Assembly (NCBI RefSeq): GCF_014764365.1
Contig: NZ_CP061718.1
Location: 3,612,501-3,676,500 of the forward strand
DNA: 64,000 nt
DNA from: Roseococcus microcysteis
GTDB taxonomy: Bacteria > Pseudomonadota > Alphaproteobacteria > Acetobacterales > Acetobacteraceae
Direction of reading: 5' to 3'
Shown: in pieces, positions 1 to 64,000 of the stretch
How positions within the stretch are numbered: position 1 is the first letter of the stretch
How the letters are laid out: every line of letters begins with the position of its first letter
Notes under the pieces: model-generated
What the model was told of the DNA's origin: nothing
The model's database searches: none
Seen by the model: only the letters and a program-made list of their open reading frames with translations
Translations under genes and position numbers: made by a program

Positions 1-20
1 CTGAGGTTGGAACAAAGCAG

Positions 21-1217
21 ATGAACATCCACGAATACCAGGCGAAGGAACTGCTCCGCCGCTACGGCGTCGCGGTGCTGGACGGCCATGTGGCCTGGAC
101 GCCGGAGGAGGCCGAGGCCGCCGCCGGCAAGCTGCCCGGCCCCATCTATGTGGTGAAGAGCCAGATCCATGCGGGCGGCCGCGGCGCCGGCCGCTTCACC
201 AACGACCCCGACGGCAAGGGCGGCGTGCGCCTGGCCAAGTCGGCGGCCGAGGTGAAGGCGGCGGCGGCGGCCATGATCGGCTCCACCCTGGTCACGAAGC
301 AGACCGGGCCCGAGGGCAAGCTGGTCAGCCGCGTCTATGTCGAGGCGGGCTGCGACATCGCGCGTGAGCTGTATCTCTCGCTGCTGGTGGACCGCGACTG
401 CTCGCGCATCGTCATCATGGCGAGCACCGAGGGCGGCATCGAGATCGAGGAAGTGGCGGCCCACAACCCCGAGAAGATCCTGAAGGTGGATGTGGACCCG
501 GCGACGGGCGTCTCCGGCTGGCATGGCCGCAAGCTGGCCTTCGGCCTGGGCCTCGAGGGCAAGCAGGTCGGCAGCTTCGTGAAGTTCGTGGAGGCCATGT
601 ACAAGGCCTTCGTCGAGCTCGACTGCGCCATCGTCGAGATCAACCCGCTGGTCGTCACCAAGGGCGGCGATGTGGTGGCGCTGGACGCCAAGGTCAGCTT
701 CGATGACAGCGCGCTGTACCGCCACAAAGACCTCGAGGCGCTGCGCGACGACACGGAGATGGACCCGAAGGAGCTGGACGCCGTCCAGAACGACCTGAAC
801 TACGTGGCGCTCGATGGCGAGATCGGCTGCATGGTGAATGGCGCGGGCCTGGCCATGGCGACGATGGACATCATCAAGCTCTACGGCTCCAGCCCCGCGA
901 ACTTCCTCGACGTGGGCGGCACGGCGGACAGCGCGCGGGTGACGCAGGCCTTCCGCATCATCACCTCCGACGCGAATGTGAAGGCCATCCTCGTCAACAT
1001 CTTCGGCGGCATCGCCAAGTGCGACATGATCGCGAACGGCATCGTGGAGGCGTCGAAGAACCTCAAGCTCTCGGTGCCGCTGGTGGTGCGGCTCGAGGGC
1101 ACGAATGTCGAGCTGGGCAAGAAGATCCTGGCGGAGTCGGGGCTGGCCATCATCGCCGCCGACAACCTCGCCGATGCCGCACAGAAGGCGGTTGCCGCCG
1201 TGAAGAAGGGCGCCTGA
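21..1217 (+). CDS. sucC: Succinyl-CoA synthetase, beta subunit (ADP-forming)
   Basis: Cytoplasmic TCA-cycle enzyme that makes succinate and ATP (or GTP) from succinyl-CoA together with SucD. The 398 residues match the usual SucC length. The N-terminal half is an ATP-grasp fold beginning [12 protein letters not shown], and the C-terminal half is a CoA-ligase domain with the FLDVGGTA and NIFGGI segments that contact the phosphohistidine loop of the alpha subunit. sucD follows after 3 bases, so the two are surely cotranscribed. No strong Shine-Dalgarno is visible in the 20 bases before the start; an upstream gene such as mdh may lie outside the window. Family assignment is secure. Confidence 0.97.
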
Positions 1218-1220
1218 ACC

Positions 1221-2117
1221 ATGGCCATTCTCGTTGACAAGAACACGCGCGTGATGACGCAGGGCTTCACCGGCGCGCAGGGCACCTTCCACGCCAGCCA
1301 GGGCATCGCCTATGGCAGCACCTATGTCGGCGGCGTGACCCCCGGCAAGGGCGGCACCATGCACCCCACGCTGAACCTGCCGGTGTTCAACACGGTCGCC
1401 GAGTGCAAGGAAGCGACCGGCGCCAACGCCAGCGTGATCTACGTGCCCGCGCCCTTCGCGGCGGACTCCATCCTGGAGGCGCTGGACGCCGAGATCCCGC
1501 TGGTGATCTGCATCACCGAGGGCATCCCGGTGCTGGACATGGTGCGGGTGAAGCGCGCCCTGCAGAGCAGCAAGTCGCTGCTGGTGGGCCCGAACTGCCC
1601 CGGCGTCATCACGCCCGACGCCTGCAAGATCGGCATCATGCCGGGCCACATCCACCGCCGCGGTTCGGTGGGCATCGTCTCCCGCTCGGGCACGCTGACC
1701 TATGAGGCGGTGGCGCAGACCACGGCGGCCGGCCTCGGCCAGTCCTCCTGCGTGGGCATCGGCGGCGACCCGGTGAAGGGCATGGACTTCATTGACGTCC
1801 TGGAACTGTTCCTGAAGGACGACGAGACCAAGTCCATCATCATGATCGGTGAGATCGGCGGGCAGTCCGAAATCCAGGCCGCCGAATTCCTGGCGCGCGA
1901 GAATTTCGGCCCCGGCAAGCCCAACAAGCCGGTGGTGGGCTTCATCGCCGGTGCCACGGCCCCTCCGGGCCGGCGCATGGGCCATGCCGGCGCCGTGATC
2001 TCGGGCGGCAAGGACACGGCGGCGGCGAAGATGGAGGCCATGGCGGCGGTGGGCATCCACATCGCCGACAGCCCGGCCTCGCTCGGCTCCACCATGGTCA
2101 AGGCGCTCGGGCGCTGA
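1221..2117 (+). CDS. sucD: Succinyl-CoA synthetase, alpha subunit
   Basis: Alpha subunit of succinyl-CoA synthetase, carrying the CoA-binding Rossmann domain and the histidine that is phosphorylated during catalysis. The 298 residues start [11 protein letters not shown]. The active histidine lies in [10 protein letters not shown] at about residue 255. GPNCPGVI and the SRSGTLTYE segment are the standard CoA-ligase motifs. It starts 3 bases after sucC. The end overlaps the proposed CTG start of the next gene. Full length with no anomalies. Confidence 0.97.
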
Positions 2118-2938
2118 GGCCGCTCCGCCGCCCGCGCTGGTGGCCGCTGCTGGCGGCGCTGGTCCTGGCGGCGGGCCCATCGGCGCGGGCCGAAAGCCCC
2201 GCCGAACTCATGGCGCGCGCGCCCGCCGTCACGCTGGACGGGCCGCTCGCGCCACTGACCGCCCCGGTCGCGGTGGGCGGCGCGGGATGGGGGCCGTTCA
2301 CCCGGCTCTGCGTGCGCCGGATGATGCTGGTGCCCGATGGCCGTGAGTATCCGGCCAATGATCCGTCCTGCCTTCAGGTGACAGAGGCGCGCGAGCAGGG
2401 CGATGTCTGGCACCTCACTTTCTCGACGGGCCCCTTGCAGAATGGCATCGGCGTCACCTTCACCCTGACGCGCGATGCCGCGGGCCAAGTCGGCCCCGCG
2501 GATTTCACCGTGCCCGAGGGCCTGCCCGCGCCGCCGCCGGAGATGGTGGGCCGGTTGCGCGCCGTCCTCCGCGCCATGATCCGGGCGCATGCGGTGGAAG
2601 CCTTCCGCGTGGCGCCGGGCGAGGAATTCGTGATGGATCTTCCGCTCGGCGAGATCGAGGAGGGGCTGCGGGTGGAGGGCGGAGGATTCGCCTGCCGGCC
2701 CGAGGGCACCGGCACCATTGCCGGCCGCCCGGTGGTGCAGGCCGCCTGCACGCTGCGCGCCACGGGCGAGTTGCGGCCGGGGCGCCCCCTGGAGCTCACG
2801 GCCGCTGGGCGTTTTGCGCTGGATGTCGCCACCGGCCTGGTGCTGCGGCATGGCTATGCCAGCCTCACCATCGCCGCGACGAGGGCGCCGGGGCCGGCGA
2901 TGTCCTTGCGCGCCTATTCCACGCAGTCGCTGGAATAG
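2114..2938 (+). CDS. Exported protein of unknown function, proposed CTG start
   Basis: I do not recognise the family. The first in-frame ATG (2210) gives 242 residues without a signal peptide. Reading upstream in the same frame from CTG at 2114, which overlaps the sucD stop, adds a textbook export signal: basic LRPLRRPR, a hydrophobic [13 protein letters not shown] core, and a cleavage-like SARA/ES site. There is no in-frame ATG, GTG or TTG between 2096 and 2210, so either a CTG start is used or the signal is fortuitous. The mature part is about 245 residues, with repeated short beta-rich stretches and two cysteine-containing segments ([16 protein letters not shown]). A periplasmic or outer-membrane-associated role is inferred only from the signal. 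The gene is translationally coupled to sucD. Confidence 0.6.
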
Positions 2939-2944
2939 GCCCTC

Positions 2945-3229
2945 TCAGCGGATGATGGCGGCGTGCCACAGGCGCAGCACGCGCACGCCCTGGCCCTCCT
3001 CCACGCGATAGACCAGCACATAGGGCCGGTCCGTCAGCATCTCGCGGGTGCCGGGCACCCGGCCGGGCTTGCCGCGATGGGCGAGGGTGGCGAGGCTGTC
3101 GCTGGCTTCCAGGATTTCCTCCACCAGGCGCTCGGCGGCCAGCGGGTTTTGGGCGGTGAGGTATTCCAGAACCCCATCCAGGTCGCGCAGGGCCGCGGGG
3201 GACCAATGGACGGGCAACTCGCCGCTCAT
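2945..3229 (-). CDS. ParE/RelE-family toxin
   Basis: A 94-residue protein with the ParE-type layout: VHWSPAALRDLDGVLEYLTAQNP at the N-terminus (helical hairpin), a central GKPGRVPGTREM loop, and the strand YVLVYRVEEGQGVRVLRLWHA near the C-terminus. These are hallmarks of type II toxins that act on gyrase (ParE) or ribosome-bound mRNA (RelE). The start overlaps the upstream small gene by 4 bases (ATGA), the usual antitoxin-toxin arrangement. The pair lies antisense to, and between, the sucCD block and sucA. ParE versus RelE activity cannot be decided from sequence alone. Confidence 0.85.
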   Translation of the reverse strand: MSGELPVHWSPAALRDLDGVLEYLTAQNPLAAERLVEEILEASDSLATLAHRGKPGRVPGTREMLTDRPYVLVYRVEEGQGVRVLRLWHAAIIR

Positions 3230-3393
3230 GGCGCCCCCGGCCGGCCGAGCCGTGCCTGCAGCCTGTCGCGGATGAGGATCAGGCGTTCGCGCACCAGGGC
3301 CTGCGGCGTGTCGGCGCTGGCGGGCGCCGCCTCGGCCTCGGCCACCGCCGCGGCCAGAAGGCGGCGTTCCAGCGCATCATCCGTCTCGTCCAT
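3226..3393 (-). CDS. Putative antitoxin partner of the ParE-like toxin
   Basis: Small acidic, helix-prone protein of 55 residues (MDETDDALERRLLAAAVAEAEA..., C-terminal RERLILIRDRLQARLGRP) encoded directly upstream of the toxin with a 4-base overlap. Position and size are those of a type II antitoxin. I see no clear ribbon-helix-helix or AbrB motif, so the DNA-binding class is unknown. The frame stays open to an upstream ATG at 3510 (94 residues), but the extra N-terminus looks non-coding and runs into the sucA leader, so the start at 3393 is preferred. No strong ribosome site is visible for either start. Confidence 0.6.
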   Translation of the reverse strand: MDETDDALERRLLAAAVAEAEAAPASADTPQALVRERLILIRDRLQARLGRPGAP

Positions 3394-3543
3394 CAACCGA
3401 GCATAGCGCGGGCGGGCAAAGGGCGTCACGCCTGCTTTGTTTTGCGGCGCAGCATGGCGGTTTTCCGCCATCTTCCCTGTCCAAGGGGGGTGCCGCAATG
3501 GCGCCATCATCGGTATGTTAACACCACGCGCCGCAGGATGAGT

Positions 3544-3590
3544 TTCCGGCGGCGCAGCCGCAGAAATTCAGGAAGGGCGGACCGCCGGAA
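3544..3590 (+). promoter_or_regulatory. Inverted repeat in the sucA 5' leader
   Basis: TTCCGGCGG at 3544-3552 is matched by its exact complement CCGCCGGAA at 3582-3590, 20 bases before the sucA start. A smaller GCGG/CCGC pairing lies inside. The RNA could fold into a hairpin ending just before a weak ribosome site. It could be a leader structure or a terminator for transcription coming from sucCD; there is no T-tract. Function is not established. Confidence 0.4.
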
Positions 3591-3610
3591 GGTGCGTTCG
3601 TGAAACAAGA

Positions 3611-6487
3611 ATGGCCGGTGTGGATATCCTCGCCAGCGCGATGAATGGGGCGAATGCCGCCTTCCTCGCTGATCTCTATGCCCGCTGGGTCGAGAACCCC
3701 GCCAGCGTGGACCCCTCCTTCGCCGAGCTCTTCGCCACGCTGAATGATGACGCGCGGGCGGTGCTGGGCGATGCGCAGGGCGCGTCCTGGGCGCCACGGC
3801 CGCGCGGCGGCTTCGCCCCGGCCGAGGAGGCCCCGCCCGCGAAGAAGGGCACCGCCCCCGCCGCGCGTGCGACGGACCCCGAAGAGACGCGCCGCGCCGT
3901 GCTGGACAGCATCCGCGCGCTGATGCTCATCCGCTCCTACCGGGTGCGCGGGCATCTGGAGGCGAAGCTGGACCCGCTGGGCCTGCAGACGCCGCCGGCC
4001 CACCCGGAACTCTCGCCCGCCTTCTGGGGCTTCACCGACGCCGACCTGGACCGGCGCATCTTCATTGACCGCGTGCTGGGGCTGGAGACGGCCACCATCC
4101 GCGAGATCATGGAGCGGGTGCGGGCCACCTATTGCGGCCCGATCGGCGTCGAGTTCATGCACATCCAGGACCCGGACCAGAAGTCCTGGATCCAGCAGCG
4201 CGTCGAGGGCGCGCCCTGGGTGAAGGGCTTCGACGCCGCCGCCAAGCGCAAGATCCTGACCCAGCTGACCGAGGCCGAGGGCTTCGAGGCCTTCTGCGCC
4301 AAGAAATATGTCGGCACCAAGCGCTTCGGCCTGGAGGGCGGCGAGAGCACCATCCCCGCCGTGCAGGCCGTGATCGAGACCGCGGCGGGCCAGGGCTGCA
4401 ACGAGATCGCCATCGGCATGGCGCATCGCGGCCGGCTGAACATGCTCGTGAACGTGGTGAAGAAGCCCTACACGCAGGTCTTCGCCGAGTTCAAGGGCAG
4501 CAGCTTCAAGCCCGACGACGTGCAGGGCTCGGGCGATGTGAAGTACCACCTCGGCACCTCGACCGACATCGAGATCAATGGGCGGATGGTGCACCTCTCG
4601 CTCCAGCCCAACCCGTCGCATCTGGAAGCCGTGAACCCCGTCGTCGCCGGCAAGGTGCGCGCGCGGCAGGACATGGCGGGCGATGTGAAGACCCGCACCT
4701 CGGTCATGGGCATCCTGCTGCATGGCGACGCGGCCTTCGCGGGCCAGGGCCTGGTCTATGAGACGCTGGCGATGAGCCAGCTCATCGGCTACCGCACCGG
4801 CGGCACGGTCCATATCGTGACCAACAACCAGATCGGCTTCACCACCGTGCCGGCCCATGCCTATTCGGGCCTCTACTGCACCGATGTGGCGAAGGCGATC
4901 CAGGCGCCCATCCTGCACGTGAACGGCGACGACCCCGAGGCCGTGGTCTGGTGCGCCCAGATGTGCGCCGAATTCCGCATGCGCTTCCAGTCGGATATCG
5001 TGCTGGACATCGTCTGCTACCGCCGCCACGGCCACAATGAGAGCGACGAGCCCGCCTTCACCCAGCCCAGCATGTACAAGCGCATCCGCGAGATGAAGAC
5101 GACACGGACGCTCTATGCCGAGCGCCTGGCCGCCGAGGGCAGCGTCCCGGCCGAGGAGGCGAAGTCCATCCAGGACGCCTTCAACGCCGAGCTGGAAAAG
5201 GCCTTCGAAGCCGCCGCCAGCTTCAAGCCCAACAAGGCGGACTGGCTGGAGGGGCATTGGGCCGGCCTCAAGCCCGTGGCCTCGGGCGCCGAGACCGAGC
5301 AGCTGCACGAGACCGCCGTCGGCCTCGACACGCTGCGCGAGGTGGGCGGCGCACTGTGCCGCGTGCCCGGCGATTTCAACCTCAACCCCAAGATCGCCCG
5401 CCAGCTCGAAGCCAAGAAGCAGGCCATCGAGAGCGGCGAGGGCCTCGACTGGGCGACGGGCGAGGCGCTGGCCTTCGGCACCCTGCTGCTGGAAGGGCAC
5501 CGGGTGCGCCTTTCGGGCGAGGATGTGCAGCGCGGCACGTTCAGCCACCGCCATTGCGTGCTGGTGGACCAGGCGAATCAGCAGGAATACGCGCCGCTGA
5601 ACCACATCCGCGAGGGGCAGCCCAAATTCGAGGCCTTCAACTCCCTGCTCTCCGAGGCGGGCGTGCTGGGCTTCGACTACGGCTATTCGCTGGCGGACCC
5701 GCGCACCCTGGTGCTGTGGGAGGCGCAGTTCGGTGACTTCGCCAATGGCGCGCAGGTCATCATCGACCAGTTCATCGCCTCCGGCGAGACGAAGTGGCTG
5801 CGCATGTCCGGCCTCGTGATGCTGCTGCCGCATGGCTATGAGGGGCAGGGGCCGGAGCATTCCTCCGCGCGGCTGGAGCGCTACCTCCAGCTCTGCGCCG
5901 AGCGGAACATGCGGGTGTGCAACTTCACCACGCCCGCCAACTACTTCCACGCGCTGCGCCGCCAGCTGAAGGCCAATTACCGCAAGCCGCTGGTGGTGAT
6001 GACGCCGAAGTCGCTGCTGCGGCACAAGCTGGCCGTCAGTAGCCTGGCCGAGTTCGGCCCCGGCAGCGCCTTCCGCTACGTCATCCCCGAGACCGACGCG
6101 ATCGCCCCGGAGGAGAAGGTGAAGCGCGTCGTGCTCTGCACCGGCAAGGTCTATTACGACCTGCTGGAAGCCCGGCGCGAGCAGGGCCGCGACGACGTGG
6201 CCCTGGTGCGGCTGGAACAGGTCTATCCCTTCCCGGAGCGCAGCCTGGCCTCCGCCATCGGCGCCTATCGCAATGCCGAGGTGGTGTGGTGCCAGGAGGA
6301 GCCCGAGAACATGGGCGCCTGGTCCTTCGTGGACCGGCGGATCGAGGGCGTGCTGGCCGGGCTGGACATCGCCGCGAAGCGCCCCCGCTTCGTGGGCCGG
6401 ACCGGGGCGGCGAGCCCCGCCACGGGCCTGGCGAAGGTGCACGCGGCCGAGCAGGAGACGCTCGTTCGCACGGCATTGGCGGTCTGA
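3611..6487 (+). CDS. sucA: 2-oxoglutarate dehydrogenase E1 component
   Basis: Thiamine-diphosphate-dependent E1 subunit of the 2-oxoglutarate dehydrogenase complex, which decarboxylates 2-oxoglutarate and passes the succinyl group to SucB. The 958 residues fit the family (about 930-990). Visible landmarks are the N-terminal E2-binding segment (FLADLYARWVENPASVD), the GMAHRGRLN motif, the HGDAAFAGQG and TNNQIGFTT cofactor motifs near the middle, and the C-terminal HGYEGQGPEHSSARLERYLQL transketolase motif. sucB follows on the same strand after a hairpin-containing gap. The lpd (E3) gene is not in the window. Confidence 0.97.
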   Translation: MAGVDILASAMNGANAAFLADLYARWVENPASVDPSFAELFATLNDDARAVLGDAQGASWAPRPRGGFAPAEEAPPAKKGTAPAARATDPEETRRAVLDSIRALMLIRSYRVRGHLEAKLDPLGLQTPPAHPELSPAFWGFTDADLDRRIFIDRVLGLETATIREIMERVRATYCGPIGVEFMHIQDPDQKSWIQQRVEGAPWVKGFDAAAKRKILTQLTEAEGFEAFCAKKYVGTKRFGLEGGESTIPAVQAVIETAAGQGCNEIAIGMAHRGRLNMLVNVVKKPYTQVFAEFKGSSFKPDDVQGSGDVKYHLGTSTDIEINGRMVHLSLQPNPSHLEAVNPVVAGKVRARQDMAGDVKTRTSVMGILLHGDAAFAGQGLVYETLAMSQLIGYRTGGTVHIVTNNQIGFTTVPAHAYSGLYCTDVAKAIQAPILHVNGDDPEAVVWCAQMCAEFRMRFQSDIVLDIVCYRRHGHNESDEPAFTQPSMYKRIREMKTTRTLYAERLAAEGSVPAEEAKSIQDAFNAELEKAFEAAASFKPNKADWLEGHWAGLKPVASGAETEQLHETAVGLDTLREVGGALCRVPGDFNLNPKIARQLEAKKQAIESGEGLDWATGEALAFGTLLLEGHRVRLSGEDVQRGTFSHRHCVLVDQANQQEYAPLNHIREGQPKFEAFNSLLSEAGVLGFDYGYSLADPRTLVLWEAQFGDFANGAQVIIDQFIASGETKWLRMSGLVMLLPHGYEGQGPEHSSARLERYLQLCAERNMRVCNFTTPANYFHALRRQLKANYRKPLVVMTPKSLLRHKLAVSSLAEFGPGSAFRYVIPETDAIAPEEKVKRVVLCTGKVYYDLLEARREQGRDDVALVRLEQVYPFPERSLASAIGAYRNAEVVWCQEEPENMGAWSFVDRRIEGVLAGLDIAAKRPRFVGRTGAASPATGLAKVHAAEQETLVRTALAV

Positions 6488-6515
6488 CACCGCGGATTTC
6501 GACAAACTGAAGCAT

Positions 6516-6538
6516 GGGGCCGGATGACACCCGGCCCC
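6516..6538 (+). terminator. sucA-sucB intercistronic hairpin
   Basis: Perfect 8-bp stem GGGGCCGG/CCGGCCCC with a 7-base loop, 29 bases after the sucA stop and 38 bases before the sucB start. No T-tract follows, so it is more likely an mRNA stability or processing element, or a partial attenuator, than a full terminator. Confidence 0.45.
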
Positions 6539-6576
6539 CCGATGCCCTAGATCAGGGGCAAAGAAGGCAGAGACCA

Positions 6577-7818
6577 ATGGCGACGGACATCGTTGTGCCC
6601 ACCCTGGGCGAAAGCGTGAGCACGGCCACCGTGGCGCGCTGGATGAAGCAGGCCGGCGAGGCCGTGGCGGCGGATGAGCCGCTGGTGGAACTGGAGACCG
6701 ACAAGGTCACGGTGGAGGTGAATGCCCCCGCCGCCGGCGTGCTGGAGGCCATCACCGCCCAGGAGGGCGCCGAGGTGGAACCGGGCGCCGTGCTGGGTTC
6801 CATCGCCGTCGGCGCCGGCGCCGCGGCCAAGCCCGCCGCGGCCCCTGCCGCCGCGCCGACCTCCGCCGCCAAGCCCGTCGGCACGGGCGGGGGTTCGGTG
6901 AAGCAGGCCGAGGCGCATGGCACCGCCCCGGGCGGCCACGCGCCCCTTCCCGCGGCCGCCAAGCTGATGGCCGAGAACAATGTGACGCAGGCGCAGATCG
7001 GCCAGGGCTCCGCGAAGGATGGCCGCATCGCCAAGGGTGATGTGCTCGACTTCCTGAGCCGCCCGGCCGGCGCCGGCGCGCCCGCCCCTGCCGCCGCCAA
7101 GCCCGCCCGCAAGCTGGAAGGCGGCGAGGAGCGGGTGAAGATGACGCGCCTGCGCGCCACCATCGCCCGCCGCCTGAAGGAGGCGCAGAACACCGCCGCC
7201 ATGCTGACCACCTTCAACGAGGTGGACATGGGCGCGGTCATGGCGCTGCGCGCCGAATACAAGGACCATTTCGAGAAGCGCCACGGCGTGAAGCTCGGCT
7301 TCATGTCCTTCTTCGTGAAGGCCTGCGTGGCCGCGCTGAAGGAATTCCCCGCCGTCAACGCCGAGATCGAGGGCGACGAGGTCATCTACAAGAACTTCGT
7401 TCATATGGGCATCGCGGTGGGCGGGCCCTCGGGCCTCGTGGTGCCCGTGCTGCGCAATGCCGATGAGATGGACTTCGCCAAGATCGAGAAGACCATCGCG
7501 GATTTCGGCAAGCGCGTGCGCGACGGCCAGCTGAAGCTGGAGGAGATGGCGGGCGGCAGCTTCACCATCACCAATGGCGGCATCTATGGCTCGCTGATGT
7601 CCACGCCCATCCTGAACCCGCCGCAGTCCGGCATCCTGGGCATGCACAAGATCCAGGACCGGCCCATGGCGGTCGGTGGCAAGGTCGAGGTGCGGCCCAT
7701 GATGTACCTGGCCCTGTCCTATGACCACCGGATCGTGGACGGGAAGGAGGCGGTGAGCTTCCTGGTCCGCGTGAAGGAGGCCATCGAGGATCCGCGCCGC
7801 CTCATGCTGGGCGTCTGA
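6577..7818 (+). CDS. sucB: 2-oxoglutarate dehydrogenase E2 (dihydrolipoyl succinyltransferase)
   Basis: Core acyltransferase of the 2-oxoglutarate dehydrogenase complex. The 413 residues contain one lipoyl domain (lipoyl-lysine K43 in [10 protein letters not shown]), an Ala/Pro linker, an E3-binding domain around residues 115-155 ([14 protein letters not shown]..., [13 protein letters not shown]), and the catalytic domain ending with [10 protein letters not shown] (catalytic H384 and D388). The start at 6577 is preferred over an upstream in-frame ATG (6514) because it begins directly with the lipoyl domain and follows an AAGAAGGCAGAGA ribosome site. It lies downstream of sucA on the same strand. 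Confidence 0.97.
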
Positions 7819-7820
7819 CC

Positions 7821-8048
7821 ATGCGTTCGCGCGAAGGCCAGCTCAGCGACAACCGGCCCATCTCCCGATCGCGCCCCGAGAAGGAGAAGCAGCTGCGTGA
7901 ACTGCGCGAGGTGCTGGCCGGCATGAAGCCCCACGCCACCCCCGCCCTGCGGGACAGCGTGAAGGCGAAGATCAAGGAGCTGGAGGCGGATTTGGCCGCC
8001 CCCGCCCCGCCGCCCCGCGACCGCCGCCCGCCCCGCCGGGAATTCTGA
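7821..8048 (+). CDS. Small charged protein of unknown function
   Basis: 75 residues starting 3 bases after the sucB stop, so very probably cotranscribed. The protein is highly charged, with a predicted helical or coiled middle (EKEKQLRELREVLAGMK, DSVKAKIKELEADL) and a proline/arginine-rich tail (PPPRDRRPPRREF). No domain is recognised. The tight coupling and biased codon use support a real gene, but nothing in the sequence shows its function. Confidence 0.6.
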   Translation: MRSREGQLSDNRPISRSRPEKEKQLRELREVLAGMKPHATPALRDSVKAKIKELEADLAAPAPPPRDRRPPRREF

Positions 8049-8065
8049 CGGCGCGGGTCTGCCGC

Positions 8066-8098
8066 CGCGAATCCGGCCTTGTTGGGCCGGGTTTCGCG
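8066..8098 (+). terminator. Long hairpin between sucB operon and asd
   Basis: CGCGA (8066-8070) pairs with TCGCG (8094-8098), and CCGGCC (8073-8078) pairs with GGCCGG (8085-8090) around a TTGTTG loop, with one small bulge. It lies 18 bases after the preceding stop and 35 bases before asd. No U-tract follows. It could end the suc transcript or form part of the asd leader. Confidence 0.5.
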
Positions 8099-8133
8099 CG
8101 GTAACCCCTCAGGCTTCGAAAGGAGCCTGACCA

Positions 8134-9141
8134 ATGCGTGTGGGTGTGATTGGCGCGACCGGCGCCGTCGGCAAGGAATTGGTGGATGTTCTGGCCCGTC
8201 GCCGCTTTCCGGTGACGCAGCTGAGCCTCTTCGCCTCGGCGCGCAGCGCCGGCACCACGCAGAAAACGCCCTTCGGTGACGTGACCATCGAGGAATTCTC
8301 GATGGAGCGCGCGCGCAAGCTGGACCTCGCGCTGCTGGCCGTCTCGGGCGATTTCGCCAAGGCGCATGCCCGCGCGCTCGCGGCCGAGGGCGTGGCCGTG
8401 GTGGACAATTCCTCCGCGCTGCGCCTGGAAGCCGATGTGCCGCTGGTGGTGCCGGAGGTGAACGGCCACGCCATCGGCGACCACCGCCTCATCGCCAACC
8501 CCAACTGCACCACGGCCATCCTGGTGGTGGCGCTGGAGCCGCTGCGCCAGGCCTTCGGGCTGAAGCGCGTCATCGTCTCCACCTACCAGGCGGCCTCGGG
8601 CGCCGGGGCGGAGGGGATGGTGGAACTGGAGCGGGAGACCCGCCGCGTGCTGGTCGAGGGCCAGCCCGCCCAGGCCGAGGTCTTCGCCCACCCCCTCGCC
8701 TTCAACGTGATCCCGCACATCGACAGCTTCCAGCCCAATGGCTACACGCGGGAGGAGATGAAGGTGGCCTGGGAAAGCCGGAAGATCATGGCCATGCCGG
8801 AGCTGCTGATCTCCTGCACCGCCGTCCGCATCCCGACCATGCGCGTCCATGCCGAGGCCGTGACCATCGAGACCGAGCGTCCCGTGACGCCCGAGGCCGC
8901 CCGCGCGGTCCTGGCCAAGGCGCCGGGCGTGCGGCTGATGGATGATGTGGGCGCGAAGCTCTACCCCATGCCTCTGACGGCCACCGGCGCCGATGATGTG
9001 GAGGCCGGCCGCATCCGTGCCAATGACGTGTTCGGGGACCGGGGCCTCGACCTGTTTCTCTGCGGCGACCAACTGCTGAAGGGCGCCGCGCTGAACGCCG
9101 TGCAGATCGCCGAGCGGATGAAGCTGCCGGTGCCGGCGTGA
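8134..9141 (+). CDS. asd: Aspartate-semialdehyde dehydrogenase
   Basis: Reduces aspartyl phosphate to aspartate semialdehyde with NADPH, the branch point to lysine/diaminopimelate, threonine and methionine. 335 residues, normal length. The N-terminal [10 protein letters not shown] nucleotide-binding motif and the ANPNCTT active site (catalytic C125) are clear, as are the [10 protein letters not shown] and EVNGH motifs. An AAGGAGC ribosome site lies a few bases before the ATG. It faces the antiporter gene convergently across a terminator. Confidence 0.97.
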
Positions 9142-9144
9142 TGA

Positions 9145-9170
9145 AAAGGGGGGGCGGGATGACCGCCCCT
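9145..9170 (-). terminator. Rho-independent terminator of the antiporter gene
   Basis: GGGGCGG (9151-9157) pairs perfectly with CCGCCCC (9163-9169) around a 5-base loop. Read on the minus strand, the stem is followed by CCTTTT, a U-tract, so it is oriented to end the antiporter transcript. It also lies just after the asd stop and may work in both directions. Confidence 0.7.
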
Positions 9171-10333
9171 CATCCCGCCATCTTGCGGGCCGCGTAGCGG
9201 GTCAGCAGCGGGCCGAACAGGCAGGTCAGGAAGATCACGATGATGATGGCGTCGGCGGTGACGGCGTCGATCAGGTCCATCTCCATGCCGATCACGACCA
9301 CGGCGAGCGTGGCCGCCGCCTGCGGGAAGGAGAGGCTCGCCATGGCCAGTCCCTCGATCCGCGAGTAGCCGAAGAGACGCGCGGCGATTGCGGCCGCCAG
9401 GGATTTCGACAGCACGATCACCGCGACCAGCGCCAGGGCGAAGAGCCAGGTCGTGACCGACTCCAGCGCGTCCAGCCGCAGCCGCATGCCCGTCTCCACG
9501 AAGAAGAAGGGGACGAAGAGCATGCGGCCCACGAATTCGAGGTTTTCCTTCAGCTCCTCGCGCCGGTGCAGGGCGCGGTTCAGGCAGAGGCCGGCCAGGA
9601 AGGCGCCCAGGATGTCCTCCGTGCCGATCGCCTCCGCCGCCACGGCCAGCAGCAGCAGGACGGCCAGCAGGAACAGCGCCTTTTCGGCCGCGGTGTGCTT
9701 CTCTGCCGCCAGTATCAGCCGCGCCAGGCGCGGAATCAGCAGCAGGGCCGCAGCCGACAGCGCGGCGAGCGCCGCGACCGGTACCAGCCAGGTCCAGCCG
9801 CCCTCGCCCCCCGCGATGCGGATGACGGCGACCAGCACGAGCAGGGAGAGCGTGTCGGTCAGCAGGGTGCCGCCGGTTGCGGCCACGATGGGGCGGCGGC
9901 CCGCCAGCCCCATCCGGCTGATCATCGGGTAGGCGACCAGGGTATGGGAGGCGAGGGCCGCGCCCAGCAGCAGCGCGCCCGGCAGCCCCAGGCCGAAGAC
10001 CAGCCCCGCGCCGAAGGCGGGCGCGAAGGAGAGCACGAAGGCCAGCGTTCCGAAGCCCAGCGCCTCCCGCTTGCGTTCCCGCACCAGGTCGAGGTCGATC
10101 TCCACCCCGGCCAGGAACATGATGTAGAGCAGGCCGATGGAGCCAAACAGCTCCACCACCGGCCCTTCCGGCAGCACGCCCGCCCCACCCGGCCCGATGG
10201 CCATGCCCAGGAGGATCAGCCCGATCAGGCCCGGAACGCGCGTGCGTTCGAAGAGCAGCTGCACCACCAGCGCCGCGGTGATCACCACGGCGAATTGGAG
10301 AATGACATCCTCGATCGGAAGCTCAGCCAGCAT
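9170..10333 (-). CDS. Cation:proton antiporter, CPA2 (Kef/YjbQ-like) family
   Basis: Integral membrane antiporter of 387 residues with about 12 hydrophobic segments. It has the Na+/H+ exchanger fold without the cytoplasmic TrkA-N domain found in full KefB/C. Key segments are ERTRVPGLIGLILLGMAIGPGG at the N-terminus, MFLAGVEIDLDLVR, and GAFLAGLCLNRALHRREELKENLEFVGRMLFVPFFFVETG, all typical of CPA2 proteins. The start at 10333 places the first membrane span about 10 residues in; an upstream in-frame ATG (10390) would add an unlikely arginine-rich tail. Whether it moves K+ or Na+ cannot be told from sequence. Confidence 0.88.
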   Translation of the reverse strand: MLAELPIEDVILQFAVVITAALVVQLLFERTRVPGLIGLILLGMAIGPGGAGVLPEGPVVELFGSIGLLYIMFLAGVEIDLDLVRERKREALGFGTLAFVLSFAPAFGAGLVFGLGLPGALLLGAALASHTLVAYPMISRMGLAGRRPIVAATGGTLLTDTLSLLVLVAVIRIAGGEGGWTWLVPVAALAALSAAALLLIPRLARLILAAEKHTAAEKALFLLAVLLLLAVAAEAIGTEDILGAFLAGLCLNRALHRREELKENLEFVGRMLFVPFFFVETGMRLRLDALESVTTWLFALALVAVIVLSKSLAAAIAARLFGYSRIEGLAMASLSFPQAAATLAVVVIGMEMDLIDAVTADAIIIVIFLTCLFGPLLTRYAARKMAG

Positions 10334-10421
10334 GGCGCTGACCTGACTTGAACCGGCGCATGCACCCCTCCTGGACTGGCGGGAACGCAACGCGCCAGCG
10401 GCGCGCGGGGTTACAGCCGCG

Positions 10422-10838
10422 TCAGATCAGGCAGGCTTCGCGCAGCGCCGCCTTCAGGGCGGGCGGCAGGTCATCGGAGATGGCGGCCGCCTCGGTGATG
10501 TCCGCGGGCGCGGCCTCGGCGTCGAGGTAGCGCCAGCCCTGGAAGGGCTTCATCGGCCTTGCGGCGACGGGGATCAGTTCCGGGTGCAGCACCAGCCCCG
10601 CGCAGGCGGTGCCGTCATCCCACCGGTCCTCGATGATGTCGAGAAGGCGCTGCCGCACCTGGATATAGCCGCCGATGACCCAATAGATGCTGCCGCCGTC
10701 GAGCAGCTCGTCGCGGCGCTTGGGCGCCATGCGCGTCTGGTGGCGCAGCGGCGGGGCGGCGGTGGCGCGCAGGGCCTGGATGGCGCGCAGATGCGCCACG
10801 TCCCGCACGCCGACCGAGAGTTTCAGGAGGTGCACCAT
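10422..10838 (-). CDS. DUF1489 family protein
   Basis: 138 residues matching the alphaproteobacterial DUF1489 family: starts MVHLLKLSVGVRDV, has RHQTRMAPKRRDELLDGGSIYWVI in the middle, and PMKPFQGWRYL near the end. The function of the family is unknown. The start at 10838 follows a strong AGGAGGG ribosome site. It is encoded 45 bases downstream of sdhB on the same strand, so it may share the sdh transcript. Confidence 0.85.
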   Translation of the reverse strand: MVHLLKLSVGVRDVAHLRAIQALRATAAPPLRHQTRMAPKRRDELLDGGSIYWVIGGYIQVRQRLLDIIEDRWDDGTACAGLVLHPELIPVAARPMKPFQGWRYLDAEAAPADITEAAAISDDLPPALKAALREACLI

Positions 10839-10883
10839 CCCTCCTGAATGTGGCGCCCGACCGGAGTCGGGCAAGCCCTTACC

Positions 10884-11666
10884 TCAGCCCTGGCGCTCCA
10901 CCATCAACTGCTTGATCTTGCCGATCGCCTCGGCCGGGTTCAGCCCCTTCGGGCAGGTCCGGGTGCAGTTCATGATGGTGTGGCAGCGGTAGAGGCGGAA
11001 CGGGTCTTCGAGGTTGTCCAGGCGCTCGCCCGTCGCCTCGTCGCGGCTGTCGCTGATCCAGCGATAGGCGGCGAGAAGGATGGCCGGACCCAGGAAGCGG
11101 TCGCCATTCCACCAGTAGGAGGGGCAGGCGGTGGAGCAGCAGAAGCACAGGATGCACTCCCACATCCCGTCCATCTTGGCGCGCTCCTCCTTGGACTGGC
11201 GGCGCTCCTCATCCGGCGGGGGCGGGGTGGAGGCCTTCAGCCAGGGTTCGACGCTGCGATACTGCGCGTAGAGCTGCGTCAGGTCCGGCACCAGGTCCTT
11301 GACCACGGGGAGGTGGGGCAGGGGGGTGATGCGGACATCGCCCTTCACCTCGTCGATGGGCTTGAGGCAGGCCAGGGTGTTCAGCCCGTCGATGTTCATC
11401 GAGCAGGAGCCGCAGATACCCTCGCGGCAGGACCGCCGGAAGGTCAGCGTGCTGTCCACCTCGTTCTTGATCTTGATGAGCGCGTCCAGGACCATCGGGC
11501 CGCACTTGTCGAGATCGAGCTCAAAGGTGTCCGTGCGCGGGTTGGCCCCGTCATCCGGATCCCAGCGGTAGATCTTGAAGGCCTTGACGTTGGTCGCGCC
11601 CGGCTCGGCCTTGAAGGTCTTGCCCCCCTGGATGGTCGAGTTCTTGGGCAGGGTGAAGGTGGCCAT
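10884..11666 (-). CDS. sdhB: Succinate dehydrogenase iron-sulfur subunit
   Basis: Electron-transfer subunit of complex II, passing electrons from SdhA flavin to ubiquinone. 260 residues, full length. All three clusters are visible: [2Fe-2S] ligands C80, C85, C88 and C100 ([11 protein letters not shown]); the C-terminal ferredoxin-type cysteines C171, C174, C177 and C181 ([11 protein letters not shown]); and C228, C234, C238 ([14 protein letters not shown]). An AAGGA ribosome site precedes the ATG, which lies 12 bases after the restored sdhA stop. It is the last gene of sdhCDAB. Confidence 0.97.
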
Positions 11667-11678
11667 GATCTGGGGTCC

Positions 11679-13489
11679 TTAGTAGACGCGGGCCTTGGGG
11701 GGAACACCTGCACCTCGTTGGTGAGGGTGCGCATCTTCACGCCGCGATAGTCGAGGCTCACCTCGCCCTTCTCGTTCATCGAGGCGAGCGTGTGCTTCAT
11801 CCAGTTGTCGTCGTCACGGTCCGGGAAATCCTCCTGGGCGTGCGCGCCGCGGCTTTCCTTGCGGGCCTCGGCGCTGACGATGGTGGTCATCGCGTTGCCG
11901 ACCAGGTTGTCCAGCTCCAGCGCTTCCACCAGATCGGTGTTCCAGACGAGGCTGCGGTCGTTCACGCGCAGGTCGCTGAAGCCGGTGTGGACCTTCTTCA
12001 TCTTGTCCACGCCCTCGCGCAGCAGCTCCGAATTGCGGAACACGGCCGCATGGGCCTGCATGGTGCGCTGCATCTCGAGGCGCAGCTCGGCCGTGCCGGT
12101 GCTGCCCTTGGCATGGCGGATGCGGTCGAAGCGGTCGAGGCTGCCCTCGCCGGCACGCGGCGGCAAAGGCGGCTGGCTGGCGCCGGGCTTCACCGTCTCG
12201 GAGGCACGATGGGCGGCCGCACGGCCGAACACCACCAGGTCGAGCAGGGAGTTGGTGCCCAGGCGGTTCGCACCATGCACCGAGACGCAGGCCGCCTCGC
12301 CCACCGCCATCAGGCCGGGGACGATGGCGTCCTCGTCCTCGCGGGTGGGGCGCAGCACCTCGGTGTGGATGTTGGTCGGGATGCCGCCCATGTTGTAGTG
12401 GACGGTCGGGAGCATCGGGATCGGCTCCTTCGTCACGTCCACGCCGGCGAAGATGCGGGCCGTCTCGGAAATGCCCGGCAGGCGCTCATGCAGGATGTCG
12501 GCGCCGAGATGCTCCAGGTGGAGCATGATGTGGTCCTTGAGCGGGCCGCAGCCCCGCCCCTCGCGGATTTCCAGCGACATGGCGCGGGAGACGACGTCGC
12601 GCGAAGCCAAGTCCTTGGCGGTGGGGGCGTAGCGCTCCATGAAGCGCTCGCCCTCGGAGTTGGTGAGGTATCCGCCCTCGCCGCGGGCGCCCTCGGTCAC
12701 GAGGCAGCCCGCGCCATAGATGCCGGTCGGGTGGAACTGCACGAATTCCTGGTCCTGCAGGGGCAGGCCGGCGCGCAAAACCATGCCGCCGCCATCGCCG
12801 GTGCAGGTGTGGGCGGAGGTGGCGGAGAACCAGGCGCGGCCATAGCCGCCGGTGGCGAGCACCACCTTCTGCGCCCGGAAGCGGTGCATGGAGCCGTCTT
12901 CCAGGTTCCACGCGATCACGCCGCGGCACACGCCCTCATCATCCATGATGAGGTCGAGGGCGAAGTACTCCACGAAGAACTCGCAGCCATGCTTGAGCGA
13001 CTGCTGGTAGAGCGTGTGCAGGATAGCATGGCCCGTGCGGTCGGCCGCGGCGCAGGCGCGCATCGCGGGCTCCTTGCCGTATTCCTTCATGTGGCCGCCG
13101 AAGGGGCGCTGGTAGATGCGGCCATCCTCGGTGCGGCTGAAGGGCACGCCATAGTGCTCCAGCTCGATGATGGCCGGCACCGCCTCGCGGCACATATATT
13201 CGATGGCGTCCTGGTCACCCAGCCAGTCCGACCCCTTCACGGTGTCGTACATGTGCCAGCGCCAGTCATCCTCGCCCATGTTGCCGAGCGCGGCACCCAC
13301 GCCGCCCTGCGCCGCCACGGTGTGGCTGCGCGTGGGAAAGACCTTGGTGATGCAGGCGGTTTTCAGGCCCGAGGCGCCCATGCCGAAGGTGGCGCGCAGC
13401 CCCGCGCCACCGGCGCCGACCACCACCACGTCATAGGTGTGGTCCACCACACGATAGGCCCCTGAAGACGGCTTGCTGATCGCGTTCAT
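11679..13489 (-). CDS. sdhA: Succinate dehydrogenase flavoprotein subunit (frameshifted near 3' end)
   Basis: FAD-containing catalytic subunit of complex II. The N-terminal [13 protein letters not shown] dinucleotide motif and [10 protein letters not shown] (covalent FAD histidine) are clear, as are the HPTGIYGAG and [15 protein letters not shown] motifs. As written the frame runs through the stop into sdhB. Adding one base to the six-G run at 11697-11702 (plus strand) restores the conserved end FPPKARVY and a TAA at 11679-11681, giving 603 residues, the normal length. The start at 13489 is chosen because residues upstream of it do not look coding. It is one of seven genes here with the same type of lesion and is probably intact in the organism. 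Confidence 0.93.
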
Positions 13490-13588
13490 CGTTCCCGATC
13501 CATCCTTTGCGGGGCGCGAGACGCCGCGCCACCACCCCAACCTGTTTTGGGCGGCCCGGAAGGGGTCGCCAATCCCGTTACGCGATCG

Positions 13589-13996
13589 CTACGAACCGAG
13601 GGCGATCCGCAGCACCGCCAACGCCGAGGCCAGCGCCATCAGCAGGCACACGCCCTTGATGACCAAAATCGTGGCCATCCGCGCGAATTCGCCGCGCGTG
13701 TAGTCCTCGACCACCACCTGCAGGCCGGACGCCATGTGGTGAAAGGTCAGGCCGATCAATGCCAGCAGCAGCACCGCGTTGAGGGGGGCGCCGATGAAGG
13801 CGCGCGTCTCGGCATAGCCCGCGCCGGCCAGCCCCACCGCGCTGAACACGAACCAGAGGGTCAGCGGCAGCAGGGCGATGGATGTGACGCGCTGCATCCA
13901 CCAGTGATGGGTGCCGCCACGGGCCGAGCCCAGGCCGCGCACGCGGCCGAGCGGGGTGCGAAGGGCGCTTTGGCTCACGCTATCCTTGACGGCCAT
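13589..13996 (-). CDS. sdhD: Succinate dehydrogenase membrane anchor subunit
   Basis: Hydrophobic anchor of complex II that helps bind ubiquinone and heme b. 135 residues from ATG 13996, with three membrane spans: around TSIALLPLTLWFVFSAVGL, NAVLLLALIGLTFHHMASGLQVVVEDY, and ILVIKGVCLLMALASALAVL. The HHMASGLQVVVEDY stretch contains the heme-ligand-type histidine and the conserved D-Y pair of SdhD. The frame is open upstream, but that part overlaps sdhC in another frame and is not used. It begins 2 bases after sdhC ends. Confidence 0.93.
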   Translation of the reverse strand: MAVKDSVSQSALRTPLGRVRGLGSARGGTHHWWMQRVTSIALLPLTLWFVFSAVGLAGAGYAETRAFIGAPLNAVLLLALIGLTFHHMASGLQVVVEDYTRGEFARMATILVIKGVCLLMALASALAVLRIALGS

Positions 13997-13998
13997 CT

Positions 13999-14436
13999 TC
14001 AACCCCGAAACACGAAGACGAGAACCCAGGTCAGCACCGTCAGAACGGCGGTGCCGACCAGCACCATGCGGCCGCTGCGATAGGCCTGCGCCAGTTCGAA
14101 GCCATGCCCCGCATCCCAGGCCAAATGCCGGATGCCGGCCAGCGTGTGATACCAGGCCGCGGCCGTCAGGCCGAACAGCACCAGCATGCCGAGGATGGAA
14201 GAGAGAAACCATTCCACCCGGGCGAAGGCCTCGGGCCCGGCCGCGGCGGCCACCAGCCACCAGACCAGCAGCACGGTGCCCACCGACCATGCGGCGCCCG
14301 TGGCGCGGTGCATGATGGAAAGCGCGCTCGTCATCTGCATCATGTCATAGACTTGCAGATGCGGCGACAGTGGACGGCGGATCAGCGTGCCGTCGGTGCG
14401 CCGGCCGACCATGCCGGCCTCGCGGGGGTCCTTCAT
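13999..14436 (-). CDS. sdhC: Succinate dehydrogenase cytochrome b556 subunit
   Basis: First gene of sdhCDAB, the cytochrome b anchor of complex II. 145 residues. RPLSPHLQVYDMMQMTSALSIMHRATG matches the conserved SdhC quinone-site region, and the heme region is AAAWYHTLAGIRHLAWDAGHGFE. Three membrane spans follow the usual pattern. A candidate sigma-70 promoter lies about 100 bases upstream. Confidence 0.94.
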   Translation of the reverse strand: MKDPREAGMVGRRTDGTLIRRPLSPHLQVYDMMQMTSALSIMHRATGAAWSVGTVLLVWWLVAAAAGPEAFARVEWFLSSILGMLVLFGLTAAAWYHTLAGIRHLAWDAGHGFELAQAYRSGRMVLVGTAVLTVLTWVLVFVFRG

Positions 14437-14535
14437 GCCGCCAATTCCCGGTTGCGGACCGCCATCGCAGGGATGCGGCCTGTGTTATCGCGCGGCGTCA
14501 TCGCCTTCGCTCCAGCTTTGCGTCCTCGGCCGGTC

Positions 14536-14564
14536 TTGTAGGCGTCCAGGCGTTGCGGCGTCAA
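14536..14564 (-). promoter_or_regulatory. Candidate sigma-70 promoter for sdhCDAB
   Basis: On the minus strand, TTGACG (14564-14559) and CTACAA (14541-14536) are separated by 17 bases. Initiation would fall near 14529, giving a leader of about 90 bases before sdhC. The -35 is a close consensus match and the -10 a moderate one. No operator was recognised beside it. Confidence 0.45.
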
Positions 14565-15133
14565 TCCAACCGAACCCCGCCGAAGTGGAAGATACGAAGA
14601 AGCAACGGTTGGCGTCGCCGCGCGAAGCCTGGATTTCCGCCGCCCCGGCGATTCTGTATAGCGTCAGAAACGGACATGCTTTGCGCCACCCTGGCGCGAG
14701 CGCCTTCGCGCGGCTTCCCCGTCGCGTGGCGCAACCGTCACCTGCGTGCAGCGGGTGGCACGCGTGCAGTTCCAGAATTGATCCGGACACCCATACGGGG
14801 GTATGTCCCCAGGGCTGTCACTTGTTTGCCATCGGCGTTCGACGACCTTCGGTTTGGCCGGTCCACCTGACTTGCGCTTGGCGCGGTCATGACCGGTGGG
14901 CCTTGAAGGCTCCGGGAGGAGAAACGGCGGAAAGAGGGCCCTGGCCCCGGCTTCCCCGCGACCCCATCGCCCCGCGGGCAAGAAGTGGCCGCGACCTCCG
15001 CGGCGGCGCGTGCGCCTTCGGAGGTCGAGAGGCCGTGTGATTCCGTCATCGCACCCTGGGTCCAGGGTCGTTCGGAGTTCCGGTCATCATCCGCGCGACG
15101 TTTTTTATTGGGGCCGGTGGCCTGGCCGCCGGG
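14565..15133 (+). other. Gene-free stretch upstream of sdhC and the DUF3052 gene
   Basis: About 570 bases between the sdh promoter and the next gene. Open frames exist on both strands, but they have arginine/proline/cysteine-rich compositions with no domain, typical of spurious frames in GC-rich DNA. The base composition is locally less GC-rich, for example around 14590-14690. I saw no tRNA, repeat or clear hairpin here. It may hold divergent promoters or a small RNA that cannot be recognised by eye. Confidence 0.5.
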
Positions 15134-15538
15134 GTGACGTTGATTGACACTGCCCTAGAAGCTCCGATCCCTCGGAAGCTCGGATTCAAGCCCGGGATGG
15201 TCTGCGCCGTCATTGACCCGCCCGCCGGCTTCAAGCACGGCCTGCCGGCCACCAATGCGTCCGAGCCTGAGTTGATCCTCGCCTTCGCGAGCGACCGTGC
15301 CACCCTGGCGCGGGTCGCGGCGCGGGCGCTGGACCTTTACGGGGTCGGTGGGCGTCTGTGGTTCGCCTACCCCAAGAAGACGGGGCCGGTGCGGTCCGAC
15401 CTCGACCGTGACCATGGCTGGGAACCGCTGACCCAGGCCGGGCTGCTGCCGGTGACGCAGGTGGCCCTCGATCACATCTGGTCCGCGCTGCGCTTCCGCC
15501 TGCGCGAGGAAATTCCGACCCTCACCCGCAAGGCCTGA
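15134..15538 (+). CDS. DUF3052 family protein
   Basis: 134 residues from a GTG start. The sequence follows the DUF3052 pattern: LGFKPGMVCAVIDPPAGF near the N-terminus, LILAFASDRATLARVAARAL in the middle, and RLWFAYPKKTGPVRSDLDRDHGWEPL...QVALDHIWSALRFR at the end. The function of the family is unknown. The N-terminal boundary is uncertain because no clear ribosome site is present; a TTG two codons later is possible. A strong hairpin follows the stop. Confidence 0.78.
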   Translation: MTLIDTALEAPIPRKLGFKPGMVCAVIDPPAGFKHGLPATNASEPELILAFASDRATLARVAARALDLYGVGGRLWFAYPKKTGPVRSDLDRDHGWEPLTQAGLLPVTQVALDHIWSALRFRLREEIPTLTRKA

Positions 15539-15548
15539 AGGTCCGGTC

Positions 15549-15581
15549 AAGGCGCCATGGGGTTCGAGCCCGTGGCGCCTT
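15549..15581 (+). terminator. Bidirectional hairpin between convergent genes
   Basis: AAGGCGCCA (15549-15557) pairs perfectly with TGGCGCCTT (15573-15581), extended by a GGG/CCC pairing inside around a short loop. It lies 10 bases after the DUF3052 stop and 20 bases from the end of the convergent 48-codon ORF. The T-tract is short, so it may depend on stem strength. Confidence 0.65.
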
Positions 15582-15601
15582 CAGGGACGCTGAGTGGCGT
15601 C

Positions 15602-15748
15602 TCAGAAACGCAGCCCGGCGGTGAAGAACAGGCCGAGCATCACGGTGAGCCACACCGCGCCCTGCAGGATATAGCTGCGGAGCGACACGGGCGCCTCCTG
15701 GTTCTTGCGGACGTAGGTGGTCGCGAGGTCGCTGTTCGGATTGGCCAT
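15602..15748 (-). CDS. Small single-pass membrane protein, 48 residues
   Basis: Short frame starting MANPNSDLATTYVRKNQEAPV, with a C-terminal hydrophobic helix (YILQGAVWLTVMLGLFFTAG) and ending GLRF. A TGGAGA ribosome site lies a few bases before the ATG. A polar N-terminus with one C-terminal span, the ribosome site and the facing terminator make it a plausible real gene. I do not recognise a family. It could be a small accessory subunit of a membrane complex, but nothing here shows which. Confidence 0.6.
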   Translation of the reverse strand: MANPNSDLATTYVRKNQEAPVSLRSYILQGAVWLTVMLGLFFTAGLRF

Positions 15749-15993
15749 TTTCGGTCTCCACGGATCGGTTCGATCTGCCCGTCAGGTCAGCAAGGCCTGT
15801 GCCAGGAGAGACACTCCAACAGCGGGCCCGCATGGTGGAGCAAGACATCCAAATATTAACAGGGGCTTAAACGCCAAATGCCGAGGCGGTGCCGCGATGG
15901 GAAGAAGCCCGTGCCGCGGCGCCACGTCAGGGCCTTCACGCTTGCGAAGCGCGAGGCCTCGCATTTTGCGAGGCGCCTTGCGCGTCGCCGGGT

Positions 15994-16731
15994 TCAGGCG
16001 CCCCTTGCGGCCCGCATCAGCCCGCGCATGCGCGCGATGACCGAAGGCAGCCCCTCGAACACCGCGGCGCCGATGAGGAAATGCCCGATCGAGACCTCGC
16101 TGATCTCGGGGATGGCGGCGATGGGCGTGATGGTCTCGAAGGAGAGCCCATGCCCCGCATGGCAATGCAGCCCGAGGCCGGCCGCCACCCGCGCGCCCTC
16201 CGCCAGCCGGGCGGCCAGGGCCGGGCGGGCCTCGGGCGCCGCATCGGCATAGGTGCCGGTGTGCAGCTCGACGGCCTGGGCGCCCAGGGCGCGCGCGGCC
16301 TCGATCTGCACGGGGTCGGGCTCCACGAAGAGCGACACCTCCACCCCCTTCGCGGCCAGGCGCGCGATGGCCTCGCCCAGGAAGGGGCCGGCGCGGGTGA
16401 CGTCGAGCCCGCCCTCGGTGGTCAGCTCCTCGCGCTTCTCCGGCACGAAGCAGCAGGCGGCCAGGCCCTGGCCGGAGCCCGCCAACTCCTCGGCCAGCGC
16501 CACCATTTCGGGCGTCGCGGCCATTTCGAAGTTCAGGCGCGTGGTGACCTCGGCGTGCAGGCGGCGCACATCCTGATCGCGGATGTGCCGCCGGTCCTCG
16601 CGCATATGAAAGGTGATGCCGTCGGCGCCGGCCGCCACGCAGAGCTGCGCGGCCGCGACCGGGCAGGGGAGATGGCCGCCCCGCGCATTCCGCAGCGTGG
16701 CCACATGGTCGATGTTGACGGAAAGCCTCAT
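15994..16731 (-). CDS. pdxJ: Pyridoxine 5'-phosphate synthase
   Basis: Last step of the DXP-dependent vitamin B6 pathway: condenses 1-deoxyxylulose 5-phosphate with the product of PdxA to give pyridoxine 5'-phosphate. 245 residues in a TIM-barrel pattern: [68 protein letters not shown] and [15 protein letters not shown]. All are the canonical PdxJ motifs. Its start overlaps the restored pdxA stop by 4 bases, so the two are translationally coupled. Confidence 0.96.
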
Positions 16732-17707
16732 GCGGCGTGGGTCCTGCGGTGGTGGGCGAGTTGCGCGGCGAGGCGGATGGCGGCGATCAGGCTGTCCGGG
16801 CTGGCGATCCCGCGCCCGGCGATGTCGAGCGCGGTGCCATGGTCCGGGCTGGTGCGGATGATGGAAAGCCCGAGCGTCACATTCACCCCCCCGTCCATGT
16901 CCAGCGTCTTGATCGGGATCAGCGCCTGGTCGTGGTAGAGGCAGATCGCCGCGTCATAGAGGGGGCGGGACTTGGCGGTGAACAGGGTGTCGGGGGGTGG
17001 GGCCCGGTGGCCTCGATGCCCTCGGCGCGGAGCATGGCGACGGCGGGGGCCACGATGGCCTGGTCCTCATGGCCGAGCGTGCCGGCCTCGCCCGCATGGG
17101 GGTTGAGCCCCGCGACGGCGAGGCGGGGGGATGCGATCCCGAAATCCCGCCGCAGCCCGGCATGGGCGATGCGGGCATGTTCCACGATGAGTTCGGGGGT
17201 GAGGCGCGCGATGGCGCGTGCGAGTGGCTCGTGCACCGTCACCGGCACCACGCGCAGCTGTGGGCAGGCCAGCATCATGACGGGGGGCACGCCGGTGCCG
17301 GCCAATTCGCCCAGGAACTCGGTGTGGCCGGGATGTGGGAAGCCGGCCGCCGTCAGCACGGATTTCTGGATGGGGTTGGTGACCACGCCGCCGACCCGGC
17401 CCGCGCGCGCCAGCGCCACCGCTTCCTCGATCGCGGCCAGCACGGCGGGCGCGGTCGCGGCCTGCGGCTGGCCCGGCGTGGCGGGGACGGGCAGGGGGCG
17501 GTGCAGCACGGGCAAGGCCTGGGGAAAGGCCGCACGCGCCGATTCGGGGCTGTCCACGCGCGCCACCGGGACACCCCGGATCAGGTCGGCATCGCCCAGG
17601 AAGAGGAATTCCGGCCCGCCTTGCCGCAGCGCCGCCCAGGCGCGGGCGGTGATTTCGGGGCCGATCCCGGCCGGTTCGCCCATGGTGAGTGCCAGCATGA
17701 GGGCCAT
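16728..17707 (-). CDS. pdxA: 4-hydroxythreonine-4-phosphate dehydrogenase (frameshifted)
   Basis: Oxidises 4-phosphohydroxythreonine in vitamin B6 synthesis, feeding PdxJ encoded next door. [11 protein letters not shown] at the N-terminus, [18 protein letters not shown] and GLNPHAGE are classic PdxA motifs. As written the frame breaks after GIEATGP. Adding one base to the six-G run at 16992-16997 (plus strand) restores DTLF, the metal-binding [24 protein letters not shown] and a TGA at 16728, for 326 residues, the normal size. It is divergent from the oligopeptide transporter. The break is probably a sequencing artefact. Confidence 0.93.
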
Positions 17708-17788
17708 TTAGCGCGGATCGGGCGGCGCCGGTATCCGGGGCGCGAACGGGCGGTTGTCCTGCGCCTCGCGCACCCCCATCCTGTGGGC

Positions 17789-19615
17789 ATGAAGCGCCGT
17801 GACCTCTTCGCCGCCGGCTTTGGCCTCGTCGCCTTCTCCGGGCGGGCGATGGCCCAGCAGGGGCCCATCCGCACCCATGCTCTCTCGCTGCTGGGCGAAC
17901 CCGCTTTGCCGGCGGATTTCCCGCATTGGCCCTGGGTGAACCCGGATGCGCCCAAGGGCGGGCAGGTGACGCTGACGGCGCTGGGCAGCTTCGACAGCCT
18001 GAACCCCTTCATCCTGCGCGGCACGCCGGCGGTGGGGCTGATCAACATCTACGACCAGCTCCTCGCCACCTCCTCGGACGAGGCCAGCACCGAATACGCG
18101 CACCTGGCCGAGACCATTGAAATCCCGGCGGACCGAATGGGCGTCTCCTTCGAGCTGCGCGAGGGGGCGCGCTGGCATGATGGCCGCCCCATCACGGCCG
18201 AGGATGTCGTGTTCAGCTTCCAGACGCTGCGCGCCCAGGGAAGGCCCTTCTTTCGCTCCTATTGGGGCGATGTGGCGGAGGCGGTGGCCGAGGGCCCGCG
18301 CCGCGTCACCTTCCGCTTCCGCAGCAATGAGAACCGGGAGCTGGCGCTCATTCTGGGCCAGCTCTACGTCCTGCCGAAGCATTTCTGGGAGGGGCGCGAC
18401 TTCGCGCGGCCCTTGCAGGAAGCCCCGCTCGGCTCCGGCAGCTATCGGGTGGAGAGCTTCGATTCCGGCCGCAGCATCACCTATGCGCGCGTGCCCGATG
18501 CCTGGGCGGCCAACCTCAACACAAAGCGCGGCACCGAGAATTTCGACGTGATGCGCTATGAATACTTCCGCGACGCCACCGTGGCCTTCGAGGCCTTCAA
18601 GGCCGGGCAGATCGATTTCCGCACCGAGAACATCGCGCGCAACTGGGCCACGGGCTACGACTTCCCGGCCATGCGCCGCGGCCTCGTGATCCGCGACGAA
18701 ATCCGGCACGAGCTGCCCACCGGCATGCAGGCCTTCGTGATGAACCTCCGCCGCCCGCTCTTTCAGGATGCGCGGGTGCGCGAGGCGCTGATGACCGTGT
18801 TCGACTATGAATGGCTGAACGCCAACATCTTCAACGGGCTCTACGCGCGGACCACCAGCTTCTTCTCCAATTCCGAACTCGCCTCCTCCGGCCTGCCCGA
18901 GGGGCGCGAGCTGGAAATCCTGGAACGCTACCGCGGCCGCGTGCCCGAGAGCGTCTTCACCACGGAATTCCGCCTGCCCGTCACCGATGGCAGCGGCAAC
19001 AACCGCGACGGGCTGCGCCGCGCGCTGACCCTGATGCGTGAGGCGGGGTGGGAGGTGCGGAACCGCCGCATGGTCAACCCGCAGGGCCAGCCCTTCAGCT
19101 TCGAGATCCTGTTGAACGGCGCGAGCTTCGAGCGCGTGGCCCTGCCCTATGTGCAATGGCTGCAGCGCCTGGGCATCGAGGCGCGGGTCCGCACCGTGGA
19201 CCCCGCGCAATACCAGGTCCGCACCGACGCCTTCGACTTCGACATGACCGTGGACGTGATGGGTCAGAGCCTCAGCCCCGGCAATGAGCAGCGCGACTAC
19301 TGGACCTGCGAGAAGGCGCGCGAGAATGGCAGCCAGAACGTGGCTGGCATCTGCGACCCCGTGGTGGACGAGCTGGTCGAACTGCTGATCAACGCGCCCG
19401 ACCGCGAGGAACTGATCCACCGCACCCGCGCGCTGGACCGCGTGCTGCTGCACCACCACTTCGTCATCCCGCAATGGCACAACCGCCGCTTCTGGGTGGC
19501 CTTCTGGGACCGCTTCGGCCGGCCGGAGCGCAACCCGCGCTACGGGCTCGGCTTCGACAGCTGGTGGATAGACCCGGCGCGCGACGCCGCGCTGACCGCC
19601 GCGCGGCGGGGCTGA
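17789..19615 (+). CDS. yejA: ABC oligopeptide transporter, periplasmic binding protein (YejA-like, SBP family 5)
   Basis: Periplasmic substrate-binding protein of a YejABEF-type importer, whose known substrates are oligopeptides including microcin C. 608 residues from ATG 17789, chosen because it starts a signal peptide ([23 protein letters not shown]) with an RR pair. The mature part follows family 5: [47 protein letters not shown] and LNLRRPLF-like segments. It is followed by yejB, with a DUF3891 gene inside the operon, then yejE and yejF. Divergent from pdxA across an 81-base gap. Confidence 0.93.
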
Positions 19616-19616
19616 G

Positions 19617-20735
19617 TTGGGCGCCTATCTCCTTCGCCGCCTGTTGCTGGTGGTGCCGACGCTGTTCGGCATCATCCTCATCAACTTCGCCGTGGTGCAG
19701 TTCGCCCCGGGCGGCCCCGTGGAGCAGATGCTGGCCGAGCTGCGCGGCGAGGGGCAGACCCTCGGCCGCCTGACGGGCGAGGGCGGCGGCGAGGTCCGCA
19801 CCGCCCAGCCCAGCGCCTTCGGCACGGGCGGCGGCGGCGAGGGCGGGCCGGTCGGCACCTATCGCGGCGCCCGCGGCCTGGACCCCGCGGTGGTGGCCGA
19901 GATCGAGCGCGCCTTCGGCTTCGACAAGCCCGCGCATGAGCGCTTCTTCACCATGCTGGCGGGCTATCTGCGCTTCGATCTGGGGCGGTCGCTCTTCCAG
20001 GACCGGGCGGTCTGGGATCTGGTGATCGAGAAGCTGCCGGTCTCCATCTCGCTCGGGCTGTGGTCCACGCTGATCATCTACCTGGTGTCCATCCCGCTCG
20101 GCATCCGCAAGGCCGTGCGGGACGGGACGCGCTTCGACCTCTGGACCTCGGGCGTGGTGCTGGTGGGCTATGCGATCCCGGGCTTCCTGTTCGCGGTCAT
20201 GCTGGTGGTGCTCTTCGCGGGCGGCAGCTTCTTCCAGTGGTTCCCGCTGCGTGGCCTGGCCTCGCCGGGCGCTGGCGACTGGCCCTTCTGGCAGCGGGCG
20301 CTGGACTATGGCTGGCACATCTTCCTGCCCACGCTGACCCTGGTGATCGGCGGCTTCGCGGGGCTGACCATGCTGACCAAGAACTCCTTCCTGGAGGAGA
20401 TCAACAAGCAATACGTGCTGACCGCGCGCGCCAAGGGCGCCGCGGAATCGCGCGTGCTCTACGGGCATGTGTTCCGCAACGCCATGCTCATCATCATCGC
20501 GGGCTTCCCGGCGGCCTTCATCGGCATCCTGTTCACGGGAGCGCTGCTGGTGGAGATCATCTTCTCGCTGGATGGACTCGGGCTGCTGGGATTCGAGGCG
20601 GCGTTGCGGCGGGATTATCCCGTGATGTTCGGCACCCTCTACATCTTCACTTTGCTGGGGCTGATCCTGCAGATCGTGAGCGATTTCACCTACACCCTGG
20701 TGGACCCGCGCATCGACTTCGAGGCAAGGAGATAG
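19617..20735 (+). CDS. yejB: ABC oligopeptide transporter permease (YejB-like)
   Basis: Inner-membrane permease of 372 residues with a TTG start one base after the yejA stop. [19 protein letters not shown] is the first span. A long periplasmic loop rich in Gly (residues 40-85) is a YejB trait. The EAA loop is [23 protein letters not shown], and the C-terminus [21 protein letters not shown] is conserved in OppB/YejB proteins. Confidence 0.93.
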
Positions 20736-20738
20736 CGC

Positions 20739-21470
20739 GTGATCCTCTGGACCCAGCCCGATGGCAGCGTGATCGCCACGCCGCAGCCCGCCCATGCCAT
20801 CCTCTCCGGCCAACTGGCTCGCGCGCTGGCCGAACCGCCCGAACCCTTCGAGGCCGTGTGCCTCGCCGCCGCCCAGCATGACTGCCCCTGGATGCCCTGG
20901 GAGGCCGCGCCCGACTTCGACGAGGCGACCGGCCTGCCGCGCCAGTTCAACGCGCTGGCGGGCGATGAGCATGTGCCGATGTGGGAGGCGGGCGTGCGCG
21001 CCGCATTGGCCAACTGGGGCGGCTGGGTGGGCTTGCTGGTGCTGCTGCACGGGCGGCACATCTACGGCATGAACATCCTGCACAACCGCATGGCGCCCAC
21101 GCCCGCCGGCCTCGCGGCCATGGAGGGCTATGTGGCCCGCACGCCCGCCTGGGCGGCGCAGATCATGGCGGAACTCGGCGTCACCGAGGAACAGGTGCGG
21201 CCGCAGCAACAGAAGGTGGCCTTCGCCGATGCCGTGGCGCTGGGCCTCTGCTGGGGGCAGGAGCGCTTCGACTGCGCGGGCGTGCAGATGACGCGCACCG
21301 GCCCCTTCACCGCCACGCTCGATCCCTGGCCGCTCGCACCCGCCGAGATCACGCTGACCACCGAGGCCCGTCGCCTGCCCAGCCGCTTCGCCAATGCGGC
21401 CGCCATGCAGGCGGGGCTCGCCGCGGCGCCGCGTGTGGCACTCTCCTTCCGCCTCACCCCCGCCGCATGA
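20739..21470 (+). CDS. DUF3891 family protein within the yej operon
   Basis: 243 residues from a GTG start, 3 bases after yejB, and overlapping yejE by 4 bases (ATGA), so it is firmly inside the operon. The DUF3891 pattern is visible: QPAHAILSGQLARAL, CLAAAQHDCPWMPWEAAPDFDEATGLPRQFNAL, HVPMWEAGVRAAL, and a C-terminal half with QQQKVAFADAVALGLCWGQ. The HD-like histidine-aspartate pair (QHDCPW) suggests a metal site, but the family's activity is unknown. Its placement between two permease genes suggests a role linked to the transported compound. No signal peptide. Confidence 0.75.
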   Translation: MILWTQPDGSVIATPQPAHAILSGQLARALAEPPEPFEAVCLAAAQHDCPWMPWEAAPDFDEATGLPRQFNALAGDEHVPMWEAGVRAALANWGGWVGLLVLLHGRHIYGMNILHNRMAPTPAGLAAMEGYVARTPAWAAQIMAELGVTEEQVRPQQQKVAFADAVALGLCWGQERFDCAGVQMTRTGPFTATLDPWPLAPAEITLTTEARRLPSRFANAAAMQAGLAAAPRVALSFRLTPAA

Positions 21471-22501
21471 CGCCCATCACCCGTCGCCGCCTGGCCAATT
21501 TCCGCGCGAACCGGCGCGGCATGATCTCGTTGTGGATCTTCGGCATCCTCTTCGTGGTGACGCTCTTCGCCGAGGTCATCGCCAATGATCGTCCGCTCTT
21601 CGTGCGGATGGAGGGCAACAACTTCTTCCCCGTCCTGGTCGAATACGCCGAAAGCGACATCATCCCCGACGGCTTCCCCACCGCGGCCGACTGGCAGGAC
21701 CCGGTGCTGACCGACGAAATCCGCGAGCGCGGCGGCTGGGTGATCTGGCCGCCCATCCCCTACAGCCACGCGACGCTGGTGCGGAACCTGCCCACGCCCG
21801 CGCCCTCGCCACCCAGCGCGTCCAACTGGCTCGGCACCGACGACCAGGCGCGCGACGTGATGGCCCGCGTGATCTACGGCTTTCGCATCTCGGTGCTGTT
21901 CGGCTTCACGCTGACCATCGCGGCCTCCATCATCGGCATCGCGGCCGGCGCGGTGCAGGGCTATTACGGCGGCTGGACGGATCTGCTGTTCCAACGCTTC
22001 ATCGAGATCTGGTCGGGCATGCCGCAGCTTTTCCTGCTTATCATCCTGGCCAGCGTGATCGAACCTTCCTTCTGGTCACTGCTGATCTTCCTGCTGGTGT
22101 TTTCCTGGATGGGGCTGGTGGGCGTGGTGCGCGCGGAATTCCTGCGCGGGAGGAACCTCGACTATGTGCGCGCGGCGCGGGCCTTGGGCGTTTCGGACGG
22201 GCGGCTGATGTTCCAGCACATCCTGCCCAATGCGATGGTGGCGACGCTGACCTTCCTGCCCTTCATCCTCTCCGGCAGCGTCACGGTGCTGGCCAGCCTG
22301 GACTTCCTGGGCTTCGGCCTGCCGCCCGGCTCGCCCTCGCTGGGTGAATTGCTGCAACAGGGGAAGAACAATCTGCAGGCGCCATGGCTCGCCTTCACGG
22401 GCTTTTTCGTGCTGGGCGGTGTGCTGACGCTGCTGATCTTCATCGGCGAGGCGGTGCGGGACGCCTTCGATCCGCGCAAACTGCCGGGTGGCGGAAGATG
22501 A
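21467..22501 (+). CDS. yejE: ABC oligopeptide transporter permease (YejE-like)
   Basis: Second permease, 344 residues from ATG 21467 within a 4-base overlap. The N-terminus [36 protein letters not shown] is the YejE/OppC first span, followed by a long periplasmic segment. The translocation region has [22 protein letters not shown] and [21 protein letters not shown] (EAA loop). The C-terminus ends [12 protein letters not shown]. The next gene overlaps by 4 bases. Confidence 0.94.
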
Positions 22502-24129
22502 GCGCGACGACGATGACCGACGGCCCCCTGCTCTCCGTCGAAAACCTCTCCGTCGCCTTTCGTGGCAAGCGGGTGGTGGAGGGCGTCTCCTTCACCCTGC
22601 ATGCGGGCGAGACGCTGGCCATCGTGGGCGAATCCGGCAGCGGCAAGTCGGTCACGGCGCTGTCCATCCTGCGGCTGCTGGCCGCCACCGGCTCCAACCC
22701 CGAGGGCCGCATCACGTTGGATGGCACCGATGTGACGGCCGCCACGGAAGCCCAGATGCAGCGGCTGCGCGGCGGCGTGGCCGGCATGGTGTTCCAGGAG
22801 CCCATGACCTCGCTCAACCCGCTGCACAGCATCGGCCGGCAGGTGAGCGAGGCCATCACGCTCCATCGCCCTCTGCGCGGCGACGCCCTGCGGGCGGAGG
22901 TCATCGCGAAGCTCCAGCGCGCCGGGCTGCCGCAGGTGGAGGAACGCCTCGCCGCCTATCCGCACCAGCTCTCGGGCGGGCAGCGGCAGCGCGTGATGAT
23001 CGCGGCGGCGCTGGCCAACGATCCGCGGCTGCTGATCGCGGACGAACCCACCACCGCGCTCGACGTCACGATCCAGGCGCAGATCCTGGAACTGCTGGCT
23101 CGGCTGAAGCGCGAGATGCGGATGGCCCTGCTGCTCATCACGCATGACCTCACCATCGTGAAGCGCCACGCCGACCGCGTGGTGGTCATGAAGGATGGCC
23201 GCGTGGTGGAGCAGGGCCCGGTGGCCGAGGTCTTCGCCAATCCGCGGCACCCCTACACGCAGATGCTGCTGGCCACCGAACCGCGCGGCCGGCCTGCCCC
23301 CGTGGCGGAGGGCGCCGCGGAAATCCTGCGCGGCGAGGATGTGCGCGTCCACTTCCCCATCAGGCGCGGCTTCCTGCGCCGCACCGTGGCCCATGTGAAG
23401 GCGGTGGACGGTGTGGACATGGCCGTGCGCGAGGGCGAGACGCTGGGCCTGGTGGGCGAGAGCGGCTCGGGCAAGACCACGCTCGGTCTCGCGCTGCTGC
23501 GGCTGGAGACAAGCCAGGGCGTGATCCGCTTCCAGGGCCGCGAGATCCAGAACCTCTCGCGCGGGGAGTTGCGGCCGCTGCGCGCGCGCATGCAGATCGT
23601 CTTCCAGGACCCCTATGGCTCGCTCTCGCCGCGCATGAGTGCCGCCGAGATCGTGGGCGAGGGGCTTTCCGTCCATGAACCTGGCATGACCGCCGCCGAA
23701 CGCGCGTCCCGCGTGGCGGCCGCGCTGGAGGAGGTGGGCCTCGACCCCGCCAGCGCCGAACGCTACCCGCACGAATTCAGCGGCGGCCAGCGCCAGCGCA
23801 TCGCCATCGCGCGCGCGCTGGTGCTGAAGCCGCGGCTGCTGGTGCTGGACGAACCGACCAGCGCGCTCGACGTCAGCGTGCAGGCGCAGGTGGTGGAGCT
23901 GCTGCGCGGGCTGCAGGCGAAGCACCGCCTGGCCTACCTGTTCATCAGCCATGATTTGCGCGTGGTGCGCGCCATGGCGCACCGCATCATCGTGATGCGG
24001 AACGGCAAGATCGTGGAGATGGGCGAGGCCGAGGCGCTCACCCAGAACCCGCAACAGCCCTACACCCGCGCCCTGATGGCCGCGGCCTTCGAGCTTCGCG
24101 CCGAGCCCACCGCCGATGTCCGGGGCTGA
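22498..24129 (+). CDS. yejF: ABC oligopeptide transporter, fused ATP-binding subunit (YejF-like)
   Basis: 543 residues containing two ABC ATPase domains, as in YejF. Domain 1 (about residues 10-260) has Walker [10 protein letters not shown], signature LSGGQRQRV and Walker [14 protein letters not shown]. Domain 2 (about 275-535) has [18 protein letters not shown] and [13 protein letters not shown]. Both have the Opp-type C-terminal NP(R/Q)HPYT segment. ATG at 22498 overlaps yejE by 4 bases. This completes the importer. Confidence 0.95.
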
Positions 24130-24565
24130 CCCGCACCCTTGGGAGGGGCGGGAACTCCAGGAACTCCGCCGGCTTCTCGATGAGAAGAAGGTCACGCTCG
24201 GCGTGCTCATCCGCAAGATGAACACGCCCGGCACACCGGTCTATTCGCACGCGGAGAACATCCTGCCGGCGGCCGCCATCCTGCTCACCTCCTTCGCGGC
24301 GGCGGTGGTGATCCATCGCTGGCTGGGCGGCCTGCTGCTGCTGGCGGGCTGCGCCTGGTGGTGGTTTCGCGTGCGCCCCACCATCCGCGACGCGGTGATG
24401 GACCGCACCACGGCGCATGTCCTGGCGGACCCACGCAACTTCGACGCGCAATGGGCGCGCGGCACCATCACCTTGTTCGCGCGCATGCCCGATGGCACAG
24501 AGCGCCTCGCCCGCAAGCGTGATGACTGGCGGGGCTACGTGCGCTCTTTCCATGAGGGGTCCTGA
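24116..24565 (+). CDS. Small membrane protein of unknown function
   Basis: 149 residues overlapping the yejF end by 14 bases and abutting ghrA (stop then ATG). One or two hydrophobic segments lie in the middle ([36 protein letters not shown]), flanked by charged regions: N-terminal [22 protein letters not shown] and C-terminal [32 protein letters not shown]. No family is recognised. The tight spacing makes it part of the yej-ghrA transcript. Confidence 0.65.
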
Positions 24566-25498
24566 ATGGCCATCCTGCTCTCCACCAAAGCCGCGACCAT
24601 GGAGGATTGGCGCGACGCGCTGCTGGCCGTGGACCCCAGCCTCGACATCCGCCTCTTTCCCGATGTGGGCGACCCCGCCGGCATCGAGGCCGCGGTGTGC
24701 TGGACGCAGCACGACATGGCGGAGCTGCGGCGCTATCCGAACCTGAAGCTGATCGTCTCCATGGGCGCGGGCGTGGACCACCTGCTGCGCCCGCCGGGGC
24801 CGCCGCCTGGCATTCCGGTGGCGCGGCTGAAGGATACGCGCCTCACCCAGGGCATGGCCGAATGGGTGCTGCTGAACGTGCTGCGCTTCCACCGGCAGGA
24901 CCTGGAATACCGCGAACAGCAGGCCGCGCGCGTGTGGAACGAACTGCCCGCGCCCGACACGCACAAGCGCCGCGTCGGCATCCTGGGCCTGGGCGAGCTG
25001 GGCGGGGCCTCGGCGCGCCTCCTCCGCATGCTGGAATTCCCGGTGATGGGCTGGACGCGCAACCCGCGCAGCCTGGACGGTGTGGAAACCTTCCACGGCG
25101 CGGCGGGCCTGGACGCCATGCTGGCCAAGACCGACATCCTGGTCTGCCTGCTGCCGCTGACGCCGGACACGCGCGGCGTGATCAACGCCCGCACGCTGGC
25201 CCTGCTGCCCAAGGGCGCCTTCCTCATCAACGCCGCGCGCGGCGGGCATGTGGTGGCGGACGACCTGCTGGCGGCACTTGATTCCGGCCATATCGCCGGC
25301 GCCGCGCTCGACGTCTTCGAGCCCGAGCCCCTGCCGGCCGATCATCGCTTCTGGACCCACCCCAAGGTGCTGGTCTGGCCGCACGCGGCCAGCATCACCA
25401 TTCCGTCGAGCGCCGCACCGCAGGTGGTGGAGAATTTGCAGCGGGCGCGCGAGGGGCGCCCGCTGATCAACCTCGTGGATTTCTCCGCCGGGTACTAG
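24566..25498 (+). CDS. ghrA: Glyoxylate/hydroxypyruvate reductase A
   Basis: NAD(P)H-dependent 2-hydroxyacid dehydrogenase that reduces glyoxylate and hydroxypyruvate. 310 residues, GhrA length. GILGLGELGGASARLL is the Rossmann motif, NAARGGHVVADDLLAALD holds the catalytic arginine region, and the C-terminal HPKVLVWPHAASIT carries the catalytic histidine. It follows the small membrane protein gene directly and faces the OmpA gene convergently. Confidence 0.9.
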   Translation: MAILLSTKAATMEDWRDALLAVDPSLDIRLFPDVGDPAGIEAAVCWTQHDMAELRRYPNLKLIVSMGAGVDHLLRPPGPPPGIPVARLKDTRLTQGMAEWVLLNVLRFHRQDLEYREQQAARVWNELPAPDTHKRRVGILGLGELGGASARLLRMLEFPVMGWTRNPRSLDGVETFHGAAGLDAMLAKTDILVCLLPLTPDTRGVINARTLALLPKGAFLINAARGGHVVADDLLAALDSGHIAGAALDVFEPEPLPADHRFWTHPKVLVWPHAASITIPSSAAPQVVENLQRAREGRPLINLVDFSAGY

Positions 25499-25508
25499 GC
25501 AAGGCGCG

Positions 25509-25525
25509 GGCGGTGGATCACCGCC
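25509..25525 (+). terminator. Short hairpin at the ghrA/ompA-like convergence
   Basis: GGCGGTG pairs with CACCGCC around a GAT loop, 11 bases after the ghrA stop and overlapping the stop of the convergent lipoprotein gene. No T-tract on either side, so terminator activity is uncertain. Confidence 0.35.
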
Positions 25526-26018
25526 GCCCGTCGTCGATCCGCACCTCCACGCGCCGGCTCTCCAGGCTCTCGAAGCCCGGAATGGGCCCGCGCGAGAGGA
25601 TGCGGATACGCGAGGCCGCGATTCCCTTCTCGATCAGCGCATCCGCCACCTGGCGGGCGCGCAGCCGGGCCAGCAGGGCATTGGCCTCCTCGCTGCCGCG
25701 CGGGCCGGTGTAGCCCAGCACCAGCACGCCCACGCGCGGCTCAGCCAGGGCCATCTGGGCCACCCGGTTCAACCCCGCCTGGGCGGGTTCCGAGAGCGCC
25801 GCAAACCATTCCTCGAAGAACACCACGAAGGCGCGCTCGCTGCCATGCGGCGCGTTGGGCGCCGGCGTGGCGGCTGGGGCGGGCGCCGGGGCCGCCGTAG
25901 CGGGCGCGGCTTGGCCCGACAGGGTGGGTGCGGGGAAGCGCGTGTTGCTGGACGGCTCGGCGCAGGCGGCCAGCAGGCCTAGCAGGGCGGCGGTGCCGGC
26001 GAACCTCAGATGGGCCAT
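25518..26018 (-). CDS. OmpA-family lipoprotein
   Basis: 166 residues with a lipoprotein signal (MAHLRFAGTAALLGLLAAC, lipobox LAAC), a proline/alanine-rich linker, and a C-terminal OmpA peptidoglycan-binding domain (FVVFFEEWFAALSEPAQAGLNRV, VLGYTGPRGSEEANALLARLRARQVADAL, SRRVEVRI). A Pal-like role tying the outer membrane to peptidoglycan is inferred. The start at 26018 follows AGGAGAG; a longer frame would precede the signal. It is shorter than classical OmpA, as it lacks a beta-barrel. Confidence 0.85.
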   Translation of the reverse strand: MAHLRFAGTAALLGLLAACAEPSSNTRFPAPTLSGQAAPATAAPAPAPAATPAPNAPHGSERAFVVFFEEWFAALSEPAQAGLNRVAQMALAEPRVGVLVLGYTGPRGSEEANALLARLRARQVADALIEKGIAASRIRILSRGPIPGFESLESRRVEVRIDDGRR

Positions 26019-26127
26019 CGAATCTCTCCTGGACAAGGTGGCGCGCAGTCTTGCCGGCTTCGGGGCGGGCTGTCACGGCGCCCATTCCGCTTGACCGCGC
26101 CCAGTCCGGCCGGAAATCCTTGTGGGT

Positions 26128-27045
26128 ATGACGCAGATCCTCGACGACGGCACCGGCTCCCCGCGCGACTTCCTGGGCTATGGCCCGAATCCGCCCGACC
26201 CGAAATGGCCGGGAGGTGCCCGCCTCGCCCTCTCCTTCGTGCTGAATTACGAGGAGGGGGGCGAGAATACCGTGCTGAACGGCGATGCGGGCAGCGAGGC
26301 CTATCTGCATGAGGTGCCCGGTGGCGCCCCTACGCTGGGCGCCCGCAACCGCGGCGTGGAGAGCCAGTTCGACTACGGCGCGCGCGCCGGCGTCTGGCGC
26401 ATCCTGCGGCTTTTCGCGGCGCGCGGCCTGAAGCTGACGGTCTATGGCGTGGGCCGCGCCCTGGAACTCAACCCGACGGCCGCCCGCGCCTTCGCCGAGC
26501 AGGGCCATGAGGTGGCCAGCCACGCCTATCGCTGGATCGACTACCACAACATGCCCGAGGCCGAGGAGCGCGCCGACATCGCCCGCTGCGTCGAGACGAT
26601 CGAGCGCCTGACCGGCCGCCGGCCGGTGGGCTGGTATACGGGCCGCATGTCGCCCAACACGCGCCGTCTCGTGGCCGAGCATGGCGGCTTCCTCTACGAC
26701 AGCGACGCCTATGACGACGACCTGCCGCATTACGTGCAGGTGGCGGGCAAGCCGCATCTGGTGCTGCCCTACACGCTCGACAACAACGACATGAAGTTCG
26801 CCGTGCCCCCCGGCTTCGGCGACCCGGACGGGTTCGAGCGCCATTTGCGCGATGCCTGCGACCTGCTGCGCGCCGAGGGCGGGCGGATGATGAGCGTGGG
26901 GCTGCATTGCCGCCTGGTGGGGCGGCCGGGCCGCGCGGCCGCGCTGGCCCGCTTCCTCGACCATGTCGTGGCCTGCGGCGATGTTTGGGTGGCGCGCCGC
27001 GAGGACATCGCGCGCCACTGGTGGGCCACGCACCCGCCGGGCTGA
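26128..27045 (+). CDS. puuE: Allantoinase PuuE-type / polysaccharide deacetylase family
   Basis: 305 residues. The pattern RDFLGYGPNPPDPKWPGGARLALSFVLNYEEGGENTVLNGD is the PuuE signature, and NodB-type motifs follow (GHEVASHAYRWID, RRPVGWYTGRMSPNTRRLVAEHGGFLYDSD). PuuE is a cofactor-independent allantoinase that hydrolyses allantoin to allantoate. ATG 26128 is preferred to a GTG two codons upstream. No ureide genes are adjacent, so use on allantoin is inferred from family only. It is convergent with a Bug-type binding protein gene. Confidence 0.85.
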   Translation: MTQILDDGTGSPRDFLGYGPNPPDPKWPGGARLALSFVLNYEEGGENTVLNGDAGSEAYLHEVPGGAPTLGARNRGVESQFDYGARAGVWRILRLFAARGLKLTVYGVGRALELNPTAARAFAEQGHEVASHAYRWIDYHNMPEAEERADIARCVETIERLTGRRPVGWYTGRMSPNTRRLVAEHGGFLYDSDAYDDDLPHYVQVAGKPHLVLPYTLDNNDMKFAVPPGFGDPDGFERHLRDACDLLRAEGGRMMSVGLHCRLVGRPGRAAALARFLDHVVACGDVWVARREDIARHWWATHPPG

Positions 27046-27055
27046 GGCGGGCGCC

Positions 27056-28024
27056 TCAGTCGGAGATGCGCTCGATCCGGTTCGCCTCCACCACCTGGCG
27101 CCAGCGGGCGATCTCACCCTGCACATGGGCGGCGAAGCGCTCGGGCGGGCCGCCCTCGGGGCGGGCGCCCAGGGTGCGGAGACGTTCCTGCACGGCGGGG
27201 TCCGCATTGGCCTCGTTCAGCAGGGCGTTCAGCCGCGCCACGATATGCGGGGGCGTGCCGCGCGGGGCCATGTAGCCGAACCAGGGCTCGACCACCGCAT
27301 CCGCCACGCCGACCTCCGCCAGGGTGGGCACGTCCGGCAGCTGCGGGTCGCGCTCGCGCCCACTGACGACCAGGGGGCGCAGCTGGCCGCCGCGGATGGC
27401 GCCGATCAGGGTGGGGACGTTCTCGAACTTCATCTGGGTGGCGCCTTGCATCACTGCCTGCATTCCCGGCGCGCCACCCCGGAAGGGCACGTGGGTCAGC
27501 TGCAGGCCGAGGCGGAAGTTCAGCAGCTCCGGCAGCAGGTGGTTGGAGCTGCCGAAGCCGGAGGAGGAGAAGTTCACCGCCGTGCCCTGCTGCCGCGCCC
27601 AGGCCAGGAATTGGGGAAAATCCTGCGCCGGATGGTCGGGCCGCACCACCAGCACGTTCATCACGCTGCCCGACCAGAAGACCGGCACCAGGTCGCGCGA
27701 GATGTCATAGGGCATGCGCGCATAGATGCTGGCGTTGATGGCGCAGTTGCCGATGGTGCAGGCGCCGAGCGTGTAGCCATCGGGCGCGCTGCGTGCCGCC
27801 AGGTCCATGCCGATATTGCCATTGGCGCCGGCGCGGTTCTCCACCACCCAGCGCTGGGGCAGGTCGCGGCTGGCCCGGTCGGCGAAGACGCGGGCGATGA
27901 TGTCGGTGGCGCCGCCGGGCGGGAAGGGCACGATGATGCGCACCGGCCGCTCGGGGTTCCATTCCTGCGCGGCCGCGGGCACGGCCAGCAGCAGCGCGGC
28001 AAGCGCGAGAAGGGTGCGACGCAT
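27056..28024 (-). CDS. Bug-family (TTT) periplasmic binding protein
   Basis: Tripartite tricarboxylate transporter receptor of 322 residues with signal peptide MRRTLLALAALLLAVPAAAQ. The Bug pattern is WNPERPVRIIVPFPPGGATDIIAR, VVENRAGANGNIGMDLAA, THVPFRGGAPGMQAVMQG and GGQLRPLVVS. The start at 28024 follows a GGAGGA ribosome site. Bug proteins usually bind carboxylates or small aromatics; no TctA/TctB membrane genes are in the window, so it is an orphan receptor. Divergent from leuA. Confidence 0.92.
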   Translation of the reverse strand: MRRTLLALAALLLAVPAAAQEWNPERPVRIIVPFPPGGATDIIARVFADRASRDLPQRWVVENRAGANGNIGMDLAARSAPDGYTLGACTIGNCAINASIYARMPYDISRDLVPVFWSGSVMNVLVVRPDHPAQDFPQFLAWARQQGTAVNFSSSGFGSSNHLLPELLNFRLGLQLTHVPFRGGAPGMQAVMQGATQMKFENVPTLIGAIRGGQLRPLVVSGRERDPQLPDVPTLAEVGVADAVVEPWFGYMAPRGTPPHIVARLNALLNEANADPAVQERLRTLGARPEGGPPERFAAHVQGEIARWRQVVEANRIERISD

Positions 28025-28095
28025 GGGTTTCCTCCGGATTTTCCGGCAGGCTATCCCGCGCGTCGCGGGGGCGGAAGCAGGACGGCGCGGGGCGC

Positions 28096-28125
28096 TTGAT
28101 TTCCCGCGCCCGCCCGGGCTAGCCT
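28096..28125 (+). promoter_or_regulatory. Candidate promoter of the leuA leader
   Basis: TTGATT (28096-28101) and TAGCCT (28120-28125) are separated by 18 bases. Initiation about seven bases after the -10 would fall at the ATG of the leader peptide (28132), so the leader could be translated from a leaderless transcript. The -10 match is weak. Confidence 0.4.
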
Positions 28126-28131
28126 TCACAC

Positions 28132-28233
28132 ATGCGCGCTGCGACGCCCTTCGCGAAGCCCACCATCCGGCCCCAGGCCGGCGCTTCGCTGCGCGCCCTT
28201 TCGCTCCTTCTCCTTCGACTTACGCGCCCCTGA
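28132..28233 (+). CDS. leuL: Leucine-rich leader peptide upstream of leuA
   Basis: A 33-residue frame between the Bug gene and leuA. It has seven leucines, all near the end, with a run of four (LRALSLLLLRLTRP). Leu codons include four CTT, which is rare in such a GC-rich genome. This composition, the position before leuA and the overlap of its TGA stop with a stem are the classic features of an attenuation leader. No Shine-Dalgarno is seen, fitting a leaderless start. Leader peptides of this kind are known before leu operons in other bacteria; function here is inferred. Confidence 0.7.
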   Translation: MRAATPFAKPTIRPQAGASLRALSLLLLRLTRP

Positions 28234-28278
28234 GCGTGATGCCCGGCCGTGCGCCGGTGTCGCTCAGGGGGTAGCCCC
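28227..28278 (+). promoter_or_regulatory. leuA attenuator hairpins
   Basis: CCCCTGAGCG (28227-28236) pairs with CGCTCAGGGG (28261-28270), with an inner CCGGC/GCCGG stem (28243-28247/28253-28257). The leader TGA sits inside the 5' arm. The GGGG at 28267-28270 can instead pair with CCCC at 28275-28278 across GTAG. A ribosome stalled on the leucine codons would leave the long stem free; one reaching the stop would cover its 5' arm and free GGGG for the small hairpin. No U-tract follows, so the final termination step is unproven. Confidence 0.55.
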
Positions 28279-28325
28279 GGCGGCGAAGATGCCGCATGTC
28301 GGAACGAAACGAAGCGAGACGTCAC

Positions 28326-29906
28326 ATGGCCATCAACCACCCCTCCTTCGGCACCCTGGCCGAAGACCGCATCATCATCTTCGACACGACCCTGCGCGAT
28401 GGCGAGCAATCGCCCGGCTTCTCCATGAACCTGGACGAGAAGCTGCGCATGGCCGAGGCCCTGGCCGATCTCGGCGTGGACGTCATGGAAGCGGGCTTCC
28501 CCATCGCCTCCATGGGCGATTTCGAGAGCGTCGAGGCCATCGCCAAGCGCTTCGCCAAGGATGGCCCGGTGGTCTGCGGCCTGGCCCGCACCTCCCCGGC
28601 GGACATCCTGCGCGCGGCCGAGGCCATCAAGCCCGCCGCGCGGCGCCGCATCCACACCTTCGTCTCCACCTCGCCCCTGCACATGCGGGTGAAGCTGCGG
28701 ATGGAGCCGGAGGCGGTGCTGGAACTGGTCACGGCCAGCGTCTCCCTCGCGCGCCAGCACACGGATGACGTGGAATGGTCCGCCGAGGACGGCACCCGCA
28801 CCGAGCATGACTTCCTGTGCCGCTGCGTGGAGGCCGCCATCAAGGCGGGAGCGACCACCATCAACATCCCCGACACGGTGGGCTACGCCGTGCCGGAGGA
28901 CATGTTCCACATTTTCAACATGTTGCGGGAGAAGGTTCCCGGTGCGGATGGGGTGATCTTCTCCACCCACAACCACAATGACCTGGGCCTGGCCGTCGCC
29001 AATACGCTGGCCGCCATCCGCGCGGGCGCGCGGCAGGTGGAATGCACCATCAACGGCATCGGCGAACGGGCGGGCAATGCGTCCCTGGAGGAGGCCGTGA
29101 TGGCGCTGCGGACGCGCCAGGACGCCATTCCCACCACCAACAGCATCGTCACCACCAAGCTGCTGAAGGTGTCCAAGCTGCTGGCGGCCACCACGGGCTT
29201 CGACGTGCAGCCCAACAAGGCCATCGTGGGCCGCAACGCCTTCGCGCATGAAAGCGGTATCCATCAGGATGGTGTGCTGAAGGATGCCTCGACCTACGAG
29301 ATCATGACGCCCGAATCCGTGGGCTGGACCACCAATTCCCTGGTGCTGGGCAAGCATTCGGGCCGCGCCGCCTTCCGCGACCGGCTGAAGAGCCTGGGCT
29401 ATGAGATCGGCGACAACCAGCTGAACGACGCCTTCAAGCGTTTCAAGGACTTGGCCGACCGCAAGAAGGTCGTCTACGACGAGGACATCGCGGCCCTGGT
29501 GGATGACGAGGTGGGCCGCGCCAACGAGACCATCCGCCTCACGGGGCTGAACGTCTCCACCGGCATGGGCACCAAGCCCATGGCCACCATCACCCTGGAG
29601 GTGGATGGCGAGCGGCGAGACGGCATGGCCATCGGCGATGGCGCGGTGGACGCCACCTTCAACGCGCTGCGCCAGGCCTACCCGCATGAGGTGAACCTGA
29701 AGCTCTATGCGGTGCAGTCCGTCACCGGCGGCACCGACGCCCAGGCGCGCGTGACCGTGCGCTTCGAGGAGAAGGGCAAGCTGGTGGACGGGCAGGGGGC
29801 GGACACCTGCACCATCGTCGCCTCCGCCCGTGCCTATGTGCATGCGCTGAACAAGCTGCTGGTGAAGCGGGAGCGGACGGAGCCGCCGGCGGTGTTGCGC
29901 GCATAG
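28326..29906 (+). CDS. leuA: 2-isopropylmalate synthase
   Basis: First committed enzyme of leucine synthesis, condensing acetyl-CoA with 2-oxoisovalerate. 526 residues from ATG 28326; an in-frame ATG at 28296 would add ten residues (MSERNEARRH) and both have weak ribosome sites. Catalytic domain: IFDTTLRDGEQSPGFSM, STHNHNDLGLAVANTLAAI (metal histidines) and ECTINGIGERAGN. The C-terminal LeuA allosteric domain, which binds leucine for feedback, runs from about residue 405 to the end (MATITLEVDGERR..., ADTCTIVASARAYVHALNKLL). Preceded by the leucine leader and attenuator. Confidence 0.95.
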   Translation: MAINHPSFGTLAEDRIIIFDTTLRDGEQSPGFSMNLDEKLRMAEALADLGVDVMEAGFPIASMGDFESVEAIAKRFAKDGPVVCGLARTSPADILRAAEAIKPAARRRIHTFVSTSPLHMRVKLRMEPEAVLELVTASVSLARQHTDDVEWSAEDGTRTEHDFLCRCVEAAIKAGATTINIPDTVGYAVPEDMFHIFNMLREKVPGADGVIFSTHNHNDLGLAVANTLAAIRAGARQVECTINGIGERAGNASLEEAVMALRTRQDAIPTTNSIVTTKLLKVSKLLAATTGFDVQPNKAIVGRNAFAHESGIHQDGVLKDASTYEIMTPESVGWTTNSLVLGKHSGRAAFRDRLKSLGYEIGDNQLNDAFKRFKDLADRKKVVYDEDIAALVDDEVGRANETIRLTGLNVSTGMGTKPMATITLEVDGERRDGMAIGDGAVDATFNALRQAYPHEVNLKLYAVQSVTGGTDAQARVTVRFEEKGKLVDGQGADTCTIVASARAYVHALNKLLVKRERTEPPAVLRA

Positions 29907-29912
29907 CGCGCG

Positions 29913-29944
29913 CCCCACGAAATCGCCTTTGGCGCTTTCGTGGG

Positions 29945-29945
<1 letters not shown>
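29913..29945 (+). terminator. Strong hairpin after leuA
   Basis: CCCCACGAAA (29913-29922) is perfectly complementary to TTTCGTGGGG (29936-29945), with an inner CGCC/GGCG stem around a TTT loop. It starts 7 bases after the leuA stop. No T-tract follows; it runs directly into the repeat element. Confidence 0.6.
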
Positions 29946-31233
<1,288 letters not shown>

Positions 31234-31264
31234 AGTGGAGTGATGTGCGGAACCCGGGGGGGAC

Positions 31265-32128
31265 TTGATCCGTCTGAGCATCCCTTTGCGGCAGGCGCTG
31301 GCCCGGCTCTCCTTGCCGGTGCTCATCGCCGTCGCCTTCGGCACCATGCTGCTGGGCCGCGCCGACGCGCTGCTGGTGGAACGCGCCCGCATGGTGCTGG
31401 CCGATGCCCTGACCCCCATCTGGGCCGCCGTGCAGGAGCCTGTCACGGCGGTGCGCCAGGGCATCGAGGAGGTCCAGTCGCTCTGGTATCTCCGCAGCGA
31501 GAATGCCCGCCTCACCGAGGAAAATGACCGGCTGCGCCGCTGGCAGGCCGCGGCCCTGGCGCTGGAGGCGGAGAACGCCCTGCTGCGCCGACAGCTCTCC
31601 TGGATTCCCGACCCCACGCCGCAATTCCGCACCGCCCGCGTGGTGGCCGATGGCGGCGGCACCTATGCCCGCGCCGTGCTGCTGGCCACCGGCCCCCAGC
31701 ACGATATCCGCAAGGGCCAGGTGGCGCTGGATGAGCGTGGCTTCGTGGGGCGCGTCACGGAGGTGGGCGCGCGTTCGGCGCGCGTCCTGCTGGCCACCGA
31801 CATCAACAGCCGCGTGCCCGTCATCATCGAGGGCTCCCGCGCGCGCGCCATGATGGTGGGCGGCAACACCGCCCGCCCCCGCCTGCAGCATTGGCCCGAG
31901 GGCGTGCAGCCCCGCGATGGCGACCGGGTGGTGACCTCGGCCGAGGCCGGCGCCTTCCCGGCGGGCCTGCCCGTGGGCGTGGTGCGCCGCACCGAGGGTG
32001 GGGCCGCCGAGGTGGAGCTCTTCGCCCAGCTCGAACGGCTGGACGTGCTGCGCCTCTTCGACTTCGGCCTGGCCGGCATCCTCCCCCCTGAGGCCGTGGC
32101 CCGGCCCGAGCCACGCGGTCGGCGCTGA
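31265..32128 (+). CDS. mreC: Rod shape-determining protein MreC
   Basis: Bitopic periplasmic scaffold linking MreB to the elongation machinery. 287 residues from a TTG start, with a G-rich run immediately upstream acting as a ribosome site. A membrane span lies near the N-terminus (LSLPVLIAVAFGTMLLG), then a coiled coil (LYLRSENARLTEENDRLRRW, EAENALLRRQL) and the beta-rich C-terminal domain (ARVVADGGGTYARAVLLATGPQHDIRKGQVALDERGFVGRV). 31 bases after mreB. Confidence 0.93.
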   Translation: MIRLSIPLRQALARLSLPVLIAVAFGTMLLGRADALLVERARMVLADALTPIWAAVQEPVTAVRQGIEEVQSLWYLRSENARLTEENDRLRRWQAAALALEAENALLRRQLSWIPDPTPQFRTARVVADGGGTYARAVLLATGPQHDIRKGQVALDERGFVGRVTEVGARSARVLLATDINSRVPVIIEGSRARAMMVGGNTARPRLQHWPEGVQPRDGDRVVTSAEAGAFPAGLPVGVVRRTEGGAAEVELFAQLERLDVLRLFDFGLAGILPPEAVARPEPRGRR

Positions 32129-32133
32129 GGCCC

Positions 32134-32676
32134 ATGGCCAGGAAGGGGCGCCCCGCGCCACCCATGGGGCTGATGCGTCAGCTCGATTCCGGCGCGCGGG
32201 CGGTGTTTCCCGCGGCCTTCACCGTCTTCCTGCTCGTCATGGGCGCGGTGCCCGTGGGCGTGCCGGGCCTCGTGGTGGCGGTGGCGGTGCCCAGCGTCTT
32301 CTTCTGGACGGTGTTCCGCCCCGGCGCCATGCCCCCGCCCATCGTCTTCGCGCTGGGCCTGTTGCAGGACCTGCTGGGCTTCACCCCCTTGGGCAGCGGT
32401 GTCCTGGTCCTGCTGCTGGTGCATGGGGTGGCGCTGCGCGGGCGCACATGGCTGGCGCGGGCCTCCTTCCTCTGGGGCTGGCTCGCCTTCTGCGCCGTGG
32501 CGGCGGGCGCGGTGCTGCTGGGCTGGCTGTTCCAGGCGCTGCTGGGCTGGCAGCGGCCGCCCTTCGTGCCGGGGCTCGCGCTATTCGGCATCATGGCGGG
32601 CGGCTACCCGGCGCTGGCCTTCGTGCTGTCGCGCATGCACATGGCCATGCAGCGGGCGGAGGACGCCTTGCGATGA
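32134..32676 (+). CDS. mreD: Rod shape-determining protein MreD
   Basis: Small polytopic membrane protein of the elongasome, 180 residues with about five hydrophobic segments (VFPAAFTVFLLVMGAVPVG, VVAVAVPSVFFWTVFRPG, VFALGLLQDLLGFTPLGSGVLVLLLVHGVAL...). The GLLQDLLGFTPLGSG motif is the MreD signature. Its stop overlaps the mrdA start by 4 bases. Confidence 0.9.
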   Translation: MARKGRPAPPMGLMRQLDSGARAVFPAAFTVFLLVMGAVPVGVPGLVVAVAVPSVFFWTVFRPGAMPPPIVFALGLLQDLLGFTPLGSGVLVLLLVHGVALRGRTWLARASFLWGWLAFCAVAAGAVLLGWLFQALLGWQRPPFVPGLALFGIMAGGYPALAFVLSRMHMAMQRAEDALR

Positions 32677-34591
32677 AATGGCCCCGCATCCTGCGGCGGC
32701 GCGAGAAGGGCGGCATCGCCAATTTCTCCATGCGCGGCGTGAAGCGCGAGGAGGAGCTGCGCCGCACCGTCTTCACCCGCCGCGCCCTGCTGCTGGGGGG
32801 CGTGCAGCTCGGCGCCTTCGGCTTCCTCGGCTGGCGGCTGCACACGCTGCAGGTGGACCAGGGCGAGCGCTTCGCCACCCTGGCCGAGGAGAACCGCCGC
32901 TCCGCCCGGCTGCTCTCGCCCCCCGCGGCCGCATCTTCGACCGCAATGGCGAGGTGGTGGCCGGCAACCGGCTGAACTGGCGCGCCCTGCTGGTGGCCGA
33001 GCACACGACCGACGTCGCCGCCACGCTGGAAACCTTCAGCCGCATCGTGCCGCTGACCGAGGCAGACCGCGCGCGCATCACCCGCGACGTGCGCCGCCGC
33101 CGCCGCTTCGTGCCCGTCACCGTGCGCGAATTCCTGGAATGGGAGGAGATGGCGCGCATCGAGGTGAACGCGCCCGATCTGCCCGGCATCGTGATCGATG
33201 TCGGCACCACCCGCATCTACCCCGAGGCCGAGCACCTGGCCCATGTGGTGGGCTATGTGGCCCCCCCCAGCGAGGCCGACCTGGATGGCGACCCGCTGCT
33301 GCAACTGCCCGGCATCCGCGTGGGCCGCGCGGGGGTGGAGCGCTTCCACGACACCACCCTGCGCGGCCGCGCGGGGGCCGTGCAGCTCGAGGTCAATGCC
33401 GTCGGCCGCATCATCCGCGAGATGGACCGGCGCGAGGGCGTGCCTGGCTCCGACGTGGAGCTGACCATTGACGTGGAACTCCAGAAGGCCGTGCGCGGCA
33501 AGATCGAGGAGGGCACCTCGGTCGTCGTGCTGGACGCCACCAATGGCGAGGTGCTGGCCATGGCGAGCCAGCCCTCTTTCGATCCCAACATCTTCAACTC
33601 CGGCGTCTCGGCCGCACAGTGGCGGCAATGGACCTCGGGCCGCTCCACGCCGCTCATCAACAAGACGACGAACGGGCTCTACGCGCCGGGCTCCACCTTC
33701 AAGATGATGGTGGCGCTGGCGGCGCTCGAGGCGCGGCTGGTGACGCCGGGCGAGCGCATCCATTGCCCGGGCCATCTCGACCTCGGCAACACGCGCTTCC
33801 ATTGCTGGAACCGCAATGGCCACGGGGGCGTGGATTTGCGGACCTCGCTCAAGGTCTCCTGCGACGTCTATTACTACGAGATCGCGCGGCGCATCGGCAT
33901 GGACCGCATCACGGCCATGGCGCGGCGCTTCGGCATGGGGGTGGACCTGGACATCGAGCTGCCAGGCGCGCGGCCGGGCGTCGTGCCCAGCCGCGCCTGG
34001 CAGGAGGCACGCGGCCGCCCGTGGTCGGTGGGCGATACGGTGGTGCACGGCATCGGCCAGGGTTTTTATCAGCTCACGCCGCTGTCGCTGGCCGTGATGA
34101 CGGCGCGTCTCGCCTCCGGACGGGCCATCCAGCCGCACCTGACGCGCGCTGTGGGGGGGCGGCCCATCCTCGGGCGCCGGCCGGAGGATTGGCCCAGCCT
34201 CGGCATCCAGGACCGCAATTTGCGCCTGATGCGCGACGCCATGTGGTCCGTGATGAATGAGCAGGGCGGCACCGCCTATGCCTCCCGCAACATGCAGGGC
34301 TTCGGCCAGATGTCGGGCAAGACCGGCACCACCCAGGTCCGTCGCGTCACGCGTGAGCAGCGGGAGCGCGGCTTCAACGTCCAGAACGTGCCGCGCGAAT
34401 GGCGCCCGCACGCGCTCTTCGTCGGCTACGCGCCGCATGACAACCCGCGCTATGCGGTCAGCGTGGTGGTGGAGCACGGCACCTCCGGCTCCGGCACCGC
34501 GGCCCCCTTGGCGCGCGATGTGCTGGTCGAGACCTTCAGCCGCTTCCGCCAGCCCATCCCGCCCCGCGTGGCGCAGAGGCGCGAGCCATGA
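32673..34591 (+). CDS. mrdA: Penicillin-binding protein 2 (frameshifted near 5' end)
   Basis: Transpeptidase of the elongasome, a monofunctional class B PBP. ATG 32673 gives the N-terminal membrane anchor ([25 protein letters not shown]). The frame breaks at the six-C run 32919-32924; one extra base restores [19 protein letters not shown] and joins it to the rest. The restored protein is about 639 residues with the SxxK motif in APGSTFKMM, an SxN-type SCD, and KTGTT. Essential in rod-shaped cells, so an assembly artefact is most likely. rodA follows with a 4-base overlap. Confidence 0.94.
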
Positions 34592-35739
34592 GCGCGGTCT
34601 TCGAGCGCCGGCTTCTCACGCGCGACCGTGGCGTGGGTGTGTTCCAGAAGCTCTGGCGGATTCCCTGGCTGTTCGTCCTGCTGCTCTGCGCCGTGGCGGG
34701 GGTGGGGTATGTGGCGCTCTATTCGGCGGGTGGCGGCAACCCCGATCTCTACGCCAACCGCCACGGGCTGCGCTTCGGCTTCTGCCTGGTGATGGTGCTC
34801 TGCCTTGCGCTGGTGGATGTGCGGCTCTTCGCGCGGCTGGCCTGGCTCGGCTATGCGGCGGCGCTGGGGCTGCTGGTGCTGGTGGCGCTGCATGGACAGG
34901 TGGGGGGCGGGGCGCAGCGCTGGATCGCGATCGGCCCGCTGCAATTGCAGCCCTCCGAGCTGATGAAGATCATGCTGGTGCTGATGCTGGCCGCCTATTT
35001 CCACCGGGCGAGCTGGGAGCGCATGGGCAACCCCTTCTTCCTGCTGCCGCCGTTGCTGCTGGTGCTGGTCCCGGTCGCGCTGATCTTCAAGCAGCCCAAT
35101 CTCGGCACCTCGTTGATCGTGCTGGCATTGGGCGGCGTGATGTTCTGGGCGGCGGGCGTGCGCTGGTGGAAATTCGCCGGCGTGCTGGGGCTGATGGCGG
35201 CCGCCGCACCCATCCTCTACGCCAATCTGCGCGACTATCAGCGCGCGCGCATCACCACCTTCCTCGACCCGGAGAGCGACCCGTTGGGGGCGGGCTACAA
35301 CATCATCCAGTCCAAGATCGCGCTGGGTTCGGGCGGCATCTGGGGCAAGGGCTTCCTGCAAGGCACGCAGGGCCACCTGAACTTCCTGCCCGAGAAGGAA
35401 ACCGACTTCATCTTCACCATGATCGCCGAGGAATTCGGCCTGGTGGGCGCCTTGGTGACGCTGGCTCTGCTGCTGCTGGTGGTGGCCTTCTGCGTGCTGG
35501 TGGCGCTGCGCTGCAAGCACCAGTTCGGGCGGTTGCTGGCGCTGGGGCTGGGCGCCAACTGGTTCCTCTATGTCTTCGTGAACGTGGCCATGGTGACCGG
35601 CGGCATTCCTGTTGGCGGCGTGCCGCTGCCGCTGATCAGCCATGGCGGGAGTGCCATGCTCACCACCATGCTTGGCTTCGGATTGCTGCTCAGTGTCTGG
35701 GTCCACCGGGACCTGGAGTTCGGCGTCGCGCGGGATTGA
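34588..35739 (+). CDS. rodA: SEDS peptidoglycan glycosyltransferase RodA
   Basis: Polymerises lipid II together with PBP2. 383 residues with about ten membrane spans. SEDS motifs include IGPLQLQPSELMKIMLVLMLA, NLGTSLIVLALGG, ITTFLDPESDPLGAGYNIIQSKIALGSGGIWGKGF, PEKETDFIFTMIAEEFGLVG, and a C-terminal GGIPVGGVPLPLISHGGSAM. ATG overlaps the mrdA stop by 4 bases. Confidence 0.96.
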   Translation: MSAVFERRLLTRDRGVGVFQKLWRIPWLFVLLLCAVAGVGYVALYSAGGGNPDLYANRHGLRFGFCLVMVLCLALVDVRLFARLAWLGYAAALGLLVLVALHGQVGGGAQRWIAIGPLQLQPSELMKIMLVLMLAAYFHRASWERMGNPFFLLPPLLLVLVPVALIFKQPNLGTSLIVLALGGVMFWAAGVRWWKFAGVLGLMAAAAPILYANLRDYQRARITTFLDPESDPLGAGYNIIQSKIALGSGGIWGKGFLQGTQGHLNFLPEKETDFIFTMIAEEFGLVGALVTLALLLLVVAFCVLVALRCKHQFGRLLALGLGANWFLYVFVNVAMVTGGIPVGGVPLPLISHGGSAMLTTMLGFGLLLSVWVHRDLEFGVARD

Positions 35740-35763
35740 CCCCCCGCGGCGCCGAGGGCCGTT

Positions 35764-36708
35764 TCAGGCCGGGGGTTCGGCGCCTACCTGCTCCACGATG
35801 CGCCGGTAGTGCTCCGGGCGGCGATGGGCGGCGAAGTTGAACATCTTCTCCTTGCCCTGGAGGCAGGCGTCGAGGTCGCATTCCGCCATGACGACCTCGT
35901 CGCCCAGGGTCTTCGCCTGGGCCACCACGACGCCGTCCGGGTTCACGATGACCGAGCCGCCGATCAGCCCCGAGCCATCCTCATTGCCGGCCTTCGCCAC
36001 GCTCACCGCCCAGGTCGCGTTCATGTAGGCGTTGGACTGCGCGGCCAGGGTGGAGTGGAAGGTGCGGATGTCCTCGTTCTCGGTGCTGCCGCCATTGGGG
36101 TCATAGGCCGCGGAATTGTAGCCCATCACCATCAGCTCCACGCCCTGGAGGCCGTAGCAGCGCCAGGCCTCGGGCCAGCGGCGGTCATTGCAGATCAGCA
36201 TGCCCATGACGGGGCGGTGCCATTCGGCGGGGCCGCGGAAGGCGGGGAAGCCCATGTCGCCATATTCGAAATAGCGCTTTTCGAGCTGCTGGAAGCGGCT
36301 GCCCTCGCGGGGCTCCACGCTGCCGGGCAGGTGGACCTTGCGGTACTTGCCCAGGATCTCGCCGTCCGGGCCCACGGTGATGGCCGTGTTGAAGCGGTGG
36401 CCGTCCTCGGTCAGTTCCGCATAGCCGAGGTAGAAACCCACCCGCAGCTCCCGCGCGCGGTCGAACAGGGCCTGGCAGTTGGGGTTGGGCATGGCGCGCT
36501 CGAACCAGGTGTCGAGCTCTTGCGTGTTCGGGATGAACCAGCGCGGGAAGAAGGTGGTCAGCGCCAGTTCCGGGAAGACGACCATTTGCGCGCCCTGGCG
36601 GGCGGCCTCTTCGAGCAGGGCGATGAGGCGGTCCAGCGTGTGCCGGCGGCTGTCGGCGCGCTGGATGGGGCCGGTCTGCGCGCCGGCGAGCGTGAGGATG
36701 CGGGGCAT
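35764..36708 (-). CDS. Carbon-nitrogen hydrolase, N-carbamoyl-D-amino-acid amidohydrolase-like
   Basis: Nitrilase-superfamily enzyme of 314 residues. The catalytic Glu-Lys-Cys triad is E47 (VVFPELAL), K124 (GKYRKVHLPG) and C173 (MLICNDRRWPE). The CNDRRWPE motif matches N-carbamoyl-D-amino-acid hydrolases, which cleave N-carbamoyl groups from amino acids to give ammonia, CO2 and the amino acid. Length fits. Other ureido or amide substrates are possible. Convergent with rodA; the methyltransferase gene is upstream on the same strand. Confidence 0.85.
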   Translation of the reverse strand: MPRILTLAGAQTGPIQRADSRRHTLDRLIALLEEAARQGAQMVVFPELALTTFFPRWFIPNTQELDTWFERAMPNPNCQALFDRARELRVGFYLGYAELTEDGHRFNTAITVGPDGEILGKYRKVHLPGSVEPREGSRFQQLEKRYFEYGDMGFPAFRGPAEWHRPVMGMLICNDRRWPEAWRCYGLQGVELMVMGYNSAAYDPNGGSTENEDIRTFHSTLAAQSNAYMNATWAVSVAKAGNEDGSGLIGGSVIVNPDGVVVAQAKTLGDEVVMAECDLDACLQGKEKMFNFAAHRRPEHYRRIVEQVGAEPPA

Positions 36709-36744
36709 GGGCGCAACATCCCGCCGCCGGCGGTCCCTGGCAAG

Positions 36745-37998
36745 CTACCGCGCGAAGACCGCAACGCTTTCCAGATGCGGCGACCACAGGAACTGGTCCA
36801 CCGGCGTCGCCTCGCGCAGCGCGAAGCCGGCCGCGCGCAGGGTGGCGCCGTCCCGCGCCAGGGCGGCCGGGTTGCAGGAGACGTAGATCACATGCGGCAC
36901 CGCGCTGCGCGCGATCTGCGCCACCTGCTCGGGCGCGCCATTGAAGGGCGGGTCCAGCACCACCACGGAATAGGATTTCAGCTCGGCGGGCAGAAGAGGT
37001 TGTCGCGCCAGGTCGCGCCGTGTGGCCGTGACGCGCGGATGCGCGCCGGCCAGCGCCGTGACCGCCGCGCCATCGCCCTCATAGGCCTGCACCACCCCAT
37101 GCGCGGGCAGCGGCAGGGAGAGCGTGCCGATGCCGGCGTAGAGATCCAGCAGCCGCGCCCGCTTGGACAGCTTGGCCGGCAGCCCGGCCAGGACGGCGGC
37201 GATGATGGCGGCCTCACCCTCGCGGCTGGCCTGGAGGAAGGCGCCGGGCGGCGGCGTGATGGCCACGCCCGAGAGATGGTGCCGCACCGGGTCATGCTGC
37301 GCCGCCACCTCGTTCGCGCCCTTGGTGGACCAGGCGATGCGCGGAATGCGGTGGGTGGCGGCGAAGGCGGCCAGGCGCTGCCGGTCGGGCATGGTCAGCG
37401 GCGCGTCGGTGCGCAGCAGCAGGTCCGGCCCGCTGTCCAGCATGTTCACCACCACGGCCCCCAGCCGCTTCAGCGCGGAGAGGCTGCGCAACGTCTCCGC
37501 CAGAGGCGGCAGCAGCGCCACCAGGGCGGGTTGCAGCACCGGGCATTCGGTCAGCGGGATCAGCTCATGGCTGCCGCGGGTGTGGAAGCCGATGGTGACG
37601 CGCCCATCGGCCAGCCGCTCCAACCCCAGATCGGCGCGGCGGCGGGCGCCGGGGGGCGTGCGCGCCAGGTCATGCACCAGCGGGTCCAGGAAGCTCGCGG
37701 ATTCCAACGCGGCGACGAGGCGTCCGCGCTTCCAGGCGGCATAGGGTGCATCAGCCCAGTGTTGCACGGCGCAGCTGCCGCAGCGGCCGAAATGCACGCA
37801 GGGGGCCGCGACACGCTCCGGGCTGGCGGACAGGATGGAGAGGGCCAAGCCGGGCACCACACCCTGGCGCGCCGCACCGAGATGCGCCTCCACCCTTTCG
37901 CCGGGCAGGGTGTAGGGGATGAACGCATGGCCGCCCTCAGGCAGCGGCGCGATGCCGTCGCCCTGGGCGCCCATGGTGGTGATGGAAAGCTCGGTCAC
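36745..37998 (-). CDS. TrmA/RumA-family RNA (uracil-C5) methyltransferase
   Basis: 417 residues from a GTG at 37998, which follows a GGAGGG ribosome site; longer frames would read through the intergenic repeat. N-terminal TRAM-like strands, then an iron-sulfur-type cysteine set (CVHFGRCGSCAVQHWA), the SAM-binding LDLYAGIGTLSLPL motif, VVLDPPFNG and the catalytic VSCNPAALARDGATL. It is probably an rRNA or tRNA 5-methyluridine methyltransferase; which one (RlmC/RlmD/TrmFO partner) is undecided. Confidence 0.88.
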   Translation of the reverse strand: MTELSITTMGAQGDGIAPLPEGGHAFIPYTLPGERVEAHLGAARQGVVPGLALSILSASPERVAAPCVHFGRCGSCAVQHWADAPYAAWKRGRLVAALESASFLDPLVHDLARTPPGARRRADLGLERLADGRVTIGFHTRGSHELIPLTECPVLQPALVALLPPLAETLRSLSALKRLGAVVVNMLDSGPDLLLRTDAPLTMPDRQRLAAFAATHRIPRIAWSTKGANEVAAQHDPVRHHLSGVAITPPPGAFLQASREGEAAIIAAVLAGLPAKLSKRARLLDLYAGIGTLSLPLPAHGVVQAYEGDGAAVTALAGAHPRVTATRRDLARQPLLPAELKSYSVVVLDPPFNGAPEQVAQIARSAVPHVIYVSCNPAALARDGATLRAAGFALREATPVDQFLWSPHLESVAVFAR

Positions 37999-38013
37999 GG
38001 CGCCCTCCGGGCG

Positions 38014-38029
38014 AAAAAGCCCAAAGGGC
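38014..38029 (-). terminator. Short intrinsic terminator at the end of repeat copy B
   Basis: On the minus strand GCCC-TTT-GGGC is followed by TTTTT. It lies about 15 bases before the methyltransferase start, so it would end transcription coming from the acyl-CoA dehydrogenase gene, or attenuate the methyltransferase gene. Short 4-bp stem. Confidence 0.5.
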
Positions 38030-38220
38030 AGGTCAAAGCGGCGGGCGCAAGGGACGCCCGGGATCTCCTCCGCCCCCCGGTGCCCTGGCGAAGCTTTGCC
38101 TCGCCAGGCGGAACCACCCCAGAGAACCGGCGCCAAACCGGGGCCCCCGGCACGGCGCGAAGCGACGTGTTGGGGTGGTGAGGGGCCCCCGGCACGGCGC
38201 GAAGCGACGTGTTGGGGATC
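38014..38220 (-). repeat. Dispersed intergenic repeat, copy B, with internal tandem duplication
   Basis: Second copy of the element found after leuA, on the opposite strand. Shared blocks run in the same order. Here the first part is duplicated: the 36-base unit at 38140-38175 is identical to 38182-38217, spaced by 42 bases. The copy fills the gap between the glutaryl-CoA dehydrogenase stop (38224) and the methyltransferase start (37998). Confidence 0.75.
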
Positions 38221-38223
38221 AGA

Positions 38224-39426
38224 TCAGCCGAAGGCGTTGAGGCCCGTGATGGCGCGCCCCAGGATCAGGGCATGCACGTCATGCGTGCCCTCATAGGTGT
38301 TCACCGTCTCGAGGTTCATGACGTGGCGGATCACGTGGTACTCGTCCACGATGCCGTTGCCGCCGTGCATGTCGCGGGACATGCGCGCGATGTCGAGCGC
38401 CTTGCCGCAGTTGTTGCGCTTGATCAGGCTGATCATCTCCGGCGCCGCCTTGCCCTCGTCGAAGAGGCGGCCGACGCGCAGGCAGGCCTGCAGGCCGAGG
38501 GTGATCTCGGTCTCCATGTCCGCCAGCTTCTTCTGGATCAGCTGCGTCTGCGCCAGCGGGCGGCCGAACATCTTGCGGTTCAGCGTGTAGTCGCGCGCGG
38601 CGGCCATGCAGAACTCGGCGGCCCCCAGCACGCCCCAGGCGATGCCGTAGCGCGCGCGGTTGAGGCAGGAGAAGGGCGCGGCGAAGGAACGGGCGCCCGG
38701 CAGGCGGTTCTCATCGGGGACGAAGACCTCGTCCATCATGATCATGCCGGTGATGCTGGGACGCAGCGAGAACTTGCCTTCGATCTTGGGCGTGGTCAGG
38801 CCCTTCATGCCGCGTTCCAGCAGGAAGCCGCCGAGCGTGCCCTCGTCATCCTTGGCCCAGACCAGGCAGACATCCGAGATGGGCGAGTTGGTGATCCAGG
38901 TCTTGGACCCGGACACCAGCCAACCGCCATCCACGCGCTTCGCGCGCGTGCGCATGGAGTTGGGGTCGGAGCCCGCATCGGGTTCGGTCAGGCCGAAGCA
39001 GCCCACCCATTCGCCGGTGCGCAGCTTGGGCAAGAATTTTTGCTTCTGCGCCTCGCTGCCATAGGCGTGGATGGGGAACATCACGAGCGAGGACTGCACG
39101 GAGAAGGCGGAGCGATAGCCGCTGTCCACCCGCTCCACCTCGCGCGCCATCAGGCCATAGGCGACGTAGGAGACGCCGGCGCAGCCATAGCCCTCCAGCG
39201 TCGCGCCCAGGAAGCCCTGCTCACCGAAGGCGTTCATGATGGAGCGGTCGAAGGTCTCGTGCCGGTTCGCCATCAGCACGCCGGGCATCAGCCGGTCCTG
39301 GCAGAAGGCGCGCGCCGCGTCGCGGATCATGCGCTCGTCTTCCGTCAGCTGCTCCTCGAGGAGGAAGGCGTCCTCCCAGGTGAAGGGGGCGAGCTTGGTC
39401 TTGCCGGGCGAGGTGACGACGTTCAT
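38224..39426 (-). CDS. gcdH: Glutaryl-CoA dehydrogenase-like acyl-CoA dehydrogenase
   Basis: FAD-dependent acyl-CoA dehydrogenase of 400 residues. GcdH traits: [40 protein letters not shown] (FAD contact), and [20 protein letters not shown] with the catalytic glutamate in YEGT. GcdH oxidatively decarboxylates glutaryl-CoA to crotonyl-CoA in lysine/tryptophan degradation. No other pathway genes are adjacent. A hairpin lies in its 5' region. Confidence 0.92.
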
Positions 39427-39470
39427 GGCTTCTTCCTTCCGTGGCGGCCCGGCCGGGGCAGCGGCGCAAG

Positions 39471-39489
39471 GACCGGTGAGGCACCGGTC
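39471..39489 (-). promoter_or_regulatory. Hairpin in the gcdH upstream region
   Basis: GACCGGTG (39471-39478) pairs with CACCGGTC (39482-39489) around a 3-base loop, 45 bases before the gcdH ATG. It could be the terminator of the helicase gene, which ends 115 bases upstream on this strand, or an mRNA leader element. No T-tract. Confidence 0.35.
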
Positions 39490-39603
39490 GCGCAGGGGCC
39501 GGGTGTCCGCGCATCCGCCACGGTGTACACGCCGTGGCCGGACTTGTGCAGGGTGGACGAGCCCGCGCGCCGATATTCTCGCGCCGGCTGGTCTCCTGTG
39601 GTC

Positions 39604-41442
39604 TCAGGCGGCGGCTTCGGTGCCGTTTTCGCGCTCGGCCGTCTCGCGCTTGGGGCGCGGGATGGGGATGAGCATGAAGGCCGGCACGCTGTCGCCGAAG
39701 CCACGCACGGCGGGGCCCATGTCGTCGCGGTCGCGGCCACGATCGCCGCGGTCGTCGCGGCGGGGGCGCTCGTCGCGCATCCGGGGCGCTTCATCGCGCG
39801 GCGGGCGGGAGCTTTCGTCGCGCCGGCCACGATCGTTTTCGCTCCGGCGGGGCGGACGGGGGGTTTCCTCGCGCGGGGCAGCCTCGGCGCGGGGGGCTTC
39901 CTCGCGGGCGGGGCGGGGCGCGGAATCGCGCCGAGGGCCACGGTCGCGGGACCCACGGCCACGGTCGCCGCCACGGCTGTCGGAGCGCGGGGAGGAGGAG
40001 GAAGAGGAGCCAGGCCGGCCGCGCTTGCGCGTCGCCGCCTCGGCCAGTTCCTCATCGGTGACGGGGTCGAGGCCCTCGACCTCCAGGCGCGGGATGGGGG
40101 CGCCCGTCAGCTTCTCGATGGCGGTGACGAGCTTCGCGTCATCGGCGGTGGCGATGCTGTAGGCATGGCCCTCGCGCCCCGCGCGGCCGGTGCGGCCGAT
40201 GCGGTGGACGTAGTCTTCCGAGTGGAAGGGAACGTCAAAGTTGAACACATGCGACAGCCCGCCGATGTCGAGGCCCCGCGCCGCCACATCCGAGCAGACC
40301 AGCAGCCGGATCTCGTTGGCCTTGAAGGCGGAGAGCGTGGCGAAGCGGGCCGACTGGTCCATGTCGCCGTGCAAGGCACCAACCGAGAAGCCGTGCCGCT
40401 TCAGCGACTTGTAGAGGATGTCCACCTCGATCTTGCGATTGCAGAAGATCAGGGCGTTCTGCACCTGCTCGCGCCGGATCAGCCGGCGCAGTGCCTCGCG
40501 CTTGTCGCGCGGCTGCACATAGACGATGCCCGTGGTGATCGTGGTCGCGACCGTGGCGGGCCGGCTGACCGTGATTTCCTTGGGGTTGGACAGGAAGGCA
40601 TCGGCGAGGCGCCGGATCTCGGGCGCCATGGTGGCCGAGAAGAACAGCGTCTGCCGGAGGCGCGGGATGATCTGCACGATGCGCTCGACATCAGGGATGA
40701 ACCCCATGTCCAGCATGCGGTCGGCCTCGTCGATGACCAGCAGCTTGCAGTCGGCCATCAGGATGCGGCCGCGGTCGAACAGGTCCAGCAGGCGGCCCGG
40801 CGTCGCGATCAGCACGTCCACACCCTTGTCGAGCACGTCGCGCTGGTCGTTCATGCTCTCGCCGCCGATGAGCAGCGCGTGGGTCAGGTTCAGATACTTG
40901 CCGTATTTGACGAATTGCTCCGCCACCTGAAGGGCCAGCTCGCGCGTGGGCTCCAGGATGAGGCTGCGCGGCATGCGCGCCTTGGCGCGGCTGCCGGCCA
41001 GGATGTCCATCATCGGCAGGGTGAAACTGGCCGTCTTGCCGGTGCCGGTCTGGGCGCAGCCTAGCACGTCACGGCCCATCAGGACGATGGGGATGGCCTG
41101 TTCCTGGATGGGCGTGGGGTGGATGTAGCCGGCCTCGCTGACGGCGCGGAGGATGGACTCCGACAGGCCGATATCGGCGAAGGTCGTGCGCGGGGCGACG
41201 GGTTCCTCGGGGGCGGGGGCCTCCTCGGCCACGGCCTGCTCGCCCGCGGTGGTCAACAATGGGGCGCCGTCGGTCATCGCCGGCTCCGCGGCTGCGACCT
41301 CGGCGGGCTCGGCCTCGGGCGGTGCCGCCTCAGGCGGTGCTTCCTCAGGCGTGGCGGCTTCGGCCGCGACCTCCACGGGCGCGCGCTCTTCGGGCACCGA
41401 CGCTTCGGGCTCGGGGGCGACTTGCGCCTCCACCTTCGTCAT
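39604..41442 (-). CDS. DEAD-box RNA helicase, RhlE-type, with acidic N-terminal extension
   Basis: 612 residues if started at ATG 41442 after an AGGA ribosome site. The first ~95 residues are Ala/Pro/Glu-rich (APEPEASVPEERAP...) and of low complexity. The helicase core follows: Q motif FADIGLSESILRAVSEAGYIHPTPIQEQ, AQTGTGKT, PTREL, DEADRMLDMGF, SAT, RGLDI and HRIGRTGRAG. The C-terminus is Arg/Gly/Asp-rich (RGGDRGRGSRDRG) as in RhlE/DeaD proteins that bind RNA. A longer frame reaches 41640, so the start is uncertain. Likely roles are ribosome assembly or RNA decay. Confidence 0.9.
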   Translation of the reverse strand: MTKVEAQVAPEPEASVPEERAPVEVAAEAATPEEAPPEAAPPEAEPAEVAAAEPAMTDGAPLLTTAGEQAVAEEAPAPEEPVAPRTTFADIGLSESILRAVSEAGYIHPTPIQEQAIPIVLMGRDVLGCAQTGTGKTASFTLPMMDILAGSRAKARMPRSLILEPTRELALQVAEQFVKYGKYLNLTHALLIGGESMNDQRDVLDKGVDVLIATPGRLLDLFDRGRILMADCKLLVIDEADRMLDMGFIPDVERIVQIIPRLRQTLFFSATMAPEIRRLADAFLSNPKEITVSRPATVATTITTGIVYVQPRDKREALRRLIRREQVQNALIFCNRKIEVDILYKSLKRHGFSVGALHGDMDQSARFATLSAFKANEIRLLVCSDVAARGLDIGGLSHVFNFDVPFHSEDYVHRIGRTGRAGREGHAYSIATADDAKLVTAIEKLTGAPIPRLEVEGLDPVTDEELAEAATRKRGRPGSSSSSSPRSDSRGGDRGRGSRDRGPRRDSAPRPAREEAPRAEAAPREETPRPPRRSENDRGRRDESSRPPRDEAPRMRDERPRRDDRGDRGRDRDDMGPAVRGFGDSVPAFMLIPIPRPKRETAERENGTEAAA

Positions 41443-41716
41443 GGCGTCCTGAGTCGGGGCGTTGTTCTGGTCCGTCTCGGCGGCCGTGTCGGCCGCGCGC
41501 GGGGTCGGTTCGTTCAAGTCTCTGGCATCCTGCGCCACGTAAACCGCGCGGCGCACCCCCGAGCGTCGGGATATCCGGCCAAGGGGCGGGCGCGCGCCGC
41601 GGTCCGGGCGGGAACCGCCCTCTGCTGCAACGCCCTGCATATGCGCCCGGATGGGGCGGAACGCAACCGCAAACGCGTGGATTGCGTGTGCGGGGTCACG
41701 GATTTATGCCCCTTCC

Positions 41717-42427
41717 ATGGCCCTTCCCCTGCTTCTCCTGCCCGGATTGCTCTGTGATGCGCGGCTGTGGCGCGATGCGCTGCCCCCCCTCGCGGACATG
41801 GTGGAACCGCGCATCGCGGACCTCACGCGCTCCGACAACCTGGCCGGCATGGCGCGGGATGCGCTGGCGCTGGTGAATGACGCGCCGCGCTTCGCGGTCG
41901 CCGGCCTCTCCATGGGGGGCTATGTGGCGCTGGAGATCATGCGCCAGGCATCGGCGCGGGTGACGCAGCTGGCCTTGTTCGACACCTCGGCCCGCCCCGA
42001 CACGCAAGAGCAGACCGAACGCCGGCGCGGCCTGCTCAGCCTCAGCCGCCAGGGGCAGTTCCGGGGGGTGACGCCGCGCCTGCTGCCCTTGCTGATCCAT
42101 CCCTCGCGCCAGGGCACGCCGCTCGCGCAGGAGGTGATGGACATGGCCGAGCGCGTGGGCAGCGAGGCCTTCCTGCGCCAGCAGAACGCCATCATGCATC
42201 GGCCGGATTCACGGCCGGACCTGGGGGGCATCCGCGTGCCCACCCTGGTCGCCTGCGGCGCGGAGGATGCGCTGACGCCGCCCGAACTGCATGACGAGAT
42301 GGCGGCGATGATCCCTGGGGCGAAACTCGTGCGCTTCGCGGGCTCCGGCCATCTGCCCACCATGGAGGTGCCTGACGCCGCCGGTCAGGCCCTGCGGGAT
42401 TGGCTCACTCCGGCACGCAGCGGGTGA
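41717..42427 (+). CDS. Alpha/beta hydrolase
   Basis: 236 residues. Hydrolase fold: LLLLPGLLCDARLWRDALPPL (oxyanion region), nucleophile serine S65 in GLSMGG, the acid in GAEDALTPPELHDEM and histidine in GSGHLPTMEVP. Substrate unknown; the size and layout resemble small esterases or haloperoxidase-like hydrolases. ATG 41717 is chosen because it starts the first strand. Convergent with the small exported protein; the last 23 bases overlap it. Confidence 0.88.
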   Translation: MALPLLLLPGLLCDARLWRDALPPLADMVEPRIADLTRSDNLAGMARDALALVNDAPRFAVAGLSMGGYVALEIMRQASARVTQLALFDTSARPDTQEQTERRRGLLSLSRQGQFRGVTPRLLPLLIHPSRQGTPLAQEVMDMAERVGSEAFLRQQNAIMHRPDSRPDLGGIRVPTLVACGAEDALTPPELHDEMAAMIPGAKLVRFAGSGHLPTMEVPDAAGQALRDWLTPARSG

Positions 42428-42683
42428 CATCCGTCTGGGCGCGCGCCGTCTGCGGCCGCGTGCCGGGCGGGCAGGGTTGCTGGGCGCGGCTGGGCGCCGG
42501 CAAACCGCGGTCCCAACCCCGCGCATCCTGGCCGGGGCGGCAGCGGCCGCCGCGCTGGGGCGTTCCGCCATTGGGGCAGAGGAAGGCGCGGGCGGCCTCG
42601 AGAGCGGCCGCGCTGGGTTGGCGGCGCTGGGCCTCGGCGGGGGCGGCGGCCAGCAGCAGGGCCAGCGCCAGTGCCCACCTCAC
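42405..42683 (-). CDS. Small exported cysteine-containing protein
   Basis: 92 residues with signal peptide [19 protein letters not shown]. The mature part is short, basic and proline-rich with four cysteines (AFLCPNGGTPQRGGRCRPGQ, PCPPGTRPQ, VTRCVPE) that may form two disulfides. Overlaps the moeA start by 4 bases and may share its transcript. No family recognised. Its position after moeA differs from the usual alphaproteobacterial order. Confidence 0.6.
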   Translation of the reverse strand: MRWALALALLLAAAPAEAQRRQPSAAALEAARAFLCPNGGTPQRGGRCRPGQDARGWDRGLPAPSRAQQPCPPGTRPQTARAQTDVTRCVPE

Positions 42684-43888
42684 AGCCCGAGCGCGTCGAG
42701 CGGGATCGCCTCCACCTCGGCGCCGCGCGGCAGGGCAGGGGCGTGGGGCGCGCGGATGACGAGCGCCTGCGCGCCGGCCAGCACCCGCAGCATGGAACTG
42801 TCCTGGCGCGCGGCGGGGTGGGCCTCGGGCGCGCCATCGGGGCCGGGGCGCAGCTCGGCGCGCAGATAATCCTCGCGCTGGTCGTTGGCGGGCAGGTCCA
42901 CGCCCAGGCGGTAGCGCTGCGCGGGCAGGGCGAAGCCCACGCGCCCTTGCAGCGCCGCCAGCAGCGGCAGCAGGAAGAGCACCCCGCAGACGAAGGCCGA
43001 AACAGGGTTGCCCGGCAGCCCCAGCACCGCCGGGCCGCCCGCGCGCCGACCATGAAACAGCGGCTTGCCCGGCCGCATGGCGATGCGCCAGAAGTCGAGC
43101 GAGAAGCCCGCGCCCTCCAGCACCTCGCGCACCAGATCATGCTCGCCCACGCTGGCGCCGCCGCTGGTGACCAGCACATCGAGGCCCGCCGCACTTTCTA
43201 CCAGGGAAGCGATGGCCGCGCGGTCATCGGGGGCGACGGGCAGGATGGAGGGCTCGCCCCCCGCCGCCCGCACCATGGCGGCGATGGCGAAGCTGTTGGA
43301 GGAATAGATGCTGGCCGGGCGCGGCGGCTCGCCGGGCAGCATGATCTCGTCGCCGGTGGCGAGGATGCCGATGCGCGGGCGCCGGCGCACGGTGAGGAAG
43401 GCATGGTTGCCGGCGGCGGCCAGGCCCACATCGCGCGCCGTCAGCCGATGGCCGGCGGGCAGCAGCGTGTCGCCCTCGGCGAAGTCGAGGCCGCGCCGGC
43501 GCACCCAGCGGCCGGGGGTCACGCTGTCGGTAGCGGTGACGAGGCCATCTTCGGCGCGCGCATCCTCTTGCAGCAGGATGCCGTCCGCCCCCTCGGGGAT
43601 ATAGGCGCCGGTGAAGATGCGAACGGCCTCGCCCGGGTTCAGCGCGGCGCCATAGGGCTGGCCCGCCGGCGCCTGGCCCACCACCCGCAGCGCCTGGCCG
43701 GCATTGGCTTCGGCGGCGCGCACGGCATAGCCATCCATCGCCGAGAGATCGGCCGGTGGCTGGGTCACGCGGGAGAGCACGGGCGCGGCCAGCACGCGGC
43801 CCCAAGCATCGGTCAGCGCCACCGTCTCGGCCGCGACGGGGGTCACACGCGCCAGGATGCGCGCCCGTGCCTCGGCCACCGAGATCAT
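42680..43888 (-). CDS. moeA: Molybdopterin molybdenumtransferase
   Basis: Inserts molybdate into molybdopterin to form molybdenum cofactor. 402 residues. MoeA motifs: [56 protein letters not shown] and [13 protein letters not shown]. Start overlaps moaC by 4 bases. Part of the common trpD-trpC-moaC-moeA alphaproteobacterial cluster. Confidence 0.95.
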
Positions 43889-44364
43889 GCGGGGGTTTCC
43901 GAGAAGGTGCCGGACTTGCCGCCCTCCTTGTGGACCACGCGCAGCGCCTCGATCCGCATGCCGCGATCCACCGCCTTCACCATGTCGTAGATGGTCAGCG
44001 CCGCGACGGAGGCCGCGGTCAGCGCCTCCATCTCCACCCCGGTGCGGCCGGTCAGCGAAACCATGGCCTCCACCTCGATGGCATCCGGCGGCTGGATGTT
44101 GAATTCCACCGCCACCTTGCTGATCAGCAGCGGGTGGCAGAGCGGGATCAGCTCATGGGTGCGCTTGGCGGCCATGATGCCGGCGACGCGGGCCACGCCC
44201 AGCACATCGCCCTTGCCGGCGCGACCTTCCTGGATCAGCGCCAGGGTCTCGGGCCGCATCACGATCCGGGCGCGGGCACGGGCCACGCGGGCCGTCTCGG
44301 CCTTGGCCGAGACGTCCACCATGGCGGCCTGGCCCGCCGCGTCGAAATGGGTGAGGCCGCTCAT
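43885..44364 (-). CDS. moaC: Cyclic pyranopterin monophosphate synthase
   Basis: With MoaA, converts GTP to cyclic pyranopterin monophosphate in molybdenum-cofactor synthesis. 159 residues: [69 protein letters not shown], and a terminal VHKEGGKSG. All are MoaC hallmarks including the PLCHPL loop. It sits between trpC and moeA. Confidence 0.95.
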
Positions 44365-44374
44365 CCGCGCTCCC

Positions 44375-45180
44375 TCAGGGGCCGATCAGCGCGCGGGTCG
44401 CGGCCGTCACGTCGGGCTGGCGCATCAGGTGCTCGCCCACCAGGATGCAGTTGGCGCCGGCGGCGGCCATGCGCTTCACATCGGCGGCGGTGCGGATGCC
44501 GGATTCCGCCACGGGAATGCGGTCGGGCGGGATCATGGGGATGAGCGTCTCGCTGGTGCCGAGGTCGGTCACCAGGGTCCGCAGGTTGCGGTTGTTCACC
44601 CCGATCAGGCGCGTGCGCAGGCCCAGCGCGCGTTCCAGCTCCGGCGCGTCATGCACCTCGACCAGCACGGCCATGTCCAGCGAATGGGCGATGGCTTCCA
44701 GCTCGACCGCCATCTCGTCGGTGAGGGCGGCCATGATGAGCAGGATGGCATCCGCCCCCATGGCGCGGGCCTCATGCACCTGGAAGGGATGGATCATGAA
44801 GTCCTTCCGCAGCACCGGCAGGGTGCAGGCGGCGCGGGCGGCCTTGAGATGGGCGGGGCTGCCCTGGAAATGCGGCCCATCCGTCAGGACGGACAGGCAG
44901 GAGGCACCGCCCGCGGCATAGGCCTTCGCCAGTTCGGCGGGCTCGAAGGGGTCGCGGATCAGCCCGCCCGAGGGCGAGGCGCGCTTCACCTCCGCGATCA
45001 GCCCGGTGCGGCCCTCGGCCACCGCGCTGCACAGCGCGCCCACGAAGTCGCGGGGGGCTCGGCGTGGCGGGCGGCGCGCTCCATCTCGGCCACGGAAGTG
45101 TCGGCCATGCGGGCGGCCACCTCCTCCGCCTTGTCGGCCAGGATGCGGATGAGGACGTCAGGCGTGGAGTTCGTGTCCAT
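44375..45180 (-). CDS. trpC: Indole-3-glycerol phosphate synthase (frameshifted near 5' end)
   Basis: Ring-closing step of tryptophan synthesis. ATG 45180 gives [25 protein letters not shown]; the frame breaks in the six-G run 45052-45057 (plus strand). One extra base restores [32 protein letters not shown] and the rest of the TIM barrel ([24 protein letters not shown]). The restored protein is about 268 residues, normal TrpC length. It lies between trpD and moaC. The lesion pattern is that of the other six broken frames here. Confidence 0.93.
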
Positions 45181-45185
45181 GATGC

Positions 45186-46214
<1,029 letters not shown>

Positions 46215-46315
46215 GGCCGCGTGGCCCGGGCCCGCTGGCCCGCCGATGGGTCGTGCATGAAAGCCTGTCCTCCGCCCATTCGTCGCGTCATGGCCGCCGG
46301 CCATGCTGGCGCGCC

Positions 46316-46337
46316 CCCGCGCGGTTCTTCGCGCGGG
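46316..46337 (-). terminator. Hairpin between the FNR-type gene and trpD
   Basis: CCCGCGCG (46316-46323) pairs with CGCGCGGG (46330-46337) around a 6-base loop. It lies 46-67 bases after the regulator gene stop and about 100 bases before trpD. No U-tract on this strand. Confidence 0.35.
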
Positions 46338-46346
46338 CGGGGCAGA

Positions 46347-46374
46347 GGGTCAAGGGATGGGGGTCAAGGGATGG
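46347..46374 (+). repeat. Two-copy 14-base tandem repeat
   Basis: GGGTCAAGGGATGG occurs twice in direct succession just after the FNR-type gene. Too short to assign a role; it may be a slippage product. Confidence 0.7.
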
Positions 46375-46382
46375 GGGCGGCG

Positions 46383-47129
46383 TCAGATGTCCGCCATCTC
46401 TCCGGCGGCGAGGGATTGCAGCATGCCCATGTCCAGGATGCGCAGCTTCTGCCCGCCCGGCTCCGCGATCCAGCCGGCGCGCTTGAAGGCCGTAAAGGTT
46501 CGGCTGACGGTCTCGAGCGTAAGGCCCAGGAAATCGCCGATATCGCCGCGGGTCATGGGCATCGGCAGATCGGCCTGGGCGAGGCCGCGGCGACGATGCG
46601 CCTCGGAAAGCCCGAGCAGGAAGGCCGCCACGCGCGATTCCGCCGAACGGCGGGCGACGGTGACGAGGTGTTCCTGCGTCGCCGCCAGTTCGCCCAGGCA
46701 CATGTCCAGCACGCGGCGCTCCATCAAGGGATAGCGACGCAGCAATGTGTCGAGACGCCCGCGCTCGATGCGGCAGAACTGGCCTGGGGTCAGCAGCTCA
46801 GCGTCGAAAGGATAGGTGGGGCCGGCGGTGTAGCCCACCAGATCGCCACGGAAGCGGAAGCCCACCACCTGCTGACGCCCGTCCGGCAGCAGGCGGCTGA
46901 GCTTCACGGTGCCCTCCAGCACGCTGTAGCTGCGCGTGGCGGTGTCACCCTCGCGGAACAGCACGCTCTTGGCCGGCAGGCAGTGGCGGTCGCTGTCGTG
47001 GGAGATCTCATCCAGCGCCGAGGCGTCCAGCGGATGGCAGATGCCGAAGCGCTTGCTGGCGCAGCCGAGGCAAGGGTCCTGGGTGCGAGGTTCGCTTCCC
47101 GACCAGCGCGCTGAGTCCAATGGATTCAC
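46383..47129 (-). CDS. FNR-type (CRP/FNR family) oxygen-responsive transcription regulator
   Basis: 248 residues from a GTG at 47129 preceded by GGGAGG nine bases upstream. Three N-terminal cysteines C20, C23 and C31 (PCLGCASKRFGIC) plus C119 (PGQFCRIERG) match the four [4Fe-4S] ligands of FNR-class proteins, with the CX2CX7C spacing seen in FnrL-type alphaproteobacterial forms. The cyclic-nucleotide-binding fold follows, then a C-terminal helix-turn-helix with the recognition motif ETVSR (GDIGDFLGLTLETVSRTFTAF), which in FNR reads TTGAT-N4-ATCAA. Likely oxygen sensor controlling respiratory or microaerobic genes. I saw no perfect FNR site in its promoter. Confidence 0.9.
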   Translation of the reverse strand: MNPLDSARWSGSEPRTQDPCLGCASKRFGICHPLDASALDEISHDSDRHCLPAKSVLFREGDTATRSYSVLEGTVKLSRLLPDGRQQVVGFRFRGDLVGYTAGPTYPFDAELLTPGQFCRIERGRLDTLLRRYPLMERRVLDMCLGELAATQEHLVTVARRSAESRVAAFLLGLSEAHRRRGLAQADLPMPMTRGDIGDFLGLTLETVSRTFTAFKRAGWIAEPGGQKLRILDMGMLQSLAAGEMADI

Positions 47130-47156
47130 GAAACACAGCCTCCCACACCGAGGGGG

Positions 47157-47186
47157 AGCATAAGTCAAAGCTTACCTGAGTTTCAA
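47157..47186 (-). promoter_or_regulatory. Candidate promoter of the FNR-type regulator
   Basis: Minus-strand TTGAAA (47186-47181) and TATGCT (47162-47157) are separated by 18 bases, 27 bases before the GTG start. Both boxes match sigma-70 consensus well. The -10 overlaps what would otherwise be read as a longer N-terminus. Confidence 0.5.
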
Positions 47187-47277
47187 CCTGAGCGAATGCG
47201 CGGGCTGTCAACAAGAATTGGCATGGCTGGGGCGCCGGCCCGCCCCGGCAAGCCAGGCGCGGCGCCCCTTGCACGGC

Positions 47278-47652
47278 TCAGGTGCCGGTCATGGTCAGGC
47301 CGCCCGGGTTGATGGTGACCGTGCCCGGCCCGCCCACGGTCACGTTCTGCGCAAGCGGCGACCAGGTCAGCGCATTGCCGCCCGAGGAGGCGTCGAACAG
47401 CCCCACATGGGTGAAGGTGCCGGCCGCGCCGGTGAAGGTGAAGCGCACCAGTTCGGCATTCTGCTGGTTGCCGGTACCGGTGAAGGTGACGCGCTGGCGG
47501 GCGTAGCCATTGCCCACCGGCTCACCCGCCAGCCCGGCGGCCACGCTGCCGCCGCTGCCCAGCGCCAGGAACACCTGGTTGGGCAGGACGGGCAGGCGGC
47601 CGCAGAGGGCACGGGCGAGGATGTTGCGGCCGTGGTCGGTCAGCGAGCTCAT
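47278..47652 (-). CDS. Phage tail-fibre-like protein
   Basis: 124 residues. The pattern YARQRVTFTGTGNQQNAELVRFTFTGAAGTFTHVGLFDASSGGNALTWSPLAQNVTVGGP resembles small phage tail-fibre or tail-tip proteins, in which a 'GTxTHFGIFDA' core is typical. N-terminal MSSLTDHGRNILARALCGRLP. An AGGA ribosome site precedes the start. Last gene of a four-gene minus-strand cassette; no capsid, packaging or integrase genes are near. Confidence 0.65.
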   Translation of the reverse strand: MSSLTDHGRNILARALCGRLPVLPNQVFLALGSGGSVAAGLAGEPVGNGYARQRVTFTGTGNQQNAELVRFTFTGAAGTFTHVGLFDASSGGNALTWSPLAQNVTVGGPGTVTINPGGLTMTGT

Positions 47653-47703
47653 ATGGGGAGATCCTCATGCGGGAGGTTGGAAGAAGCGGGGGGAATGCGG
47701 CGC

Positions 47704-48018
47704 TCAGGCATCTGCCGCGTCATGGAAGCGCGACGGCAGCGGCTTGCCCGCCGCGTCCAGCTCGCCTGGCGCCTCGCGGATGGCGCGATAGAGATCCGCC
47801 ACCGAGATGGTGAAGTGGTCCGGCAGGGCGTCCGCCTCGAAGCGGAAAGGGATGTGGTGCAACGGCGCGCGCCCGGCACGGCGGGCGTCTTCGTCCAGGT
47901 AGCCGTGCAGCTGCGCCTCCGTGACGCGCGCGCCGCAATCCATCTGGATATGGGTGATGCGCCAATATGAGGCCGTGACACCGGTCTGCGGCAGTTCGAT
48001 GGGTTGAAGCAGGGCCAT
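47704..48018 (-). CDS. Tail-cassette protein of unknown function
   Basis: 104 residues preceded by a strong AGGAG ribosome site, 31 bases after the tailspike gene. MALLQPIELPQTGVTASYWRITHIQMDCGARVTEAQLHGYLDEDAR... contains a beta-rich N-terminal half and an acidic C-terminal half. No family recognised. Position suggests a small structural or assembly protein of the tail cassette. Confidence 0.55.
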   Translation of the reverse strand: MALLQPIELPQTGVTASYWRITHIQMDCGARVTEAQLHGYLDEDARRAGRAPLHHIPFRFEADALPDHFTISVADLYRAIREAPGELDAAGKPLPSRFHDAADA

Positions 48019-48049
48019 GAGATTCTCCTGTGGGGGGGGATGGATGGTG

Positions 48050-50446
48050 TCAGACGCTGACCTCGACGCTCATGATCCGCGCCACCCAGCGGATGGTCTT
48101 GTTCGCCTCGCCGGTGACGGTGAAGTCCGGGCCGCCGAAGCTGGTGTCGGCAGACACCGTCAGCCGCCAGTTGGCCGCCCCCGCGTCGCGCAATCCGGGC
48201 GCGAAGGGTGTTCCCGCCACGATGGAAGCCAGCGCGGGCGCGGTCGTCGTGGTTTGGCCACCCACGAAGGACGTGGCTGCCGCGTTGGCGCCGCGCTTGA
48301 CCAGGAGGTTGACCTCCCATGAGGCACAGTCGCCCACGGTGCCGGCGCTGCCCCCGGTCTGCTGCGCGACCACCAGGGCCTTGATGCGATAGGTGGCGTT
48401 GTTCGGCAGGTTGGCCGAGTTTACCCCGGTGGCTGCCGACGCGTTGGCTGTGACGCGAGCAGGCACGGCGTCAGTAGTGAGCTGACGCAAGACATGTTCG
48501 CCCGCCTGTGCGTCACCTTCACTCGAAAAGCGTCCCGACGCCCAAGCGCCTCGGCCGAGGATGTTTCGCGTGTTGGCCCGTTCACCACCCGGAACCCACG
48601 CGCCAGCACTTCCGGTCTGATTGGTGTTGCCCCCTCCAATGCTCGAATTGGTCCCTGTCGCGGCATTGGATATGCCGCCAGCCACCACCGAATTGGTGCC
48701 CGATGCGGTGTTGTTGGACCCGCCGCTGATGGTGCTGTTGGCGCCGGATGCCACCTGCGCGGCGGCCGTCCGGGACACCTGCAGGTCCACGGATTGCGCG
48801 CCGCGCGCATTGCCGCCCGTGGTGGCCCCGTCGGGAAACTGCGCCAACAGGGCGCCGCTGCCCTTGGCCTGGCCCACGACGACATCGATGTTCGCGTCCG
48901 CGCCAGACGCGATCCATCCGACGCGCCCCGGCGTTCCGGTCGGCCCGCCCTGCGCCTGCATGCGGTTGATGCTGCCGCTGGGCGTCAGGACCTCCAGGCC
49001 ATGGCTTCCCGGGGCGGCGCCAAGGCTGACCGATGTGCCGTCCGCTCTGAGCACCTCGACGCCGGCCCTGCTCACCGCAAGCACGCCTGGTGTGGGCATC
49101 GAGAGGCCCGTGCCTGCCTCGCCCACGGCGATGCCCGGTCTCGCGGTTTCGCCCGCGGGCCCCAGCACACCGACCGAACCATTGGTTCCGGCGTTGAACA
49201 AGGGGCCCATGACCGCCGTCTGGAGCAGAGGATTGCTGCCGAGATTCACGCGGTTGGGCACGCCGGTCGTGGCGTTCACCAGGTGGATGGCCGAGGCGCC
49301 ATTGGCGCGCAGGTTGAAGTTCACGACGCGCAGCGCGCCGATGTCGAGGCGGTTGGAATGCTGCTCGAGGCGGATCGCGTTGTCCTCCGCGTCATCCACG
49401 CGCAGGTTCGCGATCTGGATGCGGCTCGAATTGGCATTGAGCATGATGCCGACCGAGCCGGGCAGCGGCGCGCCGGCCGCGTTGAAGAGCTCGCACTGCA
49501 CGGTCATGCTGTCGATCTGACCGTCGGTGCCGTTCGCCTCGACCAGCACGCCGTGGCGCACGAAATCGGCATAGGCCTGGCCGATCGAGAATTTCTGCGT
49601 GAAGCCCGCGGCCGAGCTGGAGAAGCGGAACATCGTCCGGTAGCCGAGGACGAAGGACTGGTCGATGAAGATGCCGTCCACGCGGCGGAAGATCATCGCG
49701 TCGCCATTGTTCTGCTGCCAGCGCACCACGTTGTTGTTCGCCGACCAGAAGGGCCAGAAGTGGATGTTCATCAGCCGCGCGGTGTCGAAGGATTCGTCGA
49801 TCTCGATGCCGGCGGTGAAGACCTGGCCCCGGATGCGCCTGAGGTCGGCGCGGCCGGAATTGCGGATGAAGATGCCGCGGTTGATGCCCGAGAGCAGGAT
49901 GTTGTCGAAGTCCACGCCGCCCAGGCAGTTCTCGACGCGGAAGAACCAGTCATAGGCGGTGGGGGCCCAGGAGGCGTCCTGCGCCGCGCTGTGCGTCTGG
50001 CGCACGGCGAGGTTCACGACGGCCGAGCCGCGTGCGGCCGTCGTGCTGAAGGTGAAAGGCGTGAAGTTCGTCTGGTCCACCGTGAGCCAGGTGCCCGCGC
50101 CGGGGCTCCCGCCCTCGTTGAAACCCTGTCCCACCAGGCGGATGGCACCGCTGTTCACGACGATGGCCGAGGCGAGGCGATAGGTGCGCGCACCGAGGTT
50201 CACCACGCCGCCCGCGCTGCCGAGCGCATTGATGGCGGCCTGGATGGCGGGCGCGTCGTTCGCCACGCCATTGCCCACCGCGCCGAAGTCGCGCACGTCC
50301 ACGCCGCGGTCGGTCAGCAGCTGGCGGCGAAGCTGACCCATCGTGGCGCGGCGGGTGGTGTTGGGGCTGGGCTGGACGAGCGCGGTGATATCCGCGTCGT
50401 TGAGGGTCGTGGCTGCGGGCAGCTCACTGATCTTGAGGTCGGGCAT
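48050..50446 (-). CDS. Tailspike-like beta-helix protein with YadA-like head repeats
   Basis: 798 residues. N-terminal MPDLKISELPAATTLNDADITALVQ is a tail attachment-like segment. Residues 45-350 follow the pectate-lyase-superfamily pattern (VDVRDFGAVGNGVANDAPAIQAAINAL, then parallel beta-helix rungs rich in NSGAI-, GINRGIFIRNSGRADL-type turns), as in phage tailspike depolymerases. Around residues 563-620 are four ~15-residue units (ASGANSTISGGSNN, TASGTNSVVAGGISN, AATGTNSSIGGGNTN...) like trimeric-autotransporter head repeats. The C-terminal ~145 residues are beta-rich (HVLRQLTTDAVPARVT..., ANKTIRWVARIMSVEVSV). Likely a trimeric receptor-binding or sugar-degrading protein. A GGAG ribosome site precedes the ATG. 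Confidence 0.75.
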   Translation of the reverse strand: MPDLKISELPAATTLNDADITALVQPSPNTTRRATMGQLRRQLLTDRGVDVRDFGAVGNGVANDAPAIQAAINALGSAGGVVNLGARTYRLASAIVVNSGAIRLVGQGFNEGGSPGAGTWLTVDQTNFTPFTFSTTAARGSAVVNLAVRQTHSAAQDASWAPTAYDWFFRVENCLGGVDFDNILLSGINRGIFIRNSGRADLRRIRGQVFTAGIEIDESFDTARLMNIHFWPFWSANNNVVRWQQNNGDAMIFRRVDGIFIDQSFVLGYRTMFRFSSSAAGFTQKFSIGQAYADFVRHGVLVEANGTDGQIDSMTVQCELFNAAGAPLPGSVGIMLNANSSRIQIANLRVDDAEDNAIRLEQHSNRLDIGALRVVNFNLRANGASAIHLVNATTGVPNRVNLGSNPLLQTAVMGPLFNAGTNGSVGVLGPAGETARPGIAVGEAGTGLSMPTPGVLAVSRAGVEVLRADGTSVSLGAAPGSHGLEVLTPSGSINRMQAQGGPTGTPGRVGWIASGADANIDVVVGQAKGSGALLAQFPDGATTGGNARGAQSVDLQVSRTAAAQVASGANSTISGGSNNTASGTNSVVAGGISNAATGTNSSIGGGNTNQTGSAGAWVPGGERANTRNILGRGAWASGRFSSEGDAQAGEHVLRQLTTDAVPARVTANASAATGVNSANLPNNATYRIKALVVAQQTGGSAGTVGDCASWEVNLLVKRGANAAATSFVGGQTTTTAPALASIVAGTPFAPGLRDAGAANWRLTVSADTSFGGPDFTVTGEANKTIRWVARIMSVEVSV

Positions 50447-50495
50447 GGGGCTCCGTCCGGGCTGGGGCGCTTGGGGGAAGGGCGGCGGCGGTGGC

Positions 50496-51151
50496 TCAGC
50501 CCTGGGCGATGGCCGATCCGTCCTCCTGGAGCAGCTTCACGCCGGCCTCGGTGAGGATCAGCCGCAGGTCGGGCAGGATGTTGAAGCTGGAGGAGATGGC
50601 GGCCACGCCGCTGTCGCCGGCGTCCTCGACACGAAGCCGGTAGCCGGTGCCGACGGGCGGCGTGGGCAGGGTGGTGGTGGCGAAGCCCTGCGACACGTCC
50701 ACCAGCTGCGCGGGGGGACAAGCTGCCCCTGCGCGTCACGGATCGAGACGACCACCTGGCTGATGGGGCCCACCACCTGCGCCGAGACCGGGATGGAGGT
50801 GCCCGCGATCAGCCCCGCCAGCAGGGGTGCCAGGATGATGGTGGTGACCACCGCGCTCGCCTGCTGCACGAACTGGAAGGACTTGGCGACGGTGCGCGTC
50901 AGGGCGATCGGCGCCACCGCGCCGTCGAGGTTCACACCCGTCCCGATGACGGCGTTGCTGCGGACCGGCAGGATGGAGAGCGCGTCCGAGGCCTGGGCGA
51001 TGATCACGTCGCCCACCCGCAGCTGCGTGCGGGCGGGGGCGAAGTAACCCACGGTCGTGATCTGGTCGCGCGTGTCGGTGCTGCGGTAGTGCCACAGGCT
51101 GAAGCTCTGCGACTGGAAGACGGGGGTGAGGGCGGTGGGCGCGAAGGGCAT
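50496..51151 (-). CDS. Tail-cassette protein (frameshifted near the middle)
   Basis: First gene of the tail cassette, about 218 residues. MPFAPTALTPVFQSQSFSLWHYRSTDTRDQITTVGYFAPARTQLRVGDVIIAQASDAL... resembles small structural proteins found with phage tail genes; a hydrophobic stretch (ASAVVTTIILAPLLAGLIAG) lies in the middle. The frame breaks at the six-G run 50712-50717 (plus strand). One extra base restores LVPPAQLVDVSQGFATTTLPTPPVG and the rest to [28 protein letters not shown] ribosome site lies 12 bases upstream. Function unknown. Confidence 0.6.
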
Positions 51152-52411
51152 GGGCGTGCATCTCCTCCCGCGCGGGGGGCGCGGTGCTGGGGCGTCGGGC
51201 GGGGAATGGGGGATGCCATGCGGGCGCAATTCGCCCCTTGGCCTGGCCGAAATAGAATGAATTCCTGCCGCAGTCAAGGAATATATTCAGGTATGGACGC
51301 CGCCCATCCCTTGTTGCATGAGCGAGGGCGCCCCAGCCGGAGACATGGTCCATGCGCCGCATCCTCCTTGCCGCCGTCGCCGCCCTGGCCCTCGCCGCGC
51401 TGCCGGGCGCACCGGCCCCCGCCCAGCAGCAGGTGGTGAACGTCTACAACTGGACCGACTACATCGACCCCGCCGTGATCGAGCGTTTCACGGCCGAGAC
51501 CGGCATTCGCGTACGCTACGATGTCTTCGACACGCTGGAAGCGTTGGAAGGAAAGTTGTCCGCGGGCCGCTCCGGCTATGACGTCATCGTCCCCACCGCC
51601 GAGCCCACCTTTGCCCGCCTGCTGCGTGCGGGCGCGCTGCGGCCGCTCGACATGGCGCGCATTCCCAACGCGGCGAACCTCGACCCGGCGCTGATGGCCC
51701 GCGTGGCGAATGTGGACCCGGGCAACCGGCACGGGCTGATCTACCTCTGGGGCAGCATCGGGCTGGGCATGAATGCCGAGCGCATCCGCGCACTGGCCCC
51801 CGACGCGCCGCTGGACAGCCTTGCCCTGCTGCTTGACCCGCGGCATGCGCGCCGCATCGCCCCCTGCGGCATCGCGGTGATGGACAGTGCGGGCGACGTG
51901 CTGCCCAGCGTGCTGCGCCATCTGGGCTTCAGCCCCGACAGCGTGGCGCCGGCCGAGCTGGAGGCCGCCCAGCGCGCGCTTCTCGCCATCCGCCCCTACT
52001 TGCGCTCCATCCCCTCGCCGCCCGCGCTGCTGGAGGCGCTGGCGGCCGGCGAGATCTGCCTGGCCTTCGCCTTCTCGGGCGATGTGATCCAGGCCGCGGG
52101 CCGCGCGGCGGAGACCAACCGCGGGCACACCATCACCTATGTCGCTCCGCGCGAGGGCGCCCAGCTCTGGTTCGACGTGATGGCGATCCCGGCCGACGCG
52201 CCAAACCCTGAGGCCGCCCACGCCTTCATCAACTTCGTGCTGCAACCCGATGTGATGGCCGCCATCACCACCCAGGTGGGCTATCCCAACGCGGTGCCGG
52301 GCAGCCTGCCCCTGCTGGCGGCCGAGATCCGCGAGGACAGCTCCGTCTATCCCGACACCGCCACGCTGGCCGCCAGCTTCGTGGCCGGCACCCCCGCCGC
52401 GGCGGGGGAAC

Positions 52412-53454
<1,043 letters not shown>

Positions 53455-53455
<1 letters not shown>

Positions 53456-54281
53456 TGCGCGCGGCGGGCTGGCTGGCGCTGGGGGTGCTGGTGGCCGCGC
53501 CCTTGTTGATCGTGCTGGCCATGGGCTTCAGCACCGCCACCTCTGGCGTGCCGCCGGTGATCCCGCCCTGGGGTGCCTCGGGCTGGCAGGGCAGCCTGGA
53601 GGCCTGGGGGTTGGTGCTGTCCGATCCCTTCTATCGTGACGCGCTGTGGCAGTCGCTGCGGCTTGCCTTCCTCACGGCCACGCTCTGCCTGGTGCTGGGC
53701 TTCGGCATGGCCATGGGCATCGCGGCCGTCCCACCCGCGCGGCAATTCACCTGGCTCGCACTCGTGCTGCTGCCCTTCTGGACGGGCTTCCTGCTGCGGG
53801 TCTCGGCCTGGGTGGGGCTGCTGCGGGATTCGGGCTGGGTGAACGGCATGCTGATGAAGCTCGGGCTGATCGAGGCGCCGCTGCGGATGCTCCACACCGA
53901 GGGCGCGATGATCCTCGGCATGGTCCATGCCTATCTGCCCTTCGCCGTGCTGCCCCTCTACGCCAGCCTCGCGCGGCGCGACCTGACGCTGGAGGAGGCG
54001 GCGGCCGACCTCGGCGCCGGGCGGTGGCGGGTGCTGTTCACCATCACGCTGCCCTTGGCCGCCCCCGCGCTGGCGGCCGCCTTTCTGCTGGTGTTCATCC
54101 CCGCCGCCGGCGAGGTGGTGATCCCGGAACTGCTGGGCGGGCCGGAGGCGCTGCTGGTGGGGCGCGCCATCTGGCAGGAATTCTTCCAGACCCTCGACTG
54201 GCCCGTGGCGGCCGCCCTGGCCACCGCGCTGCTGGCCCTGCTGCTGCTGCCCCTGGCCGCCTTCCAGCGGTTGGCGGCGCG

Positions 54282-54285
<4 letters not shown>
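53455..54285 (+). CDS. potH: Polyamine ABC transporter permease (PotH-like)
   Basis: 276 residues, about six membrane spans. Start ATG 53455 shares a base with the potG stop. EAA motif: YASLARRDLTLEEAAADLGAGRWRVLFTITLPLAAPALAAAFLLVF. FVP-type end VIPELLGGPEALLVGRAIWQEFF. Standard first permease of the Pot system. Confidence 0.93.
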
Positions 54286-56367
<2,082 letters not shown>

Positions 56368-56503
56368 AGCAGCGCTGACCTGGATGCGGCGGGTCATGCC
56401 GCCGCATCCCATTCTCCGCGCGGGTTGCGCGGGCAGGGCCCCTGGCCGAAGCTTCCGGGGCCGGGCGTGTTCCCCGGCCAAGAAGCCCCTCGGAGGAACG
56501 TCC

Positions 56504-57484
56504 ATGCCCATCTCCCGCCGCGCCCTCGGCGCTGCCGGTGCCGCGCTGCTTGCTGCCCCGAACCTGGCTATCGCCCAATCCTGGTCGCCCACGCGGCCCG
56601 TCCGCCTCGTGGTGGGCTTCCCACCCGGCGGCTCCGGTGACTTCATCGCCCGCACCCTCAGCGAGCCGCTGCGCGAGGCGCTGGGCCAGGCCGTGGTGGT
56701 GGACAACCGGCCCGGCGCGGGTTCCAACATCGCCTCAGAAGCCGTGGCGCGGGCCGAGCCCGATGGCCACACCCTGCTTCTGGGCGGCAATTTCAGCCAT
56801 GCGGTGAACCCGGCCCTCTATGCCCGCATCCCCTTTCATCCGGTGCGCGATTTCACCGCCATCACGCGGCTGACCGACCTGCCCACCATCCTGGCCGTGC
56901 GGCCGCAGCTTGGCATCACGACGCTGGCGCAATTGATCGAGCGGGTGCGGGCGGAGCCGGGACGGTGGAACTATGCCACACCGGGCAATGGCACGCCCTC
57001 GCACCTGGCGGGCGTCATGCTGGCGAAGGCCGCCAACATCAACCTGACACATGTGCCCTTCCGCGGCGGCGCACCCTCACTCCAGGCCGTGCTCTCGGGC
57101 GATGTGGAACTGCTGATCGGCACGCCGCCCGTGGCGCTGCCGCCGGTGCGGGGCGGCCAGCTGCGGGCGCTTTCGCTGACCACGCGCGAGGCCTCGCCCG
57201 TCATCGAGGGCATTCCCGGCACCGGCACGGAAGGGCTGCCCGGCTTGAACATCGGCGGGTGGTGGGGGCTCTGGGCGCCGGCCGGCCTGCCCGAACCCAT
57301 CCGCCAGCGCGTCTTCGAGGCGGCGCGCCGCATCACCGCCGACCCGGGCGTGCGCGAGCGCCTGGCGCGGGAGGGGCTGCAGGGCCTGGCCTCGGAATCG
57401 CCCGCCGCCTTCGACGCCTTCATCGCCGAGGAAATCCCCTTCTGGGCGGAGGTGGTCCGCGCCGCCGGCGCGCGGGTGGATTGA
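56504..57484 (+). CDS. Bug-family (TTT) periplasmic binding protein
   Basis: 326 residues from ATG 56504 after a strong GGAGGAA ribosome site. Export signal MPISRRALGAAGAALLAAPNLAIAQ carries an RR pair (Tat-like). Bug pattern: WSPTRPVRLVVGFPPGGSGDFIARTLSE, VVDNRPGAGSNIASEAVARAEPDG, THVPFRGGAPSLQAVLSGDVELLIGTPP. It precedes a maleylacetate-reductase-like gene by 5 bases, suggesting its ligand may be a substrate of that pathway. Confidence 0.92.
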   Translation: MPISRRALGAAGAALLAAPNLAIAQSWSPTRPVRLVVGFPPGGSGDFIARTLSEPLREALGQAVVVDNRPGAGSNIASEAVARAEPDGHTLLLGGNFSHAVNPALYARIPFHPVRDFTAITRLTDLPTILAVRPQLGITTLAQLIERVRAEPGRWNYATPGNGTPSHLAGVMLAKAANINLTHVPFRGGAPSLQAVLSGDVELLIGTPPVALPPVRGGQLRALSLTTREASPVIEGIPGTGTEGLPGLNIGGWWGLWAPAGLPEPIRQRVFEAARRITADPGVRERLAREGLQGLASESPAAFDAFIAEEIPFWAEVVRAAGARVD

Positions 57485-57489
57485 GCGCC

Positions 57490-58644
57490 ATGGCCATCAC
57501 CCCCGGCATCCATCGCTGGCCCGCGCAGGAGAGGGTGCGCCACGGCGCGCCGCTCTCCGAGGCGCTTCCGCCCGAGATCACGGACGCGCGCCGCGTCGTG
57601 CTGGTCACCACCCGCTCGCTCGCGGACAGCCGCATTGTCGCCGAGGCCCGCCGCGCCATCGGCTCTGCCTTGGCCGGGACCTTTGCCCGCATGCGCGCCC
57701 ACAGTCCCATCGAGGATGTGCTGGCGCTGACCGCCCTGCTGGTCGAGACCGACGCCGACCTGGTGGTGGCGGTGGGCGGTGGTTCGGTGGTGGATGGCAG
57801 CAAGGTGGCCTGCCAGGGCGTGTGGCGGGGCTTCCGTGCCGTGGCCGATGTGACGGGGGCGGCGGCCGGCCGCGCCGCGCATCCCGGCGCATGGGAGGGG
57901 GCGCCCCCGAGACCCCGCATCGTGGCCGTGCCCACCACCCTCTCGGCCGCGGAATTCGCGCCCCATGCGGGTGTGACCGACACGGTGGCCGGCCGGAAAT
58001 ACCGGCTGCTGGAGGCCTGGATGGTGCCACGCAGCGTCATCCTGGACCCCGAGGCGGTGATGGAGACGCCGGCGGAGCTCTTCCTCTCCTCCGGCATCCG
58101 GGCGGTGGACCATGGGGCGGAGCGCTGGTGCTCGGCCGCCCCCCAACCCTTCTCGGACGCCGTCTCCTGGCAGGCGTTGCGGATGTTGGCCGAGGGCCTG
58201 CTCGCCGTGGCGCGGGACCCGAACGACCGCGCGGCCCGCGCCCTGTGCCAGCAGGCGGCCTGGATGTCGGTGATGGGCGGCTGGGCCGGGGTGCCGGTGG
58301 GGGCGAGCCATGGCATCGGCTATATCCTGGGCGGCGCGCGCGGCGTGCCGCACGGCGTCACCTCCTGCCTGATGCTGCCCGCCGTGATGCAGTGGAACGA
58401 GGCGGTGAACGGCGTGCGCCAGGGGGAATTGGCGAGGTTGTTCGGCGGCGGGCCCTGCCATGCGGCGCTGCGCGGCTTCATCCGCGGGCTCGGCCTGCCC
58501 GTGACGCTGGGCGAGGTCGGCATCACGGAGGCGGACATCCCGGACCTGGCCGGGCGCTGGCTGGGCGACCCGCCCATCGCGACCAACCCCCGGCCGGTGG
58601 GCGGGCCCGAAGATGTCGCGGCGATCCTGCGCCTGGCCCTGTAG
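57490..58644 (+). CDS. Iron-containing alcohol dehydrogenase, maleylacetate reductase-like
   Basis: 384 residues. NAD motif AVGGGSVVDGSKVA. Metal-binding histidines in GIRAVDHGAERW and ASHGIGYILGGARGVPHGVTSCLMLPAVM, plus PTTLSAAEFAPHAGVTD. These fit group III Fe-ADHs and maleylacetate reductases, which reduce maleylacetate to 3-oxoadipate in aromatic ring breakdown. No ring-cleavage genes are adjacent, so the substrate is inferred from family only. Coupled to the Bug gene upstream. Confidence 0.8.
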   Translation: MAITPGIHRWPAQERVRHGAPLSEALPPEITDARRVVLVTTRSLADSRIVAEARRAIGSALAGTFARMRAHSPIEDVLALTALLVETDADLVVAVGGGSVVDGSKVACQGVWRGFRAVADVTGAAAGRAAHPGAWEGAPPRPRIVAVPTTLSAAEFAPHAGVTDTVAGRKYRLLEAWMVPRSVILDPEAVMETPAELFLSSGIRAVDHGAERWCSAAPQPFSDAVSWQALRMLAEGLLAVARDPNDRAARALCQQAAWMSVMGGWAGVPVGASHGIGYILGGARGVPHGVTSCLMLPAVMQWNEAVNGVRQGELARLFGGGPCHAALRGFIRGLGLPVTLGEVGITEADIPDLAGRWLGDPPIATNPRPVGGPEDVAAILRLAL

Positions 58645-58658
58645 CCGGCGAGGGTTGC

Positions 58659-58689
58659 AAAAAAAGGCGGGAAGGTGCATGTCCCGCCT
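58659..58689 (-). terminator. Intrinsic terminator pointing away from fusA
   Basis: AGGCGGGA (58665-58672) pairs with TCCCGCCT (58682-58689) around a 9-base loop. On the minus strand the stem is followed by a run of about seven T (58665-58659). No minus-strand gene lies here: both flanking genes are on the plus strand. It would stop transcription coming antisense from fusA, or work weakly in the plus direction for the reductase gene. Confidence 0.6.
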
Positions 58690-58774
58690 CGTATAGATCT
58701 CTGCCCACGATTCAGAAGAGCAGGCGGCGCCCCTCGATGGGCGTTGTCCTGCTTTTGCCGCATGGAGGCCCGCA

Positions 58775-60856
<2,082 letters not shown>

Positions 60857-60881
60857 CGCTGGCGCCTTCAGGCGAACAAGA

Positions 60882-60913
60882 GAAGGGGCCGGGGGGAGAC
60901 CTCCGGCCCCTTC
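60882..60913 (+). terminator. Terminator hairpin after fusA
   Basis: GAAGGGGCCGG (60882-60892) is perfectly complementary to CCGGCCCCTTC (60903-60913). It lies 25 bases after the fusA stop and just before the end of the convergent MaoC gene, followed by CGCATTT. It probably serves both directions. Confidence 0.7.
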
Positions 60914-60919
60914 CGCATT

Positions 60920-61369
60920 TCAGCGTTTCAGGAAATGCGTCCCCAGCATATCAATGACCACCACGCCATCGGCCAAGCGGGTGCCGGTGTGGCGCACCAT
61001 CGCCACACCCATCTCGGGGCGCGAGCGGGAGGCCTTCACGCTCTCCACCACGGAAGCTACCGCCACTTCCTCATCGGGGCGGAGCGGCGCGGGCCATTTC
61101 GTGTCTATGCCTGATCCGCCCAGGCTGATCCGCGTCCAGATGCCGCTGCGCATGATCATGCCGAAGCACATGCCCATGGTGTGCAGGCCGGAGGCCACCA
61201 GCCCGCCGAACAGGGGCGCGGCGCGCGCCGCCTCGGGGTCGGTGTGGAAGGGCTGGGGGTCGAAGTCGCGCGCATAGGCGATGATCTCGGCCTCGCTCAG
61301 CCGGAAGCTGCCATAGTCGAAGCGCTGCCCCGGCGACAATTCATCGAATGACTCCAGCGGCGTGTTCAA
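60920..61369 (-). CDS. MaoC-like (hot-dog fold) dehydratase
   Basis: 149 residues. FDELSPGQRFDYGSFRLSEAEIIAYARDFDPQPFHTDPEAARAAPLFGGLVASGLHTMGM is the MaoC signature, with the catalytic Asp/His pair in DFDPQPFHTDP. Probably an enoyl-CoA hydratase or related acyl-CoA dehydratase; the substrate is not evident. The start overlaps the DUF445 gene end by 4 bases. Confidence 0.88.
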   Translation of the reverse strand: MNTPLESFDELSPGQRFDYGSFRLSEAEIIAYARDFDPQPFHTDPEAARAAPLFGGLVASGLHTMGMCFGMIMRSGIWTRISLGGSGIDTKWPAPLRPDEEVAVASVVESVKASRSRPEMGVAMVRHTGTRLADGVVVIDMLGTHFLKR

Positions 61370-62634
61370 TGCGCGACCCTCCCTTCGTTCAGCCAGTGGA
61401 TCAGCAAATAGAGGGCGGCGCCCACCAGGAAGCCCACCAGCGTGCCGTTGATGCGGATGTATTGCAGGTCCTTGCCCACCCGCAGTTCGATCTTGTCGCT
61501 GACCTCACGGCTATCCCAGCCGGCCACGACCTGGGCGATGAAGGCGGCCAGTCGGTCCTGGGCGGTGGGGACCAGGCTTGCGAAGGTGGTCTCGATGGCG
61601 GCGTTGAGGCGCGCGCGGGCCACCGCATCCTCGGCCAGGAAGGTGCCGGCATTGGCAAAGGAGGCCTCGACCAACGCCACCGTGCGGCCGCTGGGGTTGC
61701 GGGCATCGGCCACCAGCGCCTCGCGCAGGCGGCGCCAGACATCGGTCAGCCATTCCGTGACGGTCGGGTGCGCCAGGCCGCGGCGGATGGCGGCCCCAAG
61801 GGCAGCGGCGCGCTCGGGTTCGGTCTCCAGGCGCGTGATCTCGGCCTCCAGCCAGGCTTCGAAGGCGGCGCGCAGGTCGGAATCCCCGGGTTCGATGCGC
61901 TGGAGTTCGGCGTTTACCGCGGCCAGCACGCGGTCGGCCACATAGGCGCCGGCGGCCCAGCCGACCACGGCGCCGCCCTGGTCGCGCACACGGCGCTTGA
62001 TGGCTTCGCGCAGGTCGTCATGCTTCGCTTCCAGCAGCACCTTCATCTGGCCCAGCGCCAGGTCGAACACCGCCTGGTGCTGCCCGCCCGCGATCAGAGC
62101 CCGCAGCGCGCGGGCGACCAGCGCGGCCCCGCCCGGGCCACCCGCGACGCGCGGCACCAGCCGCATGAGCAGCCGCCGCGCCCGGCCATCCTCCAGCGTG
62201 TCCAGCAACCGGGGCAGGGCCTCGGCCAGGGCCTGGGCGGCGGGGCGGGTGTGGGCGGGGTTGGCCAGGAAGGTGCCGATGATGCCCGCGACATCCAGCC
62301 GCGCGATCAGCCGCTTCACCTCCGCCTCGGTGAAGACATGGTTCGCCACGAAGCCGCCGAGCGACCGTCCCAGCCGGTCCTTCTGGCGCGGAATGATGGC
62401 GGTGTGCGGAATGGGCAGCCCCATGGGCCGGCGGAACAAGGCGGTGACGGCGAACCAGTCGGCCAACCCCCCCACCACGCCGGCCTTGGCCGAGGCCGCC
62501 AGCAAATCCGGCCAGAAGCCGGCCGGGAACTGGTAGGCCAGCACCATCAGCACGGCCATCAGCACCAGCAGGAGGGTCGCAAAGGCCCGGTGCCGGGCAA
62601 GGGCGCGGCGCAGCTCGTCGTCAGGGGATGCCAT
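61366..62634 (-). CDS. DUF445 family membrane-associated protein
   Basis: 422 residues from ATG 62634. Two hydrophobic segments flank the protein: N-terminal ATLLLVLMAVLMVLAYQFP and C-terminal LVGFLVGAALYLLIHWL. Between them is the DUF445 core with GGLADWFAVTALFRRPMGLPIPHTAIIPRQKDRLGRSLGGFVANHVF. The family function is unknown. A longer frame would add ten residues. Overlaps the MaoC gene by 4 bases. Confidence 0.85.
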   Translation of the reverse strand: MASPDDELRRALARHRAFATLLLVLMAVLMVLAYQFPAGFWPDLLAASAKAGVVGGLADWFAVTALFRRPMGLPIPHTAIIPRQKDRLGRSLGGFVANHVFTEAEVKRLIARLDVAGIIGTFLANPAHTRPAAQALAEALPRLLDTLEDGRARRLLMRLVPRVAGGPGGAALVARALRALIAGGQHQAVFDLALGQMKVLLEAKHDDLREAIKRRVRDQGGAVVGWAAGAYVADRVLAAVNAELQRIEPGDSDLRAAFEAWLEAEITRLETEPERAAALGAAIRRGLAHPTVTEWLTDVWRRLREALVADARNPSGRTVALVEASFANAGTFLAEDAVARARLNAAIETTFASLVPTAQDRLAAFIAQVVAGWDSREVSDKIELRVGKDLQYIRINGTLVGFLVGAALYLLIHWLNEGRVAH

Positions 62635-62684
62635 GGACGCAGGATAGTCCGGCGCGGGGCGCATTGGCGACGGGGCCCCACGCT

Positions 62685-62697
62685 GTTATGAGATAAC
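62685..62697 (+). promoter_or_regulatory. Zur-like operator upstream of znuC
   Basis: GTTAT-GAG-ATAAC is a perfect palindrome three bases before the ATG at 62701. The core matches the enterobacterial Zur box (GTTAT-N3-ATAAC). A possible promoter TTGGCG (62664-62669) and TTATGA (62686-62691) overlaps it, so a bound repressor would block the -10. Supports zinc control of the downstream transporter. Confidence 0.6.
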
Positions 62698-62700
62698 GTG

Positions 62701-62817
62701 ATGCGCTTCCCCCCCAACCCGCTCGACCTCGCCACTGGCATCGCCCCCCGCCTGATCTGGGTGGGCGCGCTGCTGGCGCTGCTGTGGGGCGCGATCTTCT
62801 GGGCGATGCGGCCGTGA
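62701..62817 (+). CDS. 38-residue membrane ORF upstream of znuC
   Basis: MRFPPNPLDLATGIAPRLIW... followed by one hydrophobic helix (VGALLALLWGAIFWAM). Starts three bases after the Zur-like site, with no ribosome site, so it would need leaderless translation. Its TGA overlaps the GTG start of znuC by four bases, which would couple them. No family recognised. Confidence 0.5.
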   Translation: MRFPPNPLDLATGIAPRLIWVGALLALLWGAIFWAMRP

Positions 62818-63542
62818 GGGCCACGCAGGACCTCGCGGTGCGGAACCTGACGGTGACGCATGGGCGGCACCCGGCGGTGCACCATGTCAGCTTCCGGCTC
62901 ACCCCGGGGCAGAAGATGGCGCTGGTCGGGCCCAACGGTGCGGGAAAATCCTCGCTGCTGCACGCGGTCGCGGGGCTGCACGTCCCGGCCGAGGGCGGCA
63001 TCGAGGGCGCGGGCCAGGTGGCCCTGCTGCCCCAGGCCTCGGCGCTGGACCGCAGCTTCCCGCTTTCCTGCCGGGATGCCGTGCTGCTGGGCCTGTGGGG
63101 CGAGGCGGGGGCTTTCCGCCCCATCGCCAACCCCGGCCGTGTGTCCGACGCGCTGGCGGCCGTGGGGCTGTCGGGCTTTGAGAAGCGGCCGGTGGGCAGC
63201 CTTTCGGCCGGGCAGTTCCAGCGCGTGCTCTTCGCGCGGCTGCTGCTGCAGGACGCGCCCGTGATCCTGCTGGACGAACCCTTCAACGCGCTGGACGCCC
63301 GCACCGCGGCCGACCTGCTGGAGGTGGTGCGCCGCTGGCATGGCGAGGGGCGAAGCATCCTGGCCGTGCTGCATGACCTCGACCTCGTGCGCCGCGAATT
63401 TCCCACCACCTTGCTGCTGGCGCGCGAGGTGGTGGCCTGCGGCCCGACCGAGGAGGTGCTCTCGGCCCAGAACCGCCTGCGCGCGCGGATGATGGCCGAG
63501 GCCTGGGCGGACGACGCCGCCCCCTGCGCCCGCGCCGCCTGA
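62814..63542 (+). CDS. znuC: Metal ABC transporter ATP-binding subunit (ZnuC-like)
   Basis: 242 residues from a GTG that overlaps the small upstream ORF. Walker A GPNGAGKSSLLHA, signature LSAGQFQRVLFARLL, Walker B VILLDEPFNALD, H-loop VLHDLDL. Metal-type ABC ATPase (Zn/Mn). The Zur-like operator points to zinc. The permease gene follows 4 bases later. Confidence 0.85.
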   Translation: MRATQDLAVRNLTVTHGRHPAVHHVSFRLTPGQKMALVGPNGAGKSSLLHAVAGLHVPAEGGIEGAGQVALLPQASALDRSFPLSCRDAVLLGLWGEAGAFRPIANPGRVSDALAAVGLSGFEKRPVGSLSAGQFQRVLFARLLLQDAPVILLDEPFNALDARTAADLLEVVRRWHGEGRSILAVLHDLDLVRREFPTTLLLAREVVACGPTEEVLSAQNRLRARMMAEAWADDAAPCARAA

Positions 63543-63546
63543 GCCG

Positions 63547-64000
63547 ATGATCTGGGCGGGCCCCATCTGGGAGGGCCTCGTCGGCCCCTTCATCGAATTC
63601 GGCTTCCTGCGCCGGGCGCTGGTGGGGTGCCTGGCCCTCTCGCTTTCCGCCCCCCCGCTCGGTGTCTTCCTCATGCTGCGGCGCATGAGCCTGACGGGCG
63701 ATGTGCTGGCCCATGGCATCCTGCCCGGCGTCGCGCTGGGCTTCCTGCTGGCGGGGCTCTCGGTGCCGGCCATGGCGCTGGGGGGCTGGTGGCCGGCCTG
63801 GGCATCGCCATCGGGGCGGGGGCCATCTCCCGCGCGACGGGCGGGCGGGAGGATGCGGCGCTGGCCGCGCTCTACCTGGCCGCGCTGGCGGTGGGGGTGG
63901 TGATGATCTCCTGGCGCGGCTCCTCCGTGGAACTCACGCATATCCTCTTCGGCTCGGTGCTCGGGGTGGATGATTTGGCGCTGCTGATGATGGGGGGCGC
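63547..64000 (+). CDS. znuB: Metal ABC transporter permease (ZnuB-like), partial and frameshifted
   Basis: Begins MIWAGPIWEGLVGPFIEFGFLRRALVGCLALSLSAPPLGVFLMLRRMSLTGDVLAHGILPGVALGFLLAG, the classic ABC-3 permease N-terminus. The frame breaks at the six-G run 63780-63785. One extra base restores [47 protein letters not shown]... to the window edge. The window cuts the gene before its end. The lesion type is the same as in the other broken genes. Confidence 0.85.

Follow-up and report, generated by a model that had tools for sequence, protein, structure and literature searches.

A conserved leucine leader upstream of leuA in Acetobacteraceae and other alphaproteobacteria as a candidate translational attenuator

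The DNA in front of leuA in Roseococcus microcysteis raises the question of whether a leader peptide governs this gene and, if so, at which step. Amino-acid operons under the control of a leader peptide are mostly portrayed as regulated at transcription termination. The window, meaning the whole stretch of DNA analysed, spans 64,000 nucleotides of a genome assembled as a single 4.2 Mb contig; the features discussed here are collected in Table 1. The leuA product carries all three domains expected of a 2-isopropylmalate synthase (Pfam), and its named best matches are from Roseomonas-type Acetobacteraceae. The neighbouring genes are unrelated, with a TctC-type receptor gene upstream on the opposite strand and mreB downstream. 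An in-frame ATG at 28296 was rejected as the leuA start in favour of 28326 because it is not kept in relatives: an in-frame stop follows it in locus L087, and locus L127 has no ATG there.

Table 1. Features of the leuA leader region (positions in the window)
Feature	Position	Strand	Basis or remark
Promoter: -35 TTGATT (28096-28101), 18-nt spacer, -10 TAGCCT (28120-28125)	28096-28125	+	Sequence; predicted start is the A of the leader ATG, 28132
Leader ORF, 33 codons, MRAATPFAKPTIRPQAGASLRALSLLLLRLTRP then stop; predicted leaderless	28132-28233	+	Sequence, ORF list, relatives, promoter position
Control codons CTC CTT CTC CTT CGA CTT ACG CGC; 5' arm of putative long-range helix P0	28204-28227	+	Duplex energy, swap tests, near-invariant CTT CGA CTT
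P1 hairpin: CCCCTGAGCG (28227-28236) pairs with CGCTCAGGGG (28261-28270)	28227-28270	+	Covariation, model match
Small hairpin GGGG-TAG-CCCC	28268-28278	+	Sequence; three bases in common with the P1 3' arm
Putative P0 3' arm, through the weak SD-like GCGAGA (28314-28319) of leuA	28292-28319	+	Duplex energy, SD pairing probability
leuA, 2-isopropylmalate synthase	28326-29906	+	Pfam HMGL-like, LeuA_dimer, HCS_D2

The original prediction had described a frame with seven leucine codons, four of them the rare CTT, just before leuA and had read it as a leucine leader peptide. The frame is present as described, with four CTT, two CTC and one CTG codons for leucine. CTT is indeed rare, making up 3.7% of the leucine codons in the 35 coding-like ORFs of the window; against this background, at least four CTT among seven leucine codons have a binomial probability of 6e-5. 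We compared 179 distinct regions upstream of leuA, taken from Acetobacteraceae and other alphaproteobacteria; in 159 of them a leader ends in LLLRL(T/S/I)RP or ..RPWA before its stop. This rule was our own and was applied once the frame with the best score had been chosen, which leaves a few unconvincing cases, such as L084, among the 159. Of 186 regions at the outset, L009 was excluded as too short and L103 and L105 for having no leuA start; these exclusions and the merging of identical regions left 179. The 20 that failed the rule are L019, L037, L046, L048-L052, L058, L060, L063, L069, L073, L123, L159, L168, L170, L173, L174 and L181, some of which (e.g. L019, L173 and L181) by eye still have a leucine-containing ending. 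One of the checks originally proposed was conservation of leucine codons and stems in relatives, and a leucine-containing ending and the stop-codon stem are kept. Since a like ending and the stem recur upstream of leuA in these 159 regions and the stem covaries in 46 sequences, the leader is not a chance frame.

The leader of the window stops at Arg-Pro because codon 28231-28233 is TGA. This codon is TGG in about half of the relatives (49/96) and TGA in 40/96, and many relatives' leaders end RPWA, two codons past the end point in the window. An ending in RP and a stop is, we presume, like that of TnaC.

The nucleotides encoding the leader end are also conserved. Our main comparison set held 131 loci, mainly but not solely from Acetobacteraceae, in which leuA could be aligned from residues 1-4; L035, L079, L149 and L177 were left out for want of a start codon, and L084 stayed in a second set of 60 mostly more distant loci. 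For the family, a leuA match was present in 127 of 150 genomes, 30 of which came as loci, and 60 of the other 97 were fetched. Among 96 nonredundant loci of the main set, CTT (78), CGA (92), CTT (93) and CCC (96) occupy positions -15, -12, -9 and 0 relative to the proline codon, the last of which was itself used to place the loci, and CTT accounts for 260 of the 501 leucine codons in these leaders. A search for an exact nucleotide motif gave a single occurrence in each of 26 out of 289 alphaproteobacterial genomes, the source genome included; in a sample of the phylum the motif was found in 8 of 51 genomes of the same class and in none of 149 others, and the reversed motif, a control, in 1 of 289 and 3 of 200 genomes. 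Counting the source locus, 32 of 33 exact-motif loci lie upstream of leuA; only L201 (motif at 1501) has no leuA match in the surrounding 3 kb.

The stop codon of the leader had been placed inside a long stem, and this holds: the TGA sits in the 5' arm of P1. Over 46 sequences, standard pairs fill 96.3% of 460 cells of P1, as against 26-56% when the partners are slid by 1-3 columns, and six of the ten pairs have changes on both sides. A covariance model built from 46 of 86 selected segments scores the P1 of the window, a member of its training set, at 68.4 bits. Across 192 alphaproteobacterial genomes it gives a single match in each of 52, a group that includes some contributors to the model, and no match in the remaining 140. 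It also matches the minus strand at window positions 28227-28270 (22.8 bits), because P1 is so symmetric; a weak match on the minus strand at 6532-6581 (14.8 bits, E 0.06) is probably due to chance. Rfam release 15 gave no match at the gathering score in the window, and the sole sub-threshold match in 28050-28400 was to mir-1193 (E 5.1).

What do the leucine codons pair with? In the window the P0 duplex, 28204-28227 with 28292-28319, has a computed energy of -15.8 kcal/mol, and the Shine-Dalgarno (SD) core pairs with the leader end with a computed probability of 0.73. In relatives, the 30 nt before the proline codon were tested against the 40 nt before the leuA ATG with partners swapped among loci, so that general composition cancels. 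For the 96 nonredundant of 131 loci, own pairs scored -18.26 and swapped pairs -15.55 (sd 0.29; 0 of 20,000 permutations). The test repeated on 49 nonredundant loci of the 60 gave -18.85 against -15.92 (sd 0.45; 0 of 20,000); the two nonredundant sets share three loci. The distant-set signal also holds with only 25 nt before leuA. Control segments, namely an upstream leader segment and leuA codons, gave no swap signal in either set. Within the genus of the window the signal is weak (286 of 20,000 with 20 loci; 1,068 of 20,000 with 9 nonredundant loci). In the distant set, some match to the region after P1 is seen as well for an earlier part of the leader, at -60 to -25 (171 of 10,000), so the match there is not confined to the last codons.

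The position of the match is informative as well. The swap signal extends from about -44 to -8 and vanishes beyond the leuA ATG. Among the 59 loci with at least 60 nt between P1 and the ATG, the match is located in the final 25 nt ahead of leuA (z -4.9, 0 of 20,000), and no match was seen at -50 to -25 (z -0.7) or directly after P1 (z -0.4). With shorter spacers (83 loci), all three segments, which largely overlap, show it; of 143 loci, one belonged to neither spacer class and seven yielded no SD core. The anchoring of the match to the ribosome-binding site is our main argument for control of translation. Masking of the SD core by the leader averages 0.48 over 136 loci compared with 0.36 with foreign leaders, a modest gap. 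Pairing was rejected as the reason for the rarity of the CTT codons used: leaders recoded at random with synonymous codons reach much the same pairing strength as the natural ones (the median share of recodings that equal or exceed it is 0.545 for 96 loci and 0.415 for 60, and the share is 0.25 for the window), so pairing strength does not account for these codons.

Modelled ribosome states point the same way on average. Over 96 loci, the mean cost to open the leuA ribosome-binding site falls from 6.26 kcal/mol in the free RNA to 4.46 kcal/mol with a ribosome on the leucine codons, and is 6.54 and 5.58 kcal/mol with a ribosome on early leader codons and on the stop, respectively; a ribosome on the stop codon thus also opens the site somewhat. 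Averaged over leucine stalls, opening becomes easier by more than 1 kcal/mol at half of the loci (48 of 96) and harder by more than 1 at 6. In the window the cost is 7.0 kcal/mol free, 2.8 with a ribosome at leucine codon 28198 and 8.1 at the stop; codons 28210, 28213 and 28219 give 4.4, 3.1 and 3.5, and codons 28204 and 28207 give no release (7.5 and 6.7). In the same model, the genus members L094 and L097 show little masking and L085 only a small release.

A further part of the original prediction was that transcription starts at the leader ATG, leaving a leaderless message. On the basis of promoter position, such a start is predicted in the window and at 98 of 128 mainly Acetobacteraceae loci, where a good -35/-10 pair, judged by a simple score of our own, would place the start at the in-frame leader ATG; shifted positions gave 3-14%. 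A stricter generic scan listed no promoter. At more distant alphaproteobacterial loci, where the claim does not carry over, the true position gave the arrangement in 4 of 44 and shifted positions gave it in 2-14%. A leaderless start as a general alphaproteobacterial trait was rejected, since 4/44 is within the control range; given the two counts, the promoter arrangement looks like a trait of the family. Many leaderless mRNAs are reported for Caulobacter and Sinorhizobium in the excerpted text of PMC4117421, and S. meliloti trpL is described as translated from a leaderless mRNA in that of PMC10117765.

Given the above, we put at roughly two in three the probability that this is a translational attenuator, in which the ribosome-binding site of leuA would be covered by the leucine codons and exposed when a ribosome stalls on these codons. 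The mRNA would begin at the leader ATG, and translation of the leader would start with no ribosome-binding site. When leucine is sufficient, ribosomes would read through the leucine codons, reach the stop within P1 and dissociate; the freed codons could then form P0, which would enclose P1, with the nucleotides immediately ahead of leuA and so conceal the ribosome-binding site. When charged leucyl-tRNA is scarce, a ribosome would stop on the leucine codons, P0 could not form and leuA would be translated. The limiting tRNA may be the GAG isoacceptor, which reads CTT and CTC. Sequence comparison supports the leader, P1, the match between leucine codons and ribosome-binding site, the leaderless promoter (mainly in Acetobacteraceae) and the lack of a general terminator; the stalling, the direction of the response, the use of an isoacceptor and all kinetics we infer.

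Of the competing explanations, Rho-dependent attenuation or polarity survives best, although we consider it improbable. Poor translation of leuA would let Rho stop transcription in or before the gene; P0 would still set the switch, and the read-out would be partly at the mRNA level. No intrinsic terminator was found in the window and relatives have few near P1, the leader end is pyrimidine-rich, and the LEU-element paper (PMC1262725), in excerpt, proposes Rho for some cys leaders that lack terminators. However, this route is compatible with translational attenuation and does not exclude it.

Classic transcription attenuation, as originally predicted, appears somewhat less probable still. P1 would act as the antiterminator and the small hairpin at 28268-28278 as an intrinsic terminator lacking a T-tract. 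The proposed competition between stem and second hairpin stands insofar as the two share three bases, and an alternative hairpin is more stable than shuffled sequence in the mainly Acetobacteraceae set (-6.5 vs -4.4; at 36% of 96 loci it exceeds 95% of the shuffled versions), but not in other alphaproteobacteria (-3.3 vs -3.6). In addition, T-rich stretches anywhere between P1 and leuA exceed those in shuffled sequence in both sets (11/96 vs 6.1 and 19/60 vs 7.5), so some lineages may terminate transcription. However, no terminator-like site with a U-tract was found in 27500-28900, no T-rich tail follows the small hairpin, and a T-rich tract lies within 14 nt of P1 in only 3/96 and 2/60 loci; an intrinsic terminator was accordingly rejected for the window, and is rare near P1 in relatives. 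Classic attenuation also gives no reason for the leucine codons to match the leuA ribosome-binding site, and the original reading of the locus as a classic attenuator was abandoned. Very improbable is a folded leader that serves as a protein binding site with the peptide incidental, as the excerpted PMC1262725 suggested for the actinobacterial LEU element: the strong nucleotide conservation extends to synonymous sites (CGA 92, CTT 93 and CCC 96 of 96 loci), but the leucine-rich frame is kept in distant relatives with varying number and position of leucine codons, and a pure binding site would not need a frame.

The known system nearest to this leader is the actinobacterial LEU element (Seliverstov et al. 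2005, PMC1262725, here from excerpts). There, likewise, a leader ORF with a leucine run precedes leuA, and a base stem, in which the leucine codons pair with the Shine-Dalgarno box of leuA, encloses internal helices, as it would here. A conserved pseudoknot is reported for that element; here one type of swap test, of the P1 interior against the region after P1 in the one register tried, detected none (9,003 of 10,000 permutations for 96 loci and 1,195 of 10,000 for 50 loci reached the observed value), and we therefore call the leader LEU-like and not a proven LEU member. The two also belong to different phyla, and the P1 sequence of actinobacterial leaders differs by eye from that of the window. 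All five actinobacterial leuA loci inspected, from four species, have leucine leaders before leuA, each followed by what by eye is a GC-rich inverted repeat, and the alphaproteobacterial model matches one of the five (Microbacterium L229, 18.1 bits, E 0.01, a rough value). Tsukamurella tyrosinosolvens (L226, L228) has two leuA genes on plasmid-labelled records, each with a leucine-containing leader ORF upstream; the record of L227 is likewise labelled a plasmid though 11.85 Mb long, and is presumably the Nonomuraea chromosome. One Tsukamurella leader (L226:887-937) contains CTCCTTCTCCTT codons identical to those of the window, with which the GAAGGA site of its leuA (L226:997-1002) could pair, and a TAGGGT box lies 7 nt before its ATG; LeuA of the window is only 26% identical to Tsukamurella LeuA (H30). 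In the excerpts of PMC1262725, the authors of the LEU element doubted attenuation and suggested a protein, and work cited there described mutations in the Streptomyces leuA leader whose effects were at odds with classical attenuation.

Other leaders resemble the present one in part, as far as the excerpted sources describe them. LeuL1 of Streptomyces lividans (PMC8079986) is similar in being a leaderless leucine leader of leuA, MRFGLLLLSCRGEGL, lacking a typical Rho-independent terminator; the excerpt treats it among attenuators and gives no mechanism. The leuA leader of C. glutamicum is described as a putative attenuator peptide (PMC4046766) and that of M. abscessus as a ribosome-protected uORF (PMC4974804). 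Among alphaproteobacteria, TrpL of Sinorhizobium meliloti is a leaderless leader peptide whose translation was seen by ribosome profiling, but it differs in sensing tryptophan and in being a transcription attenuator that gives rise to an sRNA (PMC10117765). The Caulobacter ilvIH leader (PMC4117421) and an alphaproteobacterial ilvB leader (mentioned in PMC1273637) serve branched-chain amino acids in the same class, the former differing in that it is called transcription attenuation; the word leuA is absent from the main text of both papers. Among the papers listed by keyword searches of the literature, we found no alphaproteobacterial description of the leuA arrangement, and a 2004 survey of proteobacterial attenuators (Vitreschak et al.), outside those papers, may mention alphaproteobacterial leuA leaders.

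Taken across both phyla, we give even odds to a broader reading in which LEU-type sensors would be a widespread translational attenuator of leuA in Actinobacteria and Alphaproteobacteria, with leucine codons doubling as the mask of the ribosome-binding site, some lineages leaderless, and no terminator, protein or riboswitch needed. Sequence comparison here points to regulation at translation initiation, exerted by the control codons themselves across a large class of bacteria, and brings back into view an actinobacterial element for which the mechanism was still unsettled in 2005, as the excerpts of PMC1262725 present it.
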